Positions 1 through 31,479 of a DNA stretch of 31,479 bases are shown here, piece after piece. Position 1 is the stretch's first letter; each line of letters opens with the position of its first letter. The notes beneath the pieces are model-generated. The model saw only the letters and a list, made by a program, of their open reading frames with translations, did not search any database and was not told the DNA's origin. The stretch is from a virus. The DNA is taken from IMG/VR virus record IMGVR_UViG_3300033153_002462, positions 1-31,479 of that record. One strand, given 5' to 3'. The position numbers were made by a program, and so were the translations under genes.

Positions 1-1
1 T

Positions 2-628
2 CTGGCAGAGCTGGAGCCTAAGTACAAGCAAGCTGATGGCACGATTACTCTCAAGTGTTGGGGTGCTATCAAAGGCCAGTTCAAGATTCTCCTTCAGTGG
101 TTGGATGCTTCAGGCAAGCATGTTGTGTTCGTTGCACACGAGAAGGAAGAGAACAAGAATGAGAACTTCACAGCCCGTCCTGATGTCTCTGGCAGTTCAG
201 GTAAGGACATTGTGAAAGAGTTGGATTTCATGGGGTATATGGAAGTTCGGGGAGGCAAGACTATTGTGTCATTCTCTCCTAGCGATAAGTATTATGCCAA
301 GAACTCAATCAGCCTTCCCCCTGCTATCAGTCTCCCCGGTATAGATGGCATGACCGATTTCCTTAAGCGTGAGATATTTGATAAGTACGCTAAGAAAGCC
401 GAGGAAGATCATAAGCTTTCTATCGAGCATAACCAACTGGTCGAGAAGTTTCAGTCTTTGATTACCATCGCTGATGATGAGGGCCGATTGAATGAAGTCT
501 ATGCAGAGGTGGCAGAGGCAGAGCATGTGTGGAGTTCCAAGTACCTGATCTGGGGTATGCTTCAGGAGAGAGCCGAGCAACTCGACCTTGAGTTTGACAA
601 AGCCAATAACTCTTTTGTGGAGAAGTAG
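2..628 (+). CDS. Sak4-like AAA ATPase (phage nucleotide-binding protein), C-terminal part
   Basis: The gene enters from outside the window and is open from base 2, giving 208 residues with no start or Walker A motif visible. A hydrophobic beta strand followed by HEKEE (HVVFVAHEKEE), then GSSGKDI and a short segment reading GYMEVR, matches the second half of phage RecA-like ATPases of the Sak4/AAA_24 type, which act in single-strand annealing recombination. The last 100 residues are charged and helical. It sits directly upstream of a PD-(D/E)XK nuclease and an SSB-like gene, the usual partners of such ATPases. The family call is inferred from these motifs and from context. Without the N-terminal half, another RecA-fold ATPase cannot be excluded. 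Confidence 0.6.
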   Translation: MAELEPKYKQADGTITLKCWGAIKGQFKILLQWLDASGKHVVFVAHEKEENKNENFTARPDVSGSSGKDIVKELDFMGYMEVRGGKTIVSFSPSDKYYAKNSISLPPAISLPGIDGMTDFLKREIFDKYAKKAEEDHKLSIEHNQLVEKFQSLITIADDEGRLNEVYAEVAEAEHVWSSKYLIWGMLQERAEQLDLEFDKANNSFVEK

Positions 629-630
629 GC

Positions 631-1182
631 ATGATGAAGATCAGCCCGTCTATGCTGGATAGCCATTGGTGGTATCTCAACTCTGACTATAAGAGCAGAG
701 AGGAGTATATCAACTCGCTGAAGAAGGTTCGGTTTGAACCTAATGAGGCGATGCAAAAGGGCATAGACTTTGAGGATTATGTCTGCAAGTATCCTGAGAA
801 GAAGGGAACCTATACAGGCAGGAATAAAGATAAGTATGAAGCGTGTGCAGAAGACTTCTGGGATCAGGTCAAGGGCGGGATCTTCCAGCAGAGATTAAAG
901 TCTGATGTGATTGTCCGTGACACTGTAATGGATTTGAAGTTTGTCAAGAGTTATGAGGTTGGCAAGTATCAGTATTCAGCACAGTGGAGAACTTACCTGT
1001 ATGCCACAGGACTGCCAAGCTTTATCTATCTGGTATCAAACGGTCGTGATAATTATGAGGAGGAGTATAGTAACGGGTTCCATGTAGAGCGTGAGTTACA
1101 ATCTATTATCGGGAAGTTCCTGATGCACCTTGAAGGTGATAAAGAAGCTAAGGAAGCATATTACAAGAATTGGAGAGCGTAA
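631..1182 (+). CDS. PD-(D/E)XK (RecB/YqaJ-like) exonuclease
   Basis: This 183-residue protein carries the signature of a Mg-dependent PD-(D/E)XK nuclease. A GxxxE-type helix motif (GIDFED, residues 44-49) is followed by the catalytic strand MDLKF (D101, K103) and then a Q-x3-Q-x3-Y helix (Q114, Q118, Y122), as in RecB-family and Cas4-like phage exonucleases. It probably resects dsDNA ends to make 3' single strands for the upstream annealing ATPase and the downstream SSB-like protein. It starts 2 bases after the preceding stop, and its own stop overlaps the next ATG (TAATG), indicating translational coupling within one recombination operon. The GC content and codon use resemble the neighbours. 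The nuclease fold is fairly certain; the exact subfamily is not. Confidence 0.75.
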   Translation: MMKISPSMLDSHWWYLNSDYKSREEYINSLKKVRFEPNEAMQKGIDFEDYVCKYPEKKGTYTGRNKDKYEACAEDFWDQVKGGIFQQRLKSDVIVRDTVMDLKFVKSYEVGKYQYSAQWRTYLYATGLPSFIYLVSNGRDNYEEEYSNGFHVERELQSIIGKFLMHLEGDKEAKEAYYKNWRA

Positions 1183-1667
1183 TGGGTTTTGGATCATTCG
1201 ACAGAGCAGGATATGCAGAAGAGAAGAAAAGCGCTGGATTGATTCCAGAGGAGGAATTCAGAGCTAAGATTGAGTCCATCGAATATACCAAAGATGGCGA
1301 AGAGATGAAGGACAAGAACAGAAACAAGATGGTCAAGCTGGTAGTCAAGGTTGAAGGGTTCCCCAAGAAATCCCTTTGGGTATTCCTTAGCGATAATGAG
1401 TGGTATAACAAGAATGTCGGTGACATCATTGAGTCATGTGGCATGGCTGATGAGATCGGTGAAGGGTTCAACCTCAATATGTTGGTAGGTAGGATCGGTC
1501 GAGTAAAGATCAAGCATGGTGAACATAAGGGTAAACCTACTGATAATGTTCACTACTGGATTGCACCTGAAGATGGTGAGGATGCCAAGCAACCTCAGAG
1601 CCAGCAGGAGCCGAGGAATGATTATATCCCTCAAGAACCTGATCCAGAAGATGATTTGCCCTTTTGA
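1182..1667 (+). CDS. Single-stranded DNA-binding-like protein with acidic C-terminal tip
   Basis: This is a 161-residue protein. The ATG at 1182 is preferred over an upstream TTG because it overlaps the previous stop codon, as elsewhere in this operon. The body (residues about 18-125) is rich in alternating hydrophobic and charged strands consistent with an OB-like fold. A Gln/Pro-rich linker and a terminal DPEDDLPF follow. An acidic tail ending in Pro-Phe is the hallmark of bacterial and phage SSBs, which use it to recruit DNA-repair partners. Its position after an annealing ATPase and an exonuclease fits an ssDNA-protecting role. DUF669-type phage proteins occupy the same slot and are the main alternative label. 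A strong terminator-like hairpin follows 12 bases after the stop. Confidence 0.65.
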   Translation: MGFGSFDRAGYAEEKKSAGLIPEEEFRAKIESIEYTKDGEEMKDKNRNKMVKLVVKVEGFPKKSLWVFLSDNEWYNKNVGDIIESCGMADEIGEGFNLNMLVGRIGRVKIKHGEHKGKPTDNVHYWIAPEDGEDAKQPQSQQEPRNDYIPQEPDPEDDLPF

Positions 1668-1679
1668 TCTACTCCACAA

Positions 1680-1711
1680 GCCCTGCCTCAATTCTGGGGC
1701 AGGGCGTTTTA
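1680..1711 (+). terminator. Rho-independent terminator after the recombination genes
   Basis: An 8-bp GC-rich stem (GCCCTGCC at 1680-1687 with GGCAGGGC at 1698-1705) with a 10-nt loop is followed by GTTTTAC. It lies between the SSB-like stop and the next ATG at 1729. The short T-run suggests partial readthrough. Confidence 0.7.
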
Positions 1712-1728
1712 CTGCATGAGGATAAAGC

Positions 1729-2472
1729 ATGAATACCGTAGTCAGTAATGAATCCCACTTGATCAATGTATTCAAAGAGATCCAGAGCATAGTGGCCAAG
1801 GGCAAGATAGTATCAATGTCCTATGATCCTGTGAAGACTTTGAAGACTAAGCGTCAGTGTGGTTTTATCTTCGGGGGCCTTATCACAGCGCTTCAGAAGT
1901 GGGAGTATGAGACTCAAGGGGAGAGCAGTTCTAAGGATGGGGTCAAGAGTATGCTGTATAATGCCCTTCTCAAGCCTGATGTGCGAACCGTGTGTGGGAT
2001 TATGACACCTGTTTACACGACCCTGAGCATGATGACCACGAAAGAGGCAAGCCAATTCATAGAGGATGTGATTGATTTTGCTGATGGATTACCCGATATG
2101 ATCCTACCTGTAGACCTCAGATACTCATGGTTGAACAACATCACCAGTGTAGAGATGTCTATAGTGGCCGTAAAGGTGCCTACATGGAAGCCAAAGCAGA
2201 AAGCCTACCTCTCACACCTCAGAGGCTTAAACTGTCTGTATTGCGGTCTTCTAGGCTGTCAGGCTCATCATGTAAGGCAGGGAACCCCTTGTGGCATGGG
2301 TCAAAAGCCGGCTGATTACTATGGTATCCAATTATGTGAGCGTTGCCATGACCTCGTTCATAGGGTTAAGGGTGAGGAAATGATCTATTCAGGTATGGGG
2401 AATGTCCTGCATGGGTTCAGTATCAAGCAGTTCTGTGAATTGAGCTTTGACCGTTGGTATAACAAACAATAA
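1729..2472 (+). CDS. HNH/zinc protein resembling DUF968 or NinB-type recombination factors
   Basis: This is a 247-residue protein. The C-terminal half (residues about 165-215) has a zinc-coordinating HNH-like pattern: CLYCG, then AHHVR, a glycine-rich GMGQKPADYYG segment, and LCERCHDLVH. The same layout occurs in DUF968 proteins, P1 Ref-type nucleases and other phage recombination nucleases. The N-terminal half begins with a KTKRQCGFIFGGL segment that recalls the KR..N..W start of NinB/Orf recombination mediators, but this is weaker. A GAGGA ribosome site lies 7 bases before the ATG. Its place between the SSB-like gene and the replication genes supports a role in DNA recombination or processing. 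Nuclease activity is inferred from the paired His residues. Confidence 0.6.
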   Translation: MNTVVSNESHLINVFKEIQSIVAKGKIVSMSYDPVKTLKTKRQCGFIFGGLITALQKWEYETQGESSSKDGVKSMLYNALLKPDVRTVCGIMTPVYTTLSMMTTKEASQFIEDVIDFADGLPDMILPVDLRYSWLNNITSVEMSIVAVKVPTWKPKQKAYLSHLRGLNCLYCGLLGCQAHHVRQGTPCGMGQKPADYYGIQLCERCHDLVHRVKGEEMIYSGMGNVLHGFSIKQFCELSFDRWYNKQ

Positions 2473-2474
2473 CA

Positions 2475-2522
2475 GGTATGCCGGGAGTTGATAGTCTGGG
2501 GGGGCAATCCTCCCGGCATACC
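2475..2522 (+). terminator. Perfect 13-bp hairpin between genes (terminator or processing site)
   Basis: The left arm at 2475-2487 (GGTATGCCGGGAG) is perfectly complementary to the right arm at 2510-2522. They enclose a 22-nt loop that contains a run of seven G. The sequence after the stem is GCTTTCTCT, not a clean T-run, so it may be a weak terminator or an RNA-processing or stability element. The next gene starts 21 bases downstream. Confidence 0.5.
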
Positions 2523-2543
2523 GCTTTCTCTGGGGAGAAGATT

Positions 2544-2681
2544 ATGAAAAGAGAGACTGAGGAATTATTAAGGGATCTGGTAGCAGAGTTGGGATTTAAG
2601 GCTATGAGCAGGAAGCAGAAAGATGAAATGGCAGATAGGATAAAAAAGATTCTGGAAAAGAAGGAAAGGACATTGATTTAA
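2544..2681 (+). CDS. Small helical protein, unknown function
   Basis: This is a 45-residue, highly charged, helical protein rich in Lys and Glu. The start at 2544 is chosen because GGGGAGAAG lies 5-8 bases before it. The frame stays open upstream to an ATG at 2478, but that ATG lies inside the left arm of the 13-bp hairpin and has no ribosome site. No family is recognised. It lies between the recombination genes and the structured noncoding region, so it could be a small regulatory or accessory protein. Confidence 0.6.
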   Translation: MKRETEELLRDLVAELGFKAMSRKQKDEMADRIKKILEKKERTLI

Positions 2682-2716
2682 CCTGTGGTGCGTGGTATAG
2701 TGGTCGCTCAAATTAC

Positions 2717-2953
2717 TGTGATGGGTAATCTAATGAGACTTAAATTTGACCTAAGAGCCGTATCCCCTTCCCAAATGCCCATCACATGATGCGGTTCTTA
2801 GGTGTTTATTTTCGTCAATCACTTGACTCTGGTTCAGCTAAATGTTAGTCTACTTGAGCTGAAACACAGATTATTTACAATTTAATTCAAACGACCTCAA
2901 GAGTCTACCCTGTACACTTCACTGTGTTTCAGCAACAGGGGAAGCTCTTGGGG
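2717..2953 (+). ncRNA. Gene-free region predicted to fold into two successive pseudoknots
   Basis: The 295 bases between 2682 and 2976 hold no credible gene but strong long-range complementarity. First set: 2717-2725 pairs perfectly with 2778-2786 (TGTGATGGG/CCCATCACA), while 2749-2760 pairs with 2792-2803 (12 bp, one G-U). Second set: 2858-2869 pairs perfectly with 2922-2933 (12 bp, GCTGAAACACAG), while 2895-2903 and 2908-2913 pair with 2945-2953 and 2935-2940. In both sets the arms are in the order A-B-A'-B', the topology of a pseudoknot. An alternative 7-bp pairing (2833-2839 with 2857-2863) competes with the second set. It could be a structured RNA, a leader controlling the HNH gene, or part of a replication origin. 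No group I intron core was recognised. Confidence 0.5.
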
Positions 2954-2976
2954 CTGTTTGATCGTAGGAGAAAGTT

Positions 2977-3441
2977 ATGGTTGCTGATGTAGCAATTAGT
3001 GAGTGTGCTAGATGCAAGGAGGTTAAAGATGTATCTTGCTTTAGGCCTGATCCAAGAATGAAAAATGGTTTAGCATCATGGTGTAAAGATTGTCATAGGT
3101 CTCATTCTTTAATGTATAACAAGAAATTGAGAGAAAGAGACCCAGAAGGTTATCTGGCTAAAAGTAGAGTGTATCAGAAGAGATACAGAGACAAGAGAAA
3201 AGCAACAGGGGTAGAGAAGACAGATATAGAGACAAAAAAAGATAGGTGTAGAGCAGAGCTTTGGAAGGCTATAGGGCGTGGTGATATTAGACGCATGAAT
3301 GTATGTGAGTTATGCAAATCTAATTCAATGATAGAGGCACATCATGTAGATTATAGCAAGCCTCTTTATGTTTATTGGTTATGTAAGGCGTGTCATGAGG
3401 CGGCACACCATAATGGAGATGATAATGTCAGGATGGCTTAA
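2977..3441 (+). CDS. HNH endonuclease with N-terminal zinc ribbon (homing-type)
   Basis: This is a 154-residue protein in two parts. Residues 10-42 form a zinc-ribbon-like unit (CARCK, then WCKDCH). Residues about 108-145 form an HNH nuclease module with CELCK, EAHHVDY and LCKACHEAAHH. A basic, Arg/Lys/Tyr-rich linker lies between. This arrangement is typical of free-standing phage homing endonucleases that cut DNA and spread between phage genomes. AGGAG lies 6 bases before the ATG. Codons are visibly more AT-rich than in neighbouring genes, consistent with separate acquisition. Its 3' end overlaps the next gene by 17 bases. The structured region just upstream may have travelled with it. Confidence 0.8.
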   Translation: MVADVAISECARCKEVKDVSCFRPDPRMKNGLASWCKDCHRSHSLMYNKKLRERDPEGYLAKSRVYQKRYRDKRKATGVEKTDIETKKDRCRAELWKAIGRGDIRRMNVCELCKSNSMIEAHHVDYSKPLYVYWLCKACHEAAHHNGDDNVRMA

Positions 3442-4297
3442 GCTTCATAGGAAGTCTGCTGAGAGCAGGTATTACAGCATGGGCTTGAAGCACATAGGGA
3501 TGTTCAAAGTTATTATGCTCAAGGCCAATTGGAAGATAGGGTATTTCCAAGGCCATGAGATACACCCCGGATCATTCGCTACGAGCATATCTGGCCTTGC
3601 TGAATCGCTCTGTGAGGACAGAAGAACGGTAAGAAAGCTACTTGATGACCTTGAAAAGTTCGGAATGATAAGTCGCAAGAGTTTTGCCAACCGATGGACA
3701 CACATAACTATATGTAATTGGGAGGTTTATCAAGGGTCTGATGATGCAGTTGTGCCAACCGATGTACACCAGAGTGACCAACCAGTGTCCACTGATATGT
3801 CCACTGGAATGACCACAATAGAAGAAGTAAAGAAGGAAAGAAGGGTAGAAGGAAAGAAGAAGCCCAAGGTACATGTGGAGGACAAGTCCCCCACGCCCGA
3901 ACCACAAGGGGATCACAAACTGACTCTCGGGCCTTCTATGATACAGAATTGGTGGAATGGTTTGGCTACGGAATCAGGGTTCCCCAAGATACAGACCATG
4001 ACTCCCAAGAGGGCTAAAGCAGTCAAGGCAAGGAAGTTCGATGATGATCTAACAGAGAAGATTCAGTACGCAGTGAGTAAGAGCATGAAGTTCTTAAGCG
4101 ATGGCAGTTGGTTCTCATTCGATTGGATATTGAGTGAGAACAATTTAACCAAGTTGATAGAAGGAAATTATTATGACAGTAGAGGGGCAGGAGCCACAGC
4201 AGGGAGATCTGGGAGAGTCAGCGATTGGGATAGTGAGACGACTCAAAAGCAAAGCAGTAAATTCGATGGAGTTGGAGACAGGTGGCGAGACGATTGA
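3425..4297 (+). CDS. Winged-helix phage replication protein (initiator / O-like)
   Basis: This is a 290-residue protein. The ATG at 3425 is chosen because GGAG lies 6 bases upstream and the protein then begins SGWLKLHRK, the usual opening of phage helix-turn-helix replication proteins (W-K-L-H-R near the N-terminus). Residues 1-100 look like a winged helix ending in WTHITICNWEVYQ, a common signature of these proteins. A Lys/Glu/Pro-rich linker and a C-terminal domain with W-rich segments (NWWNGLA, WFSFDWIL) follow, resembling phage replication proteins that dock the helicase loader. The next gene is a DnaC-like loader, supporting a role in origin recognition and replisome assembly. The start overlaps the HNH gene by 17 bases. 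Confidence 0.7.
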   Translation: MSGWLKLHRKSAESRYYSMGLKHIGMFKVIMLKANWKIGYFQGHEIHPGSFATSISGLAESLCEDRRTVRKLLDDLEKFGMISRKSFANRWTHITICNWEVYQGSDDAVVPTDVHQSDQPVSTDMSTGMTTIEEVKKERRVEGKKKPKVHVEDKSPTPEPQGDHKLTLGPSMIQNWWNGLATESGFPKIQTMTPKRAKAVKARKFDDDLTEKIQYAVSKSMKFLSDGSWFSFDWILSENNLTKLIEGNYYDSRGAGATAGRSGRVSDWDSETTQKQSSKFDGVGDRWRDD

Positions 4298-4928
4298 GGA
4301 TTGCCTTTGGTGTGGCATACCAGAGCCGTGTGGCAAGCCCGTGTGCAGGAATAAGCACTTGACCGTCAGGAGGCCAGCCAAAGCCCTTGATTCTGTGAAA
4401 GTCCCTCCGCTCTACCGGGAGTCTTCTGCTTTCATGTTCGATGATCAAGAGCAGAGGTTTGGAATGGCCTGTAAGGATATGGAGCATGGAGGTGCGTTCA
4501 TAGCAGGGCCAGCTGGTACAGGGAAGACCACGTTTGCCACAGCTATCATGAAAGAGCGGTTGATGTCAGTAGTGCATGATACCGGATGGGATGCGATATG
4601 GGTAACGGCACCTGAGTTGCTTGCAAGGATCAGAGCCACCTACCAGCAGGGAGCTGTAGAGTCTGAGCAGGAGGTCATGAAGCTTTATAGCGGTGTGAAG
4701 CTTTTGCTGATAGATGACCTAGGGGCAGAGAAGGTGAGTGACTGGAGCATGTCGGCATTCTATTCGATCTTGAGCCGTAGGATAAATTATATGCTGTTCA
4801 CTATCGTTACGAGCAACATGAGCCTTGATAGCATCGCTGAGTGGGAGCCAAGAATCGCAAGCCGTCTGATGTCAATGAAGTGTATGAACATGACAGGTGA
4901 TGATAGGAGGCAGAATGCACATAGTTGA
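4173..4928 (+). CDS. DnaC/IstB-like AAA+ helicase loader
   Basis: This is a 251-residue AAA+ ATPase. The Walker A GPAGTGKT (residues 112-119), Walker B LLLIDDLG (177-184), sensor TSNMS (213-217) and RIASRL (227-232, arginine finger) match DnaC-type loaders, which place the replicative helicase on ssDNA. The N-terminal part contains C44, C47, C53 and C58, a possible small zinc site like that in several phage loaders. GAAGGA lies shortly before the start. The gene overlaps the upstream replication gene by 125 bases. A later ATG at 4266 would reduce the overlap but lacks a ribosome site. No DnaB-type helicase is seen in the window, so the phage may use the host helicase or encode its own elsewhere. 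Confidence 0.85.
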   Translation: MTVEGQEPQQGDLGESAIGIVRRLKSKAVNSMELETGGETIEDCLWCGIPEPCGKPVCRNKHLTVRRPAKALDSVKVPPLYRESSAFMFDDQEQRFGMACKDMEHGGAFIAGPAGTGKTTFATAIMKERLMSVVHDTGWDAIWVTAPELLARIRATYQQGAVESEQEVMKLYSGVKLLLIDDLGAEKVSDWSMSAFYSILSRRINYMLFTIVTSNMSLDSIAEWEPRIASRLMSMKCMNMTGDDRRQNAHS

Positions 4929-5178
4929 AGCTGATGTAGTCCATGAATCTGGTGAGGAATCATTCAGTTACAGGATAGAGGGCAAGTCAGAGGTAGACTC
5001 TATCCGAAAAGCGATAACCAAGTTCACGAATGATAAAAGATTCAAAGAGGTAAAGGAAATCTATCGGGTAGTATTTGAGATCCAAGAGCAACCTTCCGAT
5101 GAAGAGATAGCTAGGATCAAAGCAGAGAAGGAAGCGGAAAGAAATAAGCCTACGCAGTTCGCACTATTCGGGATGTAA
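4915..5178 (+). CDS. Conserved small phage protein, unknown function
   Basis: This is an 87-residue protein. The start at 4915 is supported by a perfect AGGAGG four bases upstream. An earlier in-frame ATG at 4897 lacks one. The predicted layout is a beta-rich N-terminal half (HIVEADVVHESGEE..YRIEG), then helices and a Lys/Glu-rich tail. It overlaps the helicase-loader gene by 14 bases and so is probably made from the same message. No family is recognised. It is the last gene before a strong promoter, so it ends the replication operon. Confidence 0.65.
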   Translation: MHIVEADVVHESGEESFSYRIEGKSEVDSIRKAITKFTNDKRFKEVKEIYRVVFEIQEQPSDEEIARIKAEKEAERNKPTQFALFGM

Positions 5179-5206
5179 ATAAATACAAATAAAAATTAAT
5201 TTCCTC

Positions 5207-5235
5207 TTGACTTACTTTCTCCCCTATGGTATATT
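5207..5235 (+). promoter_or_regulatory. Sigma70-type promoter P1
   Basis: TTGACT (5207-5212) and TATATT (5230-5235) are spaced by exactly 17 bases. An A/T-rich UP-like stretch lies just upstream, and TATGG precedes the -10 box. It drives the operon starting at 5282. Confidence 0.85.
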
Positions 5236-5281
5236 ATGTGTATAAGAAACATTTATTAACCTATGGATGAGGAGAAGTAAG

Positions 5282-5455
5282 ATGAAGAACACAAGTGATC
5301 ATGCGTTTGCTGTAATGTGTAGTGACAATGGTGTGAGCGTTGAGGAAGCAATGAGGAATGAAAGGATCGTAAGCGCTAGGGAAGAAAATTTAAGGCATGA
5401 GGTTCTGAAGGATGTCATTAGGGAAGAGTATAGCAAATCAAATGAGGGTAAATGA
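5282..5455 (+). CDS. Small helical protein, first gene behind promoter P1
   Basis: This is a 57-residue protein of unknown function. The start at 5282 has AGGAG 7 bases upstream. The in-frame ATG at 5267 overlaps that ribosome site and is unlikely. The sequence is mostly helical and charged with a central SVEEAM segment and no recognisable motif. It is the first gene after P1 and the next gene follows one base after its stop. Confidence 0.6.
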   Translation: MKNTSDHAFAVMCSDNGVSVEEAMRNERIVSAREENLRHEVLKDVIREEYSKSNEGK

Positions 5456-5456
5456 T

Positions 5457-5639
5457 ATGATTGATAATAGAAGCGAGAGGGTCAAGGAAATCTGCAAGGC
5501 CAATGTGAATTATGGGTGTACAAAGGTTTGCCCGTTGGCCAAAGCGTGTGATTGTAAGGTTGGGGATACCAAAGAGATCTTTGATATTCGGATGAATAAA
5601 GCGGCTGAAGAATTAGACGAGAAAGAAGGGATTGAATAA
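5457..5639 (+). CDS. Small cysteine-rich protein, possible zinc binder
   Basis: This is a 60-residue protein. Five cysteines cluster in the middle: CKAN, GCTKVCPLAKACDC. This suggests a small metal-binding knuckle, although spacing does not match a known zinc family. The start at 5457 lies behind a GAGGGT ribosome site. An upstream in-frame ATG at 5442 overlaps the previous gene. The stop overlaps the next start (TAATG). Confidence 0.55.
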   Translation: MIDNRSERVKEICKANVNYGCTKVCPLAKACDCKVGDTKEIFDIRMNKAAEELDEKEGIE

Positions 5640-6013
5640 TGGGACGGGGATACAGCTGGAAGAATGTAGGGATCATCGTATATCTGGATAATGAGGTTGA
5701 AGTGCTGGGGCAGGAGTTGGTTGATAAGTTGATCAAGTTCGCAGAGGAGAGTGGTAACAAGCGCTGGTGTGAGGATTGGCCGATCATTCTCAATGTGAAG
5801 TCCAGCGGATATTATGATGAGGGTAAGTACACGGGGCCATGGGAAGATAGTTATCCTGAAGAGGGTGATGATGAGCGTGAGTTCGTGAGCATGACGTTCG
5901 ATATGTGTGATGGCAAAGGCACTGAGATAGAGGTTCCTAATGCTCTGGGAGAGGAAGTCTTTGAGAAGGTATTTGAGTCACATGTGATGGAAGCTGAATT
6001 GGAGCTAGGATGA
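5639..6013 (+). CDS. Hypothetical acidic phage protein
   Basis: This is a 124-residue acidic protein with several aromatic residues (W8, W43, W47, W68) and no family recognised. It has a mixed alpha/beta composition without signal peptide or membrane segment. It starts on the stop of the previous gene and its stop overlaps the next ATG, so it is translated as part of a coupled chain leading to RusA. Confidence 0.6.
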   Translation: MGRGYSWKNVGIIVYLDNEVEVLGQELVDKLIKFAEESGNKRWCEDWPIILNVKSSGYYDEGKYTGPWEDSYPEEGDDEREFVSMTFDMCDGKGTEIEVPNALGEEVFEKVFESHVMEAELELG

Positions 6014-6240
6014 CTAGTGAAGAGGGGTGCATAACCCGTGAGCATAAGTTGGTTGCTTATGAGATGTTTGTTGTCGCTGTGGCTGGGATATTGGAATGTG
6101 ATATGTCCAGAGATTCGTTGCAGAACATGGAAGATATAATTAAAGGAATGAAGGCTCATGAGATTGAGCATGAAAATGAACAGCAGGTGGCAGAAGATAT
6201 AGAAGAGCATGATAACCAGAGATTGAGAGACATGGGATGA
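6010..6240 (+). CDS. Small hypothetical protein
   Basis: This is a 76-residue protein. The N-terminal half has a hydrophobic helix (EMFVVAVAGILE), too short and charged at its ends to be a clear membrane anchor. The C-terminal half is a charged helix rich in Glu and His. GGAGCTAGG precedes the start. It overlaps the genes on both sides by 4 bases (ATGA junctions). Confidence 0.6.
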   Translation: MTSEEGCITREHKLVAYEMFVVAVAGILECDMSRDSLQNMEDIIKGMKAHEIEHENEQQVAEDIEEHDNQRLRDMG

Positions 6241-6605
6241 TCAATATACAGTTACCATTTCCACCGACCCTGAACACTTACTATCGGCATGTAGGGGCAA
6301 GGGTTCTTATCTCTAGGAAGGGTAGGATTTACCGGACTAGGGTTAAGTGTGAGATCATCAAGGCAGGGAACCCAAGGATCGAAGGTGATATTACCTGTGT
6401 GATTGAAGCGTGTCCACCAGATAGGCGCAAGCGTGACCTTGACAATCTGCTCAAGGCGACTTTTGATTCTATGGAACATGCCAACCTGTTTGAAAATGAC
6501 AATCAGATCAAAGACCTCCGAATCTATTGGGGGCCGAAAATCAAGGGCGGACTGCTCAATATCGAACTTAGTCCGACACTCGAATTATACCCATCGGCAA
6601 TTTAA
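6237..6605 (+). CDS. rusA: RusA-like Holliday junction resolvase
   Basis: This is a 122-residue protein, the usual length of RusA. It starts with the typical LPFPPTLNTYYRH motif and carries the catalytic aspartates in RDLDN (D67, D69) and in ENDNQ (D88), spaced as D70/D72/D91 in E. coli RusA. The enzyme is a homodimer that cuts Holliday junctions, resolving branched DNA made during replication and recombination and clearing branches before packaging. It is the last gene of the P1 operon, overlaps the previous gene by 4 bases, and is followed by promoter P2. Confidence 0.93.
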   Translation: MINIQLPFPPTLNTYYRHVGARVLISRKGRIYRTRVKCEIIKAGNPRIEGDITCVIEACPPDRRKRDLDNLLKATFDSMEHANLFENDNQIKDLRIYWGPKIKGGLLNIELSPTLELYPSAI

Positions 6606-6638
6606 GTGAAAATTAATTTAATAAAATAGTATTTACTC

Positions 6639-6667
6639 TTGACAATGCTGGTATAATACTATATTAT
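6639..6667 (+). promoter_or_regulatory. Sigma70-type promoter P2
   Basis: A perfect TTGACA (6639-6644) is followed after 17 bases by TATTAT (6662-6667). A TATATT at 6660-6665 is an alternative with 15-base spacing. The sequence upstream is A/T-rich. It drives the MoxR-like operon. Confidence 0.8.
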
Positions 6668-6708
6668 CTACACATCAATTGGATAAACGTTTTTATGAGG
6701 AGCAGGAA

Positions 6709-8223
6709 ATGAGCAAGAGCGGGTATGATAGGATGTGTAAGGAGTACCTTACTTACACTATGCCACAGTTGAGGAAGATCGCAAGTAAGAGGAAGTTGGG
6801 TTCAGCGGAATTCAGAAGGAATGCGGGCAAGAGTCAGTTGATTCATGTTATTGCAATGGATGATGTGAATGCTAGTCCAGCCGCTACTTCCTTTGAGCCG
6901 ATCAAGGTGAAGAGTGTCACTATTGAGCCTTTGGATGGGTGGATCAGTACTGAGGGGGGAGTAAGGCCAGCTGATGATGAACGGGTAGAGATCAAGCTTC
7001 GTGAGGCAGATCAATATTTTGATGAGCAAGCTCGGGTAGGCTCGGGTTGGCAGTGGGGTGAGTTGGGATGCTCCACTATCACGCATTTTAGATTCACTGA
7101 GCATGAAGATCAGAGTGAAGGGTTCCTGAAGTGGGATGGTGGTGAGTGTCCGGTAGGTGAGTATGATTTAGTTGAAGCCTATATCCGGTCTGGTGATTGT
7201 GGCAAGATGTTGGCTGGCCAGATGGATTGGAACCACCTTGGCAAAGGGCGTGATGTGATTAAGTACCGTTTGGTTCTTGGAGCAGGTAAACAGGATAAGT
7301 CTGAAGAGAAAGAGGAGCAGAAAGCGATGGGTAACGAAGGTGAGAAGGCAACACAGGCAATGAGGTTGATGGAATTGCTCGGGGCTATGTCAGGACCAGA
7401 TATTGATGAGGATAAGGTAAGAGCTATTGTTAAGGAAGAGGTCAAGCGAGTTGCACCTCGTAAGGTTCATGTCAAGATGGGCAAGGCCAAGGATGGCGTA
7501 GTGCTCGATACCCAGCACAAGACTTTCCCTACCCTGCTCAAGATGGTGTGTGCAGGGGTGAACGTGATGATGGTCGGGCCAAGTCAAGGTGGCAAGACTA
7601 CTGCGGCTCACTCGGTCGCTAAGGCTATGGAGTTGCCTTTCTTCTCTATCAGTCTTGGGGCAGGTACGATGGACTCTGAGATCATGGGATTCATTCATGC
7701 CAATGGTGAACTTGTGAGAACCAATGTCCGTGAGGTCTATGAGCATGGCGGTATCTTCCTGTTCGATGAGATAGACAGCAGTAACCCGAAGGTCTTGACC
7801 AAGATCAATATGATGCTTACCCAAGACTACTGCCCCTTCCCTGACGGCATGATCAAGAAGAGTGAGAAGGCATACTTTATCTGTGCTGGTAACACGTTCG
7901 GGCTTGGTGCTGACAGGCAGTATGTGGGTCGTAACCAACTGGACGCGGCAACTCTGGCAAGATTCGCTACACTCAATTGGGATTATGACCACACTCTGGA
8001 GCATAGCCTTGCAGGTAATGAAGAGTGGACGAACCGAGTTCAGAAGATCCGTGAAGCTGTGCAGATGTTGAAGCTCAGAGTGATGGTAACTCCTCGGGCA
8101 AGCATTGATGGAGCATTGCTCATGGAGTCAGGTATCAAACAGTCTGAGGTGGAAGAGATGACCATTTGGGCAGGGATCGACAAGTCAACCAAGACCAAGA
8201 TACTTGAGAAGGCGGGAGTGTGA
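6709..8223 (+). CDS. MoxR/CobS-like AAA+ ATPase with N-terminal SAP-like and duplicated beta domains
   Basis: This is a 504-residue protein. The start at 6709 has AGGAG 6 bases upstream, preferred over a TTG at 6679. The C-terminal AAA+ module has Walker A GPSQGGKT (290-297), Walker B IFLFDEID (349-356), sensor AGNT (393-396), an arginine in LARF (R418) and TPRAS (461-465), all typical of MoxR/CobS ATPases that remodel proteins with a vWA partner. The N-terminus (about 10-50) resembles a SAP/Rho-N helix-extension-helix. Residues about 78-130 and 149-190 look like two copies of one small beta domain (VEIKLRE...W..G...ITHFRF and VEAYIRS...W..L...VIKYRL), possibly for ligand or DNA recognition. 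The next gene is the probable partner. Confidence 0.85.
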   Translation: MSKSGYDRMCKEYLTYTMPQLRKIASKRKLGSAEFRRNAGKSQLIHVIAMDDVNASPAATSFEPIKVKSVTIEPLDGWISTEGGVRPADDERVEIKLREADQYFDEQARVGSGWQWGELGCSTITHFRFTEHEDQSEGFLKWDGGECPVGEYDLVEAYIRSGDCGKMLAGQMDWNHLGKGRDVIKYRLVLGAGKQDKSEEKEEQKAMGNEGEKATQAMRLMELLGAMSGPDIDEDKVRAIVKEEVKRVAPRKVHVKMGKAKDGVVLDTQHKTFPTLLKMVCAGVNVMMVGPSQGGKTTAAHSVAKAMELPFFSISLGAGTMDSEIMGFIHANGELVRTNVREVYEHGGIFLFDEIDSSNPKVLTKINMMLTQDYCPFPDGMIKKSEKAYFICAGNTFGLGADRQYVGRNQLDAATLARFATLNWDYDHTLEHSLAGNEEWTNRVQKIREAVQMLKLRVMVTPRASIDGALLMESGIKQSEVEEMTIWAGIDKSTKTKILEKAGV

Positions 8224-8224
8224 C

Positions 8225-9097
8225 ATGGAGGATGTCTTGGAAGGGAAGGATACCAGACGGTTCCTCGATTGGGATCAGGTTGTGCATATGGCAGAGTTCG
8301 GTCAAGATACAATGCCGGGAGAGTGTAGATCATCTCGGGAGGATAGATCAAGTGGTTATGGTAGTGGGTCTAATCATTGGGCTGGAGGAACCTTTGAGCA
8401 GGGAATGGAGATGGCAAAGAATGGGTGGCCTGAAGGAACAAAGAAGATGCTCGATGTCCGTGATGATGTGTGGGCAAGAATCTCTGATAGGATCATTGAT
8501 CCTCAACCAGTATATGATGTGTGTGGTGCAGTTCCCGATGTAGCCGCTTTTCTCGGTGGTGAGCCTGAGTGTATGCTTCGGGTTGAGGATGAGGAGAGGG
8601 TTGGGACTCATGGCAATGTGTTAGAGATCGTAATCAATATAGGTGCTCTTTCTGATGTAGAGGCTGAAGAAATCAATTTCCGTGGCGCTGGTATCGCAAG
8701 CATCATAGATGTCCTTGAACAGCTTGGGTATTATTGCAATGTGACTCTTGTATCTAGAGCAACTGATTATGGTGGAAAGTGTGGGATCAGATATGATATA
8801 TACCTAAAGGGTTCTTCTGAGCCATTCGATGTTGACAAATTTGCGTTTGCTGTAATTTCTCCTGCCATGTTGCGAAGGGTAATCTTCTCGCTTCGTGAGT
8901 GTGAGAATGAAGAAGTAAGAGGTGAGGTAGGAATAAAAGAATGCGGTGGATATGGCAGATCCAGTGAGGTATCTGTCGAGGAAGGTGTGCTATATTTCCC
9001 TCTCACATATGATCTAAACAGCAATGAGCAGGTGTTTGACTTCGTGGTAAAGACGCTGACAGATATAGGCATAGAGATCGGAGAAGGTGATGAGTGA
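8225..9097 (+). CDS. Probable vWA-like partner of the MoxR-type ATPase (DUF7192-like)
   Basis: This is a 290-residue protein. The start at 8225 follows GGGAG by about 6 bases. Residues 55-80 contain a W-x-GG-T-F-E-x-G-x-x-M-A-x-x-GWPEG motif that recurs in phage proteins encoded beside MoxR/CobS-like ATPases. The second half (about 135-290) alternates strands and helices in a Rossmann-like way (LEIVINIG, then GAGIASIIDVLEQLGY, VTLVSR, FAFAVISP), consistent with a divergent vWA fold. A canonical DxSxS metal site is not seen. The family label is from memory and only moderate. Gene pairing suggests the ATPase acts on or through this protein. It overlaps the next gene by 8 bases. Confidence 0.55.
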   Translation: MEDVLEGKDTRRFLDWDQVVHMAEFGQDTMPGECRSSREDRSSGYGSGSNHWAGGTFEQGMEMAKNGWPEGTKKMLDVRDDVWARISDRIIDPQPVYDVCGAVPDVAAFLGGEPECMLRVEDEERVGTHGNVLEIVINIGALSDVEAEEINFRGAGIASIIDVLEQLGYYCNVTLVSRATDYGGKCGIRYDIYLKGSSEPFDVDKFAFAVISPAMLRRVIFSLRECENEEVRGEVGIKECGGYGRSSEVSVEEGVLYFPLTYDLNSNEQVFDFVVKTLTDIGIEIGEGDE

Positions 9098-9275
9098 TAA
9101 GTGTGCAATGCTATTCAAGGGGATAGACCCACAGGTCAGGGACGCTTACAGGTTGAGTTGTATGCGTAGGTGCCAGACCATGACGGAGGACTTCACTGAC
9201 CACATGAAAGATGTGATAATCCAAGAGGGTATCCCCAAGAAAGAGGTAAGGAAATTAACAAGCAATAGAAAATAA
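9090..9275 (+). CDS. Small ribbon-helix-helix-like DNA-binding protein
   Basis: This is a 61-residue protein. The start at 9090 has GGAGAAGG closely upstream; the GTG just before it is less likely. The pattern F-KGID-x-x-V-x-x-AYR-x-x-C-x-x-R-x-x-x-MT-x-x-F-x-x-x-M resembles CopG/Arc ribbon-helix-helix proteins, where an N-terminal strand contacts DNA and two helices form the dimer. It ends the P2 operon and lies just before promoter P3, so it could regulate it. The assignment rests on this short pattern alone. Confidence 0.5.
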   Translation: MSDKCAMLFKGIDPQVRDAYRLSCMRRCQTMTEDFTDHMKDVIIQEGIPKKEVRKLTSNRK

Positions 9276-9288
9276 TTTAGCTATATAT

Positions 9289-9317
9289 TTGCATTAAGGT
9301 ATGCTGTCGATTATCAT
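9289..9317 (+). promoter_or_regulatory. Sigma70-type promoter P3 upstream of the packaging genes
   Basis: TTGCAT (9289-9294) and TATCAT (9312-9317) are separated by 17 bases in an A/T-rich gap between two genes. It matches less well than the other promoters but shares their spacing and position. It would drive the ParB, glycosyltransferase and terminase genes. Confidence 0.6.
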
Positions 9318-9356
9318 ATGGGCAGTATATCTTTTTTTAATTGGCGAGGAAAAGCA

Positions 9357-9983
9357 ATGGAATGGAAAACCGAGAAGAGGAAAGTGGGCGAGTTGATTGC
9401 CTATGAAAGTAATCCAAGGGTATTGACTGAGAAGCAAAGAATTGATCTGGTGGCATCGCTTAAGAAGTTCAGCCTAGCTGAAATCCCTGTAGTGAATTTG
9501 TGTGGCACTATCTTGGCAGGGCATCAGAGAATTTCCATCCTTATTGAGTTGTATGGCACTGATTATGAGATTGATGTGCGTGTACCTACCGAGCAGTTAT
9601 CGGAAGATGATGTCCAAGAATATAATATAAGGTCTAACCAGAATGGTGGCGGATGGGATTTCGATCTGCTCAAGTCTGACTTCCAGATAGATGATCTGAA
9701 GGACTGGGGATTCTCTGATGATGAGTTAGGCCTCAAGATGAGTGGTAAGAGCAAAGAGGATGAGGATGGCGATATAGAGTTCGTCACAGAGCTTGATGAA
9801 GAGAGCAATTATATCGTGTTGAAGTTCGATACCGATATTGATTGGTTGCAGATTCAAACCCTATTAGATTTAAAGCGTGGATGGTCGAGACGCTGTAATG
9901 GTAAGCCGTGGAGTAAGGGTATAGGCCGTGTAGTGAATGGCCCTGAAGCATTGGCTAGGATCGCTGAAAGTATGAGGGTTTGA
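9357..9983 (+). CDS. ParB/Srx-fold protein
   Basis: This is a 208-residue protein. The start at 9357 has GAGGA 6 bases upstream. Residues 7-90 are a ParB-N-like domain: VGELIAYESNPR, LVASLKKF, PVVNLCGTILAGHQR (GHQRxxxL motif). The following NIRSNQNGGGWDFDLL and WGFSDDELGL segments are typical of phage ParB domains that are often fused to a DNA methyltransferase. Here no methyltransferase follows. Instead there is a 70-residue tail with SNYIVLKFD and GRVVNGPEALARI. Such proteins commonly lie just upstream of phage terminase genes. ParB-like folds can bind CTP or cut DNA, and the actual activity is not clear from the sequence. Confidence 0.75.
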   Translation: MEWKTEKRKVGELIAYESNPRVLTEKQRIDLVASLKKFSLAEIPVVNLCGTILAGHQRISILIELYGTDYEIDVRVPTEQLSEDDVQEYNIRSNQNGGGWDFDLLKSDFQIDDLKDWGFSDDELGLKMSGKSKEDEDGDIEFVTELDEESNYIVLKFDTDIDWLQIQTLLDLKRGWSRRCNGKPWSKGIGRVVNGPEALARIAESMRV

Positions 9984-9984
9984 T

Positions 9985-10728
9985 ATGGACAGCATGGATA
10001 TTAGATATTTCTGCCCGTCATATAAGAGAACAGAGAAAAGCATCTCCCAGATAAACTACCCTTTTTTCAAGATAGTAGTGATGGAGGCAGAGGCAGAGGC
10101 ATATAAAGCCAATGGCAATGACATAGTTGTATGCCCGGATCGTGTGCAAGGAAATGTGTGCCGTGTGCGCAATTGGATCTTAAGAGAGAATGCTGATGCC
10201 GATTGTGTAGTGATCATGGATGATGATTGCTCGTATATCGGGAAGTACCTAGAACAGTCCCAAGTCAGGCTTAGTCCAGATGATCTGGAAGAGATGTGCG
10301 AGATGGCGACAATCATGGCGTATGATATGGATGTGAAGATGTGGGGGCTTAATTGTGTGGTTGATAAGATGGCCTACAGGGAGGCTACCCCGTTCTCATT
10401 CACTTCGTATGTGGGTTCACCGTTCACGGCTCATTGTAAGACGGATATATTCTTCGATGAGGGCCTTCCCTTGAAAGAGGACTATGATATCACCCTACAG
10501 CATTTAAATCGTCATAGACGGGTTCTGAGGCTTAATCAGTACCATTATGATGTAAAGCAGTCTAAACAGGCAGGAGGGTGTGCTACATACCGTAATATGG
10601 ATGAAGAGAAGAGGCAGTTTAGGTTATTGCAGAAGAAGTGGGGGTCTAAGATCATCACAGAGGATAAGACCAGTCGTAAATCGTTTGATTATAACCCGAT
10701 TATGCATGTACCGATTAAGGGAGTGTGA
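9985..10728 (+). CDS. GT-A glycosyltransferase of the TET-associated (TAGT) type
   Basis: This is a 247-residue protein. It begins IRYFCPSYKR, has a G-N-V-C-R-V-R-N-W-I-L helix, a DxD-type nucleotide-sugar site (VIMDDDCS, about residues 75-81), an EDYD segment and a late AGGCATYR motif. Together these match TAGT proteins, phage enzymes proposed to add sugars to modified pyrimidines in DNA. GAGGGT lies shortly upstream of the start, one base after the ParB-like gene. The target here is unknown: no TET/JBP dioxygenase or DNA methyltransferase lies in this window. DNA modification is inferred from the family; protein or surface glycan modification remains possible. Confidence 0.7.
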   Translation: MDSMDIRYFCPSYKRTEKSISQINYPFFKIVVMEAEAEAYKANGNDIVVCPDRVQGNVCRVRNWILRENADADCVVIMDDDCSYIGKYLEQSQVRLSPDDLEEMCEMATIMAYDMDVKMWGLNCVVDKMAYREATPFSFTSYVGSPFTAHCKTDIFFDEGLPLKEDYDITLQHLNRHRRVLRLNQYHYDVKQSKQAGGCATYRNMDEEKRQFRLLQKKWGSKIITEDKTSRKSFDYNPIMHVPIKGV

Positions 10729-10729
10729 T

Positions 10730-11104
10730 ATGGATGCGAAGAAAAAACAGGCCCGAATGATGACACAACAAAAAAGAATGATCCAAGGTCTTGAGAAGAC
10801 TATGGGTATTGTAACCAGTGCGTGCAAGAATGTAGGCGTGGCTAGAGGGACTCATTATAAGTGGATGAAGGAGTGCCCTGATTATGCGAAAGAGGTAGAG
10901 AGTATAGGCGATATAGCTCTAGATTTCGCTGAATCTAAGTTACACAGGCAGATTCTCGATGGCGTACCTGCTTCGACTATGTTCTATCTGAAGTGTAAGG
11001 GTAAGGGCAGAGGGTATATTGAGCGCAGTGAGGTGACTACCCATGCAAGGCATACCCCGTTCGATCATATGAGTGATGAAGAGCTAGATGAGGCGATAGG
11101 GTAA
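10730..11104 (+). CDS. terS: Terminase small subunit
   Basis: This is a 124-residue protein. AGGGAG lies 6 bases before the ATG at 10730. Residues about 24-45 form a helix-turn-helix typical of small terminases (TSACKNVGVARGTHYKWMK), followed by a second helical region and a variable tail. It recognises packaging sites on phage DNA and activates the large subunit. The stop overlaps the terL start (TAATG), the classic terS-terL arrangement. Confidence 0.88.
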   Translation: MDAKKKQARMMTQQKRMIQGLEKTMGIVTSACKNVGVARGTHYKWMKECPDYAKEVESIGDIALDFAESKLHRQILDGVPASTMFYLKCKGKGRGYIERSEVTTHARHTPFDHMSDEELDEAIG

Positions 11105-12546
11105 TGGCTGAATCCTTCGTCCGAGAGATGAAGAAAGAAAAGCTCAGAAGGAAAGCAAAGTCCGAATTCAAGACCTTCATGAGAACATTCCCACCCAATA
11201 GGCCATACCTATGGGGCAAACACACGCATATCATGTGTGAAGAGATCCAGACAGCCATTGATAGGTATAAAGAGGGCAAGTCTACCTATCTGATGATAAA
11301 TATTCCGCCGCGCCATGGAAAATCGGATTGCTGTTCCCGTAGGTTGCCCGTGTTCTTTGAATTGAATTTCCCTGATGATGAAGTGATCCTATGTAGCTAT
11401 GGCCAAGATCTGGCCAATGATATGAACCGGGATGCCCGTAAGTGCATGTCAGAGGTTGGCCCTGCTTACGGGTATCAGATGTCCCGTGACAGGGACAGGC
11501 TCAACAGTTGGGGGCTAGAAGGTCATAAGGGGGGCGTGAATGCTGTAGGTCTGGGAGCGAGCATTACAGGGCGTGGTAGTAATCTGCTGATATTGGATGA
11601 TTTCCTTAAGAACCGCAAAGATGCTGAATCTGAGTTGATCAGAAATAGGGGATGGGACAGCTTCAAGTCTGATTTGATTACCCGGCTTGCTCCTGTGCAT
11701 ATCGTATTGATCCTCGCTACCCGTTGGCATGAGGATGATATAAGTGGCAGGATAGAAAAACAGATGGAGGATGACCCTTCATTCCCCAGATTCAAGACGG
11801 TGAAGCTCCAGTCTTATGATGAGGATACAGGTGAGTACCTATTCCCTGAGAGGTTCGGGGAGGAGTGGTATGAGACTCAGCGGTCTATACTCGGGCCATA
11901 TGCTTGGCAGTGTTTACATCAAAGTGATCCTAAGCCGCGGCATGGTAATCTATTCAAGGTCAATAATATAGTGGTTGCAGACTCCCTTGAGAATATCACA
12001 GGTGAGTTGAGACTGTGCCATGATGCTAGGTTCCATCGTGGGTGGGATTTGGCCAGCTCAGAGAAGCAGAGGGTCAAGGATGACCCTGACTGGACAGTGG
12101 GCGTGAAGTCATTCTTTGATGCCAAGAAGAGGATACTTTATGTCAAGGATGTGGTGAGGGTAAGAGGTGAGGCACCAGAGCGCGATAAGCTCATGGAGAA
12201 CACTGCGAGGAGGGATGGCCCTCATGTGTATCAGCGGATAGAAGTTGTAGCAGGATACAAAGATACATATACACGCTTGAAATCAGAGCTAAAAGGTATT
12301 AGCATGGTTGAGAGCTATTCACCGACAGGGGATAAGGTAGCGAGAGCCGCACCTTTGGAGCCTTTGTTTGATTCGTGCCGTGTGGTATTGGAGCGAGGGC
12401 CATGGAATGATTCGTTCATTAATGAGTTCCGGGCATTCCCTTCAGGTGCACATGACGACCAAGTGGATGCTACGGTAATTTCTTGCGGAAGTGATTTGGT
12501 TGGATATACAGGCGGTGTGGTTACTGGCGGGAACATGGGATTTTAG
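11104..12546 (+). CDS. terL: Terminase large subunit (ATPase and nuclease)
   Basis: This is a 480-residue protein, full length for a large terminase. The ATPase domain has Walker A IPPRHGKS (67-74), Walker B LLILDD (161-166) and the coupling motif ATRWHEDD (205-212). The C-terminal RNase H-like nuclease shows RGWDLA (D315) and the late acidic motif GAHDDQVDA. The enzyme powers DNA translocation into the prohead and cuts the concatemer. It is translationally coupled to terS and followed 9 bases later by the portal gene. The PRHGKS Walker A and nuclease motifs resemble the Terminase_6-like group, but the packaging strategy (cos or pac) cannot be read from the window. Confidence 0.95.
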   Translation: MAESFVREMKKEKLRRKAKSEFKTFMRTFPPNRPYLWGKHTHIMCEEIQTAIDRYKEGKSTYLMINIPPRHGKSDCCSRRLPVFFELNFPDDEVILCSYGQDLANDMNRDARKCMSEVGPAYGYQMSRDRDRLNSWGLEGHKGGVNAVGLGASITGRGSNLLILDDFLKNRKDAESELIRNRGWDSFKSDLITRLAPVHIVLILATRWHEDDISGRIEKQMEDDPSFPRFKTVKLQSYDEDTGEYLFPERFGEEWYETQRSILGPYAWQCLHQSDPKPRHGNLFKVNNIVVADSLENITGELRLCHDARFHRGWDLASSEKQRVKDDPDWTVGVKSFFDAKKRILYVKDVVRVRGEAPERDKLMENTARRDGPHVYQRIEVVAGYKDTYTRLKSELKGISMVESYSPTGDKVARAAPLEPLFDSCRVVLERGPWNDSFINEFRAFPSGAHDDQVDATVISCGSDLVGYTGGVVTGGNMGF

Positions 12547-12555
12547 GAGAGCGAT

Positions 12556-13818
12556 ATGGGTTGGTTTGGTGAAAAGATAGTAGTAGCGATACGAGAACTT
12601 GGCATTAAGATCGGTACAAGTCAGGATGACGAAACCACATACTCTGAGATTTCCAAACAGATAGAAGAGTTGTACAAGATGTATGTTGGCTCGGCCACTG
12701 GTAAGCAGTTGGTTCGGGCTATTGTGCGTTTCAAGTCTTCCTCTATCCTTAATGGCGGTGTGAATGTCGCCTACTCTGGTGATAAAGATACAGCAACAGA
12801 AGATCCCATGGAGGTTCAGTACATTGATAAGATGCTGGACTTCAACAATGTGAACCAAGGCTACAGCAGGAAGTTGATCATCGCTTCCCAGCTTGAGGGT
12901 AAGGTGCTGGTTAAGCTTATCTGGCATGTAGATCCAGAGAAAGAACTCGCAGTGCCTAAGCTTGTGTATTTGCCATGGCGTACCACTCAGTATGAATTCA
13001 CGGTAGATGCCGAGAACCCAGAGCGGATTCTGTCAGTGAAGTACAAGATAGGTGAGACTGAGGTAGATGAGCCGTTTGACAACTATTCCTATGTGACCTT
13101 CAATAGCCTACCGTCAAGCCTCAGTGGGTATCCTGCCATGGGTGTGGTAATCCCTGAGATGAAGGATATTGATGAAGCGTTGCAGAATTGGCGCAAGATG
13201 AACCGGAACTTTGCTGTCAGTACCCCGACCTTTAAGTGTGAGAGTTTGACCGAGTGTGAAAAGCACCAAGAGGCATTGAATGCCAATGGCTGGACACAGG
13301 GCAGGGCATTGTTTACGACTGCTGATTTCTCTCTGGTTCAAGGTGATGCAGGTGACTTTGAATCCATCGAGCGTGAATTGGCTATGAAGGTCAAGATCAT
13401 ATCAGCCTCTACAGGTACACCACCTCAGCATATGGGACTGCCTGATGAACTGAGCAACAGGTCTACAGCAGATAGCATGGATGCCCCTACCGTTGAGGAT
13501 AGTGAGACTGATACCGATCTATGGTCTAACTTTTGGGAAGATGTGTTCAATATAGCTATCAGGATGAGCAATGACAATGGCGGGACGTATGGCGCTCTTG
13601 AGGTAGATGTAGTTGAGCCTGATACCACAGGCGTAACCGCTTCAGAGTATGATGCAGTAGAGAAGATCTATATGCCAATGTGGAAAGATGGTGGCTTGAG
13701 TCTTGATAGCCTACACACACTCACCCCGAAGGTAGATGCCGTGGCAGAGGCTCAGAAGATCAAGGACGAAGAAGATGGCGGTATTGATCTAGAAGAAAAT
13801 AACGATGACGATGAGTAA
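12556..13818 (+). CDS. Portal protein
   Basis: This is a 420-residue protein at the invariant position after terL. It shows portal features: an early SATGKQLVRAIVRF segment, LPWRTTQYEFTV, and a central long helix region (DEALQNWRKMNRNF, residues about 208-222). A late STGTPPQHMGLPDELSNRSTADSMDAP segment resembles the clip/stem region of phage portals. The dodecameric portal forms the DNA channel at the unique capsid vertex and docks the terminase. The C-terminus is strongly acidic (GIDLEENNDDDE). The ribosome site AGGAGAG lies close upstream of the ATG. Confidence 0.88.
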   Translation: MGWFGEKIVVAIRELGIKIGTSQDDETTYSEISKQIEELYKMYVGSATGKQLVRAIVRFKSSSILNGGVNVAYSGDKDTATEDPMEVQYIDKMLDFNNVNQGYSRKLIIASQLEGKVLVKLIWHVDPEKELAVPKLVYLPWRTTQYEFTVDAENPERILSVKYKIGETEVDEPFDNYSYVTFNSLPSSLSGYPAMGVVIPEMKDIDEALQNWRKMNRNFAVSTPTFKCESLTECEKHQEALNANGWTQGRALFTTADFSLVQGDAGDFESIERELAMKVKIISASTGTPPQHMGLPDELSNRSTADSMDAPTVEDSETDTDLWSNFWEDVFNIAIRMSNDNGGTYGALEVDVVEPDTTGVTASEYDAVEKIYMPMWKDGGLSLDSLHTLTPKVDAVAEAQKIKDEEDGGIDLEENNDDDE

Positions 13819-14026
13819 GTGGAAGATGCAGGAGAGAGGGGATAGCATTCAAGTATTCCCGTTAGGTGATAAAGAGAAGCACCTGACCCTCTCTTATGGC
13901 GATAGCATTAAGTGTGAGTGCAAGCCTATTGTGGATATAACCCATGACACCCCTATCGTTATTCATAATTCATTCGATTGCAGGGAGGCCGTAGAGATGG
14001 CCGAGGAGATATTGAGTGATGAATAG
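13805..14026 (+). CDS. Small hypothetical protein overlapping the portal gene
   Basis: This is a 73-residue protein with predicted strands and a terminal helix (CREAVEMAEEILSDE). It starts within the last codons of the portal gene. A second ATG at 13811 is equally possible, and neither has a strong ribosome site, so translation may be coupled to portal termination. No family is recognised. Confidence 0.6.
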   Translation: MTMSKWKMQERGDSIQVFPLGDKEKHLTLSYGDSIKCECKPIVDITHDTPIVIHNSFDCREAVEMAEEILSDE

Positions 14027-14201
14027 GATTATATGTGCTATTTTTGGTCATAAATTTAGGGTGATAAAGGAGTTTTATCCAGGGTGTGAGCGTGTCAGGT
14101 GTCCCCGTTGCGATAGGGATTATGTGCGAGGCGAAGGGTTGCCTACTATTGAATGGAGTTTTCAGGCGTACCAAATGTTTAAATTTCACGGTAAGATTTA
14201 A
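14019..14201 (+). CDS. Small zinc-knuckle protein (DUF1660-like)
   Basis: This is a 60-residue protein. The opening MNRIICAIFGHKF and the CPRC knuckle with an upstream Cys-Ala and His resemble DUF1660 prophage proteins (short, one hydrophobic helix then GHK and CxxC). Function is unknown. The gene overlaps the previous one by 8 bases, with GAGGAG 10 bases upstream. Codons are more AT-rich than those of the portal. Confidence 0.6.
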   Translation: MNRIICAIFGHKFRVIKEFYPGCERVRCPRCDRDYVRGEGLPTIEWSFQAYQMFKFHGKI

Positions 14202-14213
14202 GGGATTAATTAA

Positions 14214-15503
14214 ATGCCAACGCCTAAGATCATAATGTTGAAGGGTGAGCGTAAGCTCCTGAAGAAACTGAATACAGTTACCGTGAGGATGTATAACCAG
14301 TTGCTCAGGGATACCCGGAAGATAATCAACTCAAAGAATCCAGAGAAGGCGCTAACCAAACTTGAGTTGAGTGGTCAGGACGATTACGCAAAGGCTGTCT
14401 ATAACTCCTCGATTGATATGTTCTATGCATCCCACAAGAAGACAGAGAAGGCCATAAACAGGCGTAGGCGCAATTCTAAGCGCACCTTGGCTGTATCAGA
14501 GCTTACAGGTGATGAGAAGGCTTCAGCGGATCGTCTGGTGGGTCAGGAGTACGCAGAATGGGCAGATAGCCTAGCTGGTAAGAAGTGGGAAGAGACAGTC
14601 GTATCCAGCAAGGACGTAATCCGTAAAGGGATCACTGAAGGCTGGGGCATGAAAGCCCGATATGAATACAGGTTCCAAGATGGCAGTAAAGCCAGTTATA
14701 ACGATAGTAAGAAGTTCCCGACTAATGTGTCCCGTGTGCAGGTCAAGCCGGGGTTGCGTGATGAACTGGCCAAAGTCGTTAAGAAGACATCTAACCCAGA
14801 GGCAGTAGCCAGAACTGAGATGACCAGAGCATATAATGACGGAGTGGTCAAGGGTGCGATCGATGATGAGTTCGTAAAGGGATTCCAGTTCCTTGGTGTG
14901 AATGATGAGCGTCAGTCTGATATATGCAATTATTTGGATGGGACGATTATAGATAAGCTCGATCCTAGAGTAGATGCTATCACCCCACCCTTGCATGTGT
15001 ATTGCCGTAGCCGTCTGATAGAGGTCATGGTCACAAGCGATAAGAAGGCTAATATTGATACCCGTACCATCAAAGTGGATGGTGTGAAGAAGCGTGTAGC
15101 TGATCTGGATACCCGATTCGGTAAGGCTGGCTTAGGCGAGAAGGCATTCAATACCCCAGTGGCCAAGGCCGAGAGGGTAGATCTAGGTATCCCGAATAAA
15201 GGTTTGGTTATCAGAGAACCGGAGGCTGTCCGTAATGACTTCATTAATAGTAGACCTAATCCTAATCTGGTCGCTCTGTCTAGTGGCTTGGGTATCAAGA
15301 AAGCAACGCCTAAAGGAACTGAGGAGCCAAGCAAGGTAGAACCAGACGAGACAGACCTGACTCCAGAGGAACAGCAGACCAAGAAGGAAGCTGTGGACTC
15401 GATAAATGATTTCTCAGTTCTGGTATCTGAAGCAGGGCCTATCGAGAACCTTTCCCCTGAAGTGCAAAAGATCATTGATGATATAAATAACTTATCCAAG
15501 TAA
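14214..15503 (+). CDS. Mu F-like minor head protein
   Basis: This is a 429-residue protein. Residues about 195-275 hold the diagnostic pattern of the phage Mu gpF / SPP1 gp7 family: ARTEMTRAYNDG, then FLGVNDERQSDICNYLDG, and PPLHVYCRSRL. This minor protein sits inside or at the vertex of the head and often assists DNA ejection or portal incorporation. The N-terminal 120 residues are basic and helical. The C-terminal 130 residues are Pro/Glu-rich and probably flexible. In most phages the capsid genes come next; here about 8 kb of small genes intervene. Confidence 0.85.
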   Translation: MPTPKIIMLKGERKLLKKLNTVTVRMYNQLLRDTRKIINSKNPEKALTKLELSGQDDYAKAVYNSSIDMFYASHKKTEKAINRRRRNSKRTLAVSELTGDEKASADRLVGQEYAEWADSLAGKKWEETVVSSKDVIRKGITEGWGMKARYEYRFQDGSKASYNDSKKFPTNVSRVQVKPGLRDELAKVVKKTSNPEAVARTEMTRAYNDGVVKGAIDDEFVKGFQFLGVNDERQSDICNYLDGTIIDKLDPRVDAITPPLHVYCRSRLIEVMVTSDKKANIDTRTIKVDGVKKRVADLDTRFGKAGLGEKAFNTPVAKAERVDLGIPNKGLVIREPEAVRNDFINSRPNPNLVALSSGLGIKKATPKGTEEPSKVEPDETDLTPEEQQTKKEAVDSINDFSVLVSEAGPIENLSPEVQKIIDDINNLSK

Positions 15504-15565
15504 TCCCCTACACACAGGCTATTTCTAGCTCAGTTATATTTATTTAATAAAATATTAATTTACCA

Positions 15566-15594
15566 TTGACATTATATATGTCGTATGGTATATT
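15566..15594 (+). promoter_or_regulatory. Sigma70-type promoter P4
   Basis: TTGACA (15566-15571) and TATATT (15589-15594) are separated by exactly 17 bases, with TATGG immediately before the -10 box and an A/T-rich upstream stretch. It starts the accessory-gene block. Confidence 0.88.
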
Positions 15595-15639
15595 CTCTAT
15601 ATCAAGTTAATAACAACTTGGTATTTGAGGAGCGAAAAG

Positions 15640-15855
15640 ATGGAATATAATGTTGAGGTATTTAAGGCCGAGCTTGCAAAAGAGAAGGCCAAGGCTCCGG
15701 TATATTCAAGGCTCGTAGAGTATAGCCACCGCAGTGAGCAACTTGGTAGGCTTATTCGTGATAAGTACGCAAATGCATTCTCTGTTGTGTCTTGTTCTCT
15801 TGAGAATCTTCTCGCCCAACGTACTGCACTTGATTTGGCAAACTCTGGACTCTAG
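15640..15855 (+). CDS. Small helical protein, first gene of the accessory block
   Basis: This is a 71-residue, mostly helical protein with basic N-terminal half and no known domain. AGGAG lies 7 bases before the ATG at 15640, in a leader of the same type (TGAGGAG then ATG) as seen behind other promoters of this phage. It is the first gene transcribed from P4. Confidence 0.6.
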   Translation: MEYNVEVFKAELAKEKAKAPVYSRLVEYSHRSEQLGRLIRDKYANAFSVVSCSLENLLAQRTALDLANSGL

Positions 15856-15869
15856 ATAAGGATTATGAA

Positions 15870-16118
15870 ATGGAAGACTACGGACTAAGCAAAGACATGG
15901 TTGACTTGGCTAAGACAGTGGCTCGGATGATCCTAGCGGATAGGGCGCATGAGATCTATCTTGAGTCGGGTGAAGAGTGCAGGGGTAAGTTCTGTGAGGC
16001 TTACATGCACGCTTGGGGTAAGAAGGTTGAGGCGATGCAGACTACATACGTTACCAATGTTGAGGCTAGAGTGGCTTTGAGGGAATCAATAGGGCAGATG
16101 ATTAAGGAAGGTGAATAA
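15870..16118 (+). CDS. Hypothetical helical protein
   Basis: This is an 82-residue protein, predicted almost entirely helical, with two cysteines (EECRGKFCEA) four residues apart. The stop codon overlaps the next start and lies within one copy of a 23-nt direct repeat. No family is recognised. Confidence 0.6.
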   Translation: MEDYGLSKDMVDLAKTVARMILADRAHEIYLESGEECRGKFCEAYMHAWGKKVEAMQTTYVTNVEARVALRESIGQMIKEGE

Positions 16119-16119
16119 T
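16097..16119 (+). repeat. 23-nt direct repeat, copy 1
   Basis: The sequence at 16097-16119 (begins GATGATTAAGGAAGG) is identical to 16265-16287. It covers the end of the gene at 15870 and the ribosome site of the next gene. Confidence 0.9.
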
Positions 16120-16273
16120 GATTTTTAGCAGAACAGAAACACTCAGGGTTAAGAAGCTTAATAGGTATTATAATAATGCTTATAGGACGGCTAGGATAAA
16201 GGTAATTACATTCTGGGTTCTGTTTATCCCTGTTTATACTAGGCAGGAAATAATTACGATACTTGATGATTAA
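16118..16273 (+). CDS. Very small basic/hydrophobic protein between direct repeats
   Basis: This is a 51-residue protein. The N-terminal half is basic and Tyr/Asn-rich. The C-terminal half has a hydrophobic stretch (VITFWVLFIPVY, about residues 29-40) that could be a membrane-associated helix. AAGGAAGG lies 7 bases before the ATG. The coding segment together with one repeat copy equals the 168-bp unit between the two 23-nt repeats, so it may be a late insertion between its neighbours. Codons are AT-rich. Confidence 0.55.
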   Translation: MIFSRTETLRVKKLNRYYNNAYRTARIKVITFWVLFIPVYTRQEIITILDD

Positions 16274-16287
16274 GGAAGGTGAATAAT
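16265..16287 (+). repeat. 23-nt direct repeat, copy 2
   Basis: This is identical to 16097-16119 and supplies the stop codon of the small gene and the ribosome site of the gene at 16288. The distance between copies is 168 bases. Confidence 0.9.
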
Positions 16288-16689
16288 ATGAGTAGCTTTA
16301 TGGTAAGTGACAAGACAATTGATAATGTTCTGAGTGGTTTGAAAAATGCGATAGGAATGAACCATCGTGGGATGCTTAATGATTATGAGTTGTTTACTGA
16401 TAAGGAGTTCACGGCCTATGGTCAGGCTATGCTTGCGCTGAATGACTATGCGTTGGCTCAGAGGTATTCACAGCACGAACTTACGGGATGCGCTCACTAT
16501 CGGTTCACAGACCGCTTGGTGTCACTTGAGCAAGCAGTATCTGACATTAACTGCTGGGCATATCAGTGTTCAGAGGGTGATGCAATGGAGCGTAAGACTT
16601 TTGAGCGGTTGCAGGAGATCAAGAAAGCGTTGTGTGTGATCCTTGTGGAACAGTCCGATAAGTATAAATCAGCAACTTGGGGAGGGTGA
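16288..16689 (+). CDS. Hypothetical helical protein
   Basis: This is a 133-residue protein of helical character with repeated Tyr/Asp/Leu patches, no signal and no membrane segment. The start at 16288 has AAGGAAGGTG upstream, supplied by the second copy of the 23-nt repeat. No family is recognised. Confidence 0.65.
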   Translation: MSSFMVSDKTIDNVLSGLKNAIGMNHRGMLNDYELFTDKEFTAYGQAMLALNDYALAQRYSQHELTGCAHYRFTDRLVSLEQAVSDINCWAYQCSEGDAMERKTFERLQEIKKALCVILVEQSDKYKSATWGG

Positions 16690-16695
16690 TGACTG

Positions 16696-16887
16696 ATGGG
16701 CATGGGATTATACCGAGCTAGTATTAGGAAGAAGCGCACTGAGAATAAGATAGCAATTGCACGCATACAGATGTCTCTATACTCCCTGAAGAATACCAAG
16801 GGAGCATATTACAGGGAGCATGTAGAGCTGTTGAGTGTTTATAGGAGGATGGAATCTGTATTGTTGCAAGCAAAGGATGATGTATGA
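16696..16887 (+). CDS. Small basic helical protein
   Basis: This is a 63-residue protein with Arg/Lys-rich N-terminal half (RKKRTENK), predicted as a long helix. GGAGG lies about 10 bases before the ATG. The stop overlaps the next start (ATGTATGA region, 4-base overlap). Function unknown. Confidence 0.55.
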   Translation: MGMGLYRASIRKKRTENKIAIARIQMSLYSLKNTKGAYYREHVELLSVYRRMESVLLQAKDDV

Positions 16888-17192
16888 AATGCGAGTACTG
16901 TAAAGGCGAGCTATGGCCTATGCCGAACTTTAGGAAGCGTAGGGTCACTACTTTACTCGGAGAGCAACAGATCACCGTACAGGGGCTTAAATGCAGTGAA
17001 TGTGGCAAGTGGGACACAGCAGACCATGACCTTGCGCCAAAGGGGAGTAAGTTCAGCTTTGATGTGATCGAGTATCTGGTAAATGATAAGCGTGGCCATG
17101 CTGAGTTGTCTAGGTTTATGATGAGAGAGTTCGGGCTGTATATCCCAGACTCTTCTATCCATTCGGTTAGGAAAAGGTACACGGTAAAATAA
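16884..17192 (+). CDS. Zinc-ribbon protein with C-terminal helix-turn-helix-like segment
   Basis: This is a 102-residue protein. Two CxxC pairs (CEYC at residues 3-6 and CSEC near residue 36) bracket a strand-rich segment, forming a probable zinc ribbon. The last 45 residues (from DVIEYLVNDKR) are helical with a pattern like a helix-turn-helix (ELSRFMMREFGLYIPDSSIH). A zinc ribbon plus helix-turn-helix suggests nucleic-acid binding, perhaps regulation, and resembles parts of transposase N-termini. No full family match is recognised. Confidence 0.6.
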   Translation: MKCEYCKGELWPMPNFRKRRVTTLLGEQQITVQGLKCSECGKWDTADHDLAPKGSKFSFDVIEYLVNDKRGHAELSRFMMREFGLYIPDSSIHSVRKRYTVK

Positions 17193-17263
17193 TTCTGATT
17201 TAGATTGAAGATTCCTGAATAGATGGTCGATATAGATATATGGAAAATAAAGGGGAGCATGAA

Positions 17264-17443
17264 ATGAATGAGCTTGACTATATCAATGTATCGAACAGGG
17301 TGAAGATTTCGATGGCGTTGACTATTATGCGAGATGTGTTACCTCTGGAAGATACGGCTATCACAGAGAAGGAGCATAGCGAGATAACAATAATGTTGAG
17401 AGCGTTGGAGATCAAAGGGTTTAAGTCTTACGAATGTGAATGA
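17264..17443 (+). CDS. Small hypothetical protein
   Basis: This is a 59-residue helical protein. AGGGGAG precedes the ATG at 17264 at a normal distance; an in-frame ATG at 17240 lacks one. The 71-bp gap upstream has a weak promoter-like pair (TTGAAG at 17205, TATAGA at 17231, spacing 20), not called. Function unknown. Confidence 0.55.
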   Translation: MNELDYINVSNRVKISMALTIMRDVLPLEDTAITEKEHSEITIMLRALEIKGFKSYECE

Positions 17444-17453
17444 GGAGCAAGGC

Positions 17454-17603
17454 ATGACACAGCACAAGATCATGAAGGCAGATACAATTGAGGAGTTGGC
17501 TACAGAGATGGCTATGGCGATGCTCAGAGGGTTTGAACGGGTAGGCCATATCATGGCAATGCCTGCTGGTAGGTGGGGTGTGGCGATGAGGAGAGTCGCA
17601 TGA
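17454..17603 (+). CDS. Very small Met-rich helical protein
   Basis: This is a 49-residue protein with nine methionines, forming one amphipathic helix plus a basic Arg-rich tail. TGAGGAGCAAGG lies just before the ATG. The stop overlaps the next ATG by 4 bases. The tight spacing and ribosome site make it credible despite its size. Function unknown. Confidence 0.5.
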   Translation: MTQHKIMKADTIEELATEMAMAMLRGFERVGHIMAMPAGRWGVAMRRVA

Positions 17604-17872
17604 AGTTGTGTGTGGATTGCAGGTACCACAAGACCATGCTTAATATGGAATTCTGCTCAAGACGAGTTACTTATGAGAAGTCATTGGTTAATGGCGTTAT
17701 GTGTGAAGCAGGAAGCTCGGAGCCTTGTGTATTTGAAAGATCAGAAGGCAAGACCATCTTTGAAATGAGTTGGCAGGAAATGCTTGAATGCCTACTTACC
17801 CCGCCTAAGAAGTGCGGCCCGAGTGGTCACTATTTCAAGGGAAAGAATGAACCTGTAAATATTATTGCATAA
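17600..17872 (+). CDS. Small cysteine-rich protein, probable zinc binder
   Basis: This is a 90-residue protein. The start at 17600 has AGGAG 6 bases upstream and overlaps the previous stop. N-terminal cysteines CVDCRYH and FCSRR with later C34 and C42 form a small metal-binding pattern seen in many phage proteins of unknown role. The second half contains MSWQEMLECLL and CGPSGHYF. It closes the operon before promoter P5. Confidence 0.6.
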   Translation: MKLCVDCRYHKTMLNMEFCSRRVTYEKSLVNGVMCEAGSSEPCVFERSEGKTIFEMSWQEMLECLLTPPKKCGPSGHYFKGKNEPVNIIA

Positions 17873-17886
17873 AATTCTTTTTCTTC

Positions 17887-17915
17887 TTGCATAATTATCA
17901 TTCACCTGTTATATT
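17887..17915 (+). promoter_or_regulatory. Sigma70-type promoter P5
   Basis: TTGCAT (17887-17892) and TATATT (17910-17915) are separated by 17 bases. It lies in the gap before the gene at 17950 and shares its -10 box with P1, P4 and P7. Confidence 0.75.
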
Positions 17916-17949
17916 ATGTATATCAATTAACTATGGCATGGAGAATACT

Positions 17950-18234
17950 ATGAAAGATTTATCAGACAGTAAGAATCTTGAGTTCGTCCAACTCAGTTCA
18001 GGTAAGATAGTTATGGGTGGTGACTTTGAGACTGTCTTGTATCTCAATTTCAGTGAAGTGACTACCGTATGGGATGAGGAGGATTTCACTAAGGGTGAGG
18101 AGTATGAGGGTGTGATCCCTCAGAAGTGGATCGAAGAGTTTTTGGTCAGAGCATACTATAGGCCAGAGAAGGCTGGGACATGGGTTCCGTTTGGCTTGAG
18201 TGGTGAGTTCTTTTATGAATTGAGGGAGGTATAA
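17950..18234 (+). CDS. Hypothetical protein
   Basis: This is a 94-residue, beta-rich protein with several aromatics (VWDEEDF, QKWIEEF, GTWVPFG). The start at 17950 has TGGAG 6 bases upstream. Longer in-frame readings would run through promoter P5. It starts on the likely transcript leader of P5 and its stop overlaps the next ATG (TAATG). Confidence 0.6.
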   Translation: MKDLSDSKNLEFVQLSSGKIVMGGDFETVLYLNFSEVTTVWDEEDFTKGEEYEGVIPQKWIEEFLVRAYYRPEKAGTWVPFGLSGEFFYELREV

Positions 18235-18446
18235 TGGAGACACCGGAACAAGTGATCAGTGGCGCAATGCAGAAGGGTGCAGAGCAATGTGCGGGTATGA
18301 TCAAGGAAGCTTTGGTTGAGAACATGGAAGAGATGGGTGATAAATCTATGGCCTGTAAGGATTTCGCTAAGGTTGCAGATATTGTGATTATTCACACTCT
18401 GGATATGATTAAGACTTGGGACGTAGAGGAGGTAGGTAATGAGTAG
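18234..18446 (+). CDS. Small helical protein
   Basis: This is a 70-residue acidic helical protein with no recognised motif. The start overlaps the preceding stop and the end overlaps the next gene by 8 bases, so translation is coupled on both sides. Confidence 0.6.
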   Translation: METPEQVISGAMQKGAEQCAGMIKEALVENMEEMGDKSMACKDFAKVADIVIIHTLDMIKTWDVEEVGNE

Positions 18447-18693
18447 GAAGGAACGTCAGAGAGAGGCGCAGAACAAGCGGATAGAGATAGCCAATAAGAT
18501 AATCGCTATCGTTAAGAGCGGGGTTGAGGAGCATGGAGACTCAGATAAGGCTCTTGATGAGGTTCAGCGGTGGGCATCTGCAATGATCAGAAAGAATCCT
18601 CAACAGAGAATGATGTATGTCCAAGGGTTGCGAATGTTCTGTGATAGGGTAAATGAGACTCATGATAAGCAGGAGGTAGCTGATGTTCGGTAA
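18439..18693 (+). CDS. Small charged helical protein
   Basis: This is an 84-residue helical protein with basic N-terminus (SRKERQREAQNKR). GAGGAGG lies just upstream of the ATG at 18439. No family is recognised. It overlaps both neighbours (8 and 11 bases). Confidence 0.6.
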   Translation: MSRKERQREAQNKRIEIANKIIAIVKSGVEEHGDSDKALDEVQRWASAMIRKNPQQRMMYVQGLRMFCDRVNETHDKQEVADVR

Positions 18694-18979
18694 AGGCAAG
18701 AAGGGTAAGGGCAAGAAGAAGGATAAGCCTGTTGAGAAGGTCGAACCTCAAGAGGTAGAACAGACCGAAGATGAGAAAGAGACTCTTATTGCTGGTCATG
18801 GCGCTATCCATGCACTTGAGACTGTGATTGAAGGGTTCATCCATGGCAAAAAGATAGGACATAAGATCTGGGAGGTAGATCAGGTCATTGAAGCTCTCAA
18901 GTGTTCTATCATTAGGGTAGCCGAGGTTCATGGCATTACGTTGGTAGGTAAAGACGGGAAGGAAATAAAAGATGACTGA
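18683..18979 (+). CDS. Hypothetical protein with Lys/Gly-rich N-terminus
   Basis: This is a 98-residue protein. Residues 1-33 are a disordered Lys/Gly then Glu/Pro-rich tail. Residues 34-95 form a helical domain (IHALETVIEGFIHG, VIEALKCSIIRV). The basic tail could contact nucleic acid. The overlap with the next gene is 8 bases. Confidence 0.6.
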   Translation: MFGKGKKGKGKKKDKPVEKVEPQEVEQTEDEKETLIAGHGAIHALETVIEGFIHGKKIGHKIWEVDQVIEALKCSIIRVAEVHGITLVGKDGKEIKDD

Positions 18980-19349
18980 TAGCACTGGGGATGTTGAAAT
19001 GAAGCGTGGGATACTTATTGATTCAGTGGCAAAAACTATTGAAGAGGTACAGGTACAAGACGGATTGCAGGGTATGTATGACCTGATCCAGTGTACTACA
19101 GTGGATGCTATCAATGTGTGTGATGAGATTGATGTGTGGGTTGATGATGATGGCATGTATACCCATGACAGTGGTGGATTCTCCATGCGGGTAGGCAAGA
19201 ACATCATTCAGGTGCATGGCCGTGGCCTATTGCTCGGGTTGGATCTGAGCGAGGGATCATCAATCAGCCTACCTAATTGGTTGGAAGTCAAGCATGTAGA
19301 GCAAGCTGTCAGGTTCGTACATATCGGGGAAGTGGAGGAAGTAGCATGA
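18972..19349 (+). CDS. DUF3846-like protein
   Basis: This is a 125-residue protein. The order of segments (RGILID, a VxDGLQGMYDLI stretch, a D-rich EIDVWVDDDG strand turn, then VGKNIIQVHGRGLLLG) resembles DUF3846, where a LQ..VGG.I-type segment is followed by a V-D-E-G turn and an N...GN-type strand. DUF3846 proteins are common in phages and plasmids and have no firmly known activity. The match is partial. Overlaps of 8 and 4 bases with its neighbours place it in the P5 operon. Confidence 0.5.
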   Translation: MTDSTGDVEMKRGILIDSVAKTIEEVQVQDGLQGMYDLIQCTTVDAINVCDEIDVWVDDDGMYTHDSGGFSMRVGKNIIQVHGRGLLLGLDLSEGSSISLPNWLEVKHVEQAVRFVHIGEVEEVA

Positions 19350-19816
19350 TGGTAGATGGAAAGTATTATATCGTACTGGTGCCGGGAATGAGATACCCGG
19401 ATGAGATCCCGAAGGGATTGGAGTACATCAATACGGATGTTAAACGTTGGAGGGTAAGGAATATTGGTGGCTGTTTTACTTCGATGGACACCTACCGCTA
19501 CCCCGTCACCGAGACCGAGTACAAGGCGCACCACTGGAGCATTGCTCATGATGTTATTATTCCTGAAGGGTATGATGTGGCAGACTTTGCTTATCCGGGC
19601 GACAAGGGTACGGGTGCACAATGGCTCAGTTCTGATGGTCGAGTATGTACCGAAGGAGAGAACCTATACCCGACTGGACAATGCCCCATCCTTCGCAAGA
19701 AGGCCTGTGAGCATAAGGATGCAAAGAATCTCATGGAGTTTGATGATTGGATTGGAGTCAAATGCAACGACTGCGGTATGGTTCGCAAACTCGGTGACTG
19801 GGAGGAATCAGTATGA
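19346..19816 (+). CDS. Hypothetical protein with C-terminal zinc knuckle
   Basis: This is a 156-residue protein. GGAGG lies 7 bases before the ATG at 19346. The N-terminal part (YYIVLVPGMRYPDEIP) and the middle are strand-rich with many Trp/Tyr. The C-terminus has CEHKD followed by VKCNDCG, a possible zinc site. No family is recognised. It contributes to an unusually Cys-rich run of three genes. Confidence 0.6.
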   Translation: MMVDGKYYIVLVPGMRYPDEIPKGLEYINTDVKRWRVRNIGGCFTSMDTYRYPVTETEYKAHHWSIAHDVIIPEGYDVADFAYPGDKGTGAQWLSSDGRVCTEGENLYPTGQCPILRKKACEHKDAKNLMEFDDWIGVKCNDCGMVRKLGDWEESV

Positions 19817-20001
19817 GTGTAATATGTAAGAATGCTGAAGTGTGCAAGCCTCATATTAAATGCTTTCACGCAGAGCCACATGAGGAATCTATGATCAAGT
19901 ACACCTCTGATGGTGGAGGGGTGTATTGTAAGACCGTTGAGTTCTGCCCGACCGCTAAAGAAGAGGTCTGGTGTAATGAAGTAGAAGGGGAAGAGGAATG
20001 A
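19813..20001 (+). CDS. Cys/His-rich small protein, paralogue of the next gene
   Basis: This is a 62-residue protein. It carries CxxAxxCx5CxHAExH near the N-terminus (C5, C11, C17 with HAEPH) and later FCPTA and VWC. The next gene has the same spacing exactly, so the two are tandem copies of one probable zinc-binding module. Similar short phage proteins are known but unassigned. It overlaps both neighbours by 4 bases. Confidence 0.6.
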   Translation: MSVICKNAEVCKPHIKCFHAEPHEESMIKYTSDGGGVYCKTVEFCPTAKEEVWCNEVEGEEE

Positions 20002-20177
20002 AGTGTCCACACTGTTACAAGCCAATTGATGAACCTGTAGTGATGGTTAAGTGTGATCATGCAGGACGGTGCAACATATCAAAGCACTGTGAACATGCAG
20101 AGAAGCACGCTCATGTAATGTCCTGTGGCGAGAATTGCTTTGCCCATAAGGATCAGAAATGCTTGGCAGTGATATGA
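19998..20177 (+). CDS. Cys/His-rich small protein, paralogue of the preceding gene
   Basis: This is a 59-residue protein with nine Cys and seven His. It opens with CPHC, then repeats CxxAxxCx5CxHAExH exactly as in the gene at 19813, followed by SCGENCFAH and C55. It probably binds one or two zinc ions. AAGAGG precedes the ATG, and it overlaps the next gene by 4 bases. Confidence 0.6.
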   Translation: MKCPHCYKPIDEPVVMVKCDHAGRCNISKHCEHAEKHAHVMSCGENCFAHKDQKCLAVI

Positions 20178-20365
20178 GTAAGGCCAATATTAATGAAGGG
20201 CTGGCTGTTCTTTGGTCGATCTATGCAGTTCTTCTTTACATGGCAGGGTTAGATAAGCTATTCTGTTTACCTGTGGTAGTGGTATCCCTAATCAAGATCA
20301 TAATGGCATTCATGAGCACTTTCGATAAACCAGAAAAACATGAGGAGTTTGAAGAGCATGGTTGA
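20174..20365 (+). CDS. Small protein with two membrane segments
   Basis: This is a 63-residue protein with two predicted transmembrane helices (about residues 9-25 and 29-48) joined by a short loop, and a charged Glu/His-rich tail. The topology could fit a small holin or an inner-membrane accessory protein. It is not next to a lysin, so no lysis role is claimed. It starts on the previous stop (ATGA). Confidence 0.6.
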   Translation: MSKANINEGLAVLWSIYAVLLYMAGLDKLFCLPVVVVSLIKIIMAFMSTFDKPEKHEEFEEHG

Positions 20366-20711
20366 AGTAAACAATGAGCAGGAAGAAGCAAGGAAGGCAC
20401 AAGCCAAAGGCGATGACCTTGGCGGTGTTGAGGTTAAGAGCATGGATGGTAAAGAGTTCAATGAGAGAATGCAGAATGTGTATGAGCATGGATTGATTGA
20501 AGCTCATGACACCATAATCAAGGGATTGCATGAAGTGTTTGGTGACGATGGCAAGTTTACGGCTGGTGAGATCGTATCAATGGTCGAAGCTGGTAAGGCT
20601 GTATTGATGATGAAGATCCTCATGCGGAAGTCAGGCATGACTGATGAAGAGGCTCAGAAGATGTCCTCTGAGATCATTAAGGAAGTAGCTGAGAAGCACA
20701 AGAATGATTAA
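20358..20711 (+). CDS. Hypothetical helical protein at operon end
   Basis: This is a 117-residue protein of acidic, helical character. The middle resembles an EF-hand-like Asp/Gly loop (FGDDGKFTAGEI), which could be chance. The last gene before a strong terminator, it ends the P5 operon. The start at 20358 follows GAAGAG and overlaps the preceding stop. Confidence 0.6.
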   Translation: MVEVNNEQEEARKAQAKGDDLGGVEVKSMDGKEFNERMQNVYEHGLIEAHDTIIKGLHEVFGDDGKFTAGEIVSMVEAGKAVLMMKILMRKSGMTDEEAQKMSSEIIKEVAEKHKND

Positions 20712-20737
20712 CTCCTGCTGAAAAGTAGGTATCCCCA

Positions 20738-20778
20738 GTTAAGCCGGGGGTTCCCCAGACTCCCGGCTTAACATTTTT
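20738..20778 (+). terminator. Rho-independent terminator
   Basis: A perfect 11-bp stem (GTTAAGCCGGG at 20738-20748 with CCCGGCTTAAC at 20762-20772) with a 13-nt loop is followed by ATTTTT. It ends the P5 operon just before the gene at 20791. Confidence 0.9.
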
Positions 20779-20790
20779 GAAAGGCGAATA

Positions 20791-21033
20791 ATGTTTGTGA
20801 TCTGTGACTATGGCCATCAACCTACCAACGCCCCGATGGGGTGTGTAATAGACGCTGATATTGGATCAGGTGAATCGTCTATGGTTGATTGTGTAGTCAC
20901 AAGTATTCATTGTGAGTTGGTGGAGGAGGACACTGAAGATCCTCTTCCCATGGTCTATTCTATAGATAGGGCATGTGTGGCATTTCCCCTAATGTACGAT
21001 ATGCCGCCTACTCCCAAGGGGGTACCGCCCTGA
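20791..21033 (+). CDS. Hypothetical protein
   Basis: This is an 80-residue protein. GAAAGGCG lies upstream. It has four cysteines scattered without a knuckle pattern, and a Pro-rich end. It stands alone between two terminators, so it must be read from terminator readthrough or from an unseen promoter. No family is recognised. Confidence 0.5.
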   Translation: MFVICDYGHQPTNAPMGCVIDADIGSGESSMVDCVVTSIHCELVEEDTEDPLPMVYSIDRACVAFPLMYDMPPTPKGVPP

Positions 21034-21046
21034 GTTCGATATGTGT

Positions 21047-21068
21047 TCCCGTCCACAGTCTGGCGGGA
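21047..21068 (+). terminator. Hairpin after the gene at 20791
   Basis: TCCCG (21047-21051) and CGGGA (21064-21068), extended by CCA/TGG inside, form a stem followed at 21070 by a T-rich stretch. It is a possible weak terminator. Confidence 0.35.
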
Positions 21069-21120
21069 TCGTTTACTTAATTTTAACTAAAGACTATATC
21101 TCTTGAATAGACAACCCCTC

Positions 21121-21153
21121 GCCCCGGCTTCATTGTGGAAGTCGGGGCTTTTT
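21121..21153 (+). terminator. Rho-independent terminator
   Basis: An 11-bp stem (GCCCCGGCTTC at 21121-21131 with GAAGTCGGGGC at 21138-21148, one G-U) with a 6-nt loop is followed by TTTTT. Gene-free sequence runs to promoter P6. Confidence 0.9.
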
Positions 21154-21174
21154 ATTAACTATTTATAATTCCTA

Positions 21175-21203
21175 TTGACTTATATTAATTTATATGGTAG
21201 ACT
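21175..21203 (+). promoter_or_regulatory. Sigma70-type promoter P6
   Basis: TTGACT (21175-21180) and TAGACT (21198-21203) are spaced by 17 bases, with TATGG immediately before the -10 box as in P1 and P4. It drives the genes from 21252. Confidence 0.75.
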
Positions 21204-21251
21204 ATTTATAGTGATGGGAATATCTATTTATTTTGGAATGAGGAGTGAGTG

Positions 21252-21440
21252 ATGGATAAGCCAGTATCGGTTGATTTCATGTTAAGTGAGGAGGCTCTAC
21301 AGAAGGCGATAGATTCAGCCCAGCTAATGTATAGTAAGTGTGCAAGCCGTAATGAGGCAGATGCATTTGCAAGGTGGAATGAGTTGGCCAAGGCTCAGGT
21401 AGAGCGAGCTAAGATCATGGTAGTAAATGAGGAGCAGTGA
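21252..21440 (+). CDS. Small helical protein
   Basis: This is a 62-residue, largely helical protein. AGGAG lies 6 bases before the ATG at 21252. It is the first gene behind P6. The stop overlaps the next ATG (TGATG). Function unknown. Confidence 0.6.
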   Translation: MDKPVSVDFMLSEEALQKAIDSAQLMYSKCASRNEADAFARWNELAKAQVERAKIMVVNEEQ

Positions 21441-21592
21441 TGAAGAGCACAGCTAAGGAGCTAACAGATATACTAGAGGATCTTGTGACCATCTTGATAC
21501 AGGCTGAAGTTATGGAAGAAGGCAGTGATGATCGTGATCTTGCGGCTTTGCGTGATAGGCTAACAGAGATGAGGATAGCAGATGGTAGATAG
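21440..21592 (+). CDS. Very small helical protein
   Basis: This is a 50-residue, acidic, leucine-rich protein made of two predicted helices (ELTDILEDLVTILI and DLAALRDRLTEMRI). AGGAGCAG precedes the start, which overlaps the preceding stop. Its own end overlaps the next gene by 11 bases. Function unknown. Confidence 0.5.
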   Translation: MKSTAKELTDILEDLVTILIQAEVMEEGSDDRDLAALRDRLTEMRIADGR

Positions 21593-21860
21593 GTTCAATA
21601 GGGATAAGCTGGATGAGTCCATAGAGGCAAAGTTGTTGGCTAATGGGTTCAGTTACCATGATGATTATGAGTATGGCCCTCAATCTGGATGGGGTGGTGA
21701 TTGTGAGATGTATACCATGTGCCTTACCAAGCATGGGTTCGGGTACAGTATCTTTGTATCAGCACATGCAAGTGGAACCAATAAGGGGATCTGTCTAGGT
21801 TCATCGAATAGTGCCGAGCATATCATTTCATTGCGTGATTCATTGGCTAAGTTGTTTTGA
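21582..21860 (+). CDS. Hypothetical protein with aromatic/Gly-rich centre
   Basis: This is a 92-residue protein. The central GPQSGWGGDCEMYTMCL and HGFGYSIFVSAHASG segments are strand-rich, followed by a C-terminal helix (ISLRDSLAKLF). No family is recognised. It is the last gene before the cassette-like array. Its stop is immediately followed by the TTGATTGGAGGG leader shared with the cassette genes. Confidence 0.55.
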   Translation: MVDRFNRDKLDESIEAKLLANGFSYHDDYEYGPQSGWGGDCEMYTMCLTKHGFGYSIFVSAHASGTNKGICLGSSNSAEHIISLRDSLAKLF

Positions 21861-21873
21861 TTGGAGGGAACAA

Positions 21874-22083
21874 ATGGAGTTGGTGGTAGAGCGTTGGGAA
21901 AAGCGCAAGGGAGATATAAGACTAACCGGAAAATACCACGATGATAGGGTGCGGGATGCCATGATAGAACATATATTTAGTTCTGTTGAGTTTACCAGAG
22001 ATGCACCTTGCAACCGTGAAGTGCTGGACGCAATGGCTAAAGCGCATGGGTGCACTCTCGTATATGAAGAAGTGACAACCTAA
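21874..22083 (+). CDS. Small unknown protein, gene ending in an attC-like site
   Basis: This is a 69-residue protein of unknown function. GGAGG lies a few bases before the ATG at 21874, within a TTGATTGGAGGG leader (21857-21868) shared with the two following genes. Its stop codon TAA (22081-22083) lies inside the ACCTAAC core site of the attC-like palindrome, as is common for integron cassette genes. It could be a resident gene captured next to the site or a first cassette whose left boundary has decayed. Confidence 0.6.
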   Translation: MELVVERWEKRKGDIRLTGKYHDDRVRDAMIEHIFSSVEFTRDAPCNREVLDAMAKAHGCTLVYEEVTT

Positions 22084-22136
22084 CCGTGGAAATAATAGAG
22101 CGAACTTGTGAGTCGATATTAATTGACTTGTTAGGT
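22078..22136 (+). other. Integron attC-like site 1 (59 bp)
   Basis: The left core ACCTAAC (22078-22084, RYYYAAC) and right core GTTAGGT (22130-22136, GTTRRRY) are inverted repeats. Inside them, after 5 unpaired bases on each side, AA-x-TAATA pairs with TATTA-x-TT and a short CGA/TCG follows. The order R''-L''-L'-R' relative to the upstream gene is that of integron attC sites, and 59 bp is a typical size. Confidence 0.65.
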
Positions 22137-22166
22137 CTAACGTTTAATTGATTGGAGGGTAGGACG

Positions 22167-22376
22167 ATGGTATTTAAATCCACCTTTGAAAACGATCAGG
22201 GCTTCTTTAAGATTAAAGACACTAAATACAGAATTGAGGGTATTACTGCTGACCAGTTCCACACTATAAACGTGATGCTAAATAGATCCTTTTATATTGG
22301 CCGTGAGGCAGGGGCTAGAATGATGAGGCTGACAGCTATTGCAAGCATGGATAGCGAGCAGGAAAGGCTGAAGTAA
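22167..22376 (+). CDS. Cassette-like gene 1, unknown function
   Basis: This is a 69-residue protein, strand-rich then helical, with no family recognised. It lies between attC-like sites 1 and 2, so the predicted cassette would be 22131-22460. GGAGG lies about 8 bases before the ATG at 22167. An in-frame TTG at 22152 overlaps it and is unlikely. Codon use is more AT-rich than that of the phage structural genes, consistent with acquisition. It stops 7 bases before the second site. Confidence 0.6.
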   Translation: MVFKSTFENDQGFFKIKDTKYRIEGITADQFHTINVMLNRSFYIGREAGARMMRLTAIASMDSEQERLK

Positions 22377-22382
22377 TTTAGT

Positions 22383-22467
22383 AACCTAACCGTGGAGTTG
22401 ATAAGCGCATCGAGCGCACGCTTATCAGCCGTTGAATTATTGCGCTCATCAAACGACTTGTTAGGTT
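22383..22467 (+). other. Integron attC-like site 2 (85 bp)
   Basis: AACCTAAC (22383-22390) and GTTAGGTT (22460-22467) form the outer core stem. After 7 unpaired bases on each side, TTGAT-A-AGCGCA pairs with TGCGCT-C-ATCAA (12 positions, one mismatch), the L''/L' box. The mismatch becomes a T-G pair on the bottom strand, the strand used by integron integrases. An inner hairpin, GATAAGCG...CGCTTATC, forms a variable terminal structure. Confidence 0.75.
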
Positions 22468-22491
22468 TTATATTTGATTGGAGTAGAGGCT

Positions 22492-22746
22492 ATGCAACTA
22501 ACAGAAACGTACAAAGGTTTGTTTTTTGACGACTTAAAAGAGGGTGATGCCTTTATTTTGGCAAAGAACACTAGCGCACTTGAAGGTAAAAAAGAAGATT
22601 ATCTATTCGTTAAGAAGTGCGGTGATGACGGGTGTAATGCTACTTACATGAATGACGCAACGCTTGATTTCGGAAGGTTCAGTATTGGGACAAATCCAAG
22701 AGTCAAAAAGATTAACAAAATCAATGTATGGTTGACTGAAGAATAG
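22492..22746 (+). CDS. Cassette-like gene 2, unknown function
   Basis: This is an 84-residue, strand-rich protein with three Gly-Asp turns and a C-terminal KINVWLTEE strand. No family is recognised. It lies directly behind attC-like site 2, with GGAG in the shared TTGATTGGAG leader (22474-22483). Its stop at 22746 is immediately followed by AACCTAAC, the left core of a third, damaged site. Confidence 0.6.
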   Translation: MQLTETYKGLFFDDLKEGDAFILAKNTSALEGKKEDYLFVKKCGDDGCNATYMNDATLDFGRFSIGTNPRVKKINKINVWLTEE

Positions 22747-22747
22747 T

Positions 22748-22768
22748 AACCTAACACGTATATAGGTT
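22748..22768 (+). other. Incomplete attC-like site 3
   Basis: AACCTAAC (22748-22755) is identical to the left core of site 2 and lies in the same position after a stop codon, but no GTTRRRY partner is found at the usual distance. Only a short TAGGTT (22763-22768) can pair with its first six bases. It looks like a truncated or eroded site. Confidence 0.4.
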
Positions 22769-22839
22769 GCCACCACAATATTGAATAGTACCGCTTCCAC
22801 CTATCATCATATTAAGGGATAACCTAAAGAGGAGGAGTT

Positions 22840-23094
22840 ATGAAATTAGAAGAATTGGCTGTGAGTATTTCAAAAGCAATTGGTGATGAGTTTGGCAACA
22901 GTATATCGCATGATCTGGGTTTGCGTGTGGCAAGGAATATAATGGAGGATGCACCTTTATATTTCGTTTGTCCCAAGTGTGGTGGTGAAGGGGGTGATAT
23001 AATGGATTGCCATAGAGTCGGGTGTAAATTCCTGTGGCCAGTTGAGGATGATCATAAGTATATGAGGAGAAGGCTAATTATTAGGTCAAATTAG
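22840..23094 (+). CDS. Small zinc-binding-like protein
   Basis: This is an 84-residue protein. The N-terminal half is helical. Residues about 44-64 contain CPKCGGEGG then C and C (DCHRVGCKF), a zinc-knuckle-like site. GGAGGAG lies 4-9 bases before the ATG. It is the last gene before the long gene-free stretch. A GATAACCTAAAG just upstream recalls the attC core but has no partner. Confidence 0.6.
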   Translation: MKLEELAVSISKAIGDEFGNSISHDLGLRVARNIMEDAPLYFVCPKCGGEGGDIMDCHRVGCKFLWPVEDDHKYMRRRLIIRSN

Positions 23095-23103
23095 TTTTAC
23101 ATA

Positions 23104-23132
23104 TTGACAACAGTTTGCTGGTAGGTTATATT
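23104..23132 (+). promoter_or_regulatory. Sigma70-type promoter P7
   Basis: TTGACA (23104-23109) and TATATT (23127-23132) are separated by 17 bases. The predicted start near 23139 falls on the first base of a predicted structured small RNA and no open reading frame follows. Confidence 0.88.
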
Positions 23133-23138
23133 CTCTCT

Positions 23139-23241
23139 TGATTGAGTTACGTACCCTGCCAGGAACGATATTCAATTTCAAACCATACGGCTCAATCAGT
23201 ATGGAGAAGACCCGTAACCCTGGCAGGGCGGGTCTTTTTTT
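23139..23241 (+). ncRNA. Predicted ~100-nt structured small RNA
   Basis: It runs from the predicted P7 start to a terminator. The hairpin CCATAC/GTATGG (23183-23188 with 23199-23204) shows a loop whose CTCAATCA is complementary to TGATTGAG at the very 5' end (23139-23146). CCCTGCCAGG (23154-23163) is perfectly complementary to CCTGGCAGGG (23219-23228). The terminator AGACCCG/CGGGTCT (23208-23214 with 23229-23235) and its T-run come last. The 23154-23163 arm competes with the inner part of the terminator, so this could be an attenuator instead of an independent small RNA. Confidence 0.6.
23208..23241 (+). terminator. Rho-independent terminator of the small RNA
   Basis: AGACCCG and CGGGTCT form a 7-bp stem enclosing a smaller CCCT/AGGG hairpin and are followed by seven T. 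The strongest T-run in the window. Confidence 0.9.
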
Positions 23242-23680
23242 ATGCCCTCATTTCTCAATCTGTGTTTTAATCAGTGTCCTTCGCACAGAAACCAAAGGCA
23301 TTCTATGAGGTTAGTAAAGCTTCCAATGGCTCAGACTGCCAATAAAGTCACCACGCATAGCACATATAGCGTGATAAGAAATGTGTAAGACTTGACGATG
23401 ATGATAATCAGGGAGCACATAAGGTACGGGCTATAGAGGTTTATAGTCATTAAGGCCTGCCCATTAAATGGATTTAAGACTGCCAGTCTCCATTCTGTTT
23501 TACAGCCGTAGAGTAAGTGGGCAAAGAGTCAAGCGGTTAGATCTATACACCTATTGGTGGAATAGTAACAAGGTCTAGCTATGAGCACATTAAGATGCTT
23601 AATCCTCTACGGGAGACTGGCCACCTTGTAGAGCTACTGGCCTCATATCTAACAAAATCACACCACAAGCCCATATAAGC
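23242..23680 (+). ncRNA. Gene-free region with extensive predicted RNA structure
   Basis: No credible gene lies here. GCCAGTCTC (23482-23490) and CCGTAGAG (23506-23513) pair perfectly with GAGACTGGC (23613-23621) and CTCTACGG (23605-23612), giving a 17-bp stem with one 15-nt bulge. Its loop holds further hairpins (TAGATCT/AGGTCTA with inner CACC-TATT-GGTG; ATTAAG/CTTAAT). TGCCCATT (23458-23465) can pair into the loop with AGTGGGCA (23516-23523). Local hairpins lie at 23352-23373 and 23429-23448. CTCTAC can alternatively pair with GTAGAG at 23628. The size and form suggest a large phage noncoding RNA; which class is not known. A TTGACA (23682) may mark the capsid promoter. Confidence 0.5.
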
Positions 23681-23754
23681 CTTGACAAGCGTTTGTTTAT
23701 TTAGCATACATAAACTAACACTTGAATGATTTGAAGGCCATAGGGGTGACTACG

Positions 23755-24867
23755 ATGGATCACAGAGTACAATTCACAGCAACCATACAGGAGCTAAGTA
23801 CGGATGCCTCTAGTTTGGGTATTCCTGAGTCTGTATATTCTGAGATCAAGGCTAAAGACCCTAATCCTTTCTGGGTAGTCCTTGAAATTGGCCGTGAAGG
23901 TACGAGTGGTGGTGATCTGGGTTCTCTGGGCAAGAGGGTTAAGCATTGGACTGCTATGGCTATCAAGGAATTGGCTCGTAAAGTGTCCGGTGGTAAGGTG
24001 TTCACTGATGTGCATGGCGATCCTAGCGATCAGGGTAGGTCTACATATGGCAGGGTGGTACATGGCATGTGTGATACTGTGGCAGGTAAGCAACGTGCTA
24101 CAGCTGTGGCCTATATCGCTGATGAGGGTGTGCGGAAGCGGATCAAGAGTGGTGATTTGAATATCTGTTCAGTTGAGGCCATGGTAAATGTGGTCAAGAA
24201 TGCTGTAGATTTTATCGTTGAGGGCGTGGATACGGTTGGTGGTTTGCTTATGGCTTCGGCTAAGAAGGAAACTGCTGGCTTTGGAAGCGCAGGTATTTTG
24301 ACAAGTGTACAAGAGTTAGGCGAGGAGCAAGTGATGACGGTAACAAAGAAAGATGTAAAGGCTTTTATCTGGGAGAACAACCTTCAGCCGAAGGATCTAT
24401 TCTCAGGTGATGAACTCTCCAAGGATCAGATCGTCAGTGGGTTGATGGATTCAGCCGTTGATGAGAAGGAACATGAGCTACGGCAGGAGATTGATAAGAT
24501 TGCTGGTGAGCGTGATGCTATATCCGGTGAGCTTAAGCCCCTGAAGGCTAAAGAGGCCAGTGTCCGGGCAAGGGCATTGATCGTTGATAGCGAAGATGTG
24601 AAGAAGCTTTCCAAGACCCAAGGGGAAGCGGTAGTTGATATGGTCGTTGATGGCCTTGGCGATGTGTCAGGGATGTCCGATGCAGATCTGGCTACTGCTG
24701 TGTCAGGTGGGATCAAGGGAAAGATTGACCTTGTTAAGAAGCTATCTGGTGGTGGTACAGGCACTCCTCCTAAGGGCGTTCCTGCTGATAAAGGTGAAGA
24801 GGATGAGGGCGGTGACGATAACCCTTACGCGAAAGGTATCGATTCAGGAAGTGAAGATCAAAAATAA
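23755..24867 (+). CDS. Prohead protease with C-terminal scaffold-like region
   Basis: This is a 370-residue protein. The start at 23755 follows AGGGG by 8 bases. A TTG start at 23722 would add 11 residues. The N-terminal half (about 1-180) has strands with DVHGDP, STYGRVVHG and KSGDLNICSVEAM. The conserved-looking His and the CSVEA serine resemble the catalytic region of prohead proteases that mature phage capsids. Residues 190-330 are highly charged and helical (EKEHELRQEIDKIAGERD), typical of internal scaffolding. The end is Gly/Asp-rich. Its position just before decoration and capsid genes fits. Protease activity is inferred and the catalytic residues are not proven. Confidence 0.65.
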   Translation: MDHRVQFTATIQELSTDASSLGIPESVYSEIKAKDPNPFWVVLEIGREGTSGGDLGSLGKRVKHWTAMAIKELARKVSGGKVFTDVHGDPSDQGRSTYGRVVHGMCDTVAGKQRATAVAYIADEGVRKRIKSGDLNICSVEAMVNVVKNAVDFIVEGVDTVGGLLMASAKKETAGFGSAGILTSVQELGEEQVMTVTKKDVKAFIWENNLQPKDLFSGDELSKDQIVSGLMDSAVDEKEHELRQEIDKIAGERDAISGELKPLKAKEASVRARALIVDSEDVKKLSKTQGEAVVDMVVDGLGDVSGMSDADLATAVSGGIKGKIDLVKKLSGGGTGTPPKGVPADKGEEDEGGDDNPYAKGIDSGSEDQK

Positions 24868-24929
24868 CAGTGGCCGAGAGGCGCTGAATTGTTTTATTGT
24901 TTACCCATTTTTAGAAAAGAGAAGCAAAG

Positions 24930-25604
24930 ATGAATACTGATATTATCTGCGAAGTTGGCAAGTGTGAAACCCTGAGTTCTCAGGATGCACCGATTACCAA
25001 TAACACTGGTTCCGCTCTGGTCGAGGGTAACGTTTACCTTATCGACAAGATGTATGTTGTTGCTGGCCTGAATACCGTTGGTGATCCTGCGGCTGATGGG
25101 GAAGTCTCCAATTTCTTCACCAAGATCCCTATGGCTAAGGTTGTCAAGGCTACAGGCGCGGCTTGGAAGCGTGGCGACAAGATCTTTTATGATTTCGCCA
25201 CTGACACCTATGATAACATTCCTCGCCTCGCTCTTGGTGCGGAACCCACCTACAACCTCGGCACTGATGTCAAGGTCAATGTCAGTATCAATGGCGCGGC
25301 TACTGTCATCGGTACTGTCTCCCCGTCCAGCGCCGCGGCTGTTACTGCGGCTGAAATGGTTATTGGCCTTGCCAGTGTGTCAGGTTTGACCTCTGGAAGC
25401 GTTACTGATCTTGATGGTGAGACTATCGCTTTCGCAATTGGAGCGGCTGGTGGAAGCATTGAAGCCAAGGTCGGAACCAATGGCGATTGGTCTAAGGTTG
25501 GTCTTGAGCCTGATTTCGTTGCTCCATGTGTGGGCATTGCTCTTGGTGATCAGGTCAGCGGTGACGAAGTAGGTTACATCAACTTTGATGGCGTGAGTCG
25601 ATAG
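24930..25604 (+). CDS. Capsid decoration protein (DUF2190-like) with inserted domain
   Basis: This is a 224-residue protein. Its N-terminal ALVEGNVYLIDKMYVVA, FFTKIPMAKVVKATGAAWKRGDKIFYD and C-terminal APCVGIALGDQVSGDEVGYINFDG match the beta-rich DUF2190 decoration (cement) proteins placed between protease and major capsid genes. About residues 100-185 are Ala/Ser/Thr/Gly-rich strands inserted in the middle, making it nearly twice the usual length and possibly surface-exposed. AGAGAAGCAAAG precedes the start. The codon use here shifts to the more GC-rich style of the capsid genes. Confidence 0.75.
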   Translation: MNTDIICEVGKCETLSSQDAPITNNTGSALVEGNVYLIDKMYVVAGLNTVGDPAADGEVSNFFTKIPMAKVVKATGAAWKRGDKIFYDFATDTYDNIPRLALGAEPTYNLGTDVKVNVSINGAATVIGTVSPSSAAAVTAAEMVIGLASVSGLTSGSVTDLDGETIAFAIGAAGGSIEAKVGTNGDWSKVGLEPDFVAPCVGIALGDQVSGDEVGYINFDGVSR

Positions 25605-25721
25605 AGTCTTGTGCAGGTGGTGTAGGGTCACTCGCCTGCCTGAAAGCTGTCCTGTGTTGGGATAGTTCACCGCCTGTACTTTTTAGGCGAACTTAAAACA
25701 AAATGATTGAAGGAAATTCAA

Positions 25722-26708
25722 ATGCATAATGTAAAAAAGGTTATTGAAAACATCGCCTCCCGTCCTCTTACCAGTTCTGCGGATCACCGCAATGCAGGTC
25801 TTGCTCTGTCTCTTGCCATCCATGCTGATATGGATCTGGGCAACAAGCAGGGAACCATGGCCATTAAGGAATTGATGACTGGTTCAGGTCTTCCTTCTGG
25901 CGATCCTGTTGCCACCCTGGAACGCTTCCAAGCGGCTCAGCTTTGGGACAATGGTTATGAAGCAGTGTTCAAGAGTATTACCTTGAATGCTCCTCACACC
26001 AGCTGGGAGATTTACACTGGCGGAACTGGTATTACGTTCCAAGCTCTTGAAGCTGGTGGAGAGATCCGCATGAGTCGTCAGACTGGTGCTAAGGTCACTG
26101 CAAGCGTTGAGTACTACGCGGCTGGTTTTGAGATCCTGCAACAGTGGGTTGAGAATCAGCAGTGGTGGAACATCGAAGAAGCGGCTACCGACTTCGTAAA
26201 CGCTTACAACACCAAGAAGGCCGAGACTTACTACGGTCTGATCGATGCCGTTGGTTCTGGGCAGAATCTTGCTTGGAATACCACTGGTGCTAATGAATTG
26301 GCTAAGGATGTCGCTACTATCAACACTGCATGTACCGAGATCATCACCGACATGAAGGATAAGGGTTTCTTCATCGGTCAGAACCAGCCGTTCGTTCTGG
26401 TCACTCCTTATCAGCTCCGTGACCGTATCAACGCGGCTCTCGGTCAGATGGGTGCCACTGGTGATAACCGCGCAACTTACGGCCAGCTCCAGTACAACAT
26501 CGTTCCGGTTGCTACCACGTTCCTGACTGCAACAGATAAGTTCTATGTCTGCTTGCCGGGCCGTAAGAACCAGAGCGCAACTCGTAAGGAACTCACCTCT
26601 GAGAAGGCTCGTAACATCATCAACCTGAGTGACGTAGAAGTACGTTACGCGGCTTGGGGTGGGACTATCGCTGACGAAGAGCAGTTCCAGAGAGCTTCTA
26701 CTTCCTAA
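25722..26708 (+). CDS. Major capsid protein
   Basis: This is a 328-residue protein with a length and layout typical of HK97-fold capsid proteins. It is the first large, highly expressed-looking gene after protease and decoration genes, with a GAAGGA ribosome site 7 bases before the ATG at 25722 and codons biased to C-ending forms. Residues 100-180 (VTASVEYYAAGFEILQQWVENQQWW) and 225-330 (FVLVTPYQLRDRINAAL, NIVPVATTFL, KFYVCLPGRKNQ) resemble the long spine helix, P domain and A-domain strands of tailed-phage capsids. It is followed by a strong terminator. No N-terminal delta domain longer than about 30 residues is visible, so scaffolding is likely supplied by the previous gene. Confidence 0.8.
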   Translation: MHNVKKVIENIASRPLTSSADHRNAGLALSLAIHADMDLGNKQGTMAIKELMTGSGLPSGDPVATLERFQAAQLWDNGYEAVFKSITLNAPHTSWEIYTGGTGITFQALEAGGEIRMSRQTGAKVTASVEYYAAGFEILQQWVENQQWWNIEEAATDFVNAYNTKKAETYYGLIDAVGSGQNLAWNTTGANELAKDVATINTACTEIITDMKDKGFFIGQNQPFVLVTPYQLRDRINAALGQMGATGDNRATYGQLQYNIVPVATTFLTATDKFYVCLPGRKNQSATRKELTSEKARNIINLSDVEVRYAAWGGTIADEEQFQRASTS

Positions 26709-26737
26709 TCATGCTCCTCATGCTCGGTTAGGCTTAG

Positions 26738-26776
26738 GGGGGAGTGGGAGTCATGCCCCACTTCCCCTTATTTTTT
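26738..26776 (+). terminator. Rho-independent terminator after the major capsid gene
   Basis: An 11-bp GC-rich stem (GGGGGAGTGGG at 26738-26748 with CCCACTTCCCC at 26757-26767, one G-U), an 8-nt loop, and TTATTTTTT make a strong terminator, expected to lower expression of later genes relative to the capsid. Confidence 0.92.
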
Positions 26777-26783
26777 GATTATG

Positions 26784-26906
26784 CACAACACAGCGGACAA
26801 GGCTTTGGCCCGTGAATGACGGAGCAACAGTATAAGGAGGCGCAAGCCGTTTGTACTTGTACATCCTTCACAGCCGGGATGGGTAGCGAGTGGCTGACCA
26901 GTTGTG
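26784..26906 (+). ncRNA. Structured RNA region / leader before the head-joining genes
   Basis: After the terminator, 123 bases fold into a predicted multi-branch shape. The closing helix is CACAAC (26784-26789) with GTTGTG (26901-26906). Inside are CCGT/ACGG (26810-26813 with 26819-26822), then AAGGA (26834-26838) with TCCTT (26864-26868) enclosing GGC-GCAA-GCC (26839-26848, a GNRA tetraloop) and TGTAC/GTACA (26852-26863). CAGCC/GGCTG follows (26871-26875 with 26892-26896). It could be a cis-acting leader of the gene at 26926 or an independent RNA. Confidence 0.5.
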
Positions 26907-26925
26907 TATTTGTGGAGGTGTTTAG

Positions 26926-27324
26926 ATGTTTGTAACAGAGGCAGATGTTCAGGCCAAGGTTAAGTTAATTGCAGAGCAGTTGAATTTTACCCTGACTTCA
27001 GAGCAGGTTGAGATTATTGATGCTCGTACGGCAGACGCTTATAACATGATCGTGTTTGAGTTGTCGAACCAAGGCTATGCAAAAGACCAGATTGACATTT
27101 GGCAAGCAGGTGGCACATACCAGTCAGACATTGCCGTTTACTATTCACTGCTCGATTTCTTGGGTGCAAGTGTGAATGTAGATGACACTACCATGAGCAA
27201 GTACAACAGGCTCCCAGAGCTACAGCAAGATGATATCGTGTTGATTGATACCTCTGGCAATGTAATGTTGCCTGAGATCCCACAAGGCGGTTCTAAAGGG
27301 CTGGCAATCTCGGATATAATGTAA
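26926..27324 (+). CDS. Head-tail connector / head completion protein
   Basis: This is a 132-residue, mostly helical protein. The N-terminal FVTEADVQAKVKLI and a YNMIVFELSNQGYAKDQI segment resemble connector proteins of the gp6/gp15 type that sit under the portal. It lies between the capsid gene and a Mu gpG-like gene, the normal site for this function. GGAGG lies 9-10 bases upstream. It is translationally coupled to the next gene (TAATG). Confidence 0.65.
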   Translation: MFVTEADVQAKVKLIAEQLNFTLTSEQVEIIDARTADAYNMIVFELSNQGYAKDQIDIWQAGGTYQSDIAVYYSLLDFLGASVNVDDTTMSKYNRLPELQQDDIVLIDTSGNVMLPEIPQGGSKGLAISDIM

Positions 27325-27785
27325 TGGCTATCAAGCTACCAACGAAGACATTGAAGGGCATGGCGAAGCAATATGAGCGCATGTCTAAAGGTCATGACTT
27401 TAAGAAACCGTTGAGAGCTTCAGCCAAGATGGTTGCTGGTGAGAACCTGAAGAGGTTTGACAAAGAGGTCGATCCTAATGGCAAGGGATGGAAGCCACTC
27501 ACTAAGAAGTACGAGAAGTGGAAGAAAAAGCAGTTCGATGGCAAGGGCAGTAAGATCAACGTGTTCAATAGTATCCTTCGGACTTCTATCACATCCAACG
27601 CCACCGCCATGGGTATTTACAAATTAAAAAATGATAGTGTGACTTTCGGTAGCAATGTCGATTATGCTGGCCATGTGCAGAAAAGAAGGCCATTTCTTGG
27701 TATCAGTGAAGATGATATAAAAGAGATCGGCAAACTTTTTGATTTATGGTTGGAAAAACTGTACATTGATGAGAGTAAAAGGTAA
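27324..27785 (+). CDS. Phage virion morphogenesis protein (Mu gpG / tail completion-like)
   Basis: This is a 153-residue protein. The segments RFDKEVDPNGKGWKPL and KKYEKWKKKQ, the strand VTFGSNVDYAGHVQ, and the terminal RPFLGISEDD are diagnostic of the Mu gpG-type virion morphogenesis family (PF05069). These proteins are needed to finish heads or join tails. The end carries a weak hairpin at 27782-27800 (GTAACGG...CCGTTGC) that may be a minor terminator. Confidence 0.85.
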   Translation: MAIKLPTKTLKGMAKQYERMSKGHDFKKPLRASAKMVAGENLKRFDKEVDPNGKGWKPLTKKYEKWKKKQFDGKGSKINVFNSILRTSITSNATAMGIYKLKNDSVTFGSNVDYAGHVQKRRPFLGISEDDIKEIGKLFDLWLEKLYIDESKR

Positions 27786-27838
27786 CGGATGAGCCGTTGC
27801 TATCTTTTAGGTGAGGAGAGAGTTATGAGGAAGGAAGT

Positions 27839-28345
27839 GTGGGAGTAGTCGGGTGTGATGCCGAGGATGTGATTCAGAAGATCTTCGGTGTTGAGAAGAA
27901 GCTCATTGATTCGGTTGATGAGGCAGAGCCTATTGTTGCCATGCTTGAGAATTCTGTGCCGGGTTGGGAGAGGATGAACCCAGCAGAACAATCTAAGATT
28001 GTCCATGCATGTAATACGTTTAAAGAGAGAGGTATGAAAGCCTCTGAGATCGTGGGTGCTATCAGTAAGATGTTCCCCGGCACTGCTCCTGTGACCTATC
28101 CTATCTCTAGAATACTTTATATGCTCACTATTGCCGCGACTACGATAGGATCTTTTGTCGGTAATCGAAGAGCACGAAAAGCTAATGCTGAGAAGGAAGT
28201 ACTTGAGCGTGGTTCTGTTGCAATCATGAATGCCATTGACCCGATAGATAAGATCGGTGCTACTATTGAGCCACACATGGATAAAGCTGGAACTGATGCT
28301 GTGAAGGTTATGCAAGATCTATATCAGGCTAATGTAGCCAAGTAA
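27839..28345 (+). CDS. Hypothetical protein with one possible membrane segment, start uncertain
   Basis: This is a protein of up to 168 residues. The frame opens at a GTG (27839) with no good ribosome site. The best ribosome site (GAGGAG at 27813-27818) instead serves an ATG at 27825, in another frame, that gives only seven codons (MRKEVWE) before a TAG. A one-base frameshift there, a leader peptide, or re-initiation could explain this. Residues about 84-105 (ILYMLTIAATTIGSFVG) form a possible transmembrane helix. No family is recognised. Confidence 0.5.
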   Translation: MGVVGCDAEDVIQKIFGVEKKLIDSVDEAEPIVAMLENSVPGWERMNPAEQSKIVHACNTFKERGMKASEIVGAISKMFPGTAPVTYPISRILYMLTIAATTIGSFVGNRRARKANAEKEVLERGSVAIMNAIDPIDKIGATIEPHMDKAGTDAVKVMQDLYQANVAK

Positions 28346-28352
28346 GCTTAAT

Positions 28353-28378
28353 GCCTCCCATGGGCAACCGTGGGAGGC
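28353..28378 (+). terminator. 11-bp hairpin with GCAA tetraloop
   Basis: GCCTCCCATGG (28353-28363) pairs with CCGTGGGAGGC (28368-28378; one G-U) around a GCAA loop. No T-run follows, so it may stabilise or process RNA instead of ending transcription. It excludes a longer start for the next gene. Confidence 0.5.
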
Positions 28379-28417
28379 AATCTTATATCCATACAACTTG
28401 AGAGAACAGGGGAAGCC

Positions 28418-28864
28418 GTGAGTGAACCAGCGTTCAGTGAGAATCCAAAGGGATCAAGCAGTCAGAGCCAGAAGATTAGCGAGATGCTAGGTGGCTTGCT
28501 TGAGAAGTCTATCGGTCAATTTCAAACGGAGTTGACTGAGACAACCAAGGCGATACGGGAGCTAACAAAATTTGTGTCTAATCTTGAGAGAGATATGCAC
28601 CATCCTCCGTGTTCTATCGTGAGTGCGCTCAAGACCGAGTTTGCGCTTAAGCTCAGAGATATTGAGAAGCGGATGGAAGATCATCGCAAGGATCACGAGA
28701 AAGAGCAAGAGGAACGGGAGCAGGAAGCTAGGGATCGCAAGTCATTCGTCCGTAGCATTCAAGTGGTGGTCTTCGCGGCTCTCATCCTCGCTGTGCTAGG
28801 CTTGGCTGTTGTAGGATTCCAGAACGGTGCTAACCCTACAGGAATGAAGATCGAGAGTAAGTAA
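28418..28864 (+). CDS. Coiled-coil protein with C-terminal membrane segment
   Basis: This is a 148-residue protein. The GTG start at 28418 follows AGGGGA by about 6 bases. Residues about 20-110 are helical with heptad-like Leu and many Glu/Lys/Arg (EKEQEEREQEARDRK). A single transmembrane helix follows near residues 113-133 (VVVFAALILAVLGLAVVGF). Membrane-anchored coiled-coil proteins of this kind occur among phage lysis and superinfection-related genes, but no family is recognised. The stop overlaps the next ATG (TAATG). Confidence 0.65.
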   Translation: MSEPAFSENPKGSSSQSQKISEMLGGLLEKSIGQFQTELTETTKAIRELTKFVSNLERDMHHPPCSIVSALKTEFALKLRDIEKRMEDHRKDHEKEQEEREQEARDRKSFVRSIQVVVFAALILAVLGLAVVGFQNGANPTGMKIESK

Positions 28865-29097
28865 TGTTCACTGAATGCGTGGTGTGTGGAATGACTATGA
28901 TGAGTGGTTCCATATGCCATGTATGTGAGATAGGCGAAGAAGGTGGAGTGGTTGGTATCTGGCAAGATCCAAGGGGTAAGATTCTCCAGTGGATGAGGCC
29001 AGAGGATCACTCTTCAGAGATAGAATGCGATGCGATTATCCCTGCTGAAGATTTCGCAGAGTTGGTAAGGGCGCAGAGAAAAGCGGAGATTATATAA
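28864..29097 (+). CDS. Small zinc-ribbon-like protein
   Basis: This is a 77-residue protein. CVVCG near the N-terminus and CHVCE (residues about 18-22) form two CxxC knuckles with a short separation, like a minimal zinc ribbon. The C-terminal half is strand then helix. It is translationally coupled to both neighbours, lying within the tail-assembly region. Function unknown. Confidence 0.6.
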   Translation: MFTECVVCGMTMMSGSICHVCEIGEEGGVVGIWQDPRGKILQWMRPEDHSSEIECDAIIPAEDFAELVRAQRKAEII

Positions 29098-31022
29098 TGG
29101 CAACCCTCAAAACACTAGGCAAAGACATGACCAACCTCACGGGGTGCGTGGTGGATGGTGATGACTTGCGCCTCACAGCTCCGACTATGCAAGCTACGGT
29201 TGCACTTGACGCTACTGTGGGCAATGCGCTTGATCAGAGTACAGCGGTTGAGAATGTGTCAGCAGACATGGCAGGCTCGTACATTGACAACGCATCCCCC
29301 GTGACGGTTGCGTCTCCAGACGCATCCCCCGCGTCTCCTAATTTTAACGCTGAGTATGCGTTTAATACCACCCTATCCCTTACCGGATCATATCAATTAA
29401 CATCGTACCTTATGGCCGGTAACGTGAACGGCAGAATTTGCGTAGACATGGGGGCGAGCGTCACTCTTTACGGGGTGCGGATTTCTAATCTACATGATAC
29501 CGGTGGAGCAACAGCGAGAGGTATAAAAAACTCAACTATATATCTATCTGACAACGCTGGTGATTTTACTGCTACTTACGGAACAGACATAGCAATGTCT
29601 CAGGCGTGGAGCGGGGTAGTTTCCGAACATACCGCAGTTGACGAAGCTGATTGGCAAGACATATCATTTACGCAGATTACAAGTGGGCGGTATTTAATAA
29701 TTGAGTTTTCTGACAATTGGGGAGACCCGTCATTTGCCGGAATGCGCAGGGTACAACTTCAGGAGGGTATAACAAAACCGTCTATCTCATACGACCGCAC
29801 GATAGACGCAGGTGCAACCAGCTATGAGACTGTTGGTGATCTAACAGCCCTGAAAGCATCCGCTGACACAGGCCATCAACTTCAGAACTTCAAGTTGAAC
29901 GGCACCGGAGTAATCGGGGCCTTGGTCAATTTCTTCTCCATTGACAACTACAGCGCAGACGTAATTCCTCCCGCAGACCCGACAGGAGCGAGAGGTATTT
30001 CATCCGAAGTCTGGGCGATGTGGTGGGAGCAGTCACCGGAAGGTTCCGACATTGTTGCTCATCTTCGCAGGGATGTCAGTGGAGTTATTTGGTATCTCGC
30101 TAAGGTCGGTGGAATGCCCGTTTGGGTTGATTCCCTCCCGGCTGAGTTCTGGACTTTCTCTCGTGGTAGTGCCACAGCAGATAACAAGAGCAATGCGTGG
30201 GAAGAGGATAATATCCTAGTAGGGTTTGAAGGATACTATGCGAGATTCAGAGATCTATCAGATAATGATTCTGCTTGGACTTTGGTAAGTGCGATTGATC
30301 CCGGAAGTAAACCGGATGCCCTTACCAGCCTTACCGTTCTATCAGTCGGGGATGGCACTGTTACCATTGCGGTAGTAACTCCGAACCCTACCGATAAGGT
30401 CTTCTTGAGGATGAGGAATGCAACCGATGGCGAAGGATGGGGTGCTGAGAGCGTCACACATGACCGTGAAGGCAGTGGCAATATCGTTGTGACCTCATTG
30501 ACCAATAAAGATCTATATGGGTTCTCAGGGTACATTAACAATGGTTCATGCGATAGCGATTGGGCTACACCAGTACCAGCAAGGCCGGTATCCAGTGTAG
30601 GCTTGGGCGGTTCCATCATGGGATTGTACCTATCTGAGCTTAAGACACTGATCGAGGCAAGCGACATATTCAAGTGGATTGGATATTCTCTTGATGATAT
30701 TCCTACTGCTTATCATCCCGCTTGTGTGATCGTGTGTGATGAAGATCCTGAGCCTGCGGGTGAGGAGACAAATGCAAGTGTGGCTAAGATATTCACGTTT
30801 AAATTGATCGTAGATATTCGCAGTAGGCAGAAGCCTACCGAGGAAATCTTGATTATTCGTGAACAAGTTAGTACCATACTCAGAGATCATAGATTTACCG
30901 TTGAGGGTCATTACGATACTGACCTAGAGAGCGGAGAGATTGAAGAGCCAAATAGACAGGGCGGGTTATTCGTTCACCGTAGTCACCTCATTTTGAAGTG
31001 CTACGCAAGAGTTGCAAGGTAA
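29097..31022 (+). CDS. Tail-terminator-like domain fused to large beta-rich N-terminal region
   Basis: This is a 641-residue protein. Residues 508-641 (from MGLYLSELKTLI; KIFTFKLIVDIRSRQ; LREQVSTILRDH; VHRSHLILKCYAR) have the size and pattern of a siphovirus/myovirus tail terminator or neck protein, and the position before the tail-tube gene agrees. The first about 500 residues are unusual for this slot. About 85-225 resemble a discoidin/galactose-binding jelly roll (NGRICVDMG, TIYLSDNAGDF, SGRYLIIEFSDN). About 290-500 contain fibronectin-III/Ig-like strands (PPADPTGARG, SLTVLSVGDGTVTIAV). These domains may decorate the neck and bind host surface sugars. An internal start at 30618 has no ribosome site, so a fused product is likely. 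Confidence 0.7.
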   Translation: MATLKTLGKDMTNLTGCVVDGDDLRLTAPTMQATVALDATVGNALDQSTAVENVSADMAGSYIDNASPVTVASPDASPASPNFNAEYAFNTTLSLTGSYQLTSYLMAGNVNGRICVDMGASVTLYGVRISNLHDTGGATARGIKNSTIYLSDNAGDFTATYGTDIAMSQAWSGVVSEHTAVDEADWQDISFTQITSGRYLIIEFSDNWGDPSFAGMRRVQLQEGITKPSISYDRTIDAGATSYETVGDLTALKASADTGHQLQNFKLNGTGVIGALVNFFSIDNYSADVIPPADPTGARGISSEVWAMWWEQSPEGSDIVAHLRRDVSGVIWYLAKVGGMPVWVDSLPAEFWTFSRGSATADNKSNAWEEDNILVGFEGYYARFRDLSDNDSAWTLVSAIDPGSKPDALTSLTVLSVGDGTVTIAVVTPNPTDKVFLRMRNATDGEGWGAESVTHDREGSGNIVVTSLTNKDLYGFSGYINNGSCDSDWATPVPARPVSSVGLGGSIMGLYLSELKTLIEASDIFKWIGYSLDDIPTAYHPACVIVCDEDPEPAGEETNASVAKIFTFKLIVDIRSRQKPTEEILIIREQVSTILRDHRFTVEGHYDTDLESGEIEEPNRQGGLFVHRSHLILKCYARVAR

Positions 31023-31034
31023 AGGAGCAAGACA

Positions 31035-31479
31035 ATGGGTGTTTCGCCACTGGTTGGAAAAACCACAGTAGTACAGGCCGGGATTGAGTCTGTTGAAGGA
31101 ACTCTGGTTCCTGCGACCGTTAAGCTGGAAGTACTCAGTGAGACTCTTAGCACGAAGGCAACCAAGTCCGAGGATCATGGTATCCGTGGATCGTTGCAGA
31201 GGTTTGAGGATAACTCACAGGTGACTCGTAAGGATCATTCTGGCGAGATCGTCATGCTCTGTCGCTTCGGTGATATTGATTTCCTGAGTACGTTCATCTT
31301 CGGTGGTGCTGATGGTGCTTATGCACAGGAAGCCAAGACCGCCACTCTTGAGATCCAGAGAGGTACGACCGTTTACATCTTTGCTGGTGTGAAGGTCGAT
31401 GAGTGGTCTATGGAAATGACCAGTGGTGAAGCTATCAAGATCACCATGAGCGTAGTCGCTTACACTCGGACTACTGGCA
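31035..31479 (+). CDS. Major tail tube protein, N-terminal part
   Basis: The reading frame runs open to the window edge, giving 148 residues. AAAGGAG lies closely before the ATG at 31035. Beta-rich segments (VQAGIESVEGTLVPATVKLEV, FGDIDFLSTFIFGGADG, EIQRGTTVYIFAGVKVDEWSMEM) look like a phage tail tube subunit, which stacks as hexamers around the DNA channel. The position after a tail terminator is standard. The class of tail (contractile or not) cannot be decided here. Confidence 0.75.
   Translation, partial: MGVSPLVGKTTVVQAGIESVEGTLVPATVKLEVLSETLSTKATKSEDHGIRGSLQRFEDNSQVTRKDHSGEIVMLCRFGDIDFLSTFIFGGADGAYAQEAKTATLEIQRGTTVYIFAGVKVDEWSMEMTSGEAIKITMSVVAYTRTTG

What the first reader, a model, noticed from the sequence alone, without database searches (positions are those of the whole stretch)
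21857..22768. Integron-like gene cassettes with attC-type sites inside a phage genome
Two small genes of unknown function are bounded by imperfect palindromes whose ends are ACCTAAC and GTTAGGT, matching RYYYAAC...GTTRRRY. Site 1 (22078-22136) is 59 bp. Site 2 (22383-22467) has core, spacer and inner L''/L' pairing, and its single A-C mismatch on the top strand becomes a T-G pair on the bottom strand, the recombining strand of attC. Orientation relative to the genes is correct, a stop codon is embedded in the first left core, and all three genes share a TTGATTGGAG leader. A third left core is present but damaged. No integrase is visible. Known phages rarely carry such arrays, so this may be a route for cassette movement or a phage-specific variant of the system.
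Basis: partly seen in the sequence, partly recalled or inferred. Interest (0 to 1): 0.88.

Follow-up and report, generated by a model that had tools for sequence, protein, structure and literature searches.

The report
Reversed integron cassettes in a phage
This phage carries a short row of small genes separated by integron-type recombination hairpins (attC), and, as in many other phages but unlike in bacterial integrons, the hairpins point against the genes, so the mobile unit is hairpin-then-gene; elsewhere one such unit was found 100% identical in two otherwise different phages.

Summary
The two palindromes are real, and attC-type sites are the best reading. A scorer built from 37 known attCs ranks them first and second in the window. 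Each score alone is modest, but no shuffle in 150 gives two same-strand sites this strong within 1 kb.

The minus strand carries the conserved attC flanks and the extra base on the canonical side, so the attCs are antisense to the genes. The units become [attC]-[leader]-[ORF], at 22084-22389 and 22390-22754. The 'damaged third core' is a lone crossover box at the array edge.

Phage attC arrays were already described (Qi et al. 2023, PMC9892861), with IntI1 activity. What I did not find described is the reversal. Genes abutting attCs are 93 sense/10 antisense in IntI-linked integrons but 23/77 in viral records. Breakpoints confirm the unit: a 328-bp attC+gene unit is 100% identical in two phage contigs (L112, L117) with unrelated flanks, ending exactly at YAA^C.

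No integron integrase is present in this contig, so a host IntI in trans is inferred. No close relative was found, so cassette presence/absence could not be tested here.

The parts
22078..22136 (-). attC-type site 1 (59 bp); R' box = minus-strand GTTAGGT (plus 22078-22084), R'' box at plus 22130-22136; crossover 22083|22084
   Evidence: score 15.5, second best in the window, minus polarity; weak inner stem
22384..22466 (-). attC-type site 2 (83 bp); R' box plus 22384-22390, R'' box plus 22460-22466; crossover 22389|22390
   Evidence: score 17.7, best in the window, minus polarity; minus-strand fold z -4.1
22749..22755 (-). lone crossover box ACCTAAC (minus GTTAGGT), entry-side edge of the array in minus polarity; crossover 22754|22755
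   Evidence: no palindromic partner (fold z about 0); its role is inferred
22084..22389 (+). inferred mobile unit A (306 bp): attC 1 + leader + ORF2
   Evidence: crossovers placed by G^TTRRRY; unit type shown by breakpoints in L112/L117 and L112/L132, not in this phage
22390..22754 (+). inferred mobile unit B (365 bp): attC 2 + leader + ORF3
   Evidence: as for unit A
21874..22083 (+). ORF1 (69 aa), unknown function; stop TAA lies in the first core; has the shared leader but no attC before it
   Evidence: no homologue
22167..22376 (+). ORF2 (69 aa), unknown function
   Evidence: no homologue
22492..22746 (+). ORF3 (84 aa), unknown function
   Evidence: no homologue
21857..21866 (+). shared leader TTGATTGGAG before ORF1 (contains GGAG ribosome-binding motif)
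   Evidence: only three exact copies in the window
22148..22157 (+). shared leader TTGATTGGAG before ORF2
22474..22483 (+). shared leader TTGATTGGAG before ORF3

Best explanation
A short cluster of integron-type attC sites without an integrase (CALIN) in a tailed-phage genome, with attC polarity antisense to the genes. Shown: box, spacer and arm anatomy; polarity by sequence; the same layout in many other viral arrays; exact exchange of [attC]-[leader]-[ORF] units between other phages. Inferred for this phage: the two units entered at G^TTAGGT boxes by single-strand recombination catalysed by an integron integrase of the host acting in trans, with the phage coding strand as the folding, recombining strand. 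In this polarity the array's entry side is the 3' end of the transcription unit, so a new unit would be appended behind older genes; each unit brings its own ribosome-binding leader. Why phages favour this polarity is a hypothesis: the recombining strand is then the non-template strand, and would be the lagging-strand template if replication and transcription run the same way.
For: 37-attC scorer ranks the two sites 1st and 2nd in the window, both on the minus strand; two such sites within 1 kb in 0/150 shuffles; minus beats plus by 14 and 16 bits, and all 37 known attCs score higher in true polarity; spacers 5 and 6 nt and the extra L'' base at position 4 as in aadA/cmlA attCs. Same antisense layout in 16 of 22 viral records against 0 of 11 integron loci, with stop codon TAA in the core and a start codon shortly after the attC. 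A 328-bp attC-first unit is 100% identical in L112 and L117 with unrelated flanks, bounded by YAA^C. Five of six tested phage attCs recombine with attI1 through IntI1 (PMC9892861).
Against: Site 1 has a weak stem and both sites score below most known attCs. Fold energy of site 2 slightly favours the other strand. The extra base gives an A rather than the usual G on the recombining strand, and site 2 can also be aligned without a bulge. No relative of this phage shows gain or loss of a unit. No integrase in the contig, host unknown.
Confidence: 0.8

Rival explanations
1. Conventional sense-oriented cassettes (each gene followed by its attC), with a truncated attC after ORF3.
For: Sense cassettes are the norm in integrons (93 of 103 abutting genes) and occur in phage TJE1 and some viral contigs; site 2 folds slightly better on the minus strand.
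Against: Spacer lengths, extra base and flanking sequence all point the other way; the start of the supposed first cassette (AAGTTGTTTTGATTGG) has no GTTRRRY box, and the third core needs a special deletion.
Confidence: 0.1
2. Not attCs: phage-specific intergenic hairpins (RNA processing or termination signals, or homologous-recombination linkers such as the stem-loop promoters of T4-like phages; the latter from memory) that resemble attC by chance.
For: Each site alone scores within reach of shuffled sequence (19/150 and 5/150); site 1 folds poorly; shared leaders could reflect duplication of a whole intergenic element.
Against: Both sites carry attC-specific asymmetry, not just a palindrome; middles differ completely while ends are conserved; same gene-to-site layout as arrays with demonstrated unit exchange; no Rfam match and no T-tract at either hairpin.
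Confidence: 0.12
3. Real attCs, but a decayed remnant: captured once and no longer mobile in this phage.
For: Site 1 has a weak stem; ORF1 lacks an attC; sites score below most known attCs.
Against: R boxes of both sites are perfect; exchange is recent in other phages (100% identity). This rival is compatible with the anatomy of the best explanation and concerns only present activity.
Confidence: 0.25

Closest known systems
CALINs of phages (Qi et al. 2023, PMC9892861: TJE1, PH101/H101, P12002L, MW202573)
   Same: Clusters of at least two attCs with small genes and no integrase in phage genomes; H101 and MW202573 also have attCs antisense to their genes
   Different: The main text does not mention reversal; TJE1 is sense oriented; no shared genes with the window
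Bacterial integron cassettes (class 1/2, Vibrio, Shewanella)
   Same: attC boxes, spacer lengths, extra L'' base, stop codon near the core, small promoterless genes
   Different: There the unit is gene + attC and the attC is sense to the gene (93 of 103 abutting genes); an IntI and attI are present
Antisense arrays in IMG/VR phage contigs (L099, L112, L117, L125, L131, L132, L109, L004 and others, found here)
   Same: Antisense attCs, stop codon TAA often in the core, start codon shortly after the attC, no IntI
   Different: Higher attC scores, up to 8 sites per locus, no genes in common with the window

Membership tests
attC recombination site | R''/R' boxes RYYYAAC...GTTRRRY, complementary | tested here: met
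   7 of 7 pairs at both sites
attC recombination site | Inner L''/L' stem with unpaired spacer and extrahelical base | tested here: inconclusive
   clear stem in site 2, weak in site 1; extra base at the canonical position in minus polarity, but it is A rather than G on the recombining strand
attC recombination site | Score in a model of known attCs | tested here: inconclusive
   best two hits in the window and significant as a pair, each alone modest; home-made model, IntegronFinder/HattCI not available
attC recombination site | Recombined by IntI, bottom strand preferred | not testable with these tools
   needs the attC x attI assay; shown for other phage attCs in PMC9892861
Bacterial-type gene cassette (gene + attC in sense) | attC sense to the gene, at its 3' end | tested here: not met
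   attC antisense to all three genes
CALIN | At least two attCs close together, no integron integrase nearby | tested here: met
   sites 250 bp apart; TIGR02249 absent from the contig; the contig may be incomplete
Complete integron | IntI gene and attI site | tested here: not met
Viral attC-first cassette (layout defined here) | Antisense attC, ribosome-binding leader and start codon shortly after it, stop codon in or near the next core | tested here: met
   start codons 33 and 28 nt after the attCs; ORF1 stop in the core, ORF2 and ORF3 stops within 8 nt of the next box
Viral attC-first cassette (layout defined here) | Unit gained, lost or shared as an exact block between phages | not tested
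   no relative of the window phage and no shared cassette found; shown only for L112/L117 and L112/L132

The most novel reading that the evidence does not exclude
Phages maintain their own pool of reversed, attC-first cassettes, each [attC]-[leader]-[ORF...TAA^], exchanged between different phages by host integron integrases in trans and added at the 3' end of phage operons: a phage counterpart of the bacterial cassette pool that uses integrons without carrying one.
Probability: 0.5. Interest if true: 0.87.

Novelty: new variant of a known kind. Interest (0 to 1): 0.73.

Why it matters
If phages share a pool of small genes as recombinable units and use the integrases of their hosts, integrons would be gene-exchange machines for viruses too. 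That would offer a site-specific source for part of the mosaicism of small phage genes. The reversed polarity makes it directly testable: the recombining strand should be the phage coding strand, and new units should appear at the 3' end of the array. It would also change how attC arrays in phages are annotated, since the hairpin belongs to the gene after it, not before it.

Tried and rejected
Exact-pattern searches for the window's own attC ends in IMG/VR and GTDB genomes gave chance hits in coding DNA, except L004 (real array). Rfam: no match. ORF homologues: none in IMG/VR (ORF2), PHROGs, Pfam or phage records. Close relatives of the phage: none by capsid; by terminase 42% at best, on short contigs, without attC hits. 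Searching bacterial genomes by taxon from an E. coli locus was not possible. A first palindrome finder without bulges missed most real attCs. A crude longest-ORF test of orientation was noisy in GC-rich arrays (integrons 66 sense/7 antisense, phages 12/24), so gene calls were used. A stricter phage-only tally (6 sense/72 antisense genes) was softened to 23/77 because several sense contigs left out of the phage group also have phage genes.

Full report
OBSERVATION. The window is a 31,479-base virus record with a terminase, a phage capsid protein and a DnaC-like helicase loader. Their ends are perfect 7-bp boxes, ACCTAAC/GTTAGGT, at 22078-22136 and 22384-22466. They share AACCTAACCGTGGA on the left and GACTTGTTAGGT on the right, while the middles differ in sequence and length. 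Site 2 folds better than shuffles on both strands; site 1 only weakly. TTGATTGGAG occurs exactly three times, once before each of the three ORFs.

IS IT MORE THAN CHANCE? I took 37 attC sites from integrons, read in the sense of their genes, and built a scorer from the spacer and arm sequences plus arm pairing. The two sites are the two best hits in the window. Alone each is modest: in 150 dinucleotide-preserving shuffles the best hit reached 17.7 in 5 and 15.5 in 19. Two same-strand hits of at least 15.4 within 1 kb never occurred.

POLARITY. The box motif is its own reverse complement and says nothing about direction; the flanks do. Most known attCs read TAACAA... at the R'' end and ...GCGTTA at the R' end, and all 37 score higher in their true orientation than flipped. 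In the window this signature is on the MINUS strand: ACCTAAC-AAGTC-GTT[T]GATGAGCGC ... GCGCTTATCAAC-TCCACG-GTTAGGT for site 2 and ACCTAAC-AAGTC-AAT[T]AATA ... TATTATT-TCCACG-GTTAGGT for site 1; compare aadA: GTCTAAC-AATTC-GTT[C]AAGCC ... GGCTTAAC-TCAAGC-GTTAGAT. Spacer lengths (5 and 6) and the extra base at position 4 of L'' fit minus. Scores are +3.4 (minus) against -10.8 (plus) for site 1, and -5.5 against -21.3 for site 2. So the attCs are antisense to the three genes. The fold energies do not decide: site 1 favours plus, site 2 minus.

WHAT THIS DOES TO THE ANATOMY. With minus polarity the crossovers G^TTAGGT lie at ACCTAA^C in gene direction: 22083|22084, 22389|22390 and 22754|22755. The units are 22084-22389 (attC 1, leader, ORF2) and 22390-22754 (attC 2, leader, ORF3). 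ORF1 carries the leader but no attC; it may be a resident gene or a cassette that lost its attC (inference). ORF1's TAA stop is part of the first core.

RELATED ARRAYS. No close relative of this phage was found and the ORFs have no homologues in the collections searched. I therefore fetched viral contigs with canonical attC patterns, phages of Qi et al. 2023 and IntI-linked integrons, and called attCs and genes by the same scripts. In IntI-linked integrons 93 abutting genes are sense and 10 antisense; all 11 loci are sense. In viral records the numbers are 23 and 77 (Fisher p 7e-24 by gene; 16 of 22 records antisense against 0 of 11, p 9e-5). Genes within a record are not independent, and two undecided records, L101 and L118, are left out of the record count. 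H101 and MW202573, both listed by Qi et al. as carrying attC clusters, are antisense to their GenBank genes (two H101 attCs were shown active with IntI1 there); TJE1 is sense. The antisense arrays share one layout: the TAA stop of the preceding gene is often the TAA of the crossover core, and the next start codon, usually with a ribosome-binding motif, typically lies 10-40 nt after the attC. Window site 1 fits this layout; at site 2 the preceding stop lies a few bases before the core box.

EXCHANGE IN OTHER PHAGES. L112 and L117 come from different metagenomes and have unrelated flanks on both sides. They share a 332-base identical block, running from ...GCA|CAACGCTTAGG to CCCCTAAC|GCT... in L112 and from ...GGC|CAACGCTTAGG to CCCCTAAC|CAG... 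in L117: a 328-bp unit bounded exactly by YAA^C, containing the attC at its 5' end and excluding the next one. This fixes the polarity by breakpoints, independently of the scorer. L112 and L132 share another unit at about 90% with the same kind of boundaries. These contigs carry phage genes: RecE/RecT and single-strand binding protein (L112), single-strand binding protein, exonuclease and DNA methyltransferases (L132), tail protein (L117, L131), terminase and portal (L105), Mu-like transposition proteins (L109), a Sak4-like protein (L125); terminase matches were also found in the whole records of L112, L125 and L004 and in the window.

MECHANISM. No match over the cut-off for the integron-integrase family was found in the window record, in the other attC-bearing viral records searched, or in H101, TJE1 and MW202573, except in G018 (L084), which holds a conventional sense array. 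The best inference is a host integron integrase acting in trans on the folded recombining strand, which here is the phage coding strand. attC recombination is favoured when that strand is the lagging-strand template (PMC5371416). In co-directionally replicated genes the coding strand is the lagging-strand template, which offers a reason for the reversal; phage replication direction is unknown here, so this is a hypothesis. A second consequence is that entry at the array edge would append new genes at the 3' end of a transcription unit. In the window a promoter-like site (11 of 12 matches) lies at 23104-23132, after the next gene, and a terminator-like hairpin lies upstream at 21121-21148; these are consensus matches only.

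KNOWN OR NEW. attC clusters in phages are known: 17 CALINs, 3 complete integrons and one In0 element in 10,705 phage genomes (PMC9892861). Five of six tested phage attCs recombined with attI1 through IntI1. The main text of that paper does not mention reversal and calls the TJE1 and PH101 cassettes typical; its supplements could not be read. Literature searches found no other report, but most subscription papers and all preprints are missing from the library. I therefore file the finding as a new variant of a known kind.

LIMITS. The orientation survey is not a random sample: contigs were found through class-1-like attC patterns, and phage identity was judged partly after polarity was seen, which is why the wider 23/77 count is given. 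The scorer and gene caller are home-made. Nothing here shows that the window's own two sites recombine.

Noticed in passing
window 5206-5239, 15565-15598, 23103-23136: Three copies of a promoter-like element on the plus strand (TTGAC(A) - about 17 nt - TATATT); two score 11 of 12 sigma-70 matches. They may be the phage's own operon promoters; the array ends one gene before the third.
   Followed up: partly
window 20738-20772 and 21121-21148: Two strong terminator-like hairpins with T-tracts (15 and 11 pairs) upstream of the array, suggesting that the array lies in a short transcription unit of its own.
   Followed up: no
L112 8504-8767 and L117 6279-6554: The identical cassette gene reads through the crossover into the neighbouring unit, so its protein ends differ (...PNAEVTGA against ...PNQTAKRRPASA): cassette exchange changes the C-terminus of the preceding protein.
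   Followed up: no
L038 24532-24582 and 25934-25984 (phage H101): Two identical attCs in H101 (62 identical bases across the site), suggesting cassette duplication or recent exchange within that phage.
   Followed up: partly
L132 2123-2797 and 1333-1728: DNA methyltransferase genes lie between antisense attCs in this phage array, in line with the methyltransferases that Qi et al. report in phage cassettes.
   Followed up: no
L118 (IMGVR_UViG_3300048833_000262) 23-2910: Nine attCs in 2.9 kb; gene calls are mixed but the longest ORF is antisense in all 8 intervals. Its attCs are about 96% identical to some in L131 and L086.
   Followed up: partly
L080 1886-3013: A Zot-domain gene (filamentous-phage type assembly ATPase family) on a contig with two conventional, sense-oriented attCs: filamentous phages may follow the bacterial layout.
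   Followed up: no
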